A stretch of DNA of 64,000 bases, taken from positions 1,673,501 through 1,737,500 of the forward strand of contig NZ_KI629785.1 of the NCBI RefSeq assembly GCF_000503775.1, written 5' to 3'. Of the stretch, positions 1 to 64,000 are shown one piece after another. The notes under the pieces were generated by a model, which was not told where the DNA came from, did not search any database, and was given only the letters and a program-made list of their open reading frames with translations. The position numbers were made by a program, and so were the translations under genes. Each line of letters starts with the position of its first letter. Position 1 is the first letter of the stretch. This DNA comes from Brevibacillus panacihumi W25 (GTDB lineage: Bacteria > Bacillota > Bacilli > Brevibacillales > Brevibacillaceae).

Positions 1-1400
1 CGAACGCCCGGCTCGATCTTCTCCAGCGGAATACCGGCGAATCCGAGGAAGAATTCCTTGTGTGTCTCGGCAGGCGGCTGAATCCAGGTAAAGGAAGCCG
101 GGGAAATGCGGACTTTCGCCTGGATCGCCAACTCTTTCATCTCCTGCTCGGAGTATGGACTGTCGACGCGAAGCAGCAGGTGAAAGCCCGCGTCTTTGCC
201 GTAGAGGGTCGCCCTATCGCCAAAATGCTCGTGTACAGCTCGGATGCTTTCATCATGCTTCTTGCGGTACAAGCTGCGCATCTTGCGCAAATGCTTCTCC
301 AAAAGCCCCTTTTCCATAAAAGCCTCTAATGTGCGCTGGTGCAAACGAGACGCGGACTGCTCCAACAGCGTTTCACTAACCAGCGCATAATAGCGATCCA
401 ACAAGCTCTCTGGCAGAACCATGTACCAGATGCACAAAGCAGGCGCGACGACCTGTGCAAAGCTCCCCATGTAGATGACGTTGGCCTTGGGAAGGAGCCC
501 CTGCAAGGATGGGATCGGTCTGCCATGATAGCGGAATTCCCCGTCGTAATCGTCTTCGAGGATATAACCGTCCACTGCTTTCGCCCAGTCCAGCAACTGC
601 AATCGCTTGCTGATCGGCATGATCATCCCGCGCGGATACTGATGGGATGGAGAGACGACAGCCAGGCGAACGCCGCTTCGGTGCAATTCCTCGATGTCGA
701 TGCCGTCTTCCTCAAGCGAGACGGGCCTGACTTCAAACCCATGTTGTGTGAAAGTGCGCGCAAACAGCAAATATCCCGGATTCTCCACGGCGATCTGCGG
801 ATACTGCGGCTTCAGGATCAGGCTGAGCAAGGACAACAGCCCAAACTGATCAGCCCCCACCACGACTTGCTCCGGTGAGCAGGACACCCCCCGATACTGA
901 TGCAGATACCTCGCGATTTGCTTGCGCAGGCCAGGCTCCCCCTGTGGATCGCCAAAGAACAGGTCATCCTGTTGCTCCTGCCGCAGAGTCTGATTGTACA
1001 ATCTGCGCCACTCGACATAGGGAAACAGCGAGAAATCGTTGCGGGACATATGAAAATCGTATTGGTATTGTCGGGGGTCGCGAAGCAGCGGACGCTTCAT
1101 GATCTCTTCTTTTGCCGAATGGTTCGCTACGGGCCCCTCCTCCGGTTCTGGCAAGTGCTCCACGTAATACCCGCTGCGGGGCCTGCTCGTGATAAAGCCC
1201 TCCGCCAGCAGTTGCTGGTATGCCATCTCAACAGGGGTGGTACTCAGTCCCAGCATATCCGCTAGCTTGCGGACAGATGGCAGTCGCGTCTTTTCCGGAA
1301 GCCTTCCCTCTGTGATCTCTTTTTTCAAATAAGCGTATAATTGCGCGTACTGAGGCTCGTTTCCGTTTCCTTCCCAGCCTGGAGTCAGGAGCATGACCAT
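1..1400 (-). CDS. MocR/PdxR-type transcriptional regulator, C-terminus beyond window
   Basis: A fusion of an N-terminal GntR winged helix (about residues 10-75, with SVRKLADMLGLSTTPVEMAY) and a fold-type I aminotransferase-like domain, the MocR architecture. These proteins usually sense PLP or an amino compound and regulate a nearby gene. I chose the ATG at 1398-1400 because GGAGAG lies just upstream. About 466 codons are visible and MocR proteins are usually 450-490 residues, so only the last few are missing. The EDDYDGEF motif that contacts the cofactor is present. At the PLP-binding lysine (usually GSFSK) the sequence reads GSFAQ, so Gln316 (453-455) replaces the lysine and a normal Schiff base cannot form. 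The frame is clean on both sides, so this is not a frameshift. The gene points away from the GNAT gene, whose promoter region it shares. Family call is firm; ligand is unknown. Confidence 0.88.
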   Translation of the reverse strand, partial: MVMLLTPGWEGNGNEPQYAQLYAYLKKEITEGRLPEKTRLPSVRKLADMLGLSTTPVEMAYQQLLAEGFITSRPRSGYYVEHLPEPEEGPVANHSAKEEIMKRPLLRDPRQYQYDFHMSRNDFSLFPYVEWRRLYNQTLRQEQQDDLFFGDPQGEPGLRKQIARYLHQYRGVSCSPEQVVVGADQFGLLSLLSLILKPQYPQIAVENPGYLLFARTFTQHGFEVRPVSLEEDGIDIEELHRSGVRLAVVSPSHQYPRGMIMPISKRLQLLDWAKAVDGYILEDDYDGEFRYHGRPIPSLQGLLPKANVIYMGSFAQVVAPALCIWYMVLPESLLDRYYALVSETLLEQSASRLHQRTLEAFMEKGLLEKHLRKMRSLYRKKHDESIRAVHEHFGDRATLYGKDAGFHLLLRVDSPYSEQEMKELAIQAKVRISPASFTWIQPPAETHKEFFLGFAGIPLEKIEPGV

Positions 1401-1504
1401 TTTCTCTCCAATCTGTCCTTTTCTTTTTCGTAAAACTGTCCATTTAAAAGTATACAAAAAACAGGTAGCCTAGTGAAAACAAAATGTAAAGGAAGGAAAT
1501 ACCC

Positions 1505-2077
1505 ATGTCACATCAGGAACAAGCTTTGACGCCCGTGCGCTTTTTGGATGGGGAGAGAGTCTATCTGCGCCCCGTCGGAATGGAAGATGTGGAAGTCTAC
1601 TATCAGATGCTGTTCGACTCGGAGGCTCGACGTTTGACCGGAACCCAGAAAGCTTTTACACGGGAGGAAATCTCGGCCTATATCGAAAGCAAAAGAAATG
1701 ACTCCTCCGGCGTGCTGCTGCTGATCGCCCTGCGTGAAAACGACCAGGTGATCGGCGATGTGCAGATCGGCGGGATCGACCGCAACAACCGCAACGCCTA
1801 TATCCGCATCGCCATTGATTCCGGCAGTTTCCAGGGCAAGGGCTATGGCAGCGAGGCGATGCTTCTCATGCTGGATTACGGCTTTGGCATCCTCAACCTG
1901 CATCGGATCGAGCTGAATGTGTTTGCCTACAATGCCAGGGCGATTCACACTTACGAAAAGCTGGGCTTCCAGCGCGAAGGCGTGCAGCGTCAGGCCTTGT
2001 ATTACAATCATGAGTACCACGATTCGATTCTCATGTCGATGTTGGCGGATGAGTACCGCGAGCGCTATGTAAAGTAA
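1505..2077 (+). CDS. GNAT family N-acetyltransferase (RimJ/RimL-like)
   Basis: A 190-residue protein of the GNAT fold that would transfer an acetyl group from acetyl-CoA to an amine. The acetyl-CoA loop is visible as the GKGYGSEA segment around residues 118-125, and the late NARAIHTYEKLGF motif (about 144-156) is typical of the RimJ/RimL and spermidine acetyltransferase branch. GGAAGG precedes the ATG at a normal distance. It is a single gene between the divergent MocR-type regulator and a hairpin terminator. Regulation by that neighbour is possible but inferred only from position. The substrate cannot be told from sequence. Confidence 0.85.
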   Translation: MSHQEQALTPVRFLDGERVYLRPVGMEDVEVYYQMLFDSEARRLTGTQKAFTREEISAYIESKRNDSSGVLLLIALRENDQVIGDVQIGGIDRNNRNAYIRIAIDSGSFQGKGYGSEAMLLMLDYGFGILNLHRIELNVFAYNARAIHTYEKLGFQREGVQRQALYYNHEYHDSILMSMLADEYRERYVK

Positions 2078-2092
2078 GAAGCGAATCATGAT

Positions 2093-2137
2093 AAAAAAAG
2101 CGACAAGGTTGGCTCGAAAGCCAGGCTTGTCGCTTTT
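2093..2137. terminator. Bidirectional intrinsic terminator
   Basis: Inverted repeat with arms GCGACAAG and CTTGTCGC and an inner TGGCT/AGCCA stem, flanked by an A-run on the left and a T-run on the right. It separates the convergent GNAT gene and the small gene ending at 2141. Confidence 0.85.
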
Positions 2138-2140
2138 GTC

Positions 2141-2620
2141 CTATTTTCTGATGCTTACGGATTCAAAATAGAGATGCTTCTTTTCATCCTCCTGAATATC
2201 GGGGTGCATCTCGAGAAACCATTCCTCCTGCAAAAACTCTTCCTTGAAGATATTCGGTCTCCAAAAAGAGAGGCCAAGGGCAGGAAACATGTACATGTAT
2301 CCCACTTCCCAATCATCCCGGTCGTAGGGCGAGATCTCGTCGACTTTGGCCACCAGCTCTTCTGCCTTGGTGTTGAATACGTCCATTCCTCTGAAAGAAC
2401 ACGTAAAGAAGTCTTTCAAGCTGGACGGGATTTCGATGAAATGGACCCGCTCATCCTCGTCGTATTTCACCATGAATACATGTTCAAAATAGTTTTTTGA
2501 ATAGCTGGGTTTCCTATACTTCGCCGTATATTCCTGGATGCACGCTTCTACCTCCTGCCTGCTCATGCCAAGCTCGATAGTTCCGATGCCTTTGCCTGGC
2601 TCAATGATCAGTGGGTCCAT
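2141..2620 (-). CDS. Conserved hypothetical protein (159 aa)
   Basis: I do not recognise a named family. The protein is acidic, soluble-looking and has no signal peptide or membrane segment. It starts with a GKGIGTIELGMSRQEV stretch, a pattern seen at the start of several small Bacillota proteins, and is rich in aromatic residues toward the end (FPALGLSFWRPNIF). Coding character is good and a bidirectional terminator lies just after the stop. It could be an immunity-type or housekeeping orphan; nothing nearby decides this. Confidence 0.65.
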   Translation of the reverse strand: MDPLIIEPGKGIGTIELGMSRQEVEACIQEYTAKYRKPSYSKNYFEHVFMVKYDEDERVHFIEIPSSLKDFFTCSFRGMDVFNTKAEELVAKVDEISPYDRDDWEVGYMYMFPALGLSFWRPNIFKEEFLQEEWFLEMHPDIQEDEKKHLYFESVSIRK

Positions 2621-2670
2621 CGATCATTTCTCCTCTCCAATTGCTTCTGTTTTCCCTTTGTTCATCAGGA

Positions 2671-3984
2671 CTAGTCAAAAAACAGGCTCCCCATCTCATC
2701 CTCTTCCTCGGCAATTCCGCTCAGCTTCCCCTCCAGGCGTGCAATCCGCTTTTCGTAAGCCTGCGCCTCTGCCCTCGTTTTTTGCCGCAACAGAGTGGCC
2801 CGCTGCTTCCATTGATCATACGCTTTTTTGGTGTAAAACAATGCCTTTTCCCAGTCCTTGAACTGATGCTCGCACAGCTTTGCCGCTTCGATGTAAACCT
2901 CTTCCGGGACGAAACGGGTTCCTTGCATGCAGGACTCCCAAACAAGCAGTGCCTGGGAAAAATCCTTTTGCTTTTTATAAAGCTGCCCCAATGCCAGCTT
3001 CGCCCGGACATTCCAGGAATGCTCGCTGTTGGCTACGATTGCATATGCCTTCATCGCCGCTTCCTGGTCGCCCAATGCGTCGTACCAGCGGGCAATGGCA
3101 AAGCGTTCCTCGTGGGATACCTGTTCCTGCTCGTGCCAAAGGATCAGCCGGGTAATATGGGTGTACAGCGTGATCAGCGACAGGACGTCCAGCTCGTTGT
3201 GGCGCAGAACACCTTCGATCACGGACGGGTCCTGGCTATGGAGAAAATCGAAGTAACGGATCGGGGCGAGAAAACCGGGCAGATCGTCTTCGCGGGTGAC
3301 CTGCAGCTTTTCCTGCTCGATCAAGGCAAGGCGGCAGGATTCCAGCTCGTCCTTCCACAAGCGTCTTGCCCCGTGCAAAAGGTCCAGGTGGCCAAAGGAC
3401 GGCAAGGCAGACACCTGGTCGCGGATCAAGGTATGCCGCGTCTTTACCTGCGGCCAGTCGAAGGATTTTCCGTTAAAGGTGACGAGGTGCGAGGATTTTT
3501 GTGCCTGCTCCAAAAACGAGTGGTACAAGGTCACTTCCGCGTGCGGTCCAGGCAGAAAATGCTGGCGCATGACCACCTCGTCTCCTTCCAGACGGCTGTA
3601 TCCGAGCAGGAATACCGTATTGCCCGCACCGCCGGAAAGACCCGTCGTCTCCGTATCGAAAAAGAGCAGGTCCTCCGCTTTTCGGCCTGCTGAAGACAGC
3701 GGATGCTGCCTGCCCGATGCTTCCCAGGCGGCAATGGCCTCGTGCAGCTGTGAGAAGGTATAGGCGCCATGCTGATGGGAAACGGGATAGCGCACCTCGC
3801 GCAGCATGACGTGCTCCCCGTCCCAGACGTAAGGCGTCGCCTGCAATTCCTGCCACTGCCGGGCGAAGGGGATGTCGGCGGCAGCTGGCTCCTGTTCGCT
3901 TTCCCGCGGCACCTCATGCTTCTGCTGATCACTTTCCTTGACGAGATGCCCCTTCATCCGCTGCAGCTTGGATTTAAGAGACAT
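2671..3984 (-). CDS. mrfB: MrfB (YprB) DEDD-type exonuclease of the MrfAB repair pathway
   Basis: A 437-residue protein. The middle part holds an RNase H-like DEDD exonuclease domain: FFDTETTGL gives the first Asp/Glu pair, FNGKSFDWPQV the next Asp, and HNELDVLSL the last acidic motif. The C-terminal part (about 270-400) is helical and TPR-like. In B. subtilis, YprB was renamed MrfB and works with the helicase MrfA in a UvrA-independent repair of mitomycin C damage. The gene overlaps the end of mrfA by 11 bases, which implies coupled translation. The pair gives a confident assignment. Confidence 0.9.
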   Translation of the reverse strand: MSLKSKLQRMKGHLVKESDQQKHEVPRESEQEPAAADIPFARQWQELQATPYVWDGEHVMLREVRYPVSHQHGAYTFSQLHEAIAAWEASGRQHPLSSAGRKAEDLLFFDTETTGLSGGAGNTVFLLGYSRLEGDEVVMRQHFLPGPHAEVTLYHSFLEQAQKSSHLVTFNGKSFDWPQVKTRHTLIRDQVSALPSFGHLDLLHGARRLWKDELESCRLALIEQEKLQVTREDDLPGFLAPIRYFDFLHSQDPSVIEGVLRHNELDVLSLITLYTHITRLILWHEQEQVSHEERFAIARWYDALGDQEAAMKAYAIVANSEHSWNVRAKLALGQLYKKQKDFSQALLVWESCMQGTRFVPEEVYIEAAKLCEHQFKDWEKALFYTKKAYDQWKQRATLLRQKTRAEAQAYEKRIARLEGKLSGIAEEEDEMGSLFFD

Positions 3985-6256
3985 AGGTACTTCCCCCTTG
4001 GGCGACGCGAAGCAGGGTCATGGCCAATTCCTTGCTGCCGTCATCCGCGGCCCCGACACAAGACGGACAGCCAGATTCACACGGACAAGACGTAATCAAT
4101 TGCTCTGCCTGCAGCAGAATCGTCTCCATTTCCTTGTACACCTGCTCGCTCAGCCCAATGCCGCCGGGATAACGGTCGTAGAGAAAAATCGTCGGCTGCT
4201 GGGAGTGAACAGCTTTTCGCTGCGGGATGACATGCAAATCCATCGGGTCGCACATGACGAACAACGGCGCCACGTGCTGCAGGACATGCGCCAGTCCGAC
4301 CAGACCGCGCTCCACATCCTCCGTCCCGACTGTCTCTAGCAGCGTGTTGGCAAAGCTGATCCAGGCTGCGTTGGTATGCAGCTCTTCCTCCGGCAGATGA
4401 ATCGGACCGGAGCCTATATTTTCATGCGTTTCGAATTTGATCTTTTTAAAAATGGTCGCCATCGCATGAACGGAGACCTCTCCGTAGGCGAAGGCTGTCT
4501 CGGCATGACGGCGCGCCTGGTCCTCCTCGAGCACCTTGAGCTGGACGGCGAGATTGGCGTCTGTGTAGTAATCGACCTGTACCTCACGCACATACGCCTT
4601 CTTTTCCTCGTAGTCCAGTTTCTCCACCTGATACTGTGTCCCCTGGTGCAGATAGATGGCCTCGTCATGTAGGAGAGTCATGGAGCTGAAACGGTCCATT
4701 TCCCCGATAACCCGCTCGTTGCCGCGCTCGCTGATGTCGATGATGACGACATTTTCCTGGGAGGCGGAACGCAGGCTGATGTTGTGCGCAGGGAACGAAT
4801 CGTTCATCCAGAACCATTTGCCGCGGGAAAAATGCAGGACCTGCTCCTCTGTGAGGAATTCGAGGATTTCCATGATCTCTGCTCTGCCGAAGCGATCTCC
4901 TTCCTTGAAGGGAAGCTCATAGGCAGCGCATTTGAGATGGTCGACAAGGATGATCAGGTTGTCCGGGTTGATCCGCGCTGTCTCCGGGCTGCGGTCGAAG
5001 AAGTACTCCGGATGGCCGATCACATATTGGTCGAGCGGTGTGGAGCTGCCGACCATGACGACGACCGATTCCCCCTGCCGTCTTCCCGCTCTCCCCGCTT
5101 GCTGCCAGGTGCTGGCGACAGAGCCGGGATAGCCCGTGATGACGCACACCTGCAGCTGCCCGATGTCGACGCCCAGCTCCAGTGCATTGGTGCTGACCAC
5201 GCCCATGATCTCGCCGTTGCGCAAACCGCGCTCGATCTCCCGCCGCTGGCTCGGCAAATAGCCGCCGCGATAGCCCTGGATCTTCTTGGGGCCGAGCTTG
5301 CGCTTGATGAGTTCTTGCAGGTATGTAAGCAAAATCTCCACCCGGACGCGGCTTCGCGCAAACAGGATGGTCTGGATGCCGTTGGTGAGGAATTGCTCCG
5401 TGATGTCCCGCGCCTCCAATGTGGCACTGCGCCGGATGTTGAGCTGCCGGTTCACCACCGGGGGATTGTAGAACAGAAAGTGCTTGGTTCCGGCTGGCGC
5501 GCCGTTGTTGTCCACCAGCTCTACAGGCTCTTCCGTCAACTGCTCCGCCAGCTCGCGCGGATTGGCGATCGTCGCGGAGGTGCAGATAAACTGCGGATGA
5601 CTGCCGTAAAAGGCGCAGATCCGCTTCAGCCTGCGGATGACATTGGCGACGTGGCTGCCAAAGACACCGCGATAGGTATGTAATTCGTCGATGACGACGT
5701 ATTTCAAATGCTCAAAGAAAGACACCCACTTGGTATGATGCGGCAAAATCGCAGAATGGAGCATATCCGGGTTGGTGATGACGATATTGCCCGCCTTTCG
5801 CACCGTTTGCCGAATTTGCGCCGGAGTGTCTCCATCGTAAGTCTCGGATTTAATAGAGAGACCCATTTCGTTGATCAGCTCGTGCAGCTCGCTTTTCTGG
5901 TCCTGAGCCAATGCCTTGGTGGGAAAGAGATACAGGGCACGCGCCTGCGAATCCTCGGACAAGGTCTGCAGGACGGGCAGATGGTAGCACATGCTTTTTC
6001 CCGAAGCCGTCGGCGTGACTGCTACGATGCTTTTGCCCGCCATGACATGGCGAAACGAGGTCTCCTGATGCGTATACAACGCCGGGATTCCCCTTCTTAT
6101 GAGTGCATCTTGTATGCGTTGGTCCAGTCCCGCCGGAAACGGCACGCTTTTGGCCTCCCGACTGGGAATGGTTCTCCAGTGAACAATATTTCGGGCGAAA
6201 CGCTCCTCTGTTTTGAGATAATCCAGGATTTCGCCGATCTGTTTTTTTCTGATCAT
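3974..6256 (-). CDS. mrfA: MrfA (YprA) DEXH helicase with C-terminal cysteine cluster
   Basis: A superfamily 2 helicase of about 760 residues. Motif I is TPTASGKSMCYHLP, motif II is DELH, and the helicase C-terminal half contains GRAGRRQGESVVVMVG. The C-terminal DUF1998-like part ends with CPCESGCPSC, the four-cysteine metal site characteristic of MrfA. It would unwind damaged DNA for MrfB. An upstream in-frame ATG at 6376 would add 40 residues that do not resemble the family. I chose the ATG at 6254-6256 because GGGTGAT sits before it and the length then matches the B. subtilis protein. First gene of the mrfA-mrfB operon. Confidence 0.92.
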   Translation of the reverse strand: MIRKKQIGEILDYLKTEERFARNIVHWRTIPSREAKSVPFPAGLDQRIQDALIRRGIPALYTHQETSFRHVMAGKSIVAVTPTASGKSMCYHLPVLQTLSEDSQARALYLFPTKALAQDQKSELHELINEMGLSIKSETYDGDTPAQIRQTVRKAGNIVITNPDMLHSAILPHHTKWVSFFEHLKYVVIDELHTYRGVFGSHVANVIRRLKRICAFYGSHPQFICTSATIANPRELAEQLTEEPVELVDNNGAPAGTKHFLFYNPPVVNRQLNIRRSATLEARDITEQFLTNGIQTILFARSRVRVEILLTYLQELIKRKLGPKKIQGYRGGYLPSQRREIERGLRNGEIMGVVSTNALELGVDIGQLQVCVITGYPGSVASTWQQAGRAGRRQGESVVVMVGSSTPLDQYVIGHPEYFFDRSPETARINPDNLIILVDHLKCAAYELPFKEGDRFGRAEIMEILEFLTEEQVLHFSRGKWFWMNDSFPAHNISLRSASQENVVIIDISERGNERVIGEMDRFSSMTLLHDEAIYLHQGTQYQVEKLDYEEKKAYVREVQVDYYTDANLAVQLKVLEEDQARRHAETAFAYGEVSVHAMATIFKKIKFETHENIGSGPIHLPEEELHTNAAWISFANTLLETVGTEDVERGLVGLAHVLQHVAPLFVMCDPMDLHVIPQRKAVHSQQPTIFLYDRYPGGIGLSEQVYKEMETILLQAEQLITSCPCESGCPSCVGAADDGSKELAMTLLRVAQGGSTYVS

Positions 6257-6330
6257 TTCCATCACCCGCTTTCTGTTATTGTACGAATGGATGTTCGGGA
6301 TGTAAATGGAGAAAAATGCTTGAGCGCGAA

Positions 6331-6370
6331 AAGCTCCCACATTTGTCCCTGGTGAGGGCGTTCGGGAGCT
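6331..6370. terminator. Possible hairpin between mrfA and the upstream gene
   Basis: Arms AGCTCCC and GGGAGCT enclose a second short stem (CCCT/AGGG). On the minus strand only a short T-run follows, so it is a weak terminator candidate for the gene ending at 6404. Confidence 0.35.
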
Positions 6371-6403
6371 GTGCATGACATTTATACGCTTGAAGACTGC
6401 TGC

Positions 6404-7648
6404 CTATTTGCTTGAAAATTTTTCGAAATATCGATCCAAGTAATAGGTAACTCCATCCAAAAATTCTAGAAAGGTATCGTGATCTGTATAAGTAAACCTC
6501 ATACCATCACGATAAAACTGCGGATTATTCCGATTCCTGTGAACGAATTCATTCAATGTGAGTTCATCATCTCCTTCGTTCATGATAATTTTAACCCCGG
6601 TAGTCCCTGCGAAATGTTCAAATATAACGGAACCCCTCTCTCTTTTGTAGATCAGTTTTCCGCCAAACATTATCGGGTTATCTTCATGTTCCATTCGAAA
6701 TCCTTTCTCTTCAAGATAAGGGGTTATGATTTTCTGATAGACCGCATTCACATCGAATCGTTCGATCTGGTTGTCATGCAGCCATTTGTGGCCCAGATCG
6801 ACAAACACATCCCGGATTTCTTCCAGCACCAATCTCAATTGATCCTCGTCTTCATAAGGCATATCACTTCTGTACTGTCTACGTACCACCCAAAACATGT
6901 CGAGATATCTCACAGTAGGTGAGTACAAGCTGGCTGAAATTTTGCCATTATCGGAAGCATCCAAGTAAATTCCGTACGTATAGCCGTGTTCATCTTTTCT
7001 CGTAAACGCAAACCGTTTCCGGTCGGACATGCTTTCATCGAGAAAATAACCAATTTGATTAAATGAATCTTGTAGTATTTCAAAAATGATCTTCTTTACC
7101 GGGATGATCTTCTTGCTCCCAGGAAAAAATTGAGCCTCTAAATCATTCAATCTCTCATCACTGTCAGTCGACAGATATGCATAAGAAATCCACTCTATTT
7201 TCTCGATGGCAAAGGCTTTCTTAAAGAGCTCGACACCACCAAAGATTTCGTCCAAATGATCGTAAAAATGTTTGACCCACCGTCTGAAGATCATGTAAGC
7301 CTCTGGGTTTACACACGCTTTGTACAGAGCAGCTTCGCCATGGTTGTGTATATGGATCGATGATTCCTCGTAATTTACGAAGCATTCGCTTTCCAACCGG
7401 CCGCGATGAAAGAGCGAATACCCCCAGCCATGATCCACACAATCAAAAAAATAAAGTGCTGATGTATCGAGAGCAAGTGACATCTTCTGTGCGGTTTGTT
7501 CAGCGATCTCCATGTCGTTTTCCACAATGACAGCCTGCCAGTCCGGATTAGCTGGAAACAAGTAGCTGCTTGATTGGCTTTTTTCAAGAAAATGGGCGAT
7601 TGGTTCCTGGTTTCCTTTTACTAACGTGGCGAATGTAAATTGGCTCAT
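6404..7648 (-). CDS. Conserved hypothetical protein (414 aa)
   Basis: I do not recognise this family. The protein is soluble, acidic and rich in aromatic residues, with no signal peptide, membrane segment or repeat. Two halves may be related in style: an N-terminal part with a CVDHGWGYSLFHRGRLE stretch and a C-terminal part with several Asp/Glu-rich helices. The ATG at 7646-7648 was chosen over a start 48 bases upstream because a GGAG site lies about 9 bases before it. The G+C content looks lower than that of mrfA. Single transcription unit; function unknown. Confidence 0.65.
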   Translation of the reverse strand: MSQFTFATLVKGNQEPIAHFLEKSQSSSYLFPANPDWQAVIVENDMEIAEQTAQKMSLALDTSALYFFDCVDHGWGYSLFHRGRLESECFVNYEESSIHIHNHGEAALYKACVNPEAYMIFRRWVKHFYDHLDEIFGGVELFKKAFAIEKIEWISYAYLSTDSDERLNDLEAQFFPGSKKIIPVKKIIFEILQDSFNQIGYFLDESMSDRKRFAFTRKDEHGYTYGIYLDASDNGKISASLYSPTVRYLDMFWVVRRQYRSDMPYEDEDQLRLVLEEIRDVFVDLGHKWLHDNQIERFDVNAVYQKIITPYLEEKGFRMEHEDNPIMFGGKLIYKRERGSVIFEHFAGTTGVKIIMNEGDDELTLNEFVHRNRNNPQFYRDGMRFTYTDHDTFLEFLDGVTYYLDRYFEKFSSK

Positions 7649-7711
7649 GCCGGAAAGCTCCTTTCGGCGCATCTTGAACGAAGCGCCTGTTCTCATGAGT
7701 GTTCTATACGC

Positions 7712-8704
7712 CTACCTTGACAAAAAAACCTTCCCTATGTTCCTTCCTGATGATTCCGCGACTTGAACAGCCTCGCACACCTGATCCAAGTCAAAATAGG
7801 CAGCCGGGGTCCGAAATGCCAGCCGTTGCTCCCGGACTAGCTCCATCAAAACCTGGAACGTATCCTGCCACTTTTGTACCGAAGCCTGCTCATTCCAATG
7901 CCGCAAATGAAACAGCTTCACATGCACCCCCGTATTTCGGGTCACTTCCGCCCAATTGACAGGCTGTCCGGACAGAAGGCCAATCGTGACCACGCTTCCG
8001 CCAGGCTGCACCATAGACGCGAGATCGGAGCCTTCCTGCCCCCCGATGGAATCAATGGCTGCTTTGGCTCCCTTGCCGTGGGTCATGTCCATGACGATGG
8101 AGTGGACAGGCATCTCGGCCGTGTTGATCACATGAGTTGCGCCAAGCTGGAGCAGTTCTTCCGTATAGCGATCATTGCGGGTCAGCGCAACGAGCTTGAA
8201 GCCAAGAATTCGCGCCAACTGGGCAAAGATGCGTCCAATGGCCGACCCGCCTGCATTGACGAGCAGTACATTATCCGGTTGCAAAGCCAGCACCTCCGTA
8301 CTAAGGATCCAGGCTGTCAGCGGATTGATGTAGAGTTGGGCGGCGATATAGTCCTCAAGGAAATCGGGCACCGGTACAGCCAACTCCGCAGATGTCTTCA
8401 CAAGCTCCTGCCAGGTTCCCTCCCCGCGCAAAGGCAGGACGCGTCGGCCGATCCATTGTGTCGAAACGGACGATCCGACTTCTACGACCACACCTACTCC
8501 CTCATAGCCAGGAATCGATGGCAGGGGAATTCGATGCGCATAAGCACCGCGGATCGGCAATAGATCAGAAGGGTTGATTGGCCGGTGAAGCATTTGAACA
8601 AGCAGCTCCCCGCTCGCTGGTGGCTCTATTCGTTTTCTTATGACTTGCAGAACCTTCTGCGGATCTCCGAACTCATGAAACTGTATGCAGGTAGAATCCA
8701 ACAT
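7712..8704 (-). CDS. Zinc-independent MDR oxidoreductase (enoyl reductase/quinone reductase-like)
   Basis: A 330-residue medium-chain dehydrogenase. The N-terminal GroES-like domain has NPSDLLPIRGAY and PGYEGVGVVVEVG. The Rossmann domain begins near residue 145 with VNAGGSAIGRIFAQLARILG, closest in form to the mitochondrial trans-2-enoyl-CoA reductase/quinone oxidoreductase branch. The structural-zinc cysteines of alcohol dehydrogenases are absent, so an NADPH-linked reductase of an activated double bond or quinone is the likely role. It is divergent from the SulP gene; no partner gene is evident. Confidence 0.82.
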   Translation of the reverse strand: MLDSTCIQFHEFGDPQKVLQVIRKRIEPPASGELLVQMLHRPINPSDLLPIRGAYAHRIPLPSIPGYEGVGVVVEVGSSVSTQWIGRRVLPLRGEGTWQELVKTSAELAVPVPDFLEDYIAAQLYINPLTAWILSTEVLALQPDNVLLVNAGGSAIGRIFAQLARILGFKLVALTRNDRYTEELLQLGATHVINTAEMPVHSIVMDMTHGKGAKAAIDSIGGQEGSDLASMVQPGGSVVTIGLLSGQPVNWAEVTRNTGVHVKLFHLRHWNEQASVQKWQDTFQVLMELVREQRLAFRTPAAYFDLDQVCEAVQVAESSGRNIGKVFLSR

Positions 8705-8751
8705 AACCGACTCCTTTGCTGAAGCTATCGCACATTTGGAAACTTTTATTC

Positions 8752-8780
8752 TAGCTAAACAATATTATCTTTTGTATAAT
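8752..8780 (+). promoter_or_regulatory. Probable promoter of the SulP gene
   Basis: A perfect TATAAT at 8775-8780 lies about 75 bases before the SulP start. The hexamer 17 bases upstream (TAGCTA) is a poor -35 match. The AT-rich stretch probably also holds the divergent promoter of the MDR gene. Confidence 0.4.
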
Positions 8781-8855
8781 CTATCTTTGTAAAAAACGGC
8801 CCCGACTTTTCTGAAAGGGGAAAGTCAAAAATCCATCAAGAAACGAGGTACAGTT

Positions 8856-10310
8856 TTGAACATTCAACAACTGAAAACGGACTGGTTCTCCAACGTGCGA
8901 GGTGACGTGTTGTCCGGGATGACAGTAGCGCTTGCTTTGATTCCCGAGGCGATCGCCTTTTCCATCATTGCCGGTGTCGATCCGATGGTCGGGCTGTACG
9001 CTTCTTTTTGCATTGCGGTGGTGATCGCTTTTGCAGGGGGACGTCCCGGCATGATCTCGGCTGCTACGGGAGCCATGGCTCTGGTCATGGTGACATTGGT
9101 CAAGGATCACGGGCTGGAGTATCTGCTGGCTGCGACCGTGCTGACGGGAATTCTGCAATTCCTGATGGGCGTATGCAAGATCGGCAAGCTGATTACCTTC
9201 GTGCCGCACCCCGTCATGCTCGGATTCGTCAACGCCTTGGCGATCCTCATCTTTATGGCGCAATTGCCCCATTTTGCAGGAGCATCTTGGATGATGTATG
9301 CCATGGTAATCGGCACCCTGGCGCTCATCTATATCCTGCCGCGTTTTACCAAGGCGCTTCCAGCCGCACTCGTCGCTATCATCGTCATGACGGTTATTTC
9401 GATTTTGGGCGGTCTTGATCTGCGAACGGTTGGCGACATGGGACAGATTACGCGCTCCCTGCCGCTGTTCCATCTGCCGCAGATTCCAATCAATCTGGAA
9501 ACGCTCATGATCATTTTACCTTATTCCTTCACGCTTGCCCTCGTCGGTATTCTGGAATCTTTGCTCACCGCCTCCCTGATCGATGAAATGACGGATACGC
9601 GAAGCAATAAAAACCGGGAAGTAAAAGGTCAAGGCCTGGCCAATATCGTCACGGGATTTTTCGGAGGAATGGCGGGCTGCGCCATGATCGGCCAGTCCGT
9701 GATCAATGTAAAGTCTGGCGGACGCGGTCGTTTGTCCACCTTTGTGGCAGGAGGCTTTCTCTTGTTTCTGATCATGGTGCTGGGTGATGTCGTCCAGCAG
9801 ATCCCGATGGCAGCACTAGTCGGCGTGATGGTCATGGTTTCGGTCGGAACGTTCAACTGGCAGTCTTTGAAAGATTTGCGCAGAGTTCCCTTCAGCGATT
9901 CCCTAGTCATGGTGACCACGGTCGCCATTGTCGTAGCCACACATGATTTGGCCAAAGGCGTCGTAGCTGGGGTCATTATGAGTGCGTTAATCTTCGGATG
10001 GAAAATGGCTCGTCTGAAAGCTGTGACCTCGATCACCTCTGACGGAGCAAAAGTATACACCATTTCAGGACAGCTGTTTTTTGGGACCATGACGCATTTT
10101 GTCAACGAATTCGAGTATCAGACAGACCCCGAGGAGATTGTCATCGACTTCAGCCGCTCTCATGTCTGGGACCACTCCGCCGTAACCGGCATCGCCAAAG
10201 TGGTGCACAAATATGAGCAGCTTGGCAAACAAGTGAGGGTCGAAGGCTTGAATGAAGAAAGCAAATGGCTCGTGGACCGGATTGGGATTAGCGCACCGTC
10301 CGGGCATTAA
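8856..10310 (+). CDS. SulP/SLC26 family anion permease with STAS domain
   Basis: A 484-residue integral membrane protein. The N-terminal [21 protein letters not shown] signature and ten or more hydrophobic segments up to about residue 385 define the SulP family. The C-terminal part (about 395-480) is a STAS domain, with [21 protein letters not shown] as its core. Family members carry sulfate, bicarbonate or other anions, often with Na+ or H+. The start is a TTG at 8856-8858, supported by GAGG seven bases upstream. No sulfur or carbonate gene is nearby, so the substrate is left open. A strong terminator follows directly. Confidence 0.88.
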
Positions 10311-10319
10311 AATAGGAAG

Positions 10320-10365
10320 AAAAAAGCATTCAGATGGCACAGTTTTGTGCTCTGAATGCTTTTTT
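10320..10365. terminator. Strong bidirectional terminator
   Basis: AAAAAGCATTCAGA and TCTGAATGCTTTTTT form a long perfect stem with an inner GCACA/TGTGC stem. It ends both the SulP gene and the minus-strand operon that closes with the TetR gene. Confidence 0.92.
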
Positions 10366-10367
10366 AA

Positions 10368-10967
10368 TCACTCCATGCTGTCAGGTCCCCTCAACCCTTC
10401 GAGCAACAACGAAATGACGCTCATGCTTTCTTCGTAAGCCTGCTCATCTTCCGCTGCCTGGGCAATCCAGAGAGCGGCTTCATTCATGGCTCCCGAGAGC
10501 ATATGTGTCAATGCATCGACAGCGACTTGTCTCAACTCACCCTGCTGCTGCATGAATTGAATTTGTGCCCGCAAGAGCCGCATGGAGTTTTGCTCGTCCA
10601 TTCTGCGCCACTCTTCCCACCCGAGCACTGCCGGGCCATCCAAAAGCATGATTCGCTTGTTCCTGGGCTCGACCGCTGCGGTGATAAAGGCACGACACCC
10701 CAAGATGAGCTGCTCCCAGACATCCGCGCTCGTGGCCGCCTGTGTTTCCACCCGTTCCGCGACCTCTTTTTGGACGGTATCCAGCACAGCCTGGAAGAGG
10801 CCTTTTTTATTCCCAAAATGGTGGTAAAGGGCGCCACGCGTAAGCCCTGCCTCCTGGACAATCTCCTCCAATGCAGCATCGGCATACCCGCGTTCGGTAA
10901 AATGGGTTCTCGCTACCTCGATCAATGTTTGAATCGTTATCGCGGTTTCTTCCTTATTTCTTCTCAT
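10368..10967 (-). CDS. TetR family transcriptional regulator
   Basis: A 199-residue TetR repressor. The HTH lies at about residues 25-60, with ALEEIVQEAGLTRGALYHHFGNKKGLF fitting the family pattern very well. The C-terminal ligand domain has no obvious relatives I can name. It is the last gene of a three-gene unit (VOC protein, AlkC-like glycosylase, TetR), 18 bases after the preceding gene. A large palindrome inside the operon promoter (12250-12270) is the likely operator, so the operon probably regulates itself. An alkylating or electrophilic inducer would fit the gene content but is inference. Confidence 0.9.
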   Translation of the reverse strand: MRRNKEETAITIQTLIEVARTHFTERGYADAALEEIVQEAGLTRGALYHHFGNKKGLFQAVLDTVQKEVAERVETQAATSADVWEQLILGCRAFITAAVEPRNKRIMLLDGPAVLGWEEWRRMDEQNSMRLLRAQIQFMQQQGELRQVAVDALTHMLSGAMNEAALWIAQAAEDEQAYEESMSVISLLLEGLRGPDSME

Positions 10968-10985
10968 GCATCCCCTGTTCTCCTT

Positions 10986-11762
10986 TTATCCAAGCTTCCC
11001 TGCAAGCTCCCATGCCGCATCATCCCCGGATTTCATTAATGAGCGCAAAGCGTGGCGAATGATCCACGGCAGATGCTCGCCTCCGTGATCCACTCTTTGA
11101 AGCATCCAATCAAACGTAACCTCCTTGTAGTCTTTCGTCAAATCATTCAAATGATTGGCGACGGACTTTCTTACATAAAAGGAAGGATCGTCAAGCAGGG
11201 GTTCGAGCAAGGCCAGGTTCTGCTTGGGGTCCCCTTTGATCACCTCCATTCGCTTTGCCCAAGGAAGGCGGGGCCTGGTTCCCTCACTGACCAGGCGGCG
11301 AACGTGAGGATTCGCGTCGCGCACCCAGACGTGCAATTGTTTCAGGCAATCATCGACATGAAGGGCCAGATACGGGCGGATCGCGTATTCTGCCGTGTGA
11401 CGCTTCGTAATCTCATACAGGGCATGCATGGAAAGTTCAAAATGCTCAAGCCCGTACTTTTCCACGTAATAAGCGACAGGCATCAGAAAATAGCCGTTCG
11501 TAAACATCCCTTCCTCTGTCTCATTCTCCGGGCCGAGAATCTGGAGCAGGATCCGGACTGCCTCCGTGTAATCCGGGGGCAATGCCTCACGCAAGGCTTC
11601 CGCGATCACCGCCACCCTTCCTTTCAGTTCGAGCGGCCCCACTTGGCTTGCTACCTCCTCTATGAAGACTTCCTCGGGAAAAGCCGGATCATGAGAGCGG
11701 ATCAGGACGGATAGCCGCTGCGCCAATTCCGTTCCGAAATACTCCTTAAGAGCCACGGTCAC
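10986..11762 (-). CDS. AlkC/AlkD-type DNA alkylation repair HEAT-repeat protein
   Basis: A 258-residue all-helical protein. The segment NPHVRRLVSEGTRPRLPWAKR (about 155-175) followed by DPSFYVRKSVANHLNDLTKD is typical of the HEAT-like alkylpurine glycosylases, closest to the AlkC branch. These remove 3-methyladenine or similar lesions without base flipping. The start is a GTG at 11760-11762 behind a repeated GGAGG site. It sits between the VOC gene (12 bases upstream) and the TetR gene. The glycosylase catalytic residue was not pinpointed, so activity is inferred from family membership. Confidence 0.8.
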   Translation of the reverse strand: MTVALKEYFGTELAQRLSVLIRSHDPAFPEEVFIEEVASQVGPLELKGRVAVIAEALREALPPDYTEAVRILLQILGPENETEEGMFTNGYFLMPVAYYVEKYGLEHFELSMHALYEITKRHTAEYAIRPYLALHVDDCLKQLHVWVRDANPHVRRLVSEGTRPRLPWAKRMEVIKGDPKQNLALLEPLLDDPSFYVRKSVANHLNDLTKDYKEVTFDWMLQRVDHGGEHLPWIIRHALRSLMKSGDDAAWELAGKLG

Positions 11763-11774
11763 GCCCTCCTCCTC

Positions 11775-12212
11775 CTATTCAGACCAGATTTTCTCCAGGT
11801 ATTGCGCGCTCTGTGCTTCCGAAGGCGGGATGACCGTGATGATGTCAAGCAAGACCCCATTTGGATCACGGGTGATAAAATGCCGCTGACCGAATTCCTC
11901 ATCTCGAATATCCAGCTCCAGCGGCAGTTTCCGTTCGATAATCAGGCGTTGATACTGAGCATCTACATCCTCTACCTCGAAGTTCAGAATCAAGCCCTGC
12001 ACGGTTTTGTGATAAGCAGCGGGAATCGTCGGGTGGGAAGCGTCCAGGATCGCCAGTTCAAAGGGAATTTGGCCTGCATCGGCTGGAACGCGCAGACTGA
12101 CGTACCAATCGGCTTCGTACACTTTCTCGAATCCAAAATGCTCGCAATAAAATTGAGCGCTGCGGGCAACCTCCCTGGTGAGTACGACAGGATAAAAGCT
12201 GTTTGTAATCAT
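11775..12212 (-). CDS. VOC family (glyoxalase/bleomycin resistance-like) protein
   Basis: A 145-residue vicinal oxygen chelate protein. It has the paired beta-alpha-beta modules, opening with [22 protein letters not shown] and closing with [20 protein letters not shown]. Such proteins bind metal and act on, or sequester, small toxic compounds. The ATG at 12210-12212 was chosen because AGGAGG lies six bases upstream; a start 45 bases further up would run into the operator. First gene of the operon with the alkylation repair gene and TetR regulator, which suggests a detoxification and damage-response unit. The substrate is unknown. Confidence 0.83.
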
Positions 12213-12244
12213 CGTGGGCCTCCTAGTGGATATGTTTGGGAATA

Positions 12245-12273
12245 ATTTAACATACATACAGTATGTATGTAAA
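12245..12273 (-). promoter_or_regulatory. Promoter with embedded palindromic operator
   Basis: On the minus strand, TTTACA (12268-12273) and TTAAAT (12245-12250) are separated by exactly 17 bases. The spacer is filled by a palindrome with 10-bp arms, ACATACATAC and GTATGTATGT, around one central base (12250-12270). This is the size and symmetry expected of a TetR-family operator. A repressor bound here would block RNA polymerase. Confidence 0.8.
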
Positions 12274-12281
12274 TAGCGAGT

Positions 12282-12317
12282 AAAAATCTCTCCTGTTCCT
12301 ACACGGGAGAGATTTTT
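12282..12317. terminator. Intrinsic terminator after the iron alcohol dehydrogenase gene
   Basis: Arms AAAAATCTCTCC and GGGAGAGATTTTT with a T-run on both strands. It ends the minus-strand gene at 12333 and insulates the promoter at 12245-12273. Confidence 0.85.
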
Positions 12318-12332
12318 GCACTCTGTTGTCTG

Positions 12333-13493
12333 TTATGCCCGATACGCCTCCTGCAAAATCCGCAGATAATCCTCTGCCGTCACCGCACGTACGTTGCTCG
12401 GCGTGGAGCCGTTTTTGACTGAAAGCTCGACGATCCGGGAGAAATCCTCCTCGCGCACTCCTGGCAGATCCCGCAGCTTCGGAATGTTGAGCTGCGCTGT
12501 CCACGTCTCGATCCCGGCAATCAGCTTCTCGCAGGCCAGTTCGTCCGGATCTGCGTCGCTGGCAAAGCTCATGTAACGGGCAAGCCGCGCATGCAACGCG
12601 ATATTTTCCTGTGCATTAAAGCGCAGGACATGCGGCAAAAAAACAGCATTGGCTACGCCGTGCGGGGTATCGTACAGGCCCCCAAGCGCTTCCGCCAGAC
12701 AGTGGACAGCCGCCACGTCGGCAGAGCCGAAGCACAAGCCTGCCAAGAGACTGCCCTCCAGCATCTCGTAACGCGCTTGTTCATCACGGCCATCCCGATA
12801 GGCCATGGGCAAAGCTGTCACAATCTTACGCATGGCCTGGGCTCCGAAGGCTTGCGAGATGGGATGGGTCAATCTGCAGGTGTAGCCCTCGATGGCGTGG
12901 ACAAGCGCATCCACCCCGGTCGCCGCCGTAACTGCTGGCGGGACGCTGTAGGTAAGAGCCGGGTCCAGTACAGCCAGCGTAGGACGAAGCGCCGCATGCT
13001 TCAAGGTCATTTTTCGATGGGTCGCCGCTTCCGTGATCACGGCGGAGCGCGTTACCTCCGAGCCTGTCCCGGCCGTCGTCGGAACACAGACAATCGGCGC
13101 AATGTTGTGGTAAGGAAGATGTCCGTCCGCGTATTCGGCAGGGGTGCCGCCATTTTTCCCGATCAGGGCAATCGCCTTCCCCGTATCCATGGCGCTTCCT
13201 CCTCCGACCGCCACGACCAGTTCGGCTGAAGTCTCGCGGAAAAGCGCAGCTCCTGCCAAACATTCGGTGTCTCGGGGATTCTGGCTCAAGGCGTCAAACA
13301 GCGTGACCGAAAAGCCGCCTGCCTCCAAAGCAGATTGGATTGGCGCAACCAGCCCTGCACGAATAACACCGGGGTCACTCACCAAAAGAATGGACGAGCC
13401 CAGACCCAGTGATTGCAGAATGGCAGACAACTCCAAGGATTTTCCCGTTCCCATCTCGATGCGTGTCGGACAAAAATAGCTGTATGCTTGCAT
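12333..13493 (-). CDS. Iron-containing (type III) alcohol dehydrogenase
   Basis: A 386-residue member of the Fe-ADH family, which interconverts alcohols and aldehydes or ketones with NAD(P). The cofactor loop AVGGGSAMDTGKAIAL lies near residue 95. The metal-binding motifs follow as GVDALVHAIEGYTC and the AAVHCLAEALGGLYDTPHG stretch with the spaced histidines. Length is normal. A GGGAGGGG site precedes the ATG. It forms a single-gene unit ending in a strong hairpin. The exact substrate (butanol, 1,3-propanediol, lactaldehyde or other) cannot be told. Confidence 0.88.
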   Translation of the reverse strand: MQAYSYFCPTRIEMGTGKSLELSAILQSLGLGSSILLVSDPGVIRAGLVAPIQSALEAGGFSVTLFDALSQNPRDTECLAGAALFRETSAELVVAVGGGSAMDTGKAIALIGKNGGTPAEYADGHLPYHNIAPIVCVPTTAGTGSEVTRSAVITEAATHRKMTLKHAALRPTLAVLDPALTYSVPPAVTAATGVDALVHAIEGYTCRLTHPISQAFGAQAMRKIVTALPMAYRDGRDEQARYEMLEGSLLAGLCFGSADVAAVHCLAEALGGLYDTPHGVANAVFLPHVLRFNAQENIALHARLARYMSFASDADPDELACEKLIAGIETWTAQLNIPKLRDLPGVREEDFSRIVELSVKNGSTPSNVRAVTAEDYLRILQEAYRA

Positions 13494-13549
13494 GCGATAC
13501 CCCTCCCGCTCTTTTTCTCATCATACTAGGGATAGGGGGAATGTACCAG

Positions 13550-14227
13550 TCAGTTTGATCGGTGTTTCTTTGCTCTGCGCCGTTCCAATACCAGATGCAT
13601 CCCCAACAGGCACAGCACCAGCCAAGCCCCGCCAGCAGCATAGCCTGCCAAGACATCGCTGGGATAATGGACACCAAGGTAAATGCGGCTTGCCCCCACG
13701 CAAGCAATCAAGATAACGGCCGCAAGCACAATTCCGAGCTTGGCCAGCCTCGAGACGACGAAGAGGTACAAAAACACGGCAACCATCCCGTAGAACAGAA
13801 AGGAGGCCATGGAGTGACCGCTGGGAAAACTGTAGCCCCCTTCTTCGATCAGGCGATGCAGATCGGGCCTCTCTCGCCGGAACAGCTCCTTGAGAAGAAG
13901 ATTGAACAGCATGCCGCCGCCCAGTGCCACTGTCAAAAACAGTGCCTCCCAACGCTTTTTCTGCCAGAGCATCGTCAAAGCGGTACAGATTAGCAGCACG
14001 ACAAGTGCTTGCACCGAGCCCAGAAAGGTGAAAACCAGCATGAGTGAAGTCAGCCATGACGGGGCAACGGCTTGCACCCTCTGGATGACAGCTGAATCAA
14101 AAGCACGGATCGTCTGCGTCTCGATGCTTGCGCCCAGGATGGCAAACGTCCCCGCAAAAAAGAGAAACAGCAGGACTCCAATCCACACTTTCCTTTTCCC
14201 CAGATTTCTCCCTTTCTCGCGTTCCAT
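13550..14227 (-). CDS. PAP2 family membrane phosphatase
   Basis: A 225-residue membrane protein with about six hydrophobic segments. The three phosphatase motifs are intact: KELFRRERP (motif 1), SFPSGHSMAS (motif 2) and SRIYLGVHYPSDV (motif 3). Relatives dephosphorylate undecaprenyl pyrophosphate, phosphatidylglycerophosphate or phosphatidate on the outer face of the membrane. The chosen ATG at 14225-14227 has only a weak upstream site. It stands alone between the alcohol dehydrogenase and the LysR gene. The lipid substrate is not predictable here. Confidence 0.86.
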   Translation of the reverse strand: MEREKGRNLGKRKVWIGVLLFLFFAGTFAILGASIETQTIRAFDSAVIQRVQAVAPSWLTSLMLVFTFLGSVQALVVLLICTALTMLWQKKRWEALFLTVALGGGMLFNLLLKELFRRERPDLHRLIEEGGYSFPSGHSMASFLFYGMVAVFLYLFVVSRLAKLGIVLAAVILIACVGASRIYLGVHYPSDVLAGYAAGGAWLVLCLLGMHLVLERRRAKKHRSN

Positions 14228-14228
14228 G

Positions 14229-14268
14229 GACTAGACGCCATTCCCTTCCTCTGGTCTTTTGTCTAGTC
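14229..14268. repeat. Inverted repeat GACTAGAC/GTCTAGTC
   Basis: Eight-base perfect arms separated by 24 bases, between the LysR gene end and the PAP2 start. It could be an operator or part of a terminator for the LysR gene; it has no clear T-run. Confidence 0.4.
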
Positions 14269-14300
14269 TGTCCGTTCTTCCAATCGACTACTTTGCAGCC

Positions 14301-15197
14301 TCATCGATAAATTTCATGAACCGTATCCAGAAAACGCTTCAGAGCCGCTGAATGATAATATTTTTTGCTCGTAATCACTCCTACCTGCCACTTGAATGAC
14401 GGGTTGGTAATCGGGATGGAGGCGATTTCGATATTCTTCAGCTTGTTCGCAAACACGCGCGGCAAAATGGCGATCCCCATCTGAACGGAAACCAGCTCCA
14501 GAACCAAATCCCACTGCGTGCTTTCCAGCAAAACATGCGGCGTAAAGCCCGATCGCTCACAAGCATTCATCACGATTTTATGGAGCGCAAAGGTTTTGGC
14601 GAACACGATAAATTGCTCGTCCTTTACTTCATGCAGCTCGATCTGCTCCCGAGCCGCCAAAGGATGATTGGCCGACACGCAAAGCACGAAGGAGTCCTCA
14701 TAGATTTGCTCCGTATATAGGAGGGGGTTGTCCACTGGAAAGACGACAAACCCGACATCCAGCTCCCCTTTTTCCACGAGCTTCTCGGTTACAATGCCGC
14801 CCCTTTCTTCGATCTTCAGCGCCACTTTGGGATAACGCTCCGTGTAGGCCTTCCCGATCGGAGGAAAAATGAACGTCCCGATGATTTGCGGCAACCCGAT
14901 TTTCAATTGACCGGCTGCAGCATCCGACAGGTCTTCAATGCCGGTCTCCATGCGCTTCATCAAAGCCAGGACCTGTTTGCTGTGCTCGTACACGATCTCG
15001 CCTGCATCTGTCAGCGCAACGTCCCGCATCCTGCGATCAAACAAGATCACTTGCAGCTCTTCCTCCAGCCGCTGAATGGATTTGCTGATCGAAGGCTGGG
15101 CAATGAACAATTTTTCCCCCGCTCTTGTAAAATTCCGTTCCTCCACAACCGTGACGAAAATCTTCAAATCACGTATTTTGCAGTCCAGCAGCTTCAA
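14301..15197 (-). CDS. LysR family transcriptional regulator
   Basis: A 298-residue LysR regulator. The N-terminal HTH (FVTVVEERNFTRAGEKLFIAQPSISKSIQRLE) and the two-lobed effector domain are complete. It is divergent from the symporter/nitrilase operon, and an inverted repeat with LysR-type spacing lies between them, so it is probably the activator of that operon. The inducer may be the transported nitrile or acid, but this is inference. Confidence 0.9.
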   Translation of the reverse strand: MKLLDCKIRDLKIFVTVVEERNFTRAGEKLFIAQPSISKSIQRLEEELQVILFDRRMRDVALTDAGEIVYEHSKQVLALMKRMETGIEDLSDAAAGQLKIGLPQIIGTFIFPPIGKAYTERYPKVALKIEERGGIVTEKLVEKGELDVGFVVFPVDNPLLYTEQIYEDSFVLCVSANHPLAAREQIELHEVKDEQFIVFAKTFALHKIVMNACERSGFTPHVLLESTQWDLVLELVSVQMGIAILPRVFANKLKNIEIASIPITNPSFKWQVGVITSKKYYHSAALKRFLDTVHEIYR

Positions 15198-15256
15198 TGT
15201 GCGGCTCCTTTCTCTCCATCATTCCAATACGGAATAGTTTGTATCTCATATATATA

Positions 15257-15316
15257 TTTCTCATTATAGAGAAAACGTTTTAGTATTTACACTATAGACA
15301 ATTTTCCGATTATAAA
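15257..15316 (+). promoter_or_regulatory. Promoter and candidate LysR box of the symporter/nitrilase operon
   Basis: TTTACA (15286-15291) and TTATAA (15310-15315) are spaced 18 bases, before the first gene of the operon. Just upstream, TTTCTC and GAGAAA form an inverted repeat (15257-15274) whose ends fit the T-N11-A pattern of LysR-type sites. Confidence 0.6.
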
Positions 15317-15330
15317 AGGATGGTGACTCC

Positions 15331-15582
15331 ATGAGAAAGCTTCACGCCGCTTATATTGGTGCCTTTTTCTTCTTCTATGCCTTAACCTTTTTGCCGAATT
15401 TCAATGTGTTCAACGAAGCTGCTTTTATCGGATTCTTTCCACAGCCCCTCGTCTGGGTACTCGTCTTGAATGCCATCAATACGGTCATCATCTTCCTCGT
15501 GTACAAGAAGTTCTTCAAGCCCTTCGCCGAGCGGACGGAGCAGGAATTTGCCGCCTGGGAGAAAGGAGAGGAAAACAAATGA
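15331..15582 (+). CDS. DUF3311-like small membrane protein, symporter partner
   Basis: An 83-residue protein with two hydrophobic segments (about 8-28 and 38-60) and a charged cytoplasmic tail (KPFAERTEQEFAAWEKGEE). Small proteins of this kind (DUF3311 and similar) are commonly found directly before sodium/solute symporter genes and are thought to be accessory subunits. Its stop overlaps the symporter start as ATGA, so the two are translationally coupled. AGGATGG precedes the ATG. Family assignment is by pattern and context only. Confidence 0.75.
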   Translation: MRKLHAAYIGAFFFFYALTFLPNFNVFNEAAFIGFFPQPLVWVLVLNAINTVIIFLVYKKFFKPFAERTEQEFAAWEKGEENK

Positions 15583-17087
15583 GCCAAGCTGCTGTCACGA
15601 TATTCGTACTCGTTCTCTTCCTATCGATCCTGCTGTGGATCAGCAATCGCGCCTCAAAAGAAAACGTCGCGACGCCGAATGACTTCTTCCTCGCAGGACG
15701 CGGATTGGGGACGATTGTCATGACGATGACAACCGGAGCCAGCTACTTCAGTACGTGGACCCTTCTGGGGGCGATCGGCTCCCACTACCGCGATGGCGTC
15801 TGGTTCGTCGCCTTTGCCGCCTGGGCGGTGGTGCATGCGATGTTCATTTGGCTGTTCGGTACGCGCATCTGGTACTTGGGCCGCAAGCATAACTTCATCA
15901 CGCCTGGCGACATGGTCGAAAAGTATTTCAACAGTCCGTTTTTGCGCATTCTCTTTGCTGTCGTAGGCATTGTCGGACTCGTTCCCTATATGCTGATCCA
16001 GATCACCGGCGGCGCTTTTGCCTTGAACAGCTTGACGAACAATGAGATCCCCTATTGGGTCGGCGTCTTGATCATGGGGGCGTTCGTCGGGATCATCGTG
16101 ACGCTTAGCGGCGGACGAGGAGCTGCCTGGGCGGACACCTTCATGGGCTTCTTCTTTGGCTCCGTCCTGCTGTTGATCACCTTGATCTTTATCAGCCGCG
16201 CTGGCGGTTTCGACGCCTTCAAAGGACTTCAGGAAACAGCTCCGCAGATTCTCGTGAACAAAGGGAATTTCTGGGGGATATTTGAAACGGCACTCGGTCT
16301 CGGATTTGGCTTCTGGATCATGCCTCACATGTGGCAGAAATTTTATTCAGCCAAATCTCCTCTCATCCTGGCGAAGACGTCCATCATTACGCCGTTCTGG
16401 AATTCATGGCTGATGGCCTTGGGTGCCTTGTTCATCGGCATGCTCGCTCACACGCCGGGTCTCGTCCCGGGCTTAAGCGCCGAAACCAGCGACCGCATCA
16501 TTCCGCTGTTCTTCTCCACCTATGCACCGATCTTCGGGTCGATCGTAGTAGCGGCTGTCATCGCGGCCGGGATTTCGACGATCAACAGTGCCTTGTTGTC
16601 GTCCGCCAGCTTGCTGGTCAATGACTTGTTCGTCCGCTTCGTGAAAAAAGACGCGTCGCTGGAGAAGACAACCTCGATTGCCAAAGCAACGGTCCTGCTC
16701 ATGACAGTGCTCGTCGTCATCATTTCGTTCATCCCTGCTGCCCAGGGTTTCCTGGTTCCAGTCGCTGCGCTAGGCTACGGCATCGTCCTGCAGCTCGTTC
16801 CGGCCGCACTCGGACCGCTCTTCTGGCGGGGCGGCACCAAGGCCGGAGCCATAGCCTCCATCTTCGTCGGACTGGCCGGACTTACGTTCGTCTACCTGGC
16901 AGGCTCTCCGCTGCCAATCGGTCCTGCAACGACAGGATTCTTGCTGGGACTGGCAGCTTTCTTTCTCGTCAGCCTTGCAACCCGGGATCAGGATACGAAA
17001 AACAAAGAGGAGTTCCATACCGATCTGAACCGCGTCTTCTACCCGGAAGAAGCAGCCTATAACAATACAAAGGAAGTGGCATCATGA
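15579..17087 (+). CDS. Sodium:solute symporter (SSS family)
   Basis: A 502-residue permease with about 13 hydrophobic segments. The N-terminal NDFFLAGRGLGTIVMTMTTGASYFSTWTLLG pattern is typical of the SSS family (PutP, PanF, YidK). It would import a solute with Na+. It overlaps by four bases with both the small protein before it and the nitrilase after it. The nitrilase neighbour suggests the cargo is a nitrile, an amide, a carboxylate or another nitrogen compound. The solute is not identifiable from sequence. Confidence 0.88.
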   Translation: MSQAAVTIFVLVLFLSILLWISNRASKENVATPNDFFLAGRGLGTIVMTMTTGASYFSTWTLLGAIGSHYRDGVWFVAFAAWAVVHAMFIWLFGTRIWYLGRKHNFITPGDMVEKYFNSPFLRILFAVVGIVGLVPYMLIQITGGAFALNSLTNNEIPYWVGVLIMGAFVGIIVTLSGGRGAAWADTFMGFFFGSVLLLITLIFISRAGGFDAFKGLQETAPQILVNKGNFWGIFETALGLGFGFWIMPHMWQKFYSAKSPLILAKTSIITPFWNSWLMALGALFIGMLAHTPGLVPGLSAETSDRIIPLFFSTYAPIFGSIVVAAVIAAGISTINSALLSSASLLVNDLFVRFVKKDASLEKTTSIAKATVLLMTVLVVIISFIPAAQGFLVPVAALGYGIVLQLVPAALGPLFWRGGTKAGAIASIFVGLAGLTFVYLAGSPLPIGPATTGFLLGLAAFFLVSLATRDQDTKNKEEFHTDLNRVFYPEEAAYNNTKEVAS

Positions 17088-18031
17088 AAAATAACAAATC
17101 ATTTACAGTCGCTGTGATCCAGGCAGGCTCGATTCTTATGGACAAGGAAGCCACCATCGCCAAAGCTATTCAACTGATCAGAGAAGCTGCGAAAAAACAG
17201 GCAAAAATCATGCTGTTCCCGGAAGCATTCATTTCCGCATACCCGCGCGGCATGTCGTTTGGCGCCAAAGTAGGAAGCCGCTCGCTGGAAGGACGAAAAG
17301 ATTTTGCCCGCTATTCGGACAGCGCGATCACAATCCCGGGCCCCGAGACTGATGCGATCGGAAAAGCGGTCAAGGAAGCCGGTGCCTATGTCGTAATTGG
17401 CGTTATTGAAAAGGATTCGGCCTACAGCGGAGGGACGCTCTACTGCACGGCTCTGTTCTTCGGTCCGGACGGCCAGATTCTCGGCAAGCACCGCAAGCTG
17501 AAGCCGACCGGGTCTGAACGGCTCATCTGGGGCGAAGGCGACGGCAGCACGCTCCCCGTATTTCATACACCATACGGCAGAATAGGCGCCTTGATTTGCT
17601 GGGAGAATTACATGCCTCTGGCCCGTGCCGCCATGTATGCAAAAGGCGTCCAGATCTATCTGGCACCTACAGCGGATGGGCGCGACACCTGGTTCGCTTC
17701 GATGCGCCATATCGCCCTGGAAGGACGCTGCTTCGTCCTCTCCAGCAACCAGTATTCGACAAAGGACATGTACCCGGAGGACCTTTTGGAGCGTGCCGAG
17801 CTTCAGGAGATGGACCATGAATTGACGCGTGGCGGAAGCTGCATCGTTGATCCGTTAGGCGAATTCGTCGTAGCGCCTGTTATGGGGAAAGAGGAAATCC
17901 TCTATGCAGAACTCAACCTGGACCGAATCACCGAAAGCCAATTCGATTTTGATGTCGTCGGCCACTATGCGCGACCAGACGTCTTTCAATTGCACGTAAA
18001 CGAAGAAAAGCAAGAGCATACGAAATTCTGA
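17084..18031 (+). CDS. Nitrilase (carbon-nitrogen hydrolase superfamily, branch 1)
   Basis: A 315-residue hydrolase with the full catalytic set: Glu47 in FPEAFISAYPRG, Lys138 in HRKLKPTGSERLIWG, and Cys172 in ICWENYMPLAR. The ERLIWG and CWENYMP forms are those of true nitrilases (EC 3.5.5) rather than amidases or carbamoylases, so it probably converts a nitrile to a carboxylic acid and ammonia. It is the last gene of the LysR-controlled symporter operon, coupled by ATGA to the symporter. This arrangement suggests import and hydrolysis of an environmental or plant nitrile; the substrate is unproven. Confidence 0.88.
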   Translation: MKNNKSFTVAVIQAGSILMDKEATIAKAIQLIREAAKKQAKIMLFPEAFISAYPRGMSFGAKVGSRSLEGRKDFARYSDSAITIPGPETDAIGKAVKEAGAYVVIGVIEKDSAYSGGTLYCTALFFGPDGQILGKHRKLKPTGSERLIWGEGDGSTLPVFHTPYGRIGALICWENYMPLARAAMYAKGVQIYLAPTADGRDTWFASMRHIALEGRCFVLSSNQYSTKDMYPEDLLERAELQEMDHELTRGGSCIVDPLGEFVVAPVMGKEEILYAELNLDRITESQFDFDVVGHYARPDVFQLHVNEEKQEHTKF

Positions 18032-18047
18032 TCTTTACGAAAAGAAA

Positions 18048-18080
18048 GGGGTAATCCAGGTGCCTAAACCGGATTACCCC
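18048..18080. terminator. Hairpin shared by the nitrilase operon and dedA ends
   Basis: Perfect 10-bp arms GGGGTAATCC and GGATTACCCC around a 13-base loop. The right arm encodes the last codons of the DedA gene and its stop lies in the loop. The minus strand has the T-rich run (TTTCTTTTC), so it best serves dedA. Confidence 0.75.
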
Positions 18081-18660
18081 TCCCTCTTCTCCACACATAC
18101 ACGCCCAAACTGATCAAAACAGCCAACATCAGTAACCAGAAGCCATAATGCCGTGCATATACCGCTACCCGATACCAATCCTTGCCCAGCGCAAAACCCA
18201 ATTGCAAAAACGTCATACTCCACAGAAAAGCTCCCGCATAAGCGAAGAGGATAAATCGACGCAGGTCCATTATCGCCATTCCCGCCAGATAGGCAGTCAA
18301 ATGCCGAATACCAGGCAAAAAAAAGCCGACGAGCAGCAAAAACGGACCATAACGAGTGAACAGCTTTTGTGTGGAAGCGATCTTATCTTCCGTAATATGC
18401 AGATAGGGACCGAGCCGCATAAGCAATGGAAGTCCCCATTTTCGTCCAATCATGTAGCTGATCGTCACACCCGTAATAGCCCCCAGAAATGCACTTAGAA
18501 ACGCCAAAGGCATGAGGAGTGTGCCGCGGGCAACTGCAAACCCGGCGTATGTCATGAGCACTTCATCGGGAATGGGCAGTCCTATAATGCCCAACGCAAG
18601 CGAGCCAAATATGCCCAGGTACCCGTACTTCATCACCATCACATCGAGAACCTGTTCCAC
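18064..18660 (-). CDS. DedA family membrane protein
   Basis: A 198-residue membrane protein of the DedA/SNARE-associated family. It has the opening hydrophobic hairpin (GYLGIFGSLALGIIGLPIPDEVLMTYAGF) and the FFLPGIRHLTAYLAGMA motif near the middle. Some members help flip or recycle polyprenyl phosphate or phospholipids and affect envelope stress. I chose the GTG at 18658-18660 because AGGAGG lies six bases upstream. The ATG further upstream adds a charged, unconserved stretch. It is a single gene; part of its terminator stem lies in the coding sequence. Confidence 0.86.
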   Translation of the reverse strand: MEQVLDVMVMKYGYLGIFGSLALGIIGLPIPDEVLMTYAGFAVARGTLLMPLAFLSAFLGAITGVTISYMIGRKWGLPLLMRLGPYLHITEDKIASTQKLFTRYGPFLLLVGFFLPGIRHLTAYLAGMAIMDLRRFILFAYAGAFLWSMTFLQLGFALGKDWYRVAVYARHYGFWLLMLAVLISLGVYVWRRGRGNPV

Positions 18661-18808
18661 GTTACTCCTCCTGTCACCGCTTCTCTCCTTTATCCTATTC
18701 GATGCACGTCCCTTTCCATGCAGGCATTTTCTTACCATTTTCTCCTCTTAAATCAAACAGCCTGTCCCCCGAGCGGTTGCCCAGGAAACAGACTGTTGTT
18801 GCATTGCC

Positions 18809-19732
18809 TTATGCAGTTGGCTTTTCGTTGTTGTTCGGATCTTGATTGTCACTGCTTGAGTCAGGCAGGGAATCCGCTTGCTGACTGTCTGCAGGCGCCT
18901 TCTTGCGGAACAGCTTGCCGCCAAATTTGATCAGTGCCCCGATGACAACGACGATCAGAATCCAGCCCTTTTTCAGGAAAGCGAGAAGGATCGCCAGAAT
19001 GCCCAGCTTCTTCGCCGCAGCCAGTCCGAGTCCTCCCAGAATCAGACCGCTGAGCCCGTATTCCGCTACTTGATCGGTTTCAGGATTGAAGTCCGCATAA
19101 CGATGGCCTTCCTTCACCGTAAAATTCTTGAGAATCACTTCGCGCAGAGTCTTTTTGTCTCTCTCCAGATTGGGCAGGTCTGTCACCAGGACAAAAGAGA
19201 CATTCCCCGTACGGGTCAGCAGCTGCAGCTTATAGTTGAGGAATTTCTCTTTTTGCGCATTTTCGAGCAGCATCGAATATTCCAGCTCATGTGTAGCCGC
19301 ATTGTAGTTGGGCGCTACATTCCAGCCGACCACGTGAAATTGCTCATGCGGCTCCCGCTGCTCGTTGGCTTCCTCCGTTCCCAATTTGTAGCTTTCCAGC
19401 AATTCGTCCGCATCGATTTCATTTTGATCTTCGTCCTTGATATGACCCGTTTCTTCGTATTCCATGTAGACAATCCAGTCTTCTTCGTACGGCACTACGC
19501 TGCCGATTTCCAGCATCGTAGGGATATTTTTCATTTCCTGTTCCAGCTTGATTGTATCTTCTTTGTTGAGGAAGGCCATATTTTCCGGAATGGTGAACGA
19601 GAACTTGCCCTCCATATCTACTGTTGTTCCGCCCTCGATAAAGTTGTAGTCCCCTTCTGCGCCTGCCGGAACGACCAAGCCAAGGCATAAAACCAGAATC
19701 AGGGACCATGACAGCCAAATACGTTTACTCAT
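18809..19732 (-). CDS. DUF2167 membrane-anchored exported protein
   Basis: A 307-residue protein with a Sec signal peptide (cleavage near AGA in VVPAGAEG). A long extracytoplasmic domain is marked by HVVGWNVAPNYNAATHELEYS. A hydrophobic anchor pair at about residues 228-272 (LILGGLGLAAAKKLGILAILLAF and ILIVVVIGALIKFG) precedes a polar Ser/Asp/Asn-rich tail. This is the DUF2167 family, of unknown function. A GGAG site precedes the ATG. No partner gene is evident. Confidence 0.83.
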   Translation of the reverse strand: MSKRIWLSWSLILVLCLGLVVPAGAEGDYNFIEGGTTVDMEGKFSFTIPENMAFLNKEDTIKLEQEMKNIPTMLEIGSVVPYEEDWIVYMEYEETGHIKDEDQNEIDADELLESYKLGTEEANEQREPHEQFHVVGWNVAPNYNAATHELEYSMLLENAQKEKFLNYKLQLLTRTGNVSFVLVTDLPNLERDKKTLREVILKNFTVKEGHRYADFNPETDQVAEYGLSGLILGGLGLAAAKKLGILAILLAFLKKGWILIVVVIGALIKFGGKLFRKKAPADSQQADSLPDSSSDNQDPNNNEKPTA

Positions 19733-19864
19733 TTGAAAACTCCATTCTACATTTTTTCAAAAACCCCCTTGATTTTACATGGGTGTAATTCCCATTTCAA
19801 AAGAAAGATGCATATCCGAGCAAAAACAGTTCTTTGAAACTAAAAGTATTGGGATAAGCATCGT

Positions 19865-19884
19865 GAGAAAATATATCTTTTCTC
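19865..19884. repeat. Inverted repeat GAGAAAA/TTTTCTC
   Basis: Seven-base perfect arms with a six-base spacer in the AT-rich gap upstream of the DUF2167 gene. It could be an operator. The rest of 19733-19970 holds no gene that I can see. Confidence 0.4.
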
Positions 19885-19970
19885 CCAATAATAAGAGAGG
19901 TTTTCTGTAACTTATTTACTATATTTTACCATTATATAAATGACTATCGTAGCAAAAGAAAAGGACAATA

Positions 19971-20003
19971 AAAAAACCGCCGGACCTCGCATCCGGCGGT
20001 TTG
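19971..20003. terminator. Terminator of the opuA operon
   Basis: AAAAAACCGCCGGA and TCCGGCGGTTT form a GC-rich stem just after opuAC, with a T-run on the minus strand. Confidence 0.92.
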
Positions 20004-20014
20004 CCTATCACTCT

Positions 20015-20944
20015 TTATTTTTTCAGGTCTTCGATGGAATTGATGTCCATGTAGGCCGGCACAGCCAGACCCAGCTTGGTTCCTTCCAGATTTGGACCGA
20101 GGTCTTCAATCTTGTCACCCAGCTTTTGGTAGTAGTCCTCGTGGGTTGTTGGCAACCATGCAGCTACCATGCCGTCCACGTCCCCATTGGAGACACCAAT
20201 CCACATCGGCCCTGCTTCTACCTGGCTCAGTTCCACTTTGTACTTCAGCTTTTGCTCCAGTACTTCCTTCACAACGTTGGTGCTGGCGATTTCGGAATCC
20301 CAAGCGACGTAAGCGAGAGTCAGTTTTTGGCCTTCAGCAGGCTCAATACCTGCTACCCATTCGTTCACCAGGGCTTCATTTTCTTTCACCCAGGCAGCAG
20401 CGGCTTCCTCAGGCTTCTGACCGTCAGTGATAGCCAGCATGACTTTCTCCATGTCGGCTGGGCTCCAACGGAATTTGTCGAGAAATGCGTACGCGCTTGG
20501 CTGCTCCTCTTTCAAGCCTTTGCGAACGATGGTGTGGATCTGTTCGTCTTCTCCGTATACGCCTTTTGGATCTTCCAGATACTTCATGTCAAACTTGGAG
20601 AACATCCAGTGCGGTGTCCAGCCTGTCACGATGATCGGCTTCTGATCCTTGTAAGCCTGTGTCAAGGCAGCTGTCATGGCAGCACTAGACCCCTCTACCA
20701 GCTCCCAGTCTTTCAATTCGTATTCTTGGATGGCTTTCTCCGTGGCTTTCATCAAGCCGGCACCCGGGTCAATCCCGACGATTTTGTAATCTACTTGCTG
20801 TCCGACGCCGCCCTGCGCTGTTTCACCACTCTGAGGAGCCGTTTGACCGCCCTCTGGCGCAGGAGCACCGCTCGAGCATCCTACCATAAACAAGCTCATT
20901 CCCAGTGCCAGTGACAAGCCTTTCCACATCTGTTTCTTTTTCAT
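20015..20944 (-). CDS. opuAC: Glycine betaine/proline ABC transporter, substrate-binding lipoprotein
   Basis: A 309-residue lipoprotein. The signal peptide ends in MVGCSS, with lipidation at the cysteine, followed by a flexible Gly/Gln/Pro-rich linker. The binding domain contains the Trp-rich segments that cage betaine (for example VTGWTPHWMFSKFDMKYLEDP and MWIGVSNGDVDGMVAAWLP). It delivers osmoprotectant to OpuAB/OpuAA. It is the last gene of the operon, 11 bases after opuAB, and ends at a strong terminator. OpuAC or GbuC type fits best; choline cannot be excluded. Confidence 0.9.
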   Translation of the reverse strand: MKKKQMWKGLSLALGMSLFMVGCSSGAPAPEGGQTAPQSGETAQGGVGQQVDYKIVGIDPGAGLMKATEKAIQEYELKDWELVEGSSAAMTAALTQAYKDQKPIIVTGWTPHWMFSKFDMKYLEDPKGVYGEDEQIHTIVRKGLKEEQPSAYAFLDKFRWSPADMEKVMLAITDGQKPEEAAAAWVKENEALVNEWVAGIEPAEGQKLTLAYVAWDSEIASTNVVKEVLEQKLKYKVELSQVEAGPMWIGVSNGDVDGMVAAWLPTTHEDYYQKLGDKIEDLGPNLEGTKLGLAVPAYMDINSIEDLKK

Positions 20945-20955
20945 GAAAACCCCTC

Positions 20956-21795
20956 CTAGACATTTTTTCTCTTTCCTACACGTTGGGTGATGCGATCCAA
21001 CAGGATGGCGATAATCACGATGGCAAGGCCAGCCTCGAAGCCTTCCCCGATTTTGATCTGGGTTACTGCCCGATACACGTCGGCACCCAGTCCCTTCGCC
21101 CCGATCATCGAAGCGATCACGACCATCGACAGCGCCAGCATGATGCTTTGGTTGATCCCTGCCATCATCGTGGATTTCGCGATCGGCAGCTGCACCTTGA
21201 ACAGCTTTTGAAAATAGGTGGAGCCGAAAGCATCTGCAGCCTCAATCAGATCGGCGGGAACCTGCCGAATCCCCAGGTTGGTCAGACGAATCGTAGGCGG
21301 CATCGCAAAGATTACCGACGCGATTACACCCGGCACTTGACCCAATCCGAAGAAGAAGATCGCCGGAATCAGGTAGACAAACGCCGGCATGGTCTGCATG
21401 AAGTCCAGCAGCGGCGTAATGACATTTTGCACCGCGTCTTTTCTGGCACACCAGATCCCGACCGGTATCCCGATCACGACGGAAATCAATCCTGCCGTCA
21501 GGACGAGCGCCAATGTCTGCATCGAATGTTCCCAGTACCCGAGATTTTCAATCAAGAGAAGCCCAATACATGTAAAAAGAGCAATTGACCATTTACCTGC
21601 TCGGAATGCCAGGAGTGTAAAGACAATCAGCAACAACCAGAACGGCAAGCCCGTCAATACCGCATGAAACAGATCGACAGTCCCGCCAATCGCGGCGGAA
21701 ATCAGATCGAACAAAAAGCCCAAACGGTCATCCATTACATCTACAACAGTTTCTACCCACTCACTGAGCGGCAGTTTTGGGAATAGTTGGCTCAT
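20956..21795 (-). CDS. opuAB: Glycine betaine/proline ABC transporter, permease
   Basis: A 279-residue ProW-type permease with seven or so hydrophobic segments. The ABC coupling (EAA-like) loop is DLIEAADAFGSTYFQKLFKVQLP, and the TMPAFVYLIPAIFFFGLG segment is typical of the betaine family. Its ATG overlaps the end of opuAA by four bases. It forms the membrane channel with the OpuAA ATPase. Confidence 0.92.
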   Translation of the reverse strand: MSQLFPKLPLSEWVETVVDVMDDRLGFLFDLISAAIGGTVDLFHAVLTGLPFWLLLIVFTLLAFRAGKWSIALFTCIGLLLIENLGYWEHSMQTLALVLTAGLISVVIGIPVGIWCARKDAVQNVITPLLDFMQTMPAFVYLIPAIFFFGLGQVPGVIASVIFAMPPTIRLTNLGIRQVPADLIEAADAFGSTYFQKLFKVQLPIAKSTMMAGINQSIMLALSMVVIASMIGAKGLGADVYRAVTQIKIGEGFEAGLAIVIIAILLDRITQRVGKRKNV

Positions 21796-23018
21796 TCTGC
21801 CATCACCTGCCCTTCCTCTGCCGACTGGCCGGGATCTTGGGCGTTGACTTTCCCTGCCAAGCCCCCGAGAACGGATCCTTTGACGATCACGCCCAACAAT
21901 CTTCCCTGTTCTTCCGTCACGGCTACAGGTACATTCGAGAACGCAACCAGGTCAAACAATTCGTTCAACAGCGTTTGCGGTCCTACAGTCGGCACGTCTT
22001 TTCGCAGGACCTCTTCCAGCGTCAAGTTGCCGTTCTTCGCCTCGTTGACAGCATCTGCCGTCAACACGCCAAGCAGCATTTTTCGTTTATCCACTACGTA
22101 CAGGGTCGAAACCCCTCGCTCCCGCATCAACTGCAGGGCTACACGCGGACCTTTATCAAGGGTAATCGTCTCAGCCCGCTTCATGACATTCTCTGCGGAC
22201 AAGATTTTGGAGCGGTCCACATCTTCGACGAAGCGTTCGACGTATTCATTGGCCGGATTGGTCAAGATTTCTTCCGGCGAACCAATCTGAACCACAGCTC
22301 CGTCCTTCATCAATGCGATCCGGTCTCCGATTTTCAGTGCCTCATCGAGGTCATGCGTAATAAAGATAATGGTCTTTTGCATCGTGCTTTGCAATTCCAG
22401 CAGTTCATCCTGCATGTCCTTGCGAATCAACGGATCGAGCGCACTGAACGCCTCATCCATCAACAGCACATCAGGATCATTCGCCAGAGCGCGAGCGAGA
22501 CCAACACGTTGCTGCATCCCGCCGCTCAACTGATCGGGAAAGCTGTTTTCCCAACCGGCAAGCCCCACCAACGCAAGGGACTCCTTCGCTTTTTTCTCGC
22601 GCTCTGCTTTTGGGACCTTCTGTACCTCCAATCCATACGCGGCATTCTCCAGTACGGTTCGGTGCGGAAACAAGGCGAACTTCTGAAACACCATCCCGAG
22701 CTTCTTGCGGCGTACCTCCTGCAATTCCTCGGTGTTCATCTTCACGATATCCTGTCCATCGATCAGGATGTGTCCGTCCGTCGGCTCGATCAAACGATTC
22801 AAAAGCCGAACCAACGTGGATTTTCCACTCCCGGAAAGACCCATAATGACAAAAATTTCGCCAGCCTGCACCTCAAAGCTCGCCTGGTTGACCCCTACGG
22901 TCAGACCTGTTTCCTTGTGGATTTCCTGTTTCCCCTTCCCCTGCTGCAAGGCTTGCAGGGCGCGCTGGGGCTGGCGTCCAAAGATTTTCGTCAGCTTTTC
23001 TACTTGTATTTTGGGCAT
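21792..23018 (-). CDS. opuAA: Glycine betaine/proline ABC transporter, ATPase with CBS pair
   Basis: A 408-residue ProV-type ATPase. Walker A is GLSGSGKSTLVRLLNR, the signature is LSGGMQQRVGLARAL and Walker B is VLLMDEAFSALDP. The C-terminal third (about 275-400) is a tandem CBS domain, which in this family senses ionic strength or cyclic di-AMP. It is the first gene of the operon, with an exceptionally strong GGAGGTGA ribosome site. The divergent GbsR-type regulator and a well-formed promoter lie upstream. Confidence 0.93.
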   Translation of the reverse strand: MPKIQVEKLTKIFGRQPQRALQALQQGKGKQEIHKETGLTVGVNQASFEVQAGEIFVIMGLSGSGKSTLVRLLNRLIEPTDGHILIDGQDIVKMNTEELQEVRRKKLGMVFQKFALFPHRTVLENAAYGLEVQKVPKAEREKKAKESLALVGLAGWENSFPDQLSGGMQQRVGLARALANDPDVLLMDEAFSALDPLIRKDMQDELLELQSTMQKTIIFITHDLDEALKIGDRIALMKDGAVVQIGSPEEILTNPANEYVERFVEDVDRSKILSAENVMKRAETITLDKGPRVALQLMRERGVSTLYVVDKRKMLLGVLTADAVNEAKNGNLTLEEVLRKDVPTVGPQTLLNELFDLVAFSNVPVAVTEEQGRLLGVIVKGSVLGGLAGKVNAQDPGQSAEEGQVMAE

Positions 23019-23068
23019 ATGGTCACCTCCAACTTTCTGCCCGTATCCGGACCTGCTTTACCCTTTTT

Positions 23069-23097
23069 ATTGTATAGTTGACGCAGTTTTCCCTCAA
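23069..23097 (-). promoter_or_regulatory. opuA operon promoter
   Basis: On the minus strand TTGAGG (23092-23097) and TACAAT (23069-23074) are separated by 17 bases, about 50 bases before opuAA. Confidence 0.7.
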
Positions 23098-23159
23098 ATT
23101 GGTTAAATCGCGATATTCCGCCGTTTCTAGCGTTCAGAAAAAACTTTACGTACTTTTCT

Positions 23160-23193
23160 TACCGTATTCGCAGAATAACTCGTATATACGGTA
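23160..23193. promoter_or_regulatory. Inverted repeat between opuA and gbsR, candidate GbsR operator
   Basis: Eight-base perfect arms TACCGTAT and ATACGGTA separated by 18 bases, lying between the divergent promoters and just upstream of the gbsR -35 hexamer. The position suits a regulator that controls both units. Confidence 0.5.
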
Positions 23194-23204
23194 TGATATC
23201 TCCA

Positions 23205-23233
23205 TTTACTTTTTTCAGTCGGGAACGTACAAT
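23205..23233 (+). promoter_or_regulatory. Promoter of the GbsR-type regulator gene
   Basis: TTTACT (23205-23210) and TACAAT (23228-23233) with a 17-base spacer, about 40 bases before the chosen start. Confidence 0.65.
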
Positions 23234-23273
23234 CTACTCAGGTAATCTGACCAGAGGAGTGCTATTTTTCACA

Positions 23274-23819
23274 ATGGAACCCAATCAGGAAAAAATCCTC
23301 GACAAGGCACAGGAACGCGTGATCGAGACTCTTGCCCGCAATTTGGATCTGTACGGCATCACGATGTCGACTGGCCTCTTGTATGGCACCCTGCTTTTTC
23401 AGGACAAGTCCATGACGCTTGACGAGATGGGCCAGGCGCTGGGAATGAGCAAGACGAGTATGAGTACCAGCGTACGGACGCTGCTCGATATGAACATGGT
23501 CGAAAAGATATGGAAAAAGGGAACGCGCAAGGACCATTACGAGGTCAATCTGGATTGGTACCAGAACTTTATCGACCTTTTTTCCACCAAATGGCGGCAC
23601 GCCTGCGAACAAAATGGCACTGTGCTGAAAAAATCACTTCATGAACTCCGCACTCTGCGGGAATCGGAAGGATTGTCTGCCGAAGACCTGGAACGTATCG
23701 ATCTCAGCATCCAGCGCATCGAGAACGGTTTGGAATATTATCAATGGCTGCATCGTTTGATCGATTCCTTCGAATCTCATGAAATTTTTGAGTTTGTGCC
23801 AAAACAGAAGAACGAATAA
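23274..23819 (+). CDS. GbsR/OpcR-type regulator of osmoprotectant genes
   Basis: A 181-residue MarR-like winged-helix protein. The HTH is LDEMGQALGMSKTSMSTSVRTLLDMNMVEKIWKKGTRKDHYEV, highly characteristic of the GbsR family, and a helical dimer region follows. B. subtilis GbsR, OpcR and YvaV repress choline or betaine genes. Divergence from opuAA makes this the likely regulator of betaine uptake. The ATG at 23274 gives the usual GbsR length; GAGGAG lies about 14 bases before it, rather far, so the start is uncertain. Confidence 0.85.
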   Translation: MEPNQEKILDKAQERVIETLARNLDLYGITMSTGLLYGTLLFQDKSMTLDEMGQALGMSKTSMSTSVRTLLDMNMVEKIWKKGTRKDHYEVNLDWYQNFIDLFSTKWRHACEQNGTVLKKSLHELRTLRESEGLSAEDLERIDLSIQRIENGLEYYQWLHRLIDSFESHEIFEFVPKQKNE

Positions 23820-23868
23820 AAAAATGCTCCAACCGTTGCCAACAGGCAGTCGGAAGGAGCATTTTTTT
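23818..23868. terminator. Terminator after the GbsR-type gene
   Basis: AAAAAATGCTCC and GGAGCATTTTTTT form a stem with a long loop, directly after the stop codon. Confidence 0.85.
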
Positions 23869-23924
23869 GTTATGATGAGACGGCAAGCAGTCATTCCTAC
23901 TATATTATTAAGGAGGAAACACAG

Positions 23925-24485
23925 ATGACTCGCAAGACCGCTCTTCTCATTATCGATGCACAAACAGGCATTATCGAAGGTCCTCCCGACGGTCCGGTAC
24001 ATAACGCCGCCGGTTTGCTCCAAACCATGCAAGGGATCCTTTTGAAAGCCCGCCAGCAATCCATCCCTGTCTGGTATGTGCAGGATCTGGATGTAGCTGC
24101 GGTTGAAGACGAGGCTTTTGCCACTCACCCTGCCATTGCGCCTCTTCCCGGCGAGCCGATCATCTTCAAACGAGCAACGGATTCGTTCCACGGAACGGAC
24201 CTGCACGACCAACTGCAAGCAGCCGGTATCCAGCATCTCGTGATCATGGGCTGCCAGACCCCGTATTGTATTGACAGCGCTTGCCGCAAAGCCACGACCC
24301 TCGGGTATGATGTGACCTTGGTCAAAGACGGGCATTCCACTACGGATAACGATGTCTTGTCCGCAGAGCAGATCATCGCTCATCACAACAAAATCCTCCA
24401 CGGGATGGGCAATCTGGAGCCGTTTATCCTGGTTCGCCACTCCGAAGAAAATCTTTTTGAGCCAACTCATGATTCGTATCGGTAA
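23925..24485 (+). CDS. Isochorismatase-like cysteine hydrolase
   Basis: A 186-residue isochorismatase superfamily enzyme. The catalytic triad is complete: Asp11 (LLIIDAQTG), Lys82 (IIFKRATDSF) and Cys110 (IMGCQTPYCIDSA). With cysteine at the third position it belongs with nicotinamidase-like and other amide hydrolases rather than true isochorismatase. AAGGAGG precedes the ATG. It is a single gene; its substrate is unknown. Confidence 0.85.
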   Translation: MTRKTALLIIDAQTGIIEGPPDGPVHNAAGLLQTMQGILLKARQQSIPVWYVQDLDVAAVEDEAFATHPAIAPLPGEPIIFKRATDSFHGTDLHDQLQAAGIQHLVIMGCQTPYCIDSACRKATTLGYDVTLVKDGHSTTDNDVLSAEQIIAHHNKILHGMGNLEPFILVRHSEENLFEPTHDSYR

Positions 24486-24501
24486 CAGATAGCTGCATTC
24501 A

Positions 24502-24536
24502 GAAAAACGCGGGAAGTTGAACTGCGTTTTTTTGTT
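24502..24536. terminator. Terminator after the isochorismatase-like gene
   Basis: AAAAACGC and GCGTTTTTTT arms followed by a long T-run on the plus strand. Confidence 0.7.
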
Positions 24537-24540
24537 TTTT

Positions 24541-24685
24541 GGTCATCCGGCTGTAGTGGAGCGGCGGAAAAAGGGAAAAACGCTTTAGGCGGGTTGGGAT
24601 CTTCACTGGTGGCAGTACTGGCCGGCTCCATTCCAAATGCCTTGCGCTTTTTTTCCCTTTTTCCGCGACCAGCTTCTACTGGTCC
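24541..24685 (+). repeat. Intergenic structured repeat, copy A (short form)
   Basis: About 145 bases between two convergent genes, related to copies at 36.5 and 58.5 kb. The ends GCGGAAAAAGGGAAAAA (24564-24580) and TTTTTCCCTTTTTCCGC (24650-24666) are perfectly inverted. It shares the GGCGGGTTGGGATCTT core and the CCAAATGCCTT right part with the other copies. It lacks roughly 100 bases of their middle, so it looks like an internally deleted form. No transposase or coding function is seen. Confidence 0.8.
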
Positions 24686-24720
24686 CCCTTCCACCTTTCG
24701 TGGGCTTCTCATGGAGATTC

Positions 24721-24921
24721 TTATTGATTACGAATAATCTCCTGCACTCGCCCTACTTGTCCATCCTCGAGGCGCACTTTGATTCCATGCGGATGCGTCG
24801 CGGAATTGGTGAGAATATCCTTGACGATCCCGCGGGTGCGTTTCCCTGTTCGCTGATCCTGCTTCAAGACAATATCCACTGCAAGACCGGGAAAGATATC
24901 TTTGCGATTTTTGCCATTCAT
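24721..24921 (-). CDS. ywbE: YwbE family protein
   Basis: A 66-residue protein matching the YwbE/DUF2196 family closely: PGLAVDIVLKQDQRTGKRTRGIVKDILTNS, then HPHGIKVRLEDGQVGRVQEI. The family is a small SH3-like beta-barrel of unknown function, widespread in Bacillota and other bacteria. It is a single-gene unit, divergent from the 159-residue gene at 25002. Confidence 0.88.
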   Translation of the reverse strand: MNGKNRKDIFPGLAVDIVLKQDQRTGKRTRGIVKDILTNSATHPHGIKVRLEDGQVGRVQEIIRNQ

Positions 24922-24956
24922 GCTTTCTCCCTCTTACCATTCTTTCTCTCCACCTG

Positions 24957-24965
24957 TGTTATAAT
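24957..24965 (+). promoter_or_regulatory. Extended -10 promoter of the gene at 25002
   Basis: TGTTATAAT is an extended -10 with a perfect TATAAT (24960-24965), about 36 bases before the ATG. No good -35 is visible at 17 bases. Confidence 0.55.
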
Positions 24966-25001
24966 CGACGAACAAACTATGCCTTTTTACGGAGGAATTC
25001 C

Positions 25002-25481
25002 ATGTTATCTTTTGAAGAAAAACTGGCGATTATCGAATCGTTCCCACAGCTTACCCGCAACAATGTCTCCCTCAAGCGAGTCAACTTCCACTACGAAGGC
25101 AGTCTGCACGAGAAAAAAACGGTCGTCTATCACCTTCATCCGAATGGCAACGGCTACGTATATGCCGCCTATCTGAAGGGTTATCAAAAGGACGAAAAAG
25201 GCTTCGTCAACATCCGCGATTTCTCGGCTGACGAGCTGCGCGCAATCATTGAAGCCTCCATCCAGATGCTGTCCACAAAACGGGAGCCTGTCGTCCATGC
25301 TGCTGCCGAGGATGCCCCAGTGGAAGAAACCTGGGTTGATGAGCAAAACCGCACGCTGGTGCTGCAGCAGGAGGATTCGCTCTGGAACGTCTACCATGGC
25401 CTGAACCTGGAGGCTTCTTTTGAATCCTATAAGGAAGCATCCCAATACCTGACTGAAGAAGGGTTTTCCTTACAGTCATAG
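25002..25481 (+). CDS. Conserved hypothetical protein (159 aa)
   Basis: I do not recognise a named family. The N-terminal 80 residues look like one folded domain (SFEEKLAIIESFPQLTRNNVSLKRVNFHYEGS, ending in FSADELRAIIEASIQML). An acidic linker and a second short module follow (TLVLQQEDSLWNVYHGLNLEASFESYKEASQYL). No signal peptide or membrane segment is seen. A GGAGG site and an extended -10 promoter support expression. Confidence 0.7.
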   Translation: MLSFEEKLAIIESFPQLTRNNVSLKRVNFHYEGSLHEKKTVVYHLHPNGNGYVYAAYLKGYQKDEKGFVNIRDFSADELRAIIEASIQMLSTKREPVVHAAAEDAPVEETWVDEQNRTLVLQQEDSLWNVYHGLNLEASFESYKEASQYLTEEGFSLQS

Positions 25482-25530
25482 GCATTCGCACTCCCTGGTA
25501 AACGTTCATTTTTCCCTCACGGATTTTAGA

Positions 25531-25559
25531 TTGGATAAATATTTCTGATGTGGTACACT
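25531..25559 (+). promoter_or_regulatory. Promoter of the GGDEF/histidine kinase operon
   Basis: TTGGAT (25531-25536) and TACACT (25554-25559) with a 17-base spacer. The -10 is preceded by TGG, giving a partial extended -10. Confidence 0.6.
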
Positions 25560-25619
25560 TCCACCTATCTAGATGTACATCTCCATTAGTGATCGCACCG
25601 AACGGGGGAAACAAACCGC

Positions 25620-27242
25620 ATGATGAAATACCGCAATACCTTGATTCACAATATCAAGAAACAATTGGAGGCCTGGTTGGAGCAAACTGGGCCTGTTCCT
25701 CATGAGGATCTTTATCGTTTCCTCCATTCGTTGAAAGGCACAGCAGGTACCATCGGGCTGCAGGATTTCTCCGATGTTTCTCATGGGCTTCTGGCGCAAT
25801 TGGATCAAATGACGCCAAAGAGTTGGCACACCAACGAATGGCGGCCTTTTCTCATGGAGTTGATCACACTCGCCTACGAGCAGCGTCCGGACCATGAGTT
25901 GTTTCTATCCGATTCGGTCGGAGAACGAGAGAACCGATACGACCAGCAGCCTCTCATCTTGATCCTGGACGATGATGTCACGTTATTAATGTATCTGAAA
26001 GAAGAATTGGAAAAATTGAACTGGTCTGTCATCGCGACTGTCCATCCCCATAAAGCATTGGACTATTTCCATGACATGCACCCGGATTGCCTGATCGTGG
26101 ATCTCAACATCCCGGAGACGGGCGGTTTTCAGGTCATGAAGACGCTGGGCGAGAAAATAAAAAAACAGTATGTCCCCACTACCGTCATCAGCATCGACTG
26201 CGAGCGCGATACGCGTTTTCGCGCATACCACCTCGGGGCGGATGATTTCATGTGCAAGCCTCTCGACGTGGAGGAGTTGTCTATCCGCCTGGAACGCCAG
26301 CTTCGCCGCAAGCGCTGGATCGATCGGCTTTTGTTTCTTGACGAGCTGACAGGTGCTTATAATCGCAACTCTCTTCAGCAAACTTACGAGCGACTGCTTC
26401 TTGAGGGGTTACGTGCAGCTTCCCCTCTTTCGCTCGCCTTTTTGGATATTGATCACTTTAAACAGGTGAATGACCAATACGGGCACTTGATCGGCGACGA
26501 CGTGCTGGCGCGCTTCGCCAACTTCGTCCAGTCATCTGCGCAAAAAAACGATATTCTGTTTCGCTACGGCGGCGAAGAATTTATCCTGTTGATGCCCCAG
26601 ACGGCCCAGGAAGCGGCCAAGCACTGTCTGGAAACGATGCTTGCTTCCTTTTGCCAGGTCACGTTTCATTCCCCTAATGGTCCCTTTTCGCTTAGCTTTT
26701 CAGCGGGAGTCGTCGAAATTACCGCCCCGGAGAAGCCGTTGCCCTATTGGCTGGAACTGGCTGATGATGCCCTGTACACAGCAAAAAAATGCGGCCGGTG
26801 CCGCATTGAAACACCTGAATATACGCAATCGGCTGAAGGCAATACGATCAAGCTGAAGGTAGCGATCATCGATGACGATGCCATGATCCGCACCATGCTG
26901 GCGGAATCGGTGAAGGACTGCTTCAAAGGCTGGATTTCGGCAGACACCCGTGTGTTCCGGGATGGGGAAGCCTTTTTGCAAAGTGACTGGCACAGCGGAC
27001 CTGAGCCTTACCTGATCATTCTGGACGGAATGATGCCGAACATGGATGGCATGGACGTGCTTCAAGTGATCCGAAGCTTGCCCGATACGAAGAAATACAC
27101 AGTCCTCATGCTGACCGGCCGCACGGAAGAACAGGATATTGTAAAAGCATTGCAGCTTGGCGCCGATGATTACATGACCAAGCCTTTCAACCTGCGTGAG
27201 TTGGAAGCGCGTATCAAGCGTCTCATCCGGCGCGTCGTATGA
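25620..27242 (+). CDS. Hpt-REC-GGDEF-REC diguanylate cyclase/phosphorelay protein
   Basis: A 540-residue cytosolic signalling protein with four modules. An Hpt domain (about 1-95) has the phospho-accepting His36 in FLHSLKGTAG. A receiver follows (about 111-228) with Asp161. A GGDEF domain (about 236-397) has the active signature RYGGEEF at 315-321. A second receiver (about 412-535) has Asp469. It should make cyclic di-GMP under phosphorelay control. The allosteric RxxD inhibitory site, expected just before GGEEF, reads QKND, so product inhibition may be lost. It heads an operon with a single-domain receiver and a hybrid histidine kinase, the likely phosphate source. Confidence 0.88.
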   Translation: MMKYRNTLIHNIKKQLEAWLEQTGPVPHEDLYRFLHSLKGTAGTIGLQDFSDVSHGLLAQLDQMTPKSWHTNEWRPFLMELITLAYEQRPDHELFLSDSVGERENRYDQQPLILILDDDVTLLMYLKEELEKLNWSVIATVHPHKALDYFHDMHPDCLIVDLNIPETGGFQVMKTLGEKIKKQYVPTTVISIDCERDTRFRAYHLGADDFMCKPLDVEELSIRLERQLRRKRWIDRLLFLDELTGAYNRNSLQQTYERLLLEGLRAASPLSLAFLDIDHFKQVNDQYGHLIGDDVLARFANFVQSSAQKNDILFRYGGEEFILLMPQTAQEAAKHCLETMLASFCQVTFHSPNGPFSLSFSAGVVEITAPEKPLPYWLELADDALYTAKKCGRCRIETPEYTQSAEGNTIKLKVAIIDDDAMIRTMLAESVKDCFKGWISADTRVFRDGEAFLQSDWHSGPEPYLIILDGMMPNMDGMDVLQVIRSLPDTKKYTVLMLTGRTEEQDIVKALQLGADDYMTKPFNLRELEARIKRLIRRVV

Positions 27243-27274
27243 TGATGCTATACGGGATTGGAGAGAAAAAGAAA

Positions 27275-27637
27275 ATGGCAACCATACTTTTGGCAGAGGA
27301 CGAAGCAGTCCTGCGTATGCTCATCTGCGATACGCTGGAAGACGAGGGATACAAACTAGACGTGGCTTGTGATGGAGAGGAAGCGCTGCATAAAATCGAA
27401 CAGCGGAATTTTGACCTGGTCATCCTGGATTATATGATGCCCAAGCTGACCGGACTGGACGTACTGAAGATGATCAAACAAATGCCGGACAAAACGCATA
27501 CGAAAGTGTTGATTCTCTCCGCGAAGAGCCAATGTACCGATCAGGAAATCATGCGTGCGGCAGGGGCAGATGATTTCATTCCCAAGCCATTCAGCCCCCT
27601 GGAACTGGCTCGAAAAGTGGAGGAAATCCTGGCATGA
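27275..27637 (+). CDS. Single-domain response regulator
   Basis: A 120-residue receiver alone. ILLAEDE gives the acidic pocket, Asp52 in LVILDYMMPKLTG is the phosphorylation site, and IPKPFSPLEL contains the conserved lysine. No output domain is attached, so it probably shuttles phosphate between the kinase and the Hpt domain of the preceding protein. I chose the ATG at 27275 because GGAGAG lies before it. An ATG at 27239 overlaps the previous stop but has no ribosome site. Its end overlaps the next gene by four bases. Confidence 0.87.
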   Translation: MATILLAEDEAVLRMLICDTLEDEGYKLDVACDGEEALHKIEQRNFDLVILDYMMPKLTGLDVLKMIKQMPDKTHTKVLILSAKSQCTDQEIMRAAGADDFIPKPFSPLELARKVEEILA

Positions 27638-30534
27638 TCCACTATCAACAACTGTGGAGAAAAAGCATCACGCGTCGTTTCATGTTCATGATGCTGATCT
27701 TTCTCTTCCTGCTGATCGCCGGGGCATCGATTGTGCTCTATATGAATTACAACGCCTTTTCCCAGTATCAAACGGCAATAAAAAGTTCTATGCAAAAACA
27801 AAAGATGATCGATCAGCTCGTCAATCATACCTCGCTGATCTTTTTTCGTGCGCGAGGCTATTACGCGTTCCTGAGTGAAAGCGAATATCATGAACTTTTT
27901 AACGAGAAGCGGCAAGTGGAAGCGTTGATTGAATCGTTCAAGCAACTCCCCCTGACCACGCAAGAAGCCGCGATGGTGCAGCAGATTGAAGCGTTTGTAG
28001 ACCATTTTTTCACCCATGTCTTCCCTGTTGCATCCGGCTATGCGAAGGCTGGAGACTATGAATCGCTCCATACATTCTCTTCGAGCGGGATCAATGAGGA
28101 CGTCAACGACCTGATTCGTTATGCCTCTGCTTATCAGAGCCAAAGCCAGCAGCTTCTCTCCGATCAAAATCGTACCCTCTTTGCAAACCTGTCCCGGCAA
28201 AGCTCTTGGTTCCTGCTTTACATCGTGCTGGTGCTGATGATTGCCATCTACGTCGCTCACCGGACCACTCGCGATATTGGCGTTCCCCTGGGCAGAATCT
28301 CCGCCCAAGCCGAGCGTTTTGCCCAAGGAGAGACCGTCCATTTGCAAGACTTGGACCGTACGGATGAGATCGGTACCCTGGCTCGATCGCTGGATTACTC
28401 GATGCGGCAGATACAGGCAAAGGAAGAGGTCCTGGTCGCTCAAAACGAAGAACTGCATGCGCAGCAGGACGAATTGATGATGCAGCAGGAGGATTTGCAG
28501 GATGCGCTAGCCAAGATGGAGGCGAAAGAGCACTATTTGCAAAAGCGGAACCAAATCGTCCAATCCCTGAGCAATACCCTGAACAAACAGGAACTGCTGC
28601 ACAGCATCGTGATCAATACGACACAGGTGATGAACGCCGATAAAGGGATCGTCGTCCTCTTGAATGACGAATATGACAGTGCCACCCTGGGCTTATCCGC
28701 GGAAAGCTTCGCCACTTTTAGGGAAGGCTTCGAACACGGCCCGCTCGTCCGCCTACGGGAGACAGGCATGCCTTACCTCCTCACACGAGAGAGCACCCTA
28801 TCGGAACGCAGTTTTTACGAAGGACATTCCATGACTGCCGAGCTTTATGTACCGATCCTCAATGCAGCGGATCAAGTCGTGGCCTGTATCGTCTTTTCCC
28901 GGATCGACCGGACCTTCTCCCCTCAGGACATCGAAACCGCGACTGGACTTGCCAAGCAGATCTCGCTTTCGCTGGACAAGCTGTCGATGTACGAAGAGGC
29001 GGAAAAGCAGCGTCAAATCACACAGGATATGCTGGATACGATTCAGGAAGGTGTGCAACTCATCGATTTGCAGGGAAACACGCTGCAAGTAAACCGTACG
29101 TTCTGTGAATTCCTGGGCTACGACCTGTCCTCCACTACGCCTCATGCGCAGCTGGAGGACTTCCTCAGCCAATTGGAGATGCTTACGGAAGATCACGAAC
29201 GAGTGTCCCAATTTGTAAAAGGTGCAGTGGGCAAAGAGAAAAAGCTGTCCGGGAGCAGCCTTGTCTTTGCGATTACCTATCCGCAAAGACGGCATATTCA
29301 GCTTTATGCGGAGCCTTTGTACCGCAACCAGGAAAAATGGAGCACTCTTCTGGTCTACCGTGACATTACGAGGGAATACGAAATTGACCGAATGAAGTCT
29401 GAATTCGTCAGCACCGTGAGCCATGAACTGAGAACCCCGCTCGCCAGTGTCCTTGGTTTTGCGGAGCTGATGCTTAACAAAGAGTTAAAGCCCGAAAGAC
29501 AGCAGCGCTACGTGACAGCCATTTATCAGGAAGCCAAGCGCCTGACCGCTCTGATCAACGACTTTCTGGACCTGCAACGCATGGAATCGGGTCTGCAAAA
29601 CTATGTGAAAGAGCCAGTTGCGATCGATGCGCTCGTCCAGGAAGTGTTTGCTCTGTACCAGGTGCAGTCGTCGCGCCATACGTTTACCCTCGATCGGCAA
29701 ACGCCGCAGGCTCTTGTAGAAGGGGACCGAAACAAGCTTCGCCAGGTGATGACCAACCTGATCAGCAATGCAGTCAAGTACTCTCCACTTGGCGGCGAAG
29801 TGCGCGTCACCTTCCGCGAAGACAAAGGTCGTCTCTTCATCGACGTTGCGGATAACGGCCTCGGTATTCCGACAGATGCCCTGCCGCATCTCTTCTCCAA
29901 GTTTTATCGCGTGGACAATTCCGACCGGAGGGAAATCGGCGGAACGGGACTCGGCCTTGCGATCGTCTCGGAAATCGTGGCCATGCACCAAGGAGAAATT
30001 ACCGTCACATCTGAATCGGGACGGGGCAGCACCTTTACGGTCAGTCTCCCCCTTTTCAAGCAGACGGCTGCCCAGCAATCCGACAACCTTGAGAGTGAAG
30101 TCTCTCTTGCGGGAATCCAGGAAAAAGGGAAAGTGGTCATCATCGAGGACGATCCGAACCTGTCCGAGCTGTTGCGGGAAGAACTCACTGGCTCGGGCTT
30201 CACTGTCCATTCCTACTCCCAGGTCAACCAGGCTTTTGGCGCCATCGAGGAGCTGATGCCGGATGCTGTCGTACTGGACCTGGTCCTCCAGGACGGTGAA
30301 AATGGTTGGGAAGTCATCGAGCGCATGCAGAAGCATCCCGGATTGCGGACGATCCCGATCATCATCTCCAGTGCTTTCGAGGAGCAGAAAAAGGCATTCG
30401 ATCTGGGGGCTGCCCGCTATCTGATCAAGCCGTATCATCCCGACTCCTTGTCAAAAGCCATTCTGTTGGCGATCGCAGAGGCAGGGGGCCAAATCCTGGT
30501 TCCCGATCATGAACAAAACTCGCGAGGGGAGTAA
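27634..30534 (+). CDS. Membrane hybrid sensor histidine kinase (HAMP-GAF-PAS-HisKA-HATPase-REC)
   Basis: A 966-residue hybrid kinase. Two membrane segments (about 15-37 and 191-208) enclose an external helical sensor. HAMP (about 209-260), coiled coil, GAF (about 310-450), PAS (about 460-580), HisKA with His597 (STVSHELRTPLAS), HATPase (about 695-808, with NGLGIP and GGTGLGLAIV) and a C-terminal receiver with Asp882 follow in order. It can autophosphorylate and pass phosphate to its own receiver, then presumably to the Hpt domain of the first protein in the operon. The gene is ATGA-coupled to the single receiver. The external signal is unknown. Confidence 0.92.
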   Translation: MIHYQQLWRKSITRRFMFMMLIFLFLLIAGASIVLYMNYNAFSQYQTAIKSSMQKQKMIDQLVNHTSLIFFRARGYYAFLSESEYHELFNEKRQVEALIESFKQLPLTTQEAAMVQQIEAFVDHFFTHVFPVASGYAKAGDYESLHTFSSSGINEDVNDLIRYASAYQSQSQQLLSDQNRTLFANLSRQSSWFLLYIVLVLMIAIYVAHRTTRDIGVPLGRISAQAERFAQGETVHLQDLDRTDEIGTLARSLDYSMRQIQAKEEVLVAQNEELHAQQDELMMQQEDLQDALAKMEAKEHYLQKRNQIVQSLSNTLNKQELLHSIVINTTQVMNADKGIVVLLNDEYDSATLGLSAESFATFREGFEHGPLVRLRETGMPYLLTRESTLSERSFYEGHSMTAELYVPILNAADQVVACIVFSRIDRTFSPQDIETATGLAKQISLSLDKLSMYEEAEKQRQITQDMLDTIQEGVQLIDLQGNTLQVNRTFCEFLGYDLSSTTPHAQLEDFLSQLEMLTEDHERVSQFVKGAVGKEKKLSGSSLVFAITYPQRRHIQLYAEPLYRNQEKWSTLLVYRDITREYEIDRMKSEFVSTVSHELRTPLASVLGFAELMLNKELKPERQQRYVTAIYQEAKRLTALINDFLDLQRMESGLQNYVKEPVAIDALVQEVFALYQVQSSRHTFTLDRQTPQALVEGDRNKLRQVMTNLISNAVKYSPLGGEVRVTFREDKGRLFIDVADNGLGIPTDALPHLFSKFYRVDNSDRREIGGTGLGLAIVSEIVAMHQGEITVTSESGRGSTFTVSLPLFKQTAAQQSDNLESEVSLAGIQEKGKVVIIEDDPNLSELLREELTGSGFTVHSYSQVNQAFGAIEELMPDAVVLDLVLQDGENGWEVIERMQKHPGLRTIPIIISSAFEEQKKAFDLGAARYLIKPYHPDSLSKAILLAIAEAGGQILVPDHEQNSRGE

Positions 30535-30551
30535 CTCCCCTCTTCTTTTTT
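30524..30551 (+). terminator. Terminator with the kinase stop codon in its loop
   Basis: Arms GAGGGGAG and CTCCCCTC flank a three-base loop that is the TAA stop codon, followed by a T-rich run. The last codons of the histidine kinase form the left arm. Confidence 0.85.
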
Positions 30552-30666
30552 ACCCTTTTGCTGGGAGTTGAGAATAATCTTGGTATAAAGTCTTGGGTTT
30601 GCTCACACATTAATAGAGGTACATGGTTTATTTTTACGAACATGCCCCGCGAAGGAGGAGTTCACT

Positions 30667-30870
30667 GTGTATTTCTCAAAGAAAGCGGCAGTTCCGATCG
30701 AAGAAGAAGAAACAGACATATGGGCTTGCACGACAGATGGTTGTTCCTGCTGGATGAGAGAGAATTTTTCTTTTGAAAAAAGCCCCACTTGTCCCTTTTG
30801 TCAGGGTGAAATGACAAAGGATACCCGCATGCTCCCCGTACTGGCCAACCACACCAAACGCACCACCTGA
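30667..30870 (+). CDS. ydjO: YdjO-like cold-inducible zinc-ribbon protein
   Basis: A 67-residue protein with the YdjO pattern: IWACTTDGCSCWMRENFSF then CPFCQGEMTKDTRMLP. The cysteines form a small zinc ribbon. In B. subtilis ydjO is induced by cold shock. The start is a GTG at 30667 with a strong AAGGAGG site. About 115 bases lie between the previous terminator and this start, so it is its own unit. Confidence 0.83.
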   Translation: MYFSKKAAVPIEEEETDIWACTTDGCSCWMRENFSFEKSPTCPFCQGEMTKDTRMLPVLANHTKRTT

Positions 30871-30944
30871 TCTTCGGATTTACTCTTGTCGGAACTCCTC
30901 GGCTTCCCTACAATAGACGTACGATGGACACGAGGAGTATGCCG

Positions 30945-31253
30945 ATGAACAGGAAAGAAATGGAAAATCAGGTCATTCAAGCGTATCAACGGGACGAGGG
31001 GATGATGATACTCGTTTTTGCCCAGTGGTGTGTCAACCATGGCCTGGATGCGCGTGACTTGTATCACCGCGCCTATCCCAACCAGGGTGACAATCCCCTG
31101 CTGGCTCAAATGCTGGAGAATACGGTTCCCAAGGAGGAAGCCGAGGAGATTCCCGATGCCACTTTATTGGGAGTCCTCTCCCTGTTTGGCAATGACGATC
31201 TGGCATTTGTCGTGAGCGAAGAAATCGAGCGACTGCAAAAACAGCAGAAGTGA
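30945..31253 (+). CDS. Conserved hypothetical protein (102 aa)
   Basis: I do not recognise a named family. It is small, acidic and helical, with FAQWCVNHGLDARDLYHRAYPNQGDNPLLAQMLENTVP in the middle and a charged end. No signal peptide or membrane segment is present. Of three possible starts, the ATG at 30945 has GAGGAG seven bases upstream. A strong terminator follows. Confidence 0.68.
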   Translation: MNRKEMENQVIQAYQRDEGMMILVFAQWCVNHGLDARDLYHRAYPNQGDNPLLAQMLENTVPKEEAEEIPDATLLGVLSLFGNDDLAFVVSEEIERLQKQQK

Positions 31254-31258
31254 ATCTG

Positions 31259-31312
31259 GCAGGTGAGATCGCATGGCCTACAATCCATGCCGATTTCACC
31301 TGCTAGTTTTTT
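31259..31312. terminator. Intrinsic terminator
   Basis: GCAGGTGA and TCACCTGC arms with an inner GCATGG/CCATGC stem and a T-run, between the convergent genes ending at 31253 and 31326. Confidence 0.88.
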
Positions 31313-31325
31313 GGTACGCCTATTC

Positions 31326-32432
31326 CTATCTTAGATCAAAGGTCATGCGAAATTCGGTGCTTCGCTCCGAAGATTCGCAGCTAATCGTACCGTCATGCCG
31401 TTCAATGATTTCCTTGCACACATACAGCCCAATCCCCGTCCCCAGTTCCTTTGTTGTAAAAAAAGGCTCAAAAATGACGGGTAAAATATCAGGCGGGATC
31501 GGGGAGCCATTGTTTGCGATGGAGATGCTGGCTTTTTGCTCGTTTTGAAAACCTTCGATATGGATCAGCCGCTCTCCTGAAACTCGCTGCAAGGCATCCA
31601 AGGCATTGGAAAGGATGTTGATCAAAACCTGTTTGATCTCATCTCTGTTGCCCGTCAAGGAAAACGAAGGATCGATGGTACACGCAGTCTGCGCGTTGAC
31701 ATCGACAATCGTCGGATATAAAAAGGCCAATATATCTTCAATCAGCTGTGCCACATTAAACGTCTCTATCCGCCTGGATACTGCAGCAGAGCCTTTTTTG
31801 GAGACGAGCAAAAATTGGGAAACCCGATAATTGAGCTGGTATAATTCATTTTCAATAATGTCGAGATAAGGCAGGTCAGGATGATCTTCTTTGAGCAGTT
31901 TTGAAAAGCCGATGACAGATGTCAGGGGATTGCGGAATTCGTGTACAAAGCTGGATGCCATTTGTCCTAGAATGGTCATTCGATCTTTGTGGGACCGTTC
32001 GATGAACATCTGCTTTTTATCCAGGTCTCTGTCCTTCAATTCCGTGTATTTGGAAACAGCGTGGACCAAAAAAATGTCGAAACATTCGTTTATTTTCATG
32101 ACAACGGGTAACATGGTGGCAGCCGGTACGCCACCCTCCTGCAAAGAGTCGAGGATCAGCCTGCGGCCCATGCAGACGTTATGTACAAAGTCTCCAATGT
32201 TGATTTGCGCCTGATTGCGTTCACAAGCTACTCGATAGGCGAGCGCTTGAATGTCCTCTTCTGTTACGGTCCCGCGAAAATACCCAATTACCATACGATA
32301 CATAGCTTGTCCATTTAAGTGAATCCGGTCTCTAAATTGGTCGTGTTCAGATTTGACGATCTGGTTTTTGAACTGTTCCACGATCTTTGCTTCCTGTTCC
32401 TCAAGAAACGCTGTCAATGGATCCATGAACAA
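31326..32432 (-). CDS. Soluble sensor histidine kinase (sporulation kinase-like)
   Basis: A 368-residue cytosolic kinase. A helical N-terminal sensor (about 1-140, possibly RsbRD-like) precedes HisKA with His164 in SSFVHEFRNPLTSVIGFSKLL and a HATPase domain (NILSNALDAL, NNGSPIP, GTGIGLYVCKEI). The HEFRNPL form of the H-box is common in sporulation kinases of Bacillota, which phosphorylate Spo0F. There is no membrane segment and no adjacent response regulator, as for orphan sporulation kinases. The start is a TTG at 32430-32432 behind GGGGTG; an ATG two codons later is an alternative. Confidence 0.83.
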   Translation of the reverse strand: MFMDPLTAFLEEQEAKIVEQFKNQIVKSEHDQFRDRIHLNGQAMYRMVIGYFRGTVTEEDIQALAYRVACERNQAQINIGDFVHNVCMGRRLILDSLQEGGVPAATMLPVVMKINECFDIFLVHAVSKYTELKDRDLDKKQMFIERSHKDRMTILGQMASSFVHEFRNPLTSVIGFSKLLKEDHPDLPYLDIIENELYQLNYRVSQFLLVSKKGSAAVSRRIETFNVAQLIEDILAFLYPTIVDVNAQTACTIDPSFSLTGNRDEIKQVLINILSNALDALQRVSGERLIHIEGFQNEQKASISIANNGSPIPPDILPVIFEPFFTTKELGTGIGLYVCKEIIERHDGTISCESSERSTEFRMTFDLR

Positions 32433-32514
32433 CCGCTTTCACCCCGTATGTAATAAGGTTATATTTTCTCCATTATTATACATGATCTGCTGAACCACAA
32501 CAGGACAACACGAC

Positions 32515-32544
32515 AAAAAAAGAAGGCATCCATGTTGCCTTCTC
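32515..32544 (-). terminator. Terminator of the spore-surface-like operon
   Basis: On the minus strand AGAAGGCA and TGCCTTCT arms with a short loop are followed by seven T residues, directly after the gene ending at 32552. Confidence 0.9.
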
Positions 32545-32551
32545 TTCTGTG

Positions 32552-33379
32552 CTACAGTTTTACGATCGTCAGGGTCGCTCCTGCTCCGGTCTGCAGGACA
32601 GCTTCACCGTCGAATCCATACAGCTGCAAGGCAATCGCGTCCCCAGCTGCCAAGGGTGCCAGAACTGTATTGGTGAAGGAGGTCTGCTCCCCGTTGGAAG
32701 CGATAACCGTTGGGAGATAGGGCTCTTCATTGATCGTGATTCGGGCATGGATGGGCAAGGCTTCTGTAAATTGAATGACATACGTGATCAGGTAGTTTCC
32801 ATCATCCGGAACTGTAAAGGCGGTCTGCTCCTCATCGGTAAAGATTCCTTGCAGCACCTGATTGTCGGACAGCGGGATCGGAATCCCCTCTTTTACTACG
32901 CGCAAAATGGCACCTCTAGTATTGGCGCCAAATCCATTTATGACCATGGATGTTGATCCTCGTTCGCTTGCACCGAAGTCCGTATTGGCTGTCTCCATCT
33001 CCTCTACCTCGTCTTCTTCGCAAGGCCTAGACACCACCAATTCCGGATATGACGGGACCGGACCTCGCTCCTCAGATCGTCCAGGCAACTGCAGCAACGT
33101 CTCCAGCCTGGATTGCAGCAGCATTTCCAGACGAATCGCCGTATCCAGCGTCTCCTTCACGCTCGTGTCGATCGTCATCAATTCATCCATGGTCACGTCA
33201 GACTCATATCCTGCGCCCGGCAGCGTCCCCAAGGCATATTTGATCTTATCCCCTTCCACTGCCAGGATCTGTGTCAGACTGAGCTGCTCCATCGCCATCG
33301 CGGACAGAAGCAAATTGACGGCATCGTCCCGGGTAATCGTTATTTTGGGATCGATATTCGGAATACCAGGAATAGACAC
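32552..33379 (-). CDS. BclA-like spore-surface protein without collagen repeats
   Basis: A 275-residue protein. The N-terminal module (about 1-100) begins SIPGIPNIDPKITITRDDAVNLLL and matches the module of the 104-residue protein two genes upstream. An acidic linker (EEDEVEEME) follows. The C-terminal part (about 145-275) has the jelly-roll pattern of the BclA C-terminal domain (TAFTVPDDGNYLITYVIQF, then ARITINEEPYLPT and AGDAIALQLYGFDG). Such modules occur on exosporium filament proteins, usually separated by collagen-like Gly-X-Y repeats, which are absent here. The GTG at 33377-33379 is preceded by GAGGAGGGG. A role on the spore surface is inferred. Confidence 0.72.
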   Translation of the reverse strand: MSIPGIPNIDPKITITRDDAVNLLLSAMAMEQLSLTQILAVEGDKIKYALGTLPGAGYESDVTMDELMTIDTSVKETLDTAIRLEMLLQSRLETLLQLPGRSEERGPVPSYPELVVSRPCEEDEVEEMETANTDFGASERGSTSMVINGFGANTRGAILRVVKEGIPIPLSDNQVLQGIFTDEEQTAFTVPDDGNYLITYVIQFTEALPIHARITINEEPYLPTVIASNGEQTSFTNTVLAPLAAGDAIALQLYGFDGEAVLQTGAGATLTIVKL

Positions 33380-33421
33380 ATCTCTCCCCTCCTCTCTATG
33401 CACATGCCTTCTCCACGATAC

Positions 33422-34273
33422 TCAACGGCGATGATCGGACTCCTTCTTTTTGCTCCCCGGCACGACTTCGTTATGAAGCCAAGGCCTTTTTGCAGGGGGA
33501 GCTGTCTGGATGGGGGGATTAGTCATTCTCGAGTCCTGGCCGTATTCCGCCAACCTCCGAAGCACGATGTTCATCCGCCTGGATCCTTCCACTGAAAAAA
33601 GAGGTTGCGATCTCCAAACGGCACCCCATTCTCCCAGTGCCTTGCGAAATGCGCGCTGTTTTTGCTGCAAATCGTCAGAGGCAAGAACCTCGCCACTCCA
33701 CTCCTCCCTTTTTCGAGACAACAGGCGCAGCAGTTCTTCCCCCTGCTGCAGGCATGTCAGGAGCAGTTGTTCCAATCGTTCGATGTCTGCCGCCAACGCT
33801 TTCTCTGTATTCAGGCGAACCAACCAGAAGCTGAAAAAGGAATAGGTAGACGCAAGAAGCGCAAAGGCGGAAGCTGCGGCATTCGTCTGCTCCCTTGCCA
33901 GGCATTCCGGTGAAAGATATGTGGTTCTGGCATTCCGGCGAAGCGCTTCATGCGTCACGATGCATTGCCAGCGTCGATGCGTCGAAGATTGGTAGGCGAG
34001 TGCTGCTTCCAGCCACGCTCGATAAGAATCCAGCCAGCGAATAAAACGGGGGAGAGAGAAGGTTTCTGGCGGTTGGGGAGCTTGCAGCCATGAGGCGAGA
34101 TGGAGTGTTTGCGTCGTCATGAGGGTTGCAGCAGACTTTTCCAAAGCAACCGAGGATTCCAAGAGATCGATGCTTGCCCCTGATGTACCTTCTTTTCTCC
34201 CGAAGTCTGCCGCCCGCCGCAGAGCTTCCGATAGACCCCGTGCAAGGAAAGGGCTACTCCTCTTGCGTGTCAT
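33422..34273 (-). CDS. Hypothetical protein in the spore-surface-like operon (283 aa)
   Basis: I do not recognise the family. It is helix-rich, with many Ala, Leu, Arg and Glu residues, no signal peptide and a basic end (GSKKKESDHRR). The ATG at 34271-34273 overlaps the end of the preceding gene by 20 bases. A longer reading from 34372 would run antiparallel to nothing conserved and is rejected. It lies between two genes that share the spore-type N-terminal module, so it may be a coat or exosporium assembly protein. That is inference from position only. Confidence 0.6.
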   Translation of the reverse strand: MTRKRSSPFLARGLSEALRRAADFGRKEGTSGASIDLLESSVALEKSAATLMTTQTLHLASWLQAPQPPETFSLPRFIRWLDSYRAWLEAALAYQSSTHRRWQCIVTHEALRRNARTTYLSPECLAREQTNAAASAFALLASTYSFFSFWLVRLNTEKALAADIERLEQLLLTCLQQGEELLRLLSRKREEWSGEVLASDDLQQKQRAFRKALGEWGAVWRSQPLFSVEGSRRMNIVLRRLAEYGQDSRMTNPPIQTAPPAKRPWLHNEVVPGSKKKESDHRR

Positions 34274-34568
34274 CTTGCCCGCCGAGCTTCCCGTCCAGCT
34301 CCATGATCTGGTCGAGCTTGAATTGCAGCAAAATTTGTTTGCCGACCATGGTCCGCAGCATTCGCTCGACACTCCGATTCATCTGGATCATATCCTCCAA
34401 CGACACATGATCCTGCTCCAAGAGGCGCTGCATGTTTTCCCCCTCGGCATTCAGGATTTGCGAAAGGCTGATTTCATCCATTGCGACCGAAGTTAACAAA
34501 AGGTGAATGACTTCCTCCCGCTTCAGGTCGATGCGAGGCGTAATGTCGGGAATGTTGGGTAATGACAT
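34254..34568 (-). CDS. Spore-surface-type N-terminal module protein (104 aa)
   Basis: A 104-residue protein, SLPNIPDITPRIDLKREEVIHLLL then AMDEISLSQILNAEGE. It is clearly paralogous to the first 100 residues of the BclA-like protein encoded at 32552-33379. Both end in a helical stretch (SVERMLRTMVGKQILLQFKLDQIM here). It consists of the anchoring module alone. A GGAGGG site precedes the ATG. First gene of the three-gene unit. Confidence 0.75.
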   Translation of the reverse strand: MSLPNIPDITPRIDLKREEVIHLLLTSVAMDEISLSQILNAEGENMQRLLEQDHVSLEDMIQMNRSVERMLRTMVGKQILLQFKLDQIMELDGKLGGQDDTQEE

Positions 34569-34708
34569 GCGGGGTTGCCCTCCATTTCACATAGGTCATA
34601 GCTTCGTTGCTTGTCCGAAGATCAGCATATCTGCAGATTTTCCGCCGGCTATTACTACCAACGTATTTCTTGCCCCACGATTTTATGATGAGGAAATGAG
34701 CAGTTCGC

Positions 34709-35110
34709 TCACGACTCCTGGGCAAATACGCCGTAGGCTTTCTCTATTTTGGGGATTTTTGTAATGTACAGCACGCTTGGAATTTCTTTGCCTCCGCCGT
34801 AAGTGCCTCCTACCGGCGTAGACGGCGAATAAGTGGTCACTACCCGAATGTGGTCCGGATACTCCTGGACGGTACTGATCATCCGATTGGGCTCGGCCAA
34901 CAGCAAATAGGTATGCTCGCCTTGGTGGAAGACATGCAGTCCGCCATTCTCTTCACCCAATTTTTGCTCAAAGTATTCCCTGGCTTCAGGGGGAATCCCA
35001 TCCTGCAGGTGAACCAATGTCTGCGGAACGCTTTGGGGATATTCTTGTGTCGAACAGCCAAAAAGCAATATACATGCCAGACTAAAGATGCAGAGAAGAA
35101 TTTTTCCGTT
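34709..35110 (-). CDS. Small lipoprotein of unknown function
   Basis: A 133-residue predicted lipoprotein: a hydrophobic signal (ILLCIFSLACILLFGCS) with lipobox LFGC and an exported domain with no recognised family. I chose the TTG at 35108-35110 because AAGGAGG lies eight bases upstream; the upstream TTG overlaps that site. It follows the amidase gene by about 45 bases on the same strand and may be cotranscribed with it. Confidence 0.75.
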   Translation of the reverse strand, partial: NGKILLCIFSLACILLFGCSTQEYPQSVPQTLVHLQDGIPPEAREYFEQKLGEENGGLHVFHQGEHTYLLLAEPNRMISTVQEYPDHIRVVTTYSPSTPVGGTYGGGKEIPSVLYITKIPKIEKAYGVFAQES

Positions 35111-35155
35111 CAAACGTTTTCCCTCCTTCAAGGGGTTAGACGAGTGGAGAAGGTG

Positions 35156-36010
35156 TTAGTTTCGTTTTCCATTTCCATGCAGGATGACGGTCTTCCTCTC
35201 TGCATCCCATGTTGCTTGCAGCTTTAACGCTTCGGCCAATTCACGCGCGGAAGTGTAGGATATGCCGTTTACGTTGTGTGCGGTTACTTCTCGACCATTT
35301 ACTTTCACGCCTTTGGTCAACGGGTCCCACTCAACCTTTCCCCCTGCTCCTTCAGCCACAGCCCGCAGCGGCAGATACGCAACCCCTTCATGGAGTGCGC
35401 CGGTTTCGGGCAGTTCGATCTGAATGGCGCACCTGGGCAGTGCGTCTTCCCTTACAAGTGAATCGTCGGTCAATAATCGCTGGACGTCTTTTTTAAAGTT
35501 CTCCCACGCCATGACGGCTGTCACGCCGAAATAAGCGAGGGCTTCCTGATTGGTGACAAAAAAAGCTGGGCAGTTTTTCCCGGTTACGTCGAAATGCCGC
35601 CACAGCTTGTCCACGCCCCAGCCGTATTGTTTCAGGATATGGCTGACCAGCTCTACGGTCTTTCGATACATCTCGGAAAAACGTCCATCCGCGTTGACGC
35701 ACATTTCGATGCCAATCGTGCAGTTGTTTGGATAGCTGCTCAGCCTGTTCAGCGCATCCTGCTTGTAGGATTTTGCGCCGACGTGGTACGCCATCTCATT
35801 TTCAGGCAGACAGCGAATAATTTGCCTGTCATCAACAATATAATGAGCGCTTGCGATCGTAGTCGGCTTGTTAAAGTAGTTCCGGTTCGCCATCGCGTTC
35901 GCACCGCTCGTTTTGTTCGCCGTCCAATGGATGACCACGCCTTTGGGGCGAATCGTTTTCCCGGGACGAGCGTTTGGGTTGGTCAAAAAACAGTCCGTGA
36001 TCCGCATCAT
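35156..36010 (-). CDS. N-acetylmuramoyl-L-alanine amidase (endolysin-like)
   Basis: A 284-residue protein. The Amidase_2 domain (about 1-165) has its zinc ligands at His28 (VVIHWTAN), His139 (LWRHFDVTGKNCP) and Cys147, as in XlyA/CwlA prophage endolysins. The C-terminal part (about 200-284) resembles a copper amine oxidase N-terminal-type domain (VAYLPLRAVAEGAGGKVEWD), used as a wall or surface module in this bacterial group. There is no signal peptide, so export depends on the holin. The start ATG overlaps the holin stop (ATGA). A longer reading upstream is antisense noise. Confidence 0.88.
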   Translation of the reverse strand: MMRITDCFLTNPNARPGKTIRPKGVVIHWTANKTSGANAMANRNYFNKPTTIASAHYIVDDRQIIRCLPENEMAYHVGAKSYKQDALNRLSSYPNNCTIGIEMCVNADGRFSEMYRKTVELVSHILKQYGWGVDKLWRHFDVTGKNCPAFFVTNQEALAYFGVTAVMAWENFKKDVQRLLTDDSLVREDALPRCAIQIELPETGALHEGVAYLPLRAVAEGAGGKVEWDPLTKGVKVNGREVTAHNVNGISYTSARELAEALKLQATWDAERKTVILHGNGKRN

Positions 36011-36465
36011 TGCTTCTCCTTCCTCGTCGATCGCTCTGCCTTGGCCTGGATCTCCGAGGACACGAGCTTGACTACAGCCTTGGGCAGAGGCCATCCTGCA
36101 CGGAAGGCATTGGCTGTCAGGCTGGTCCACGTATGGTAGATCAGTCCAAACGTGACGCCGAAGAACAAAAAGCCCGGCGTTCCCACCACCCGATCCAACA
36201 GATTGGCGACAGCCGGCAGAGCAAACAAAAACAAGGTCCGCGGAATCCGGCTCAACCCGTACTCCGAGGAGTAGGTCAGGTCTTTTTTCGCGGCGAATAC
36301 TCCTGTCATCCAATCCAGTGCGATCATGACAAGCAGGACGATCAGAATATCGCGCCGTTCACTGCCGTACAGATAATAAAAAACGGGAGCCATCGTGGCT
36401 CCCGCTGACATCGCCCACCCATTCGCAGGCGAGAGCAGAGTGTCAAAAGACTGGAAAAACCTCAT
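36007..36465 (-). CDS. Phage-type holin (Phage_holin_4 family)
   Basis: A 152-residue protein with three or four membrane segments, including DILIVLLVMIALDWMTGVFAA and FLFFGVTFGLIYHTWTSLTANA. This is the toxin-secretion/phage-lysis holin family that includes TcdE. It would permit release of the coupled amidase and possibly other leaderless proteins. The ATG at 36463-36465 has AGGAGG just upstream. The open frame continues 49 codons further up into the adjacent repeat, but that part is not the gene. Confidence 0.86.
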   Translation of the reverse strand: MRFFQSFDTLLSPANGWAMSAGATMAPVFYYLYGSERRDILIVLLVMIALDWMTGVFAAKKDLTYSSEYGLSRIPRTLFLFALPAVANLLDRVVGTPGFLFFGVTFGLIYHTWTSLTANAFRAGWPLPKAVVKLVSSEIQAKAERSTRKEKQ

Positions 36466-36522
36466 GTGTAGCTCCCTCCTTTTATTTGCAAAGACTAGGA
36501 AATCTGCGTTTCTTTGTTTGGT

Positions 36523-36770
36523 GGTCTGCCAGCCCTTGTGGAGGGGAGGAAAAAGGGAAAACGCTCCAGGTGGGTTGGGATCTTCGCTGTGGATCGGCCT
36601 GGCCGCTTCCACTCCAAAGGCGGAACCGCGGCCAAAAGCAGCCGTCTCATGGAAGTGAATCAGGGTTGGCCGCTGAATGCGTGTTCCCCCTTTTCCGCTC
36701 CAGCTTGGTCAAGATCCCAAAAACCTTCCGCTGGTTTTCCCTTTTTCCTCAACCAGCTTTCCTGCTCCCC
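36523..36770 (+). repeat. Intergenic structured repeat, copy B
   Basis: About 250 bases, homologous to copies A and C. Perfect inverted ends GAGGAAAAAGGGAAAA (36546-36561) and TTTTCCCTTTTTCCTC (36735-36750). A second inner stem pairs TTGGGATCTT (36575-36584) with AAGATCCCAA (36711-36720). The middle holds a GC-rich hairpin (GGCCGC to GCGGCC). It lies between the csp gene and the holin gene, both minus strand. With the terminator that follows it accounts for the whole gap 36466-36840. Confidence 0.85.
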
Positions 36771-36787
36771 TTCACTTCCTACACGTT

Positions 36788-36822
36788 GAAAAAGCCCTGC
36801 CATAGCGGCAAGGGCTTTTTTG
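36788..36822. terminator. Terminator of the csp gene
   Basis: AAAAAGCCCTGCC and GGCAAGGGCTTTTTT form a strong stem with T-runs on both strands. Confidence 0.9.
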
Positions 36823-36840
36823 TGCTTTCCTATAAATTTC

Positions 36841-37041
36841 TTATGCCTTGCGGACGTTGGTTGCTTGCGGCCCGCGTTGGCCATTTTCAACGTCAAAGGT
36901 AACCTCTTGCCCTTCCTCCAGTGATTTGTACCCTTCTCCTTGGATGGCGGAGAAGTGTACGAATACATCCTCTGCTCCTTCACGCTCGATGAACCCAAAA
37001 CCTTTTTCTGCGTTAAACCACTTAACTTTTCCGTGTTCCAT
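36841..37041 (-). CDS. csp: Cold shock protein (CspA/CspB family)
   Basis: A 66-residue single-stranded nucleic-acid binding protein. RNP1 is [10 protein letters not shown]2 is DVFVHFSAI, and the end is [10 protein letters not shown], all typical of CspB/CspD of Bacillota. It acts as an RNA chaperone. The ATG at 37039-37041 has AGGAGG seven bases upstream. A short hairpin (37056-37072) lies directly before the ribosome site. It sits between the XkdX-like gene and the holin gene, an odd place for a housekeeping gene within a phage-like cassette. Confidence 0.94.
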
Positions 37042-37055
37042 TGATTGCCTCCTAG

Positions 37056-37072
37056 CATGTAGCAAATACATG
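37056..37072 (-). promoter_or_regulatory. Hairpin next to the csp ribosome binding site
   Basis: Arms CATGTA and TACATG around a five-base loop, two to three bases upstream of the AGGAGG of csp. Such leaders can be temperature responsive in cold-shock mRNAs. Role inferred. Confidence 0.45.
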
Positions 37073-37119
37073 AAATGATGTTTGACTTACCCCGTTAGTA
37101 TCTCCCGTCTAAGGGAAAT

Positions 37120-37269
37120 CTAACCTTCCGAATGAAAATCTTGTCCGGTGATGGCTGTAAATTCTTCGGGTGTAATTTCTCCGTGCGGACGAGCAGCTGT
37201 TTGGACGACCTGGCGCAGCTGGTCCAACGTCACCCATTTATGAGCGTAGGCGATTTTCCAGAATGTCAT
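37120..37269 (-). CDS. XkdX-like phage peptide (49 aa)
   Basis: A 49-residue ORF beginning MTFWKIAYAHKWVTLDQLRQ and ending EITPEEFTAITGQDFHSEG. The pattern W-K-x-AY, V-x-x-x-QL, ITPEEF, ITG matches the XkdX family, small phage proteins encoded just after tail-fibre genes in PBSX-like phages. Its ATG overlaps the stop of the subtilase gene as ATGA, and GAGGTGG lies nine bases upstream. Position after a long repeat-containing protein mimics the phage arrangement. Its function is unknown in any phage. Confidence 0.75.
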   Translation of the reverse strand: MTFWKIAYAHKWVTLDQLRQVVQTAARPHGEITPEEFTAITGQDFHSEG

Positions 37270-40200
37270 GCATCTGTGCCACCTCGATACAGAATTTTCA
37301 TAAGTGTATTTGGTGGATTTCCACTTGGTTTCTTGGTACCACCGTACTTCGACGGGCTTTGTACCGTTCCATACGCGTTTTTCGCCACTACATGGTACTT
37401 GTATAGGGTGCTTGAATTCAGCCCCGTGTCCGTGTAGGTCGTGGATGTCCGTTCGGACACGATCAAGGTGTTATCTCGATAAATGTCATAGCTTGTGGCA
37501 CCTGTCGCCGAGTAGGTGAGAGTCAAGCTATTGCTTGTCGCACTATCTACGGTCAACGTTGGTGTGTCAGGTGGATTTCCACTTGGTTTCGTTGTACCAC
37601 CGTACTTCGACGGGCTTTGTGTCGTTCCATACGCGTTTTTCGCCACTACATGGTACTTGTATAGGGTGCTTGAATTCAGCCCCGTGTCTGTGTAGGTCGT
37701 GGATGTCCGTTCGGACGCGATCAAGGCATTATCTCGATAGATGTCATAGCTTGTGGCACCTGTCCCCGAGTAGGTAAGAGTCAAGCTATTGCTTGTTGCG
37801 CTTCCTACGGTTAGCGTTGGTGTATCAGGGGGAGAACCTTCCAGATCTGTAGTTGCCGCTACATAAGTGGACATGTTACCCGTTCCGTAGATGTTTTTTC
37901 CTTCGGTCTTGTAGTAGTAGGTCGTCCCACTAGACAAGCCGGTGTTGGTGTACGGTGTGGACACGCTAGATGCAATCAGCGAGTACGTACCTGTCGCGGA
38001 TGTGCTACGGTACAAGTTGAAACTTGTCGCACCAGTAGCCGATAAGTTCAGCGTTGCGCTGGACGTTGTGGTGCTTGCTACGGAAATCGAAGCCGCACCT
38101 GGAGGACTACCTGCGGACTCTGTAATCACCAGATTGTAGGCAGACAACGGGCCAACTCCATAGCTGTTCACACCTTCGGCTTTGTAGTAGTAGGCTGTAC
38201 TACTGGACAAGCCAGAGTTTGTGTAAGGTGTTTGTACACCGGATGCTACGAGCGAGTACGAGCCGGAAGAGGTTGTGCTACGATACACGTTAAAACTCGT
38301 CGCGCCAGTCGATGTCAGATTCAACGTTGCGCTGGACGACGTTTTAGACTGTGTGGAAACGTAAACCATACCCGGAAGATTCCCTGCCGCTGGTGGTGTT
38401 ACCAGAAGTGTAAACGACGCTGCAACAGAATTTGAGTATGCGTATACTTTCACGTAATAGACAGTGCCACTGATCAAGTTGTACGTGATTTTCGGCTGTC
38501 TGTTACCGCCACTATCGTCGTCCGTATCCAGCACCTTCGTTCCATCTATGTTGAGCAAGTCCATCTTCAAGTCGGTAGTAGAATCCGTTGTAAAGGTGAA
38601 GGAGCCTGTAGATGGTGCTGTGAACTTGTAAAAGACTGCGCCGCCAGCTTGGAACGATCCACTTGCAGACGTACCTGTTAGAATGATCGGGTTGTTAATC
38701 GACTCCCCTGGTGTACCACTACCGCCTCCTGAGCCTGCGGATACGGAAATGTTCATACCTGAGACGGTTACTTGGTCGATGTAGACGGCATCTGTACCGT
38801 TACTGTTGCTACCGTCTTTAACGTAGCTGAATTCGATTTCAGTTGTACCGATTGGCAAAGTATGAGTTACTTTTGTCCACGTTCCACCTGTACCCGACTC
38901 GCCGTTGACGATGGTTGTAGAATCTGCTTTTACCGTCAGCTTATCGTAGTTTTTTTCGGAGTCTGTTCGATACCAGAACTCCAATGTACCGCCGGATGGA
39001 GCCGTAACCTTGAAGGATGTTTTAGATGTTTGGTTATGTGTAATGACACCGCTACGGTAGCAATAAGAGCCTGCTTGTGGCGATGTCGTCGTGCGTACCC
39101 AGTCACCTGTGAACGGGATGGTTTGGTTCGAACTTTCAAACGTCTCTGTGATCAACTGAACTTCTTGCAAATTAAGTGAAAGGTTGCTGATCCGAACTTC
39201 AGCTGAAGTAGTAGTTGAACCGGAATCGCACTCCAAGTCAAAACGGTACGATTTACCACCCTGAATTGGGATAGAAACCTTTCCATAATTGGAACTTGTA
39301 CTTCTGTAAAGTGTCGTAAGTTCGCCGTTCACGTACACACCTAGACCGTATAGTGACGAAGCACTTACGACTCGTACATCAAACTCAAGAGTTCCAACCA
39401 TGTTGGAAGGGGTGCGGAATTTTAGCGTCTGTACTGCGTTACCTGGATACAAGACAGCTCCTGACGAAAGAATGTTGCGTGAACCGTCCATTCCAATTTC
39501 CCAATCACCTTTCAGATCGAATTTGAAGTTGGGCGTTTGGAAAGTCTCAACCGTCGTACTAGAAATCAATGGATACGTTGGTGGTGTCGGTAGGATACTG
39601 ATTGGTAGATTGATAAGTCCTAGCCCATACTCATTGTCCATCCCATAATTAATAGGAATCGTACTTGAAAGAAGTTTATTATACAGTTGTGTCACTGTTA
39701 GCGAAGGGTATGCTTGCTTGAGTAGTGCCATTACACCTGTAGCAAACGGTGTCGCACAAGACGTACCCGAATAGTGAGAATAGCCACCTCCCTTAGAAGT
39801 GGCGGTCTGTGCCGTATATGAGGTAATATCCAAATGTGGTCCATATTGGGAATAGGATGCTCTGCGTATATATGGACTGGTTGTGTAGGTTTGAGACGCG
39901 CCGATAGACAGAACATTGTCGTAGTATCCTGGATACCTAACGTCAGCCTCCGTCGCAGCAAAGTTTCCTGCCGCCGCAAGGATTGGAATACCCGCGTTTA
40001 TTAAGTTATTGACTGCATTTTTCAGAGCTGTTGAACCACTGGGTAACTGGACGTTACACAAAACTACATTTGGTCGTGGATTCATGTCCAAGGCGTATTG
40101 TAAAGCCGCTGTTGTTAGTGAGACTGTTGTATACGATTGTTGGTCACCGCCTGTTCCTGGGTAGTAACAACAGATCGAATACAAGTCTGCTTCGTACGCA

Positions 40201-40721
40201 ACGCCCATAATTCCTTTTCCATTTTTTCTTGCACCGATGACGCCAGCACTCATAGTACCATGACCATCAACACTTGGAGAAACGTCTGTGTAGTCCGATG
40301 TACCTGCTTCAACATTATATCCACCCAATATATTTGGTAAGTCAACATGTGGACTTACGCCTGTGTCAATAATGGCAACACGAACACCTTTTCCTGTGTA
40401 CCCTGCATCCCAAAAGTTACCTACGGAAGCCGTAAGGCATCCCCAGTTAACTCCCTCACTTACAGCTGGTGCCTCTGCGATAACGTCTTGGTCAATGTCC
40501 TCAACTGCTTCATGCTCCAACAATTTTTCTACGTTTGCATCGTCTATTTGGACTGGTACGAAAAGATCCAGGCCTTTTCCAAATCTTCGAGAGACTTTTC
40601 CACCGAACTGTTTGATTACCTTCTCTTGTTCCTCTTTGGTTATGCCAGGTTTGAAGTTGATAATATACTGATGAGGGATGCGATGTTTCGCCCCTCTACC
40701 ATTGATACGCTTTTTACGCAA
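37266..40721 (-). CDS. Leaderless S8 subtilisin-like protease with four FN3 repeats
   Basis: About 1151 residues. Residues 18-85 form an inhibitor I9-like propeptide. Peptidase S8 follows (about 95-375) with Asp122, His157, oxyanion Asn256 and Ser324 (SGTSCATP), numbered from the ATG at 40730. Then come two jelly-roll-like regions (about 390-660), a PPC-like domain (about 680-780) and four fibronectin type III repeats (about 787-1136). There is no signal peptide or membrane segment; the N-terminus is strongly basic (RKKRINGRGAKHR). I prefer the TTG at 40719-40721, nine bases after AAAGGAG. Base composition is visibly AT-richer than the neighbours. It is coupled to an XkdX-like gene, and a holin and amidase lie downstream, suggesting phage-type export. 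Confidence 0.88.
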   Translation of the reverse strand: MRKKRINGRGAKHRIPHQYIINFKPGITKEEQEKVIKQFGGKVSRRFGKGLDLFVPVQIDDANVEKLLEHEAVEDIDQDVIAEAPAVSEGVNWGCLTASVGNFWDAGYTGKGVRVAIIDTGVSPHVDLPNILGGYNVEAGTSDYTDVSPSVDGHGTMSAGVIGARKNGKGIMGVAYEADLYSICCYYPGTGGDQQSYTTVSLTTAALQYALDMNPRPNVVLCNVQLPSGSTALKNAVNNLINAGIPILAAAGNFAATEADVRYPGYYDNVLSIGASQTYTTSPYIRRASYSQYGPHLDITSYTAQTATSKGGGYSHYSGTSCATPFATGVMALLKQAYPSLTVTQLYNKLLSSTIPINYGMDNEYGLGLINLPISILPTPPTYPLISSTTVETFQTPNFKFDLKGDWEIGMDGSRNILSSGAVLYPGNAVQTLKFRTPSNMVGTLEFDVRVVSASSLYGLGVYVNGELTTLYRSTSSNYGKVSIPIQGGKSYRFDLECDSGSTTTSAEVRISNLSLNLQEVQLITETFESSNQTIPFTGDWVRTTTSPQAGSYCYRSGVITHNQTSKTSFKVTAPSGGTLEFWYRTDSEKNYDKLTVKADSTTIVNGESGTGGTWTKVTHTLPIGTTEIEFSYVKDGSNSNGTDAVYIDQVTVSGMNISVSAGSGGGSGTPGESINNPIILTGTSASGSFQAGGAVFYKFTAPSTGSFTFTTDSTTDLKMDLLNIDGTKVLDTDDDSGGNRQPKITYNLISGTVYYVKVYAYSNSVAASFTLLVTPPAAGNLPGMVYVSTQSKTSSSATLNLTSTGATSFNVYRSTTSSGSYSLVASGVQTPYTNSGLSSSTAYYYKAEGVNSYGVGPLSAYNLVITESAGSPPGAASISVASTTTSSATLNLSATGATSFNLYRSTSATGTYSLIASSVSTPYTNTGLSSGTTYYYKTEGKNIYGTGNMSTYVAATTDLEGSPPDTPTLTVGSATSNSLTLTYSGTGATSYDIYRDNALIASERTSTTYTDTGLNSSTLYKYHVVAKNAYGTTQSPSKYGGTTKPSGNPPDTPTLTVDSATSNSLTLTYSATGATSYDIYRDNTLIVSERTSTTYTDTGLNSSTLYKYHVVAKNAYGTVQSPSKYGGTKKPSGNPPNTLMKILYRGGTDA
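37311..37826 (-). repeat. Recent tandem duplication of FN3 modules
   Basis: Two adjacent units of 258 bases (86 codons), at about 37311-37568 and 37569-37826, are nearly identical in DNA. They encode the last two fibronectin repeats. The two preceding repeats (37830-38390) are more diverged from these. Confidence 0.88.
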
Positions 40722-40884
40722 TGACTTCATCTCCTTTAAAATGATGTGTTTTTCATTTGACGATACCCTTTGTCAGTACGTCCGCTCCTGAATTAGAGCA
40801 CCTGCTACCTCGAAACTATCTGCTCCCAGAGAGAAGGTGCTCTTTCCTGCTTGCTTTTCTCAAGCTGTACAGCCGCTTTCTTGC

Positions 40885-40995
40885 TTAGTTCCACACGCCG
40901 CTGCCGGACATCCACTGATCCAGGTTGACCAGTGTCTCCAGCTGCGGATACGCTTCTCTCACCAACTCGACCAGCACGGCTCGTTCACGTTCCAT
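40885..40995 (-). CDS. Possible phage-type peptide (36 aa)
   Basis: MERERAVLVELVREAYPQLE then TLVNLDQWMSGSGVWN: an amphipathic helix with an aromatic end. GGGGGTGG lies upstream, and the start overlaps the end of the preceding tiny ORF. Length is too short to judge coding character. No family recognised. Confidence 0.35.
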   Translation of the reverse strand: MERERAVLVELVREAYPQLETLVNLDQWMSGSGVWN

Positions 40996-41086
40996 CCCGC
41001 CACCCCCTTTGCCGCCTCAGCCAATCGCTCCCCTGATTCGGGGACCCTCTCCCTTGCCGGACAAGGATCGTTCCTTCGTGATGCAT
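40985..41086 (-). CDS. Possible small ORF (33 aa)
   Basis: A 33-codon frame starting MHHEGTILVRQGRGSPN with a strong GGAGG site before it. It overlaps the start of the next ORF by 11 bases. The peptide is Arg/Gly-rich and shows no family features; it may act only as a translated leader. Confidence 0.3.
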   Translation of the reverse strand: MHHEGTILVRQGRGSPNQGSDWLRRQRGWRDGT

Positions 41087-41228
41087 CTTGACCTCCTCCC
41101 CTCAACACGATGATTCTCTCTATGACGAGCAGCGCCCGTCGAGCAAGGAGCGAGTGGACCCAAGCCTTGAACTCGCTTTTGTGTATGTCTGGCGCTGTTC
41201 GCCTGTTTTCACTGCTCGACGGGTGCCG

Positions 41229-41360
41229 CTATTTCACCTGCCTCTTCCTGACACAAGGCATTCTCACGCACAGCACGCGCTGTTCGAGAACTTGCGCCCA
41301 GACGCATCCATAGCACTCGTGTGTTTTGGGAAGCTTGGCGAAAAAGGTTTTTCTGGTCAC
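41229..41360 (-). CDS. Possible cysteine-rich phage-type peptide (43 aa)
   Basis: A 43-codon frame, GTG start, reading KLPKTHECYGCVWAQ in the first half and LCVRMPCVRKRQVK at the end. The two Cys pairs suggest a small zinc-binding fold, as in short phage proteins. A six-codon leader ORF with a strong GGAGGTG site ends exactly on this start (GTGA), implying coupling. Confidence 0.4.
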   Translation of the reverse strand: MTRKTFFAKLPKTHECYGCVWAQVLEQRVLCVRMPCVRKRQVK

Positions 41361-41428
41361 GCTTCTGTGTTTGTCACTTTCTTCACCTCCGTTTTGCAAT
41401 CGAAGCGTCCCTCACCATTTCAGGGAAT

Positions 41429-41463
41429 TGAAAAAGCCACCCGGATGCTCGGATGGCTTTTCG
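41429..41463. terminator. Terminator after the C39-like peptidase gene
   Basis: AAAAAGCCA and TGGCTTTT arms with an inner CCG/CGG stem. The T-run on the minus strand ends the gene that stops at 41570. Confidence 0.75.
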
Positions 41464-41569
41464 CAATAACGCTGTGCAGTTCTTATTTCTTTCGCTTGGC
41501 TCAAGTATAACCCGCCCAGCAGAAAAAACGGGAAAATGAACGGTTATGTAAAGTTCTGTAAAGGGTTGT

Positions 41570-42199
41570 CTACCTGCCTTTGATCAATATCCCGCGCCCT
41601 GCATAAAAGCGGGAAAAGTTCCCCAGGCTCATGCGAACATTCTCCTGCGTCTGCGGGGTATCCCCGGACGGATTGTGAAACAGAAGCTCCCGGGTCTGCT
41701 CGTCCTTCCCGAACACATAGACCAGATGCCCGCCTTGCTTGGGCGGTACCGCGTCAGGCTTGCGGATGCTCGGATGGACAGATGCGATATACACGTATCC
41801 TCGGTCGAGCAGATCGTAAATCTCCTCGATCGGGGTGTGCTCCTTCAGCTCCGCCTGAAGGGAAAACTGCTCCGAAACGAACGAAATAAATGGGCGGTAG
41901 ATCAGGCCTTTGATCGTTCCATCTTCATGGACTACATATCCCCCGTACTCCCGACATTGCTTCATCAGGTCCATCGTGGGAATGATGCGATCCTGCAAAT
42001 GGGCCAAGGCCATTTTCAGACAAGCCATCCCGCAAATATGATCGCACCACCGCGCGTATTCCGCCTGATCGGTTGCACCCGACAGCTCCCACAGAGGGTC
42101 GTCGGCCGGATTCCTTTTTCCCGTGATAAAGTCGCCAATCAACGCTCGCGATTCAAACTGACCAAAATAGGGTACTTCCTGCATGCTCTCTACCTCCAT
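41570..42199 (-). CDS. C39-like (papain-fold) peptidase family protein
   Basis: A 209-residue protein opening with VPYFGQFESRALIGD, the usual start of C39-like proteins. The catalytic cysteine is probably in WCDHICGMACLKMAL, the histidine in KQGGHLVYVFG, and an Asn/Asp in FHNPSGD. No signal peptide or transporter domain is fused, unlike bacteriocin-processing C39 enzymes. The ATG at 42197-42199 lies about 10 bases after AGGAGG. Its role is unknown; it may cleave a peptide in the cytoplasm. Confidence 0.72.
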   Translation of the reverse strand: MEVESMQEVPYFGQFESRALIGDFITGKRNPADDPLWELSGATDQAEYARWCDHICGMACLKMALAHLQDRIIPTMDLMKQCREYGGYVVHEDGTIKGLIYRPFISFVSEQFSLQAELKEHTPIEEIYDLLDRGYVYIASVHPSIRKPDAVPPKQGGHLVYVFGKDEQTRELLFHNPSGDTPQTQENVRMSLGNFSRFYAGRGILIKGR

Positions 42200-42261
42200 C
42201 CGGCTCATTCCTCCTTCTAAAGGTAACACATTTCGAAGCACCCTATCTTCCCATTCCTGTT

Positions 42262-43161
42262 TTACGTCTCCGTGATCGTTCCGCCATTTACATGCAATAC
42301 CTGCCCGGACACGTATCCGGAATCGTCAGACGCCAAATACACATAAGTAGGAGCAAGTTCAAACGGCTGTCCTGCTCTGCGCATCGGCGTGTCCGTTCCA
42401 AAGGTCGTCACATACTCCGCTGAAAAGCTGGATACGATCAGCGGGGTCCAAATCGGCCCCGGCGCTACCGCATTCACTCGGATTCCACGGTCCTGGAGTT
42501 GAAGGGACAAGGAACGCGTGAAGGACACAATGGCTCCTTTCGTCGAGGAATAATCCAGGAGCAGCGGCTCTCCCTGATAGGCGGTGACGGAGGCAGTGCT
42601 GATGATCGAGCTGCCGGGTTGCAGATAAGGCAGGGCTGCCTTCGTCAAGAAAAAGTGGGGATACATATTGGTTCGGAAGGTATCCTCCAGCTGCTCCCTG
42701 CTGATGTCAAGGATACTGTGCTGAGGGAATTGGACAGCCTGATTGAGGACCAGTACATCCAGTTTGCCAAAAAAGGAAATCGTCTGGGTCACCACCTCCT
42801 GACACCATGCCTCCTCCCGCAAATCCCCCGGGAGCAAGAGACAGCGACGTCCATATCCCTCGATGATGCTTTTGGTTTCCTCCGCATCCACATGCTCGTC
42901 AAAATAGGGTATTGCGACATCGGCTCCTTCCTTGGCAAAGGCTACCGCCGCTGCCCTTCCAATCCCGCTGTCGCCTCCTGTGATGATCGCAATCTTTCCT
43001 TGCAATTTCCCGCTCCCCAAGTAGGCAGGATTGTCGTAGATCGGACGAGGAACCATCAGGTATTCCATTCCTGGCTGACGATCCTGATGCTGCGGCGGGA
43101 ATGTGATCGGCGTCTCCTCACACGTCGTTTTCGAACTGTAATACGGGTACATCGGGTACAT
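42262..43161 (-). CDS. SDR family oxidoreductase (YhdF/YhxC-like)
   Basis: A 299-residue short-chain dehydrogenase. An extended N-terminus (MYPMYPYYSS, then QPGMEYLMVPRP) is typical of the YhdF/YhxC/GsiB-type stress-related SDRs. The NAD(P) motif is TGGDSGIGRA, with catalytic Ser and Tyr-Lys in ISTASVTAYQ and DYSSTKGA. The end is SGQVLHVNGGTITE. The ATG at 43159-43161 follows a GAGAGGGGG site. The substrate is unknown. It follows the flavin reductase gene by 69 bases. Confidence 0.88.
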   Translation of the reverse strand: MYPMYPYYSSKTTCEETPITFPPQHQDRQPGMEYLMVPRPIYDNPAYLGSGKLQGKIAIITGGDSGIGRAAAVAFAKEGADVAIPYFDEHVDAEETKSIIEGYGRRCLLLPGDLREEAWCQEVVTQTISFFGKLDVLVLNQAVQFPQHSILDISREQLEDTFRTNMYPHFFLTKAALPYLQPGSSIISTASVTAYQGEPLLLDYSSTKGAIVSFTRSLSLQLQDRGIRVNAVAPGPIWTPLIVSSFSAEYVTTFGTDTPMRRAGQPFELAPTYVYLASDDSGYVSGQVLHVNGGTITET

Positions 43162-43230
43162 AGCGAATCCCCCTCTCGAAATCGATACCATTAGGATATG
43201 CGCCTATGCGAAAGGGGTTCTTCTAGCGAT

Positions 43231-43851
43231 CTACCTCTCTGCGCGAAAGTTCGTGCCGAGAGCTTGCCCGAGCCCAAAATAGTGGCGGAAGTTGTAGAGA
43301 AGCGGGCTCCACTTCGCCGGATCGATATGATGCTCGCCCAAAACAATGCCCTCATGTGCATGGACTTGGAGTACTTCCGTCTCGATGACAGCAAATTCCG
43401 GAGCATGTTCCGGCATGCGAATATGCTTGACGACAGCTTCCAATTGCAACGGGCACTCGAGGATGCGCGAAGGCTTGACGTTAACGGACGCTGCGGGTGT
43501 AAATCCACTGATCTCGAATTTGTCTTTTTGATAGGAATACCCCATGCTTTGCTTGAACGGTGGCACCGGGTCCTTTCCGGTATAAGGAGCCAGCCGCTCT
43601 ACCTGTTCCCAGAGACTCGGGTCCGGGAGATTCAGCACGCATTCCCCATGCCGCATGAGATTTTCCAAGGCTTTCCCGCCCGCACCCAGACCGAGGACAA
43701 CGGTATACCCCAAGGCCCATGACGATGATATAGGCGTGATATTTGTGGTCCCATCCTCATTGCTGGTATTCAGCAGGATGACAGGGGTTCCATAATACAA
43801 AATCTTTGGTTTTACGGTTTTCATAGCTGGCAGCTTTAAGTCTTGCTTCAC
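43231..43851 (-). CDS. Flavin reductase-like FMN-binding split-barrel protein
   Basis: A 206-residue protein with the split-barrel pattern ILYYGTPVILLNTSNEDGTTNITPISSSWALGYTVVLGLG, near the start of the flavin reductase domain. SGFTPAASVNVKPSRILECPLQLEA follows. It probably binds FMN and reduces it, or acts on a small substrate with it. The GTG at 43849-43851 is preceded by GGAGGAG; an ATG 27 bases later has no good site. Confidence 0.83.
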   Translation of the reverse strand: MKQDLKLPAMKTVKPKILYYGTPVILLNTSNEDGTTNITPISSSWALGYTVVLGLGAGGKALENLMRHGECVLNLPDPSLWEQVERLAPYTGKDPVPPFKQSMGYSYQKDKFEISGFTPAASVNVKPSRILECPLQLEAVVKHIRMPEHAPEFAVIETEVLQVHAHEGIVLGEHHIDPAKWSPLLYNFRHYFGLGQALGTNFRAER

Positions 43852-43929
43852 GTCTGCAATCTCCTCCTGTGCTGTTCTTGAAGAGATTGTAGAATGAAAA
43901 CATTTCACCCTCCATCGAAGTATGAAAAA

Positions 43930-43972
43930 GCAAACAGGGCTGTCGCTAGATCCGACAGCCCTGCTTTGTTTT
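43930..43972. terminator. Intrinsic terminator
   Basis: CAGGGCTGTCG and CGACAGCCCTG form an 11-bp perfect stem flanked by AAAGCA and TGCTTTGTTTT. It ends the GNAT gene on the minus strand. Confidence 0.92.
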
Positions 43973-43984
43973 ACTTCTCTTTTC

Positions 43985-44434
43985 CTACAAAGATAATTTC
44001 ATTCCCTCATGACTCCTCACAAATCCGAGCCGATCATAGAATCGATGGGCGTCCGGACGCGATTTGTCAGTCGTCAGCTGAACAAGTCCGCAGCCCTGCT
44101 CTTTCGCCAGCTCAATCGCGTGGCGGAACAGCGCTTCTCCAATGCCCTGGCTGCGATACTCCCGATCTACGCGCACCCCTTCGATTTGCGCCCGTTTCAT
44201 CCCCAGGCGCGCCAGTCCAGGAATGATGGTCAACTGGAGGCAGCCAATCACTTTGTCGTGATCGACTGCGACAAGCACGGAATTGCCGACCTGCCTTTGA
44301 ATATCAGAGAAAGCATCGAGATAGGCTTGCGGCAGCGGGTCTTCATATCGTTCCCGGGTTGCTCCCAATTCATCGTCGGCCAACAGACGCACAATCTCTG
44401 CCAAATCACTTTGCACAGCTGCTCGTATTTCCAT
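43985..44434 (-). CDS. GNAT family N-acetyltransferase
   Basis: A 149-residue GNAT protein. The acetyl-CoA loop is VDREYRSQGIGEALFRHAIELA and the end is RPDAHRFYDRLGFVRSHEGMKL, a common arrangement in small bacterial acetyltransferases. The ATG at 44432-44434 has GGGGA upstream. It is probably in one unit with the HTH gene 75 bases upstream. The substrate is unknown. Confidence 0.86.
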   Translation of the reverse strand: MEIRAAVQSDLAEIVRLLADDELGATRERYEDPLPQAYLDAFSDIQRQVGNSVLVAVDHDKVIGCLQLTIIPGLARLGMKRAQIEGVRVDREYRSQGIGEALFRHAIELAKEQGCGLVQLTTDKSRPDAHRFYDRLGFVRSHEGMKLSL

Positions 44435-44509
44435 GATTCCGTCCCCTTTCCCCAACTGCTTCACAATCGCTTTCAAACTATCCATTCTCTTTATCCACCC
44501 CAAATCCTT

Positions 44510-45163
44510 TCAGGGCAGCTTTTTCTCCTGTTCGTGCTGCATCGCTATCGCCATTTTCATGACGGCACTCCGCTTAATCTCGTAATATCGTTGACGTGAG
44601 ACCCCCAGGACCTTGGCAATCACATTGTTCTTATCTCCATCGAGCAGCGCTTCGACAATCAGCCGCTCTTGCTCATCCGTAATCGTCTCCACTGCCCGGT
44701 CGATGCGCGCGATCTTCTTTTGCAGATTTTGCAGCCGGTTCCACTTGCGCTCCCTGCGAACGACCTCGGCATGCGTCTTGTCCGCGTTTCTGCCTTGTGC
44801 TTTGGGCATTGCCGAATCCACACCGTACTGGGCAATCATCCCCTCGCCCGCTTCTCGCAAATAGCTTTGAATCCGGACCACTTCAATCTGCATGTACGGG
44901 TAGTCGCGAATATCGTCCTCTGTCCGCGAAATGAGATCGAGTGCGGGTTGCAGTCCGGCAGAAACGTTATATTCGGCTGCGTTCTCCATGATTTTTCCCT
45001 CGTGGTCTGATTTGAACTTGTCCCATTCCGGGCAACTGTCAATCATCCCGACATGCTTGTCGTGAACCTGGCAGCGCGCTTTCTTGCCCCATCCGGTCGC
45101 CGGACAATGCTCGCAAACCATTTCCCTCAAGTAGTCACTGCTCATCAATGTGTTCGGTACCAT
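44510..45163 (-). CDS. Zinc-binding HTH protein, phage regulator/sigma-like
   Basis: A 217-residue protein. The N-terminal part holds CEHCPATGWGKKARC with another Cys in IDSCPEW, a probable zinc site. The C-terminal part (about 150-210) has a sigma-region-4 or ArpU/RinA-like HTH (IVEALLDGDKNNVIAKVLGVSRQRYYEIK). Such proteins are common late regulators in phages of Bacillota. The ATG at 45161-45163 follows GGGAGGG. It may be a relic of the same phage as the lysis cassette at 35-41 kb, or a domestic regulator; I cannot decide. Confidence 0.65.
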   Translation of the reverse strand: MVPNTLMSSDYLREMVCEHCPATGWGKKARCQVHDKHVGMIDSCPEWDKFKSDHEGKIMENAAEYNVSAGLQPALDLISRTEDDIRDYPYMQIEVVRIQSYLREAGEGMIAQYGVDSAMPKAQGRNADKTHAEVVRRERKWNRLQNLQKKIARIDRAVETITDEQERLIVEALLDGDKNNVIAKVLGVSRQRYYEIKRSAVMKMAIAMQHEQEKKLP

Positions 45164-45332
45164 TCTGCTTCCCTCCCTATTCAAAATAGGAACACATGTT
45201 CTCTTTTTCTTGTACAATATCTCACACTCAAATGTATAGTTCAAGATGTTTTTACTAAAATTCCCCAAGTCGACAGAGAGACTCAAGCCAAAAAAACGGC
45301 TCTGACAGCGGTTTGGCAGCGCTATTTTACCC

Positions 45333-45373
45333 GAAAAAAAAGCACCATTTTCCCGAATCGAGAAAATGATGCT
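45333..45373 (-). terminator. Terminator of the rhamnose operon
   Basis: Arms AGCACCATTTTC and GAAAATGATGCT (one mismatch) with eight T residues on the minus strand just after rhaA. Confidence 0.85.
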
Positions 45374-45389
45374 AAATATTTCACTATAC

Positions 45390-46652
45390 CTAAACCTCTC
45401 GAACAGACAGGACCTCCTGTTCGTATGCCTTTACCTCGTCCAGCCAGGCTTCGCGTACCGGTACACCCTGTCTGGCACAGTAGTAGTCCCAAACCGCTCC
45501 GTAGGGATAGGATTTGAATTCTTCCAGCAATGCGAGGCGGGTCGTATAATCCTTCGCCAGCTCAGCCTGCCTCAGCAGCTCGGTCGGCTCCAGCATCGCC
45601 CGCAGCAGCGCCTTCAGGGTATTGCGCATCCCGATCACCCAAGCTGCGATCCGATTGATGCTGGCATCGAAAAAGTCGAGCCCGATATGCGTCTTCGCCA
45701 GCAAATCGTGGCGGACCAGTTCGCAGGCGATGTCCAGCAGCTCGTCGTCCATAATCACTACATGGTCGCTGTCCCAGCGAACAGGACGGCTGATGTGCAG
45801 CAGGATCCCTTCCGCGAACAAGGCCAGCGAGCTGAGCTTGCCGGATATTGTCTCCGTCGGATGGAAGTGGCCTGCATCGAGGCAGATCAGCTTGTTGTTT
45901 TGCAGCCCGTATCCCATGTAAAACTCATGCGAGCCGACTACATAGCTCTCCGAACCGATCCCGAACACTTTGCTCTCCACCGCATCCAGATGCGAAGCCG
46001 GGTCCAGCCGCTCGGCAAAAATCTCGTCGAGCGACTCCTTCAAGCGTCTCCTCGGCCCCAACCGGTCGACCGGGATATCCTTGAAGCCGTCCGGCACCCA
46101 GACGTTCGTCACGCAGGTTTGCCCGAGCTCCTGTCCAAAATAAGCGCCAATTTTTCGCGATGCTTTGCAGTGATCGATCCAGAACTGGCGAATCTGCGGA
46201 TCGGGATGACTCAGGGTAAAGCCGTCCGCTGACTTCTCATGGGAAAAGCAGGTCGGGTTAAAATCCAATCCCAGGCCATGCTCCTTCGCCCATTTGACCC
46301 AATTGGCAAAATGCTTCGGCTCCAGCTGATCCAATTCCACCCGCTCGTCCGTGTCGGCGTAGATGGCATGCAGATTTACCTTGTGCTTGCCGGGGATCAG
46401 GGAGAAGGCTTTCTCCAAATCCTGACGCAATTCATCCGCAGTACGTGCTGCTCCCGGATAATTCCCCGTTACGGCAATGCCCCCCGTCAGTTCCTGGTCG
46501 CGGTTGAGAAAACCGCGCACATCATCCCCCTGCCAGCAATGCATGGACACCTTCACCTGCGCCAGTCTGTCCAGGACCTTGTCTGTATCAATGCCGTGTA
46601 TCGCGTACAGTTCCTTCGCCGCCTGATAGCTGGCGGTCAGCTTTGCTTCCAT
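45390..46652 (-). CDS. rhaA: L-rhamnose isomerase
   Basis: A 420-residue enzyme that converts L-rhamnose to L-rhamnulose in the cytoplasm. Family features include [14 protein letters not shown], the metal-site region [13 protein letters not shown] and [12 protein letters not shown], and [16 protein letters not shown]. Length matches E. coli RhaA. The ATG at 46650-46652 follows AGGAGGGGG and lies inside the last codons of rhaB, giving a 65-base overlap. It is the last gene of the rhamnose operon, ahead of a strong terminator. Confidence 0.95.
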
Positions 46653-48126
46653 GTCCCATACCCCCTCCTGTTCCACCTCTGGCGATCCGGGCGAACGCCT
46701 CCAGCCTGGATTCCTGCCCTGTCCGTTCTTGCGGCCAATAGGTCTTCCCTAAAAAGGACTGGCGGATCAGCCTTCTGCCCTCCTGGACGTCCTTCAGCTT
46801 TTGGCTGGCGATCATCTGCACCAACAGATTGCCCATCGCCGTCGACTCAGTCGGTCCCGCGATCACCTTTTTCCCCGAGACATCGGCTGTCAACTGACAG
46901 AGCAGCTCGTTGTTCGACCCGCCTCCCACGATGTGGATGACCGTGATCATATTCCCTGTAATCGCTTCCAATTCTTTGACTGCAAGCGCATAGAGGATAG
47001 CCAGATTATCATAGATGCACCGCGCCACCTCACCCGGCGTCCCGGGTACTTCCTGTCCGCTCTCCTCGCAATAAGCCTGGATCTCCTTGACCATATCGGG
47101 TGGGTGCAGAAAGCGGTCATCGGTAAAATCGACATAATACCGAAACGCCTGCTCCCGACCCGCCAGCTCCACGAACTCCGCAAACGAGATCTGCTCCTGA
47201 TAGCTTCGCTGCACCTCTTGGATCAGCCACAGGCCCATGATGTTTTTGAGAAAACGGTAGGTGTGGTACGCGCCCCATTCATTGGCAAAATTGCTGCTCT
47301 GCGCCCGCTCGTCATGGATCGGTCGAGGCATTTCCACACCGATCAACGACCAGGTCCCGCTGCTCAAATAGGCAAAAGGCTCCTCCTGATCCGCCGGAAC
47401 ACCGAGGACCGCTGATGCGGTGTCATGAGTTGCAACCACAATTACTTTACAATCAGGCAGGTCGTACTTCTCTCTTAACGACTGGCTGATCTCCCCCAGA
47501 ACCGTTCCGGGCTGAACGAGTTCGGCAAACTGGCTTCGTGACAACGAAAGCAGGCGAAGCAAGTCCTCGTCAAAGTCCTTCGTATGCAGATTCAGCAGCT
47601 GGGTCGTCGAGGCATTCGTCACCTCGTTCACCAGCTTACCTGTCAGCAGGAAGGTCAAATAGTCGGGCACCAGCAGGATTTTGTCTGCCTGCTTAAGCTC
47701 GGCGGGATCGTGAACCGCCAGTTGGAACAGCGTATTGAACTTCTGGAACTGGATCCCGGTCTTCTCATAGATCTCTCGAGCCGAAAGCTGCCTCTTTACA
47801 ATCTCGACCGCATCGCGTGTCCGCTCGTCCCGGTAGGCGTACACCTCATGCACCCTTTTGCCCTCCCGATCCAGCAGCACGTAGTCTACAGCCCATGTGT
47901 CAATTCCCAGGGTACACGCAGATATGCCCATGCTTTTTGCCTTTTGCAGACCGATCAGCACTTGTTCGAACAAATAGTCGATATTCCAATAGCAATGTCC
48001 GTTGCGCTCGGCAAATCCATTGGCAAAACGGTGGATTTCCGTCAGGGAGAGGCGTCCGTCAACGACCCTCCCCCACACCAGCCTGCCGCTGGACGCTCCG
48101 ATGTCTACGGCTATATGATTTTCCAC
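46588..48126 (-). CDS. rhaB: Rhamnulokinase
   Basis: A 512-residue FGGY-family kinase that phosphorylates L-rhamnulose. The N-terminal ATP site begins [30 protein letters not shown] and [14 protein letters not shown] are typical of RhaB, and [20 protein letters not shown] is the second ATP motif. The GTG at 48124-48126 follows GAGGTG. The protein is somewhat longer than usual because its last codons run into rhaA; the tail ([17 protein letters not shown]) does not look conserved. It lies 10 bases after rhaM. Confidence 0.94.
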
Positions 48127-48136
48127 GGCCTGCACC

Positions 48137-48457
48137 TCACTTATTCCCGAGATGAAACACTTCCTGCAGCTCGACCGTAACCGGGCTATGATCCGCATGG
48201 GTCTCCATGACATCCTTCATGTACGCCCACCATTTTTGGCAGATTTCCGTCTCTGCGGTCTTGCCCCAGCGCTCTTCGTCATCGATTTCCAGATAGGCGA
48301 ACAAGGTATTTGTCTTCGCGTCCAGAAAAATCGAATAGCTCTGTGCGCCATGCTCGCGCAGCATCTCCACCATCTCGGGCCAAATCTCGTCGTGCCGCTT
48401 CTGGTACTCCGCATGGCAGTCGGCAAATACCTTCATGGCAAAAGCCTTGCGAATCAT
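48137..48457 (-). CDS. rhaM: L-rhamnose mutarotase
   Basis: A 106-residue mutarotase that interconverts the alpha and beta anomers of rhamnose. The Y-Q-K-R-H-D-E-I-W-P-E motif and LFAYLEIDDEERW match the RhaM/YulD family. The ATG at 48455-48457 has AGGAGGGG nine bases upstream. It sits between the lutC and rhaB genes. Confidence 0.94.
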   Translation of the reverse strand: MIRKAFAMKVFADCHAEYQKRHDEIWPEMVEMLREHGAQSYSIFLDAKTNTLFAYLEIDDEERWGKTAETEICQKWWAYMKDVMETHADHSPVTVELQEVFHLGNK

Positions 48458-48492
48458 CTTGAAATCCCCTCCTCTTTTCACTCCCAATACAT

Positions 48493-49185
48493 TCAGCCCA
48501 CGATCAGGGCAAACACAACCCCTGGGCCGTGAACGCCAATCGTCAGATCATTTTCAATGTCGGCAGAGCGGCTTGGTCCCGAGATAAAATGGATGCCTGC
48601 GGGAAATTGCGCTCGCGGACGGCCATCAAAATGAGCCAGCACCTCCCCCATGCGCGTCGCAATCCGCTCCGCCGGAAGGATCGCCATCACGACAGCAGGC
48701 AAAAGACTGACTGACCTGCCCTGATTGCCAGATGAGGTGCAAACCAGAGAACCCGTGTAGGCGATGCCGTACTCTGCCATTGTAATTCCGATATCTGCCT
48801 CTGCTGCATAGCGAAGCACATCCTTCTGCTCTTCCGCATGCCAGACGACGATTTCTGCTTCCGGCAGGGCTTGTTGCCAATCCAGCGCATTCAGCTCCGG
48901 CTGATTTTGGCGGATGATCTCATAGGCTCCCAGTTCCTTTGCCTTTTCCGCGATATAGGTTTTCGCTGCCTCCAGATCAGGTACCCGAACCACATGTCCG
49001 CCAGCCTTTTGCCAGTTCTCGCTGAACAGAGCGATTCGCTCCTCCTGATCAAGCGAAAAACGCCGCCAATCCGGCGGAGCGCCCTTGTGAGGATGAGCAG
49101 GCTTTTCCGTCAATCGCGGACGACCAAGGCGGTCTGCGATTCTTTGCATGAACCGATCCTGCTTGTTGCGCGACTCTTCATTCAT
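48493..49185 (-). CDS. lutC: LutC-like lactate utilization protein (LUD domain)
   Basis: A 230-residue LUD-domain protein. ITMAEYGIAYTGSLVCTSSGNQGRSVSLLPAV is the family core and FISGPSRSADIENDLTIGVHGP is its end. With LutA and LutB it forms the L-lactate oxidase system of Bacillota. The ATG at 49183-49185 overlaps the end of lutB by eight bases. It acts here within the rhamnose operon, which produces lactate from lactaldehyde. Confidence 0.92.
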   Translation of the reverse strand: MNEESRNKQDRFMQRIADRLGRPRLTEKPAHPHKGAPPDWRRFSLDQEERIALFSENWQKAGGHVVRVPDLEAAKTYIAEKAKELGAYEIIRQNQPELNALDWQQALPEAEIVVWHAEEQKDVLRYAAEADIGITMAEYGIAYTGSLVCTSSGNQGRSVSLLPAVVMAILPAERIATRMGEVLAHFDGRPRAQFPAGIHFISGPSRSADIENDLTIGVHGPGVVFALIVG

Positions 49186-50686
49186 CGCCCACGCCACCTT
49201 TCTCGCGTTCGTTGAGATGGCGGTGCAGCCGTTCCCGTATCTGCTCATCCATCTCTGTCCGCTCCCTCTGGATGTCGCGCTCCAATGCCTGCCAGCCCTC
49301 GCGAAAGGACTTCTTGGGCAATGGAGACGTATGCCTGTGCTGGTTCCAGCCCTTAAGCGGCCCAATCCTGGCCTTGATGACACCATCTCGCAGCAAAAGC
49401 TTCTGCATGACGCGTCCCCAGCGCAGGGCGCGACCGTACCGCTTGTGCGACGACATCACAAAGCGAAAGCCTTTCATCCCCGCTTTCTCTTCCCCGGACT
49501 GTACCCCTTGCTCCACTTTTCGCTGTCGCAGATAGACCAGCATGTCATGCAGCGGGATTTTGACCGGACATGCTTCATAGCAGGCGCCGCACAGACTGGA
49601 GGCATTGGCGATGTCGTCCCATTCGGCTACGTTTTTGTTCAGCGCAGGCTTCAGCACCGCCCCGATCGGACCGCTGTAGGTGCTGCCGTACGCGTGGCCG
49701 CCGATGTGCCGGTATACCGGGCAGGCGTTGAGACAAGCACCGCAGCGGATGCAATTGAGCAGCTCCTGAAAATGCGGGTCGCCCAATTGCAGCGACCGCC
49801 CATTGTCGACGATGATCAGGTGCATTTGCTCGGGACCGTCCCGATCCTCTGCGCGTCTCGGCCCGGAAATTCCCGACATGTAGACGGTCAGCTTCTGCCC
49901 TGTCGCCGAGCGGGGCAAGAGCGTCGCCATCACCTCGAGATCGTCCCAGGTGGGAATGATGCGCTCCATGCCCATCAGCGTAATTTGCGTCTTGGGAACA
50001 GTCGTCACCATGCGGGCGTTGCCTTCGTTTTCAAACAGAACGATGGAGCCGCTCTCCGCAATCGCAAAATTGCAGCCCGTCATTCCGATGTCGGCTTCGA
50101 GGAATTTTTCCCGCAGCTTTCTGCGCACAAAGCCTGCCAAAGCCGTCGTATCCGGGGGAAGCTCCTCCCCTGCCTCCTTGGACAGCAGTTCGGCAATCTG
50201 GTAGCGGTTTTTGTGAATGGCCGGAATGATGATATGGGACGGCGGTTCGTTCGCCAGCTGGATGATGTACTCCCCGAGGTCGGTCTCCACCGCCTCCACT
50301 CCTGCCGCTTGCAGAGCCTGGTTGATATGCAGCTCCTCGGAGACCATCGACTTGGATTTGACCACCGAACGCGCTCCGCACTGCTTGGCGATGTCCAGCG
50401 TCAGCGCCGCCGCTTCTTCGGCAGTATCGGCAAAATGGACGTGAACACCGTTGGCCCGTGCATTCTCCACGAACTCCTGCAGGTAGTAATCCAGGTGGGC
50501 GATCGTGTGCAGCCTGATCTGACGCGCTCGCTCCCGCCACTCCTCCCAGTTTCCGTGCTCCTGCGACGCCACCTGTTTGCCTGCGCGCAGCCGTTCTGTG
50601 GTGAACTTTACTGCGTTGCGCAAAAACTCGTCGGAAAGCGCCTGTCGCGCCCGCTCCTGGACTGTCCTAGGCTCGGCTGACCGCAT
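49178..50686 (-). CDS. lutB: LutB-like lactate utilization iron-sulfur protein
   Basis: A 502-residue protein with an N-terminal LUD domain and a C-terminal ferredoxin-like segment with two 4Fe-4S motifs (CIRCGACLNACPVYR and CGACYEACPVKIP). It would pass electrons from lactate oxidation toward the respiratory chain. A DUF3390-like tail follows the second motif. It overlaps lutA by 20 bases and lutC by eight, so the three are coupled. Confidence 0.94.
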   Translation of the reverse strand: MRSAEPRTVQERARQALSDEFLRNAVKFTTERLRAGKQVASQEHGNWEEWRERARQIRLHTIAHLDYYLQEFVENARANGVHVHFADTAEEAAALTLDIAKQCGARSVVKSKSMVSEELHINQALQAAGVEAVETDLGEYIIQLANEPPSHIIIPAIHKNRYQIAELLSKEAGEELPPDTTALAGFVRRKLREKFLEADIGMTGCNFAIAESGSIVLFENEGNARMVTTVPKTQITLMGMERIIPTWDDLEVMATLLPRSATGQKLTVYMSGISGPRRAEDRDGPEQMHLIIVDNGRSLQLGDPHFQELLNCIRCGACLNACPVYRHIGGHAYGSTYSGPIGAVLKPALNKNVAEWDDIANASSLCGACYEACPVKIPLHDMLVYLRQRKVEQGVQSGEEKAGMKGFRFVMSSHKRYGRALRWGRVMQKLLLRDGVIKARIGPLKGWNQHRHTSPLPKKSFREGWQALERDIQRERTEMDEQIRERLHRHLNEREKGGVGDE

Positions 50687-51428
50687 GCTCGCTCACCCCC
50701 TCGTACAGCAATTCAGCCAGATGAAGAACGCGAATCGGCTGGCCGCGATAGCTCAGATGTCCGGCTATGTTCATCAGACACCCCATGTCCGTACCGACCA
50801 GCACCTGTGCTTCGGTCTCCAGGATGTGGTCTGCCTTTTCGCTCACCATCGCCCCGGAGATGTCGCTCATCTTCACGGCAAAAGTACCGCCGAACCCGCA
50901 GCAATCCTCGGCAAAAGGCAAAGGGATCAACTCCAGACCTTTGACGTTTTCCAGCAACAGCAGCGGCTCTTCCTTGACTCCGAGCAGCCGCGACCCGTGA
51001 CAAGAGGGATGGTAGGTCACTTTGTACGGAAAACTCGCCCCGATGTTCTGTATCTCTAAGACGCGGACCAGAAATTGCGAAAATTCAAACGTTTTCTTTT
51101 GCAATCGGAGCGCTTTTTCCAACATGACGGGATCGTCGCGAAACAGCTCCGGGTAGTAATGATGAATCATCCCGGTGCAGGAGCCGGAGGGAGAGAGGAC
51201 GTAATCGCTCCCCTCAAACGCCTCCAAAATCGTTCTCGCAGACGCCTTGGCTTCCTCCCGGTATCCGCTGTTGAATGCCGGCTGACCGCAGCAGGTCTGC
51301 ACCTCGGGAAAATGAAGCGCAATTCCGTATCGGGCGAGCAAGCGGACCATCGATTCTGCTGCGCGCGGGTAGAGGCCGTCACATAAGCAGGTTACAAACA
51401 AGGAAATTTTCACCTTTACCACCTTCAT
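50667..51428 (-). CDS. lutA: LutA-like lactate utilization protein (CCG domains)
   Basis: A protein of about 253 residues with the two cysteine-rich CCG modules: TCCGQPAFNSGY and DCCGFGGTFAVKM, plus a PSGSCTGMIHHYYPEL stretch. It forms the first subunit of the LutABC lactate oxidase. The ATG at 51426-51428 was chosen; a GTG at 51411-51413 (MKISLFVTCL) is equally plausible and matches B. subtilis LutA better. It follows the rhaEW gene by about 49 bases. Confidence 0.92.
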   Translation of the reverse strand: MKVVKVKISLFVTCLCDGLYPRAAESMVRLLARYGIALHFPEVQTCCGQPAFNSGYREEAKASARTILEAFEGSDYVLSPSGSCTGMIHHYYPELFRDDPVMLEKALRLQKKTFEFSQFLVRVLEIQNIGASFPYKVTYHPSCHGSRLLGVKEEPLLLLENVKGLELIPLPFAEDCCGFGGTFAVKMSDISGAMVSEKADHILETEAQVLVGTDMGCLMNIAGHLSYRGQPIRVLHLAELLYEGVSEHAVSRA

Positions 51429-51477
51429 TTCACTGTCATCCCTTTTTCTTCGCGGGTGCGTGCGGCGATCCCTGCCG

Positions 51478-53547
51478 CTAGCGGGTAAACGCCGCCTGCA
51501 CACCGCCGTCGATCGTCAGCATGCAGCCCGTCGTTTTCTCTGAGCGGGACGAAGCGAAGAACAGGATGCCTTCCGCAATATCTTTCGGGTAGATATTGAC
51601 CAAGAGAGTGGTGCGCTTGCGATAGTACTCCTCCAGCTCGTCTGGCTTGATTCCGTAGGCCGCGGCGCGCTCATTGCGCCAGCTGGAGTTCCAGATCGCC
51701 GAGCCTTGCAAGATGGCGTCAGGCAAAATCGAGTTGACGCGAATGCCGTACTCGCCTCCCTCTGCCGCGATGCAACGGGCCAAATGGACTTCCAGCGCTT
51801 TGGCCGAGCTGTAGGCGGAGACGTTTTTGCCCGCGTAGACCGAATTTTTCGAGCCGACAAACACCATATTGCCGCCGATGCCCTGCGCCTTCATCTGCTT
51901 GAAGGCTTCCCGGGCGACGAGAAAATAGCCCGTGCCCAGCACCGAGATATTCAGCTCCCATTCCTGGAGAGTGGTTTCGTCAAACGGGCTGGAGGTAGCC
52001 AGACCCGCGTTGTTGACGACGACATCGATCCCACCGTAGGCGAGCGCCGCTTCCTTCAATGCCGCAACGACCTCCTCCTCTCGCGTCACGTCCATTTTGA
52101 CCGCGATCGCTCTCCCGTCTCCATAGCGGGCATTGATTTCATCTGCCACCTGTCTCGCCCCGTCGATGTTCAGATCCGCCACCACAACATGGGCTCCTTG
52201 TGCGACGAAGCTGCGGCACGTCTCGCTTCCGATCCCACCAGCCCCCCCTGTCACAAATACGACTTGGCGCGAAAACTCCGCTTCTGGCGGCGCCAGCGTC
52301 AATTTATACAATTCCAGCGGCCAGTACTCCACCAGATACGATTCCTGTTCGGAAAGCGAGACGAAATCACCCAATGCTGTGGCGCCGCGCATGACGGCAA
52401 TTGCCCGGTGATAGAGAGCGCCGCTCACCTTGGAGGCGGCCCAGCTTTTTCCGGTATTGATCATGCCGATTCCCGGAATCAGGATCACGCGGGGAGCTGT
52501 CTCGGACATTTGATCTCCTTCGCTGTGATTCCGTTCAAAATACGCCTGGTACTCCCGCTGATACCGGTCAATACCATCGCGAAGCTGCTGCTTGAGCACG
52601 CCTACATCCCGCGTCGCCGGGTCCCACTCGACAAACAGAGGCACCATCTTGGTATGCACCAGATGATCCGGGCAAGCCGCGCCGATCTGGGAAAGGGTTT
52701 TGCCTTCCTTGCTGTTGACGAATGCAAGGACGTCCTGTGCGTCATCAAAAGTCAGGATCATGCGCTTTTGTCCACTGACGGCACCGCGGATGAGCGGCAT
52801 AAGCTGCGCCAGGACTTCTTTGCGCTCCGGTTCGGGAAGACTTTCACAAACTTGCCCGCCAAAGACCTGATCCTTCTGCACCCTCGCCGCAATGAATCGT
52901 TCCGCCTCTTGAATGACGGCAATTGTCTTGGCATAGCATTGTTCCGCTGTCTCTCCCCACGTCACCAGGCCGTGCTTTTCCATCAAGACCAGCTCAGCTT
53001 GCGGATTTTGCGCCACACCCTCGGCGATCATTTTGGACAGCGTAAAGCCAGGCCGCACATACGGCACCCAGACAAAGCGGTCGCCGAAAATCTCGCGCGC
53101 CACTTCTCTGCCGTTGTCAGCGCAGCAAATGCTGATGATCGCATCCGGATGCGTATGATCCACATGGGGAAAAGGCAGGAACGCATGGAGCAGCGTCTCG
53201 ATGGAGGGACGGGGATGCTTGCTGTCGATCATGCAGTGGGCGAGATACGCGACCATCTCCTCATCCGACATCTCCTCCCTCGCCAGGAGCGGCAGCACAT
53301 CGTCGAGACGCAGTCCGGTAAACTGATGAGCCTTCATCGTCGCCAGATCCGAACCGCTTCCCTTCACCCACATGATGTCGATCTCTCTGCCGCGAAAATC
53401 CGTTCCTTTTGTTTTCGTAGAGGTATTGCCCCCGCCCCAGTTGCAAACCCGCCGATCCGCTCCGATCAGGTTCGATCGATAAACCAGCTCTTCCAATCCG
53501 CTTTGCAGGTGATCTGCTTGGTCACGATCCCATAAGCTTCGTATCAT
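51478..53547 (-). CDS. rhaEW: Bifunctional rhamnulose-1-phosphate aldolase/lactaldehyde dehydrogenase
   Basis: A 689-residue fusion. The N-terminal half (about 1-400) is a class II aldolase-like domain with zinc histidines in HTHPDA and WVPYVRPGF. The C-terminal half (about 425-689) is a short-chain dehydrogenase, with VTGGAGGIGSETC and YSSAKALEVHLAR. In B. subtilis YulE-type RhaEW splits rhamnulose-1-phosphate to DHAP and L-lactaldehyde and oxidizes the latter to L-lactate. GGAGGT precedes the ATG. The lutABC genes that follow would use the lactate. Confidence 0.95.
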   Translation of the reverse strand: MIRSLWDRDQADHLQSGLEELVYRSNLIGADRRVCNWGGGNTSTKTKGTDFRGREIDIMWVKGSGSDLATMKAHQFTGLRLDDVLPLLAREEMSDEEMVAYLAHCMIDSKHPRPSIETLLHAFLPFPHVDHTHPDAIISICCADNGREVAREIFGDRFVWVPYVRPGFTLSKMIAEGVAQNPQAELVLMEKHGLVTWGETAEQCYAKTIAVIQEAERFIAARVQKDQVFGGQVCESLPEPERKEVLAQLMPLIRGAVSGQKRMILTFDDAQDVLAFVNSKEGKTLSQIGAACPDHLVHTKMVPLFVEWDPATRDVGVLKQQLRDGIDRYQREYQAYFERNHSEGDQMSETAPRVILIPGIGMINTGKSWAASKVSGALYHRAIAVMRGATALGDFVSLSEQESYLVEYWPLELYKLTLAPPEAEFSRQVVFVTGGAGGIGSETCRSFVAQGAHVVVADLNIDGARQVADEINARYGDGRAIAVKMDVTREEEVVAALKEAALAYGGIDVVVNNAGLATSSPFDETTLQEWELNISVLGTGYFLVAREAFKQMKAQGIGGNMVFVGSKNSVYAGKNVSAYSSAKALEVHLARCIAAEGGEYGIRVNSILPDAILQGSAIWNSSWRNERAAAYGIKPDELEEYYRKRTTLLVNIYPKDIAEGILFFASSRSEKTTGCMLTIDGGVQAAFTR

Positions 53548-53619
53548 TTCCTACCTCCAACGAATGTAAGGATTTCAGTGGTGCCCCGAGGAACAGCCTG
53601 CCCTGGGGCACCTTCCTGA

Positions 53620-54657
53620 CTAATAGACCTGCTTCCACTCCCCGATGTTCGACGGGTCGAATTTGAAAGGATCACCCAGCATGATCTGGGTGCCGTCCCC
53701 ATCCGTGATGATCTCCTTTTCGCCCAGCTTCCCGGCTGTAAACTTCTCTCCTGCCTTCCCGGTGATCGTCCCTTTGACCAGCGCATCTGCCGCATAGCCG
53801 GAGAGATAGCCCACGTCGACCGGATTCCACAGATACATCCACGGGCTGACGCCGCTTTCGATGTACTCTGCCATTTCACTCGGGAGTCCCAGCCCGGTCA
53901 GCTTCACTTTGTCCTTCAAGCCCTTGTCGGTCAGCACTTTTCCAGCCGCTGCGATCCCGACGGTCGTCGGCGCGATGATCGCTTTCAGGTCAGGATAGGA
54001 TTTGAGCAGGGCTTCGGTCTCGGACACGCTCTTGTCGCGCAGATCGTCCCCGTACGCCACCTTGACCAGCTTCATGTCCTTGTATTTCGGGTCTTCCAGT
54101 TCTTTTTTCATCCATTCGATCCAGAGATTCTGGTTCGTCGCCTGCGAAGTGGCGCTCAGCACCGCGATCTCTCCTTTGCCGCCGATCATCTCCGCCGCGG
54201 CTTGGATCTGGACGCGGCCGATCCGCTCGGGGTCTGCCTGGTTGATGTGGACCATGCGGCTTTGCGCGTTCACCGCCGAATCGAGCGAAAGCACCTTGAT
54301 CCCGGCGTCCATCGCTTTTTTCAGGGCGGGCTGCAACGCCTCCGGGTCATTGGCGACCACGGCAATCGCATCTACCTTCTGGGATATCAACTCTTCAATC
54401 ATCTGAATCTGCGCTTCTGCTGTCGGCTGGTCTGGCGCTTTCAGGATGGCTTCGCCGCCTGTCTCTTCGATCGCGATCTTGAAGCCTTCCATCTGCTTTT
54501 CGCCGTAAGGGTTTCCGGTATTCTTAAAGATGATGGCGAAGCGCTTTTTCCCGCCTGCGTCACCGGAGCCGCCCGGCTGGCTCGCCGTCTGGCTGCACGC
54601 TGCAAGCATGGAAGCCGCGAGCAGGACGGTCAAGAATGATGTCACAACCTTTTTCAT
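53620..54657 (-). CDS. rhaS: Rhamnose ABC importer, substrate-binding lipoprotein
   Basis: A 345-residue lipoprotein (signal ending LAACSQ), then a Gly-rich linker and a periplasmic-binding-protein type 1 domain of the sugar family (RFAIIFKNTGNPYGEKQMEGF, VDAIAVVANDPEALQPALKKA). Context with two permeases, a double ATPase and rhamnose enzymes makes L-rhamnose the likely ligand, as in rhizobial RhaSTPQ. The ATG at 54655-54657 follows GGGGGGA. The name is that of the importer subunit, not E. coli RhaS. Confidence 0.88.
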   Translation of the reverse strand: MKKVVTSFLTVLLAASMLAACSQTASQPGGSGDAGGKKRFAIIFKNTGNPYGEKQMEGFKIAIEETGGEAILKAPDQPTAEAQIQMIEELISQKVDAIAVVANDPEALQPALKKAMDAGIKVLSLDSAVNAQSRMVHINQADPERIGRVQIQAAAEMIGGKGEIAVLSATSQATNQNLWIEWMKKELEDPKYKDMKLVKVAYGDDLRDKSVSETEALLKSYPDLKAIIAPTTVGIAAAGKVLTDKGLKDKVKLTGLGLPSEMAEYIESGVSPWMYLWNPVDVGYLSGYAADALVKGTITGKAGEKFTAGKLGEKEIITDGDGTQIMLGDPFKFDPSNIGEWKQVY

Positions 54658-54719
54658 GCCAATTCCCCCCATTTTGAATTCCTATACAAAACAGGTTTCA
54701 CCCCGTGATGTATCCTGTC

Positions 54720-55718
54720 TCAGCCTGCCCTCTTCCCCTTGCCCAGCCTTCCCTTCAGGTTGGGAATCGTGACGGCGGCGATCAAGAGCAGTCCGATGAT
54801 GATCAGGAGCATTTGTGCAGGCACATTGACCAGCCCCAGCCCATAGCGCAAATAGCCAATGAGAAACACCGCCAATATCGCGCCGATCATCCGGCCCTTT
54901 CCGCCTGCCGTGCTGATCCCCCCCAGCACCACCATCGCAATCACGTCCAGCTCATAGCCCGTCGCGATGTTGGGACGCGTGCTGCCCATGCGCGAGGTGA
55001 GAAAAAGGGCGGTCACAGCGGCCATCAAGCCTGCAAGGGTAAAAACGATGATCTTGATGCGGTCCACCTTGATCCCAGAAAATTGACTGGCTGTCAGATT
55101 GTTTCCCATCGCATAGACACGTCTGCCAAATGTCGTCTTGTGGAGCAACAGGATAAACGCGATGGCAAAGATGACAAAGACAAGAAAGATAAACGGCACG
55201 GGCCCCACATACCCCCAGCCCAAATAGCTGAACCATTCCGGAAACTTGCCCCTGGCCTGGTCCTCCAGGATGATGTAGGCGATGCCCCGGTAGAGGATCA
55301 TCGTCCCCAGCGTTACGATCACCGCTGACAGCTCCTTGAATTGGGTGATCAAAAGCCCGTTTATGTAACCGCATAAGGCACCGACGCCCAAACAGATGAA
55401 GACCGCCAGCTCCATCGGCACGCCGCGGGTATACAAATCCGCCATCACCACGGAAGACAGGGCGACGATGGAAGCCACCGAAATGTCAATATCCCCCAGG
55501 ATGATGATCAGCACCATCGGCAGGACGATAAAAGCCTTGTCCAGGAAAGTCATCGTCGCGTCCCGCAAGCTGTCGGCGTTCAGATAGTACGGCGACAGAT
55601 ACGCATTCAAGGCATGTACGAGGAGGAAGATCAAGACCAGCATCCACTCCCATTGCAGAAAAAAGGCTTTCCAAGAAAATGCCCGGCTTCCGAGCAACAC
55701 ACGCTTTTCCATGCTCAA
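54720..55718 (-). CDS. rhaQ: Rhamnose ABC importer, permease
   Basis: A 332-residue BPD_transp_2-type sugar permease with about nine hydrophobic segments and the DLYTRGVPMELAVFICLGVGALCGYINGLL region typical of ribose-type importers. The conserved loop reads FGRRVYAMGNNLTASQFSGIKVDRIK. It is coupled by ATGA to the other permease and pairs with it. RhaP/RhaQ naming by order is provisional. Confidence 0.88.
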   Translation of the reverse strand: MSMEKRVLLGSRAFSWKAFFLQWEWMLVLIFLLVHALNAYLSPYYLNADSLRDATMTFLDKAFIVLPMVLIIILGDIDISVASIVALSSVVMADLYTRGVPMELAVFICLGVGALCGYINGLLITQFKELSAVIVTLGTMILYRGIAYIILEDQARGKFPEWFSYLGWGYVGPVPFIFLVFVIFAIAFILLLHKTTFGRRVYAMGNNLTASQFSGIKVDRIKIIVFTLAGLMAAVTALFLTSRMGSTRPNIATGYELDVIAMVVLGGISTAGGKGRMIGAILAVFLIGYLRYGLGLVNVPAQMLLIIIGLLLIAAVTIPNLKGRLGKGKRAG

Positions 55719-56743
55719 ATCTGCCTCCTCATCAGGTTGTTGCGATCGACGCCCCGTTTCACCAGCGCATTGATCACGACGGCAATCAAGATGATCGCAC
55801 CTTGGATTCCCATCTGCCAGAACGGAGAGACATTGATCAGCGGCAGGGCATTGTTCAGCATTCCGAGAAGTATGGAGCCGAGAATAATGCCGGAAATTTT
55901 CCCGGAGCCTCCGGCAATGCTGACGCCCCCGAGCACACAGGCCGCGATGACGCTCAGCTCATAGCCAACCGCTGTATCGCCTTGTGCAGAGGCGAATTTC
56001 GCTACCCACAGCACGCCAGCCAGCCCGGACAGCCCTCCCATGATCGTATAGACCAGCCACAGAATCTTGTCATTCTGGATGCCGCTGATTCGCGCCGATT
56101 CGGGGTTGCTGCCGACTGCGTAGATTTGCCTGCCAGTGCGCGTGTAGGTAATGAAATAATAAAAGAGGATATAAATGAAGACTGCGATCAGGATGAGCGT
56201 ATTGATGCCCAGAACGGAGCCTGTAGCAATCGCCTTGAACGAAGCAGGCATCTGATGGGCGCTTACCCACTTGCCGCCGCTTGCAAAAAAGGTCGTGCCG
56301 CGAAATACGTTCATCATCCCCAGCGTCGCAATGATCGGCAAAATGCCGGCCTTGGCCACCAGAAGTCCGATGATTGCCCCGCAGATGAGCCCCACCAGTA
56401 TCCCCAACAGAATCGCCAGCAGCGGATGCACATCGGGATAGGCGCTCACTGTCAATGCCGCGATCATTCCCGACAAGGCCAGAGTAGCGCCAATCGACAG
56501 ATCGATCCCGCGCGTCACGATCACCAGCATCATGCCGACGACCAGGATGCTTAATATCGCTGTATTGGTCACCATGTCGCTGAGATTTTCCATGGTTAAA
56601 AAGCTCGGATTGCGAAGCTGGACCCCGATGGCAAGCATCAAGATAAACAGCAACAGCCCCAACTCGCGAAACCGGGCGAAACTAGCTCCGAACGATGTCT
56701 TCTCCAGCGTCTTGCCTGTCAACTCAACCACCACCTTCTTCAT
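55715..56743 (-). CDS. rhaP: Rhamnose ABC importer, permease
   Basis: A 342-residue BPD_transp_2-type permease. LVIVTRGIDLSIGATLALSGMIAA and the loop TRTGRQIYAVGSNPESARISGIQNDK are characteristic of RbsC/RhaP proteins. It is the second channel half with the downstream permease (4-base overlap). It lies 26 bases after the ATPase gene. Confidence 0.9.
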   Translation of the reverse strand: MKKVVVELTGKTLEKTSFGASFARFRELGLLLFILMLAIGVQLRNPSFLTMENLSDMVTNTAILSILVVGMMLVIVTRGIDLSIGATLALSGMIAALTVSAYPDVHPLLAILLGILVGLICGAIIGLLVAKAGILPIIATLGMMNVFRGTTFFASGGKWVSAHQMPASFKAIATGSVLGINTLILIAVFIYILFYYFITYTRTGRQIYAVGSNPESARISGIQNDKILWLVYTIMGGLSGLAGVLWVAKFASAQGDTAVGYELSVIAACVLGGVSIAGGSGKISGIILGSILLGMLNNALPLINVSPFWQMGIQGAIILIAVVINALVKRGVDRNNLMRRQI

Positions 56744-56769
56744 CCACTGTCACCCGAAGCAACAGGTGT

Positions 56770-58272
56770 CTATGAAATTGCCTGGTTCGCCATCGCTGCC
56801 GCAAGGATTTCCTCCTGCCTAATGTTGGCTGCTTCGAGAGTCGCTGTCACCCTTCCCTCGCGCATGACGATTATCCGGTCACTCATGCCGATCACTTCCG
56901 GCATCTCGGAGGACACCATGATGATGCCATAGCCTTGAGCGGCCAGCTCGCTGATCATGTTATAGATCGCCGATTTGGCCCCGACGTCGACGCCTTTGGT
57001 CGGTTCGTCGAGGATCAGGACGTCCAGGTGGGCGGTCAACAGTTTGGCCACCACCACTTTTTGCTGATTCCCGCCAGAGAGGGAACTGGCGAGATCAAAA
57101 ATGCTCTGCGCCTTGACCTGCACCTTTTCCCCCAGGGTCTTTGCCAGCTCCGCCTCTTTTTTCTCATCCACCCAGCCCCTTCGGGAAAGCTGGTCCAAGG
57201 CAGACAATGTGATGTTGCGTCCGATGCCCCAATCCAGCACCAGCCCTTGTTTCTGCCGATCCTCCGGCAGGTAGCCGATGCCCGCCTTCATCGCATCCCA
57301 AGGATGACGTATGACGATCTCTTCGCCTCGCAGAAACACCCTGCCCCGATCCGGATTCGCGATGCCAAACAACGCCTGGCACACCTCCGTCCTCCCGGCA
57401 CCGACCAGTCCGGTCAAACCGAGGATTTCGCCGCGTCTCAGCGAAAAAGAGACATCTGCAAAATAGCCCGTCTTGCCCAGCCCCTCGACCCGCAGCACTT
57501 CTTCGCCCGGTTCCGTACGTCTTTGCGGGAACATTTGCGTGATCTGCCGCCCCACCATCGCGACAATCAACGCCTCGTTGGATATCTCCTTGACGCCCCA
57601 GCTCCCGATATAGCGCGAATCGCGAAAGACTGTCACTTTGCTCGCCAGGCGGTACATGTCCTCGAAGCGATGCGAGATGAAGATGATGGATGCCCCATCG
57701 TCCCGCAGCTTTTCGGCAATCCTGTACAGCTCCTCGCTCTCCCTCGCCGTCAACGCTGCTGTCGGCTCATCCATGATGATGATCCGGGCCCGCATCGACA
57801 AGGCCTTTGCAATCTCGACGATTTGCTGCTGCGCGACACTCAGTGCCCCCATCCTCGTACGCGGGTCCAGATTGCTGCCCAGTTCTTGCAAGAGCAGCTT
57901 GGCCTCTTCATGCATCTCGCTCCAGCGGATCCGCTTGGTTCGCTTGCTTACCTTCTCATGACCCATGAATATATTTTCCGTGACGCTCAGATCGGGAAAG
58001 CAGGTCACATGCTGATAGATCGCCGCGATTCCCAGCCTTTGGGCATCCTTCGGGCTGTTGATTTGCGTGCGCACCCCGTTCAGGATGATTTCCCCCTCAT
58101 CCGGAAGATGGACACCTGTGATGATTTTGATAAATGTGGATTTTCCTGCGCCATTCTCCCCCATCAAGGCGTGGATTTCGCCTTTTTTAAGTTGAAAATG
58201 CACGCGGTCCAACGCCTTTACTCCTGGAAACGCTTTCGTAATTCCCTTCAGTTCCAACACATAGTCCGACAT
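56770..58272 (-). CDS. rhaT: Rhamnose ABC importer, duplicated ATPase
   Basis: A 500-residue sugar-type ATPase with two ABC halves. The first has GENGAGKSTFIKIITG, LSVAQQQIVEIAKAL and IIIMDEPTAALT. The second has GLVGAGRTEVCQALFG, LSGGNQQKVVVAKLL and VLILDEPTKGVDVG. This is the RbsA-type arrangement. It is the first gene of the eleven-gene operon, with GAGGAG before the ATG. The name follows rhizobial RhaT, not the E. coli permease. Confidence 0.92.
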   Translation of the reverse strand: MSDYVLELKGITKAFPGVKALDRVHFQLKKGEIHALMGENGAGKSTFIKIITGVHLPDEGEIILNGVRTQINSPKDAQRLGIAAIYQHVTCFPDLSVTENIFMGHEKVSKRTKRIRWSEMHEEAKLLLQELGSNLDPRTRMGALSVAQQQIVEIAKALSMRARIIIMDEPTAALTARESEELYRIAEKLRDDGASIIFISHRFEDMYRLASKVTVFRDSRYIGSWGVKEISNEALIVAMVGRQITQMFPQRRTEPGEEVLRVEGLGKTGYFADVSFSLRRGEILGLTGLVGAGRTEVCQALFGIANPDRGRVFLRGEEIVIRHPWDAMKAGIGYLPEDRQKQGLVLDWGIGRNITLSALDQLSRRGWVDEKKEAELAKTLGEKVQVKAQSIFDLASSLSGGNQQKVVVAKLLTAHLDVLILDEPTKGVDVGAKSAIYNMISELAAQGYGIIMVSSEMPEVIGMSDRIIVMREGRVTATLEAANIRQEEILAAAMANQAIS

Positions 58273-58326
58273 CGCTCTCCTCTTTTCTGTCCGAATATAT
58301 GTTTCTATCGTTGTATTGAGTTATTA

Positions 58327-58392
58327 TTTTGTTTGTTTTCTTCTGTTTATCTGTATGTTGATGATTATATATCTTTTGCTTTTGTTTGTATA
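58327..58392 (-). promoter_or_regulatory. Rhamnose operon promoter with spaced direct repeats
   Basis: On the minus strand a perfect TATAAT (58364-58369) lies 17 bases after TATACA (58387-58392). The decamer TTTTGTTTGT (plus-strand reading) occurs at 58327-58336 and 58380-58389, one overlapping the -35 and one downstream of the -10. Their spacing is 53 bases, about five helical turns, as expected for a looping or paired repressor. No regulator gene is adjacent. Confidence 0.55.
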
Positions 58393-58444
58393 TGCAATTT
58401 TTGTATTTTTCCTTGTTTTCAGAAAAATGTTGTTAAAGAATTTC

Positions 58445-58679
58445 GTGATCCTCTGACTGAAGTGGAGCAGAGGAAAAAGGGAAAAAAGCTCCAGGCGGGT
58501 TGGGATCTTCGCTGTGGGCCTCACTGGCCGCCTCCACTCCAAAGGCGGAACCGCGGCCAAAAGCAGCCACTTCCAAGACGTGTTTCAGAGTTGGCCGCTG
58601 AAATCTTGTTCCGGCTTGGTCAAGATCCCAAATGCCTTCGTTTTTTCCCTTTTTCCTCGACCAACTGTTTCTGGTCTCC
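58445..58679 (+). repeat. Intergenic structured repeat, copy C
   Basis: About 235 bases, very similar to copy B. Inverted ends GAGGAAAAAGGGAAAA (58470-58485) and TTTTCCCTTTTTCCTC (58643-58658), inner stem TTGGGATCTT (58500-58509) and AAGATCCCAA (58622-58631), and a GC-rich central hairpin. It lies between the rhamnose promoter and the tag gene. With the promoter, terminator and palindrome it accounts for the gap 58273-58801. Confidence 0.85.
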
Positions 58680-58687
58680 CTGATAAT

Positions 58688-58733
58688 AAAAAATGTCCCT
58701 CGACAGAAACATTTTCTGCTCCGGGACATTTTT
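58688..58733. terminator. Terminator of the tag gene
   Basis: AAAAAATGTCCC and GGGACATTTTT form the stem around a 23-base loop. Confidence 0.82.
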
Positions 58734-58748
58734 GAATCCTCCTAGTAT

Positions 58749-58760
58749 TTAACTAGTTAA
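58749..58760. repeat. Perfect 12-bp palindrome
   Basis: TTAACTAGTTAA in the short gap after tag. It could be an operator or chance in an AT-rich stretch. Confidence 0.35.
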
Positions 58761-58801
58761 TCAACCTAACTGCCGAGCATTCCAGTAGCAGGCTCACGCT
58801 C

Positions 58802-59356
58802 CTACTTTGCATAGCAATCACAGGTCATAATGTGATCGTTGACCATCCCTACTGCCTGCATGTAGGCATAGCAAATCGTCGAGCCTACGAACTTGAATCC
58901 TCGCTTCTTCAGGTCCTTGCTCATTTGGTCGCTGATCGGGGTCTGAGCCGGCACATCACTTAATTGGCGAAAATGGTTCTGGATCGGTTTGCCACCCACG
59001 AAGGACCAGATGTATTCGCGGAAGCTTCCGAATTCCTCCACGACCCGAAAATAAGCGTGGGCATTGGCGATTACCGCCTGGATCTTCAATCTATTGCGCA
59101 CGATTCCTTCGTCCTGGAGCAGCTCTTCTATCTTCTTCTCATCGTATTGGACAATCTTCGCCGGGTCAAACTGGTCGAAAGCGCGGCGATAGCCCTCTCT
59201 CTTTTTCAGGATGGTATACCAGCTCAAGCCGGCCTGCGCTCCTTCGAGATTAAGAAATTCAAACAGCAGGCGATCATCGTAGACAGGAACCCCCCACTCC
59301 TGATCGTGATACGCCTGGTACAACGGATCTTGCGTCACCCAACCGCAACGGTTCAT
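58802..59356 (-). CDS. tag: DNA-3-methyladenine glycosylase I
   Basis: A 184-residue base-excision enzyme that removes 3-methyladenine. NRCGWVTQDPLYQAYHDQEWG is the family start. The LEGAQAGLSWYTILKKREGYR stretch carries the catalytic-pocket Glu and Trp. The zinc snap is formed by the early Cys and His and the C-terminal NDHIMTCDC. The ATG at 59354-59356 has AAGGAG upstream; longer readings add an unconserved stretch. Single gene, followed by a terminator. Confidence 0.94.
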   Translation of the reverse strand: MNRCGWVTQDPLYQAYHDQEWGVPVYDDRLLFEFLNLEGAQAGLSWYTILKKREGYRRAFDQFDPAKIVQYDEKKIEELLQDEGIVRNRLKIQAVIANAHAYFRVVEEFGSFREYIWSFVGGKPIQNHFRQLSDVPAQTPISDQMSKDLKKRGFKFVGSTICYAYMQAVGMVNDHIMTCDCYAK

Positions 59357-59430
59357 CCCCAACACTCCTTCACTAGCGAACATATATTCTGATTTCAGAA
59401 TAATGCAAGTTAGGCTGAAGTGCAAGTTTC

Positions 59431-60098
59431 CTAGACTTTTGCCGGCTCCTTCCCATCGGCGAATTGCTTCAGGCAGGCATTTTCTCCAATCATGAGCAGG
59501 ACGTCGTTTTCCTTGATGATTTGGTCGGGAGAAGGATTGACGCTGATTTCTTCACGGGTTCTGATGGCGATTACGCTCAGATGGTATCTTGCCCGAATGT
59601 CCAATTCACGCAAGCTTTTTCCGGCCAAGCGGGAAGGCACCTTGATCTCCTCTATGCTGTAGTCCTTCGACACTTAATAAAATTCAACACGTTCGGCGAC
59701 ATCAGACTGTGGGCAACCCGTTCACCCATATCCCGCTCCGGGTACACCACTTTATCCGCTCCTATTTTGCTGAGCACTTTGCCATGGTATTTATTCAGTG
59801 CCTTCGCTACGATATGCTTCACACCGAGCTCTTTTAAAAGCAATGTGGTTAAAATGCTTGCCTGAATGTCATTGCCGATCGAGACGACTACGACATCGAA
59901 GTTGCGGATTCCGATCTCCCGCAACGCATTTTCCTCTGTGGTGTCGGCGATGACCGCATGAGTAACAAAGTCCCGGCTCTCTTCAATGCGAACTTCGTCT
60001 CTATCGATCCCCAGAACCTCATTCCCTGCCTCGTACAGTCGATTGGCAATGCTTGAACCAAATCTGCCCATTCCGATGATGGCGTATTGTTTTCCCAT
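59431..60098 (-). pseudogene. KtrA/KtrC-type K+ uptake regulator, frameshifted
   Basis: The two parts together match a complete 220-residue KtrA/KtrC protein. The RCK_N part (60098 to about 59676) has the NAD/ATP motif AIIGMGRFGSSIA and reaches SLMSPNVLNFI. The RCK_C part (from about 59673 to 59431) continues with SKDYSIEEIKVPSRLAGKSL. Between them the frame is broken: ATT-AA-GTG, where a complete gene would read ATT-nAA-GTG. One missing base near 59674 explains it. The first frame then ends early after NFIKCRRTTA. The start at 60098 follows AGGAGG at 11 bases. It may be a real inactivation, a split gene, or a sequencing error. The KtrB-type gene upstream is intact. Confidence 0.85.
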
Positions 60099-60132
60099 GA
60101 TGTCCATGACCTCCTTTCGTGAATGCCCCGTG

Positions 60133-61482
60133 CTACCCAATCATGAGCTTCCCTTTTGGATACTGGTAATGGTCCTTGCGTCTCTTCCTGGCCAGGGCGA
60201 AAGCGATCGTCAGTGTACCTACCCTTCCGGCGAACATCGTAAAAATAATCAAGATTCTTCCCAAGGGAGAAAGCTCTGGCGTCAGTCCCATGGAAAGGCC
60301 CACCGTACCGAAGGCGGAAGTCGCTTCAAACAAGATCATGAAAAAATCTGCCCCTTGCTCTGTAATCGTGAGACACATCGTGATACATGTCACAAGCAAA
60401 AGGCCGGCCACTGTTACCGTCAATGCCTTGTAGACCAGATCGTGCACAATCCGGTGCCGGAAAAAGGAAACATCCTCTTTGCCTTTGATCTGTGACCATA
60501 CCGCTCCCAATAAAGTAGCGGTCGTGGTCGTTTTGATCCCGCCCCCTGTAGACCCCGGAGACGCTCCTATGAACATGAGATAGATCGTCAAAAGAAGCGT
60601 AGGATGTGTCAAATCAGGAATATTGAGTGTGTTCGATCCTGCTGTCCGGGGAGTGACCGCTTGATAGAAAGAAGCGAGGAATTTTCCTGTTGCGCCAAGC
60701 GGTTGGATGGTTTTGGGGTTCTTCCATTCAAAGAACAAAATGAGCAATGTTCCCGCGACAAGCAAGATGGCGCTCATCGTCAAAACGACTTTGGTATGCA
60801 GGGAAAGGCGACGGGTCATCCGGTATTCGAACAGCTCATTCATCACGATAAACCCGATTCCGCCAAGCGTGATCAGGCCGGCTACGACCAAAGTGACCAA
60901 GGGATCTTCCGCATAGTCAGTCAGACTTTTAAACTCCCCCATGAGATCAAAGCCTGCGTTGTTGAAATTGGAGATGGCATGGAAAAACCCAAAGTATATC
61001 GCCCTGCCCAGCGGCATGTCGTAGGCAAAGCGAAGGCTGAGCAGCACTCCTCCGACGCCTTCTATGATCACGGTAAAAATCAGGATTTTCCTGGCCAGAC
61101 GAACGATCCCTTGGATGGAGAGGTGATTGAGCGATTCCTGGAGAAGCATTCTCTTTTTTAAGGAAACCCTTTTGCCCAGAATGAGAGCAAAAAAGGTGGC
61201 AAAGGTCATGAATCCGAGTCCCCCGACTTGAATCAACGATAGAATGACCAGCTGTCCAAACCAGGTAAAGGTGGAGCCGGTATCCACTACCACCAGCCCC
61301 GTCACACAGGTAGCGGAAGTCGATGTAAAAAGGGCATCCAGCCAAGGCAGCCCCTCTCCGTCTTGCGTCGCTATGGGGAAGGATAACAGAATGGAGCCAA
61401 TCAGAATGATAACGATAAAACCAATGACCAACACTTTCGGCGGATCCGGCGAAAACCGCTTTAATGATTGCTTGACGGCCAA
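60133..61482 (-). CDS. KtrB/KtrD-type K+ transporter membrane subunit
   Basis: A 449-residue membrane protein of the Trk/Ktr family. The four pore-loop repeats are visible: TSTSATCVTGLVVVD, ISNFNNAGFDLM, TPRTAGSNTL and TSAFGTVGLSMG, each with the filter glycine. It would import K+ (with Na+) once complexed with the cytoplasmic RCK ring of KtrA/KtrC, whose gene follows but is frameshifted. The start is a TTG at 61480-61482 behind AAGGATGGGA. No cyclic-di-AMP riboswitch is seen upstream. Confidence 0.92.
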   Translation of the reverse strand: MAVKQSLKRFSPDPPKVLVIGFIVIILIGSILLSFPIATQDGEGLPWLDALFTSTSATCVTGLVVVDTGSTFTWFGQLVILSLIQVGGLGFMTFATFFALILGKRVSLKKRMLLQESLNHLSIQGIVRLARKILIFTVIIEGVGGVLLSLRFAYDMPLGRAIYFGFFHAISNFNNAGFDLMGEFKSLTDYAEDPLVTLVVAGLITLGGIGFIVMNELFEYRMTRRLSLHTKVVLTMSAILLVAGTLLILFFEWKNPKTIQPLGATGKFLASFYQAVTPRTAGSNTLNIPDLTHPTLLLTIYLMFIGASPGSTGGGIKTTTTATLLGAVWSQIKGKEDVSFFRHRIVHDLVYKALTVTVAGLLLVTCITMCLTITEQGADFFMILFEATSAFGTVGLSMGLTPELSPLGRILIIFTMFAGRVGTLTIAFALARKRRKDHYQYPKGKLMIG

Positions 61483-61579
61483 ACGTATCCCATCCTTAGT
61501 TATCCAAAGTGAATCTTAAGTTCCTGTCCGATAGATTACCCAGCAAATGCTGCCAAAATACAACAGCCCCAGCCAATTG

Positions 61580-61620
61580 AAAAAACCGTGCTCCGACACA
61601 GGTACTGTGTGCAGGCACGG
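61580..61620 (-). terminator. Terminator of the TRAP transporter operon
   Basis: On the minus strand CCGTGC and GCACGG arms enclose an inner ACACAG/CTGTGT stem and are followed by six T residues. The promoter of the K+ transporter gene probably lies between here and 61483; I could not fix it. Confidence 0.88.
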
Positions 61621-61638
61621 CTATACGAGACAGATAGG

Positions 61639-62913
61639 CTATATCTTGATCCATTGAAAAATGGCAGTTGTCAGTTGCGGCACATAAGTGATCAGGAACA
61701 TCACGACGAACGCCATGACCAGGAATGGCAGCAACGCCCTCACCAGACGCTCGATTTTGACCTCCGCCAAAGCGGACGTCACAAACAAGACGGTCCCCAC
61801 TGGCGGCGTCATCAGCCCGATTGTCAGGTTGATGGTGATCAAGACACCAAAGTGAATCGGGTCCACACCGTAATTCATTGCAATCGGGTAGAGAATCGGC
61901 ACCAACAGAATCAACGCTGCTACCCCGTCCAGGAACATCCCGACAAGAAAGAGAATCAGGTTGACCAGAAGCAGGAAGGCCCACTGTGTATCAGCAAAGG
62001 CCAAGATGCTTTTGGCAATCAACTGCGGAATTTTTTCATACGTCAGCACCCAGCCAAACAGGTTGGATACGGTGATCAAAAAGGCAACAGTCGCGGACGT
62101 AATGACGGTATTGCTTAAAATTTTCGGCAAATCCTTGAATTTCAGCTCGCGGTAAAAGAAGGCTCCCACCAGGAAGGCGAGCAGCGCTGCGATGGCAGCC
62201 GACTCCGTCGCGGTGAAGATCCCCAGCAAAATCCCCACCATGATGATGGTTGGAATCGCCAATGCCGGCAGCACGTTGAACGTATCCTTCCAGACCTTGC
62301 TCCAGGTCGGCCGTTCGGAGCGGGGAAAGTTCTGTTTGATCGAGATCACGTAGATCATCAGGGCAAAACAAACGCCGAACAGAATCCCTGGCACAATCCC
62401 GGCAACAAACAACTTGCTGATGGACACGCCTGCCAACACGCCGTAAATGATGAACGGCATGCTGGGCGGAATCAGCGGTCCAACGATGGAGGAAGCGGCT
62501 GTCAGCGCGGATGCAAAATCGCGTGAATAGCCTTGCTTCTCCATCTCTGGCACAATGGTGCGGCTCATGACGGCTGTCTGTGCTGTAGCCGAACCCATAA
62601 TGGAAGCGAGGAACATGTTTGCCGCCACATTTACATAGGCCAGCCCCCCTCTGACGCTTCCGAAGACGACAGACGAAAAACGAATCAATCGGGTCGTAAT
62701 CCCGCCCGTATTCATCAATTCGCCGACAAGAACAAACATCGGAATAGCCAGCAAGCTGAAGTTCTGGATGCCGTTGAACAATCGCTGCGGAAGCGAGTCA
62801 AACATGCCAAAGTTTCCGGTGGTCAGCACGTAGATAACGGTGGTCAATCCGAGAACGATCGCGATCGGCACGCCAAACAAGAGCAAGAGAAAAAAGAGAA
62901 TCAGCGTGATCAT
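61639..62913 (-). CDS. dctM: TRAP transporter large permease (DctM)
   Basis: A 424-residue membrane protein with about 12 hydrophobic segments. GVPIAIVLGLTTVIYVL at the start and MFLASIMGSATAQTAVMSRTIVPEMEKQGYSRDFASALTAASSIVGPLIPPSMPFIIYG identify DctM. It carries the substrate with Na+. It overlaps dctQ by four bases. Substrate (C4-dicarboxylate, sialic acid or other acid) is unknown. Confidence 0.94.
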   Translation of the reverse strand: MITLILFFLLLLFGVPIAIVLGLTTVIYVLTTGNFGMFDSLPQRLFNGIQNFSLLAIPMFVLVGELMNTGGITTRLIRFSSVVFGSVRGGLAYVNVAANMFLASIMGSATAQTAVMSRTIVPEMEKQGYSRDFASALTAASSIVGPLIPPSMPFIIYGVLAGVSISKLFVAGIVPGILFGVCFALMIYVISIKQNFPRSERPTWSKVWKDTFNVLPALAIPTIIMVGILLGIFTATESAAIAALLAFLVGAFFYRELKFKDLPKILSNTVITSATVAFLITVSNLFGWVLTYEKIPQLIAKSILAFADTQWAFLLLVNLILFLVGMFLDGVAALILLVPILYPIAMNYGVDPIHFGVLITINLTIGLMTPPVGTVLFVTSALAEVKIERLVRALLPFLVMAFVVMFLITYVPQLTTAIFQWIKI

Positions 62914-63434
62914 GGGGCAGTCTCCTCCTTGACGGGCGGCGTCCCCCCGGTTTGCAAGAGTTTCAAAAGGTTATCGATGCCAAACAGCACGATCAGCACC
63001 ATACTGACTGGCAATGCAGCAAAGGTTACCCACAGCGGGACTGGCAATGTCGTCGCCATCTGGTTCAGCACTCCCTCGGAGGTGAGCCATTTCCAGCTGT
63101 AAACCCCGACGACTGCCCCAAAAAGCACAATCGAAATCTGGCTCACCAGTCTGAGGATAAAGAGAGGGGTCCCCTTTAACCGATCTTCCAGCAGCGTTAC
63201 CGAAGCCATCATGGAGCGCTTCAGGCCGATGCTTCCCCCCAAAAATGTAATCCAGGCAAACAGGATCAAGGACAGCTCGTCCGCCCAGTAAATGGGACTG
63301 TTCAAGAAGTAACGAAACACGACGGCAGCTACCAGATTTACCGCAAGGACCGCGATGATCGCCACATTGATCCATACAGTTATCGTCTCTATGACATCAC
63401 TAACCCGGGTCAGCATGTTTGCTCGTTTTTCCAT
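62910..63434 (-). CDS. dctQ: TRAP transporter small permease (DctQ)
   Basis: A 174-residue protein with four hydrophobic segments and the FRYFLNSPIYWADELSLILFAWITFLGGSIGLKR motif typical of DctQ. It binds DctM and is required for uptake. AAGGAGT precedes the ATG. It lies 13 bases after the binding-protein gene and is ATGA-coupled to dctM. Confidence 0.92.
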   Translation of the reverse strand: MEKRANMLTRVSDVIETITVWINVAIIAVLAVNLVAAVVFRYFLNSPIYWADELSLILFAWITFLGGSIGLKRSMMASVTLLEDRLKGTPLFILRLVSQISIVLFGAVVGVYSWKWLTSEGVLNQMATTLPVPLWVTFAALPVSMVLIVLFGIDNLLKLLQTGGTPPVKEETAP

Positions 63435-63447
63435 TCAGGTGTACTCC

Positions 63448-64000
63448 TTACTGGTTGGAAATCTCTTTCGCTTTCTTGAGGAAGGCGGCAATCTCAGGAC
63501 TCTTCGCGCTCCAAGCCGACTCTACCCCTTCTACGTATGGTGCGAAATCTTCTTTTTTCAGCTCGCTGATTGTAAAATCAGGCTGCTGTTTTAAAAATTC
63601 CAAACCTTCAGTCTCATTTTTCGAGACATCTTGAGCGTTGAACTCCATCGCTGCCGTGATGCTTTCCTCCAACAGCTTCTTGTCTTCGTCAGACAGCCCG
63701 CTCCAGCGATCCTTGTTGATCAGAATCCCGCCGATCCAGTACATATGCTTGGAAGGCGTCATTTCTTTGGCAATCTCATACAGTTTTTCCGGTTGCACAG
63801 ATTCCGAGTCGATGTCGATTCCATCAATGACACCGGTTTGCAGCGCAGTGTACACCTCGGTCAACGGCATCGGAGTCGGGCTCACCTGCAGAGATTTGTA
63901 GAAGTCGAGAATCGTCGGGCTCGGAGTCACACGAAGCTTCTTGCTCGCCAGGTCAGCCGGTTGTGTGATTGGAGCCGATTTCATCAGATAGTAACGGAAT
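63448..64000 (-). CDS. dctP: TRAP transporter substrate-binding protein (DctP), N-terminal part beyond window
   Basis: The last 184 codons of a DctP-family protein; the start lies beyond the right edge. DLASKKLRVTPSPTILDFYKSLQVSPTPMPLTEVYTALQTGVIDGID is the usual substrate-cleft region, and KHMYWIGGILINKDRW follows. The signal sequence is not visible. First gene of the dctPQM operon. Confidence 0.9.
   Translation of the reverse strand, partial: FRYYLMKSAPITQPADLASKKLRVTPSPTILDFYKSLQVSPTPMPLTEVYTALQTGVIDGIDIDSESVQPEKLYEIAKEMTPSKHMYWIGGILINKDRWSGLSDEDKKLLEESITAAMEFNAQDVSKNETEGLEFLKQQPDFTISELKKEDFAPYVEGVESAWSAKSPEIAAFLKKAKEISNQ

Follow-up and report, generated by a model that had tools for sequence, protein, structure and literature searches.

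A one-base gap places the RCK_N and RCK_C halves of a KtrA-type regulator in different frames beside an intact ktrB gene in the Brevibacillus panacihumi W25 genome sequence

The K+ channel regulator KtrA forms an octameric ring gated by ATP and ADP, in which c-di-AMP is bound by the RCK_C domain (PMC4714889, PMC5573677). B. subtilis KtrA lacking residues 145-222 (KtrA-deltaC, PDB 5but) can still bind ATP and ADP, assemble into a ring and associate with KtrB, but flux is no longer stimulated by ATP and the complex is stuck in a low-activity state; V. alginolyticus versions of the truncated protein were reported to be inactive (PMC4714889). In B. anthracis, KtrC is the partner of both KtrB and KtrD, and likewise one regulator for two channels has been described in S. 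aureus (PMC11302148). A natural two-subunit TrkA, TM1088A/TM1088B, is found in T. maritima; its overlapping reading frames contain an internal ribosome site (PMC4380455).

The stretch of DNA analysed here, referred to as the window, comprises 64,000 nucleotides of B. panacihumi W25 (RefSeq assembly GCF_000503775.1, contig NZ_KI629785.1, positions 1,673,501 to 1,737,500). It carries a regulator gene of this family in two frames next to a channel gene, with the following features:

60133..61482, minus strand: ktrB-type K+ channel gene of the TrkH family, 449 aa, TTG start, intact (PF02386, E 3e-60)
59652..60098, minus strand: ktrA first half (RCK_N / TrkA_N), 148 aa, the final seven residues out of frame (PF02254, E 7e-33)
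59431..59673, minus strand: ktrA second half (RCK_C / TrkA_C), 80 aa counted from the GTG at 59673, in the -1 frame (PF02080, E 1e-14)
59672..59679, minus strand: junction at which one base is absent compared to the intact sister gene, the sole gap within the 614 bp of near-identity
59638..59654, minus strand: possible reinitiation site, consisting of the first-half stop TAG (59654-59652), AGGAG, six bases and an in-frame GTG (59640), which would yield a 69-aa C fragment
59437..60050, no strand assigned: near-identical tract compared to strain JCM 15085, 614 bp with one substitution and one indel, flanks about 90% identical

The initial annotation had described RCK_N and RCK_C halves in two frames beside an intact channel gene; Pfam recovered both halves where it had placed them, and the channel gene next to them. 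The nucleotide-binding motif GxGxxG of the RCK_N protein reads GMGRFG, as is characteristic of the KtrA/KtrC family, and the adjacent 449-aa gene represents a partner channel of the KtrB/KtrD (TrkH) family. The sequence alone leaves the regulator undecided between KtrA and KtrC; we chose the name ktrA from its position beside ktrB. As ktrB is located upstream of ktrA, no polar effect of the break on the channel gene is to be expected. An Rfam scan of window positions 57000-64000 detected no c-di-AMP riboswitch and no other known RNA near the operon.

The nearest genome compared was that of B. panacihumi JCM 15085 (contig NZ_RHHT01000017.1), in which the same two genes are present in the same order and the regulator is read in a single frame of 222 codons, the junction having one additional base. 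The proposal that a single restored base would fuse the two halves is supported by this relative, in which the gene is whole. The first half from W25 aligns in register with JCM 15085 residues 1-141 and the second half corresponds to residues 143-222 of the same protein, so that RCK_N and RCK_C reside in the same polypeptide in JCM 15085 but not in W25. Since the JCM 15085 locus is a single frame, the split is a true feature of the W25 sequence and not a chance juxtaposition. Compared with its intact orthologue, the W25 gene has a frame-breaking change, as in a pseudogene, with sequencing error as the alternative. The intact JCM 15085 regulator aligned without gaps to B. subtilis KtrC (107/213 identical residues) and KtrA (102/212) from the Protein Data Bank. 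In this and in its KtrB-type neighbour it resembles the octameric RCK regulators of Ktr K+ channels (KtrA, PDB 4j90; KtrC, PDB 6i8v), from which the W25 gene differs in that its frame is broken between RCK_N and RCK_C. The JCM 15085 regulator (L007:936-1604) has GMGRFS instead of GMGRFG, a serine replacing the third glycine of GxGxxG, and its nucleotide binding may therefore be altered as well.

Over the 614 bp of the near-identical tract, the two regulator copies differ exclusively by one synonymous substitution and the missing base, and the KtrB proteins encoded next to them are 92% identical. Across the 207 kb compared, mean identity between both strains was about 95% in a mosaic pattern; 6% of 600-bp windows were at least 99.5% identical and 5% were below 89%. 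Three more such sharp tracts, with flanks 91-92% identical, occur within the 207 kb compared. The mosaic suggests frequent recombination between the W25 and JCM 15085 lineages, and the 614-bp tract probably arose by homologous recombination between them. Selection was rejected as the cause of the tract, as synonymous sites are identical too and similar tracts exist elsewhere. Because the regulator lies inside this probably exchanged tract, the break would postdate the exchange unless it is an assembly error; judged from the sequence, the frameshift either arose very recently or reflects an error of sequencing. The C half shows no visible decay, which is uninformative because the event is too recent to tell. 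Independently of the regulator, we noted about 30 tracts of at least 550 bp with at most two differences in the 207 kb.

We regard it as likely that the missing base is a real mutation. The opposing explanation, that the base was dropped in sequencing or assembly while the organism carries a whole gene, appears clearly less probable but is to be taken seriously: apart from one synonymous substitution the rest of the tract matches the intact sister gene, and no sign of decay is seen. Against an error stand the sequence at the junction, which contains no homopolymer run, the long contigs of a genome rated 100% complete, and the finding that frame-breaking indels are no commoner in W25 than in its sister. 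Over 207 kb, 144 non-triplet indels represented bases lost in W25 and 144 bases lost in JCM 15085, most of them between genes, where the alignment is poor or in mutually compensating pairs, and an indel-rich W25 assembly was rejected on account of this equal frequency. Where substitutions follow a coding-type pattern, uncompensated frame-breaking indels well inside a gene amounted to a handful per genome in about 207 kb, the level expected of ordinary pseudogenes. Reversible switching of ktrA on and off by gain and loss of the base would fit the observation that intact and broken forms are one base apart and otherwise nearly identical; nevertheless, such phase variation is most improbable, as the site contains neither a tandem nor a homopolymer repeat that would provide a slippage-prone tract and the gene is carried by two genomes only. 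In W25, another gene (L126, G000:C1:1048600-1050140), which encodes 512 aa in JCM 15085, was found to be broken by several frame changes.

Two further explanations would preserve the C domain in some form. The GTG at 59673 had been described as being without a ribosome site, which is correct for this codon (anti-SD duplex of -2.0 kcal/mol) but not for the in-frame GTG at 59640, where the sequence TAG-AGGAG-ATCAAG-GTG directly at the first-half stop allows a duplex of -11.4 kcal/mol; 3.5% of random sites were equally strong. If ribosomes reinitiated at 59640, some of the C domain could still be made, which counts against a simple broken-gene reading. Two cistrons, an RCK_N half and a 69-residue RCK_C fragment, would then join in trans to form a two-piece gating ring, for which TM1088A/TM1088B of T. 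maritima provides a parallel in that one locus contains two overlapping frames with a ribosome-site-like sequence between them. We consider this arrangement unlikely. The sequence preceding 59640 is probably fortuitous because it consists of codons for Glu-Glu-Ile-Lys that the intact gene shares; moreover, the fragment would be missing the first RCK_C strand, and no such split was found in any relative. TM1088B contains a full RCK_N in addition to RCK_C, whereas the second frame of W25 encodes RCK_C only and would yield a bare, shortened piece for which the T. maritima system offers no precedent; it is a loose analogue only. Alternatively, programmed -1 frameshifting or transcriptional slippage might produce full-length KtrA besides the short form. 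A -1 slip had been thought to be barred by the TAA in front of the GTG; this TAA is indeed present in the -1 frame, but the first frame runs 22 bases beyond it, and a slip within this 22-base overlap of the two ORFs would join the halves. What argues against slippage is not the TAA but the overlap itself, which contains no X_XXY_YYZ heptamer and no long run of A or T. The sister protein is made from one frame, which speaks against a conserved programmed site, and programmed frameshifting was consequently rejected, with hardly any credence left for slippage of either kind.

On balance, we favour the explanation that ktrA is a recently broken gene tolerated as a redundant copy. One base would have been lost between RCK_N and RCK_C, causing the ribosome to stop after RCK_N and seven wrong residues. 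If stable, the 148-residue product would, to judge from KtrA-deltaC, still form rings and bind KtrB, but would pass no ATP activation on to the channel, leaving KtrB in a low-activity state. The loss would be tolerated as the intact KtrC-type regulator of W25 could serve both channel proteins, in the way of B. anthracis KtrC. This regulator (G000:C1:1127264-1127905, 226 aa) is encoded by a stand-alone gene and has kept its RCK_C domain; W25 also encodes a second TrkH channel (G000:C1:1887596-1888909) and, adjoining an antiporter, a third RCK_C protein.

Each of the 26 Brevibacillus genomes encodes the stand-alone regulator as well as the second channel, and 21 of them encode a KtrB of the type described here, with 67-70% identity in the 19 genomes outside the W25/JCM 15085 pair. 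A regulator gene beside ktrB was found exclusively in W25 and JCM 15085; in each of the 24 other genomes searched, one full-length regulator was present and none was found adjoining ktrB. By analogy with B. anthracis and S. aureus, one regulator serving two channels would be the norm in the genus, with ktrA as a lineage-specific extra, the loss of which would restore this norm. In another Brevibacillus genome, the gene of the second TrkH-family channel is itself split over two frames (L159, G003:C1:3688754-3690102).

It had been feared that the transporter loses its c-di-AMP-binding C domain. Loss of RCK_C is supported by the intact sister gene, but the functional worry was overstated in view of the intact KtrC-type regulator in W25 and of the 24 genomes that manage with one regulator away from ktrB. 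Nor does simple insensitivity to c-di-AMP agree with the published C-domain deletion, which produced a low-activity complex without ATP stimulation (PMC4714889). As KtrA-deltaC binds KtrB but loses activation by ATP, low activity appears likelier for the truncated product than activity deaf to c-di-AMP, and loss of c-di-AMP inhibition would be relevant only for a channel that can still be activated. The two truncated proteins end at nearly the same point, at residue 144 in the construct and after about 141 native residues here; unlike the construct, the W25 form would be due to a natural frameshift and carries seven wrong terminal residues. The split ktrA would thus represent a natural counterpart of this gating construct, and a lineage with two regulators, compared to one in its relatives, could show whether one regulator takes over both channels. 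The RCK_N fragment may compete with KtrC for KtrB. That the locus encodes something new, either a young two-piece Ktr ring regulating KtrB differently with its second half made from 59640, or a bare RCK_N ring that brakes KtrB dominantly and is not displaced by KtrC, seems quite improbable to us. Overall, the split regulator is best regarded as an ordinary young broken copy of a redundant gene, or as an assembly error.

Close to the locus, an intergenic repeat of roughly 210 bases with long inverted ends is located at window positions 58465-58690. It gave no Rfam match in the region, and its predicted fold is strong, with an energy of -90.9 kcal/mol (z -4.7). The W25 genome contains at least 40 copies with 76-83% identity, with similar stretches near window positions 24630 and 36667, and the JCM 15085 contig carrying ktrAB breaks at this repeat.
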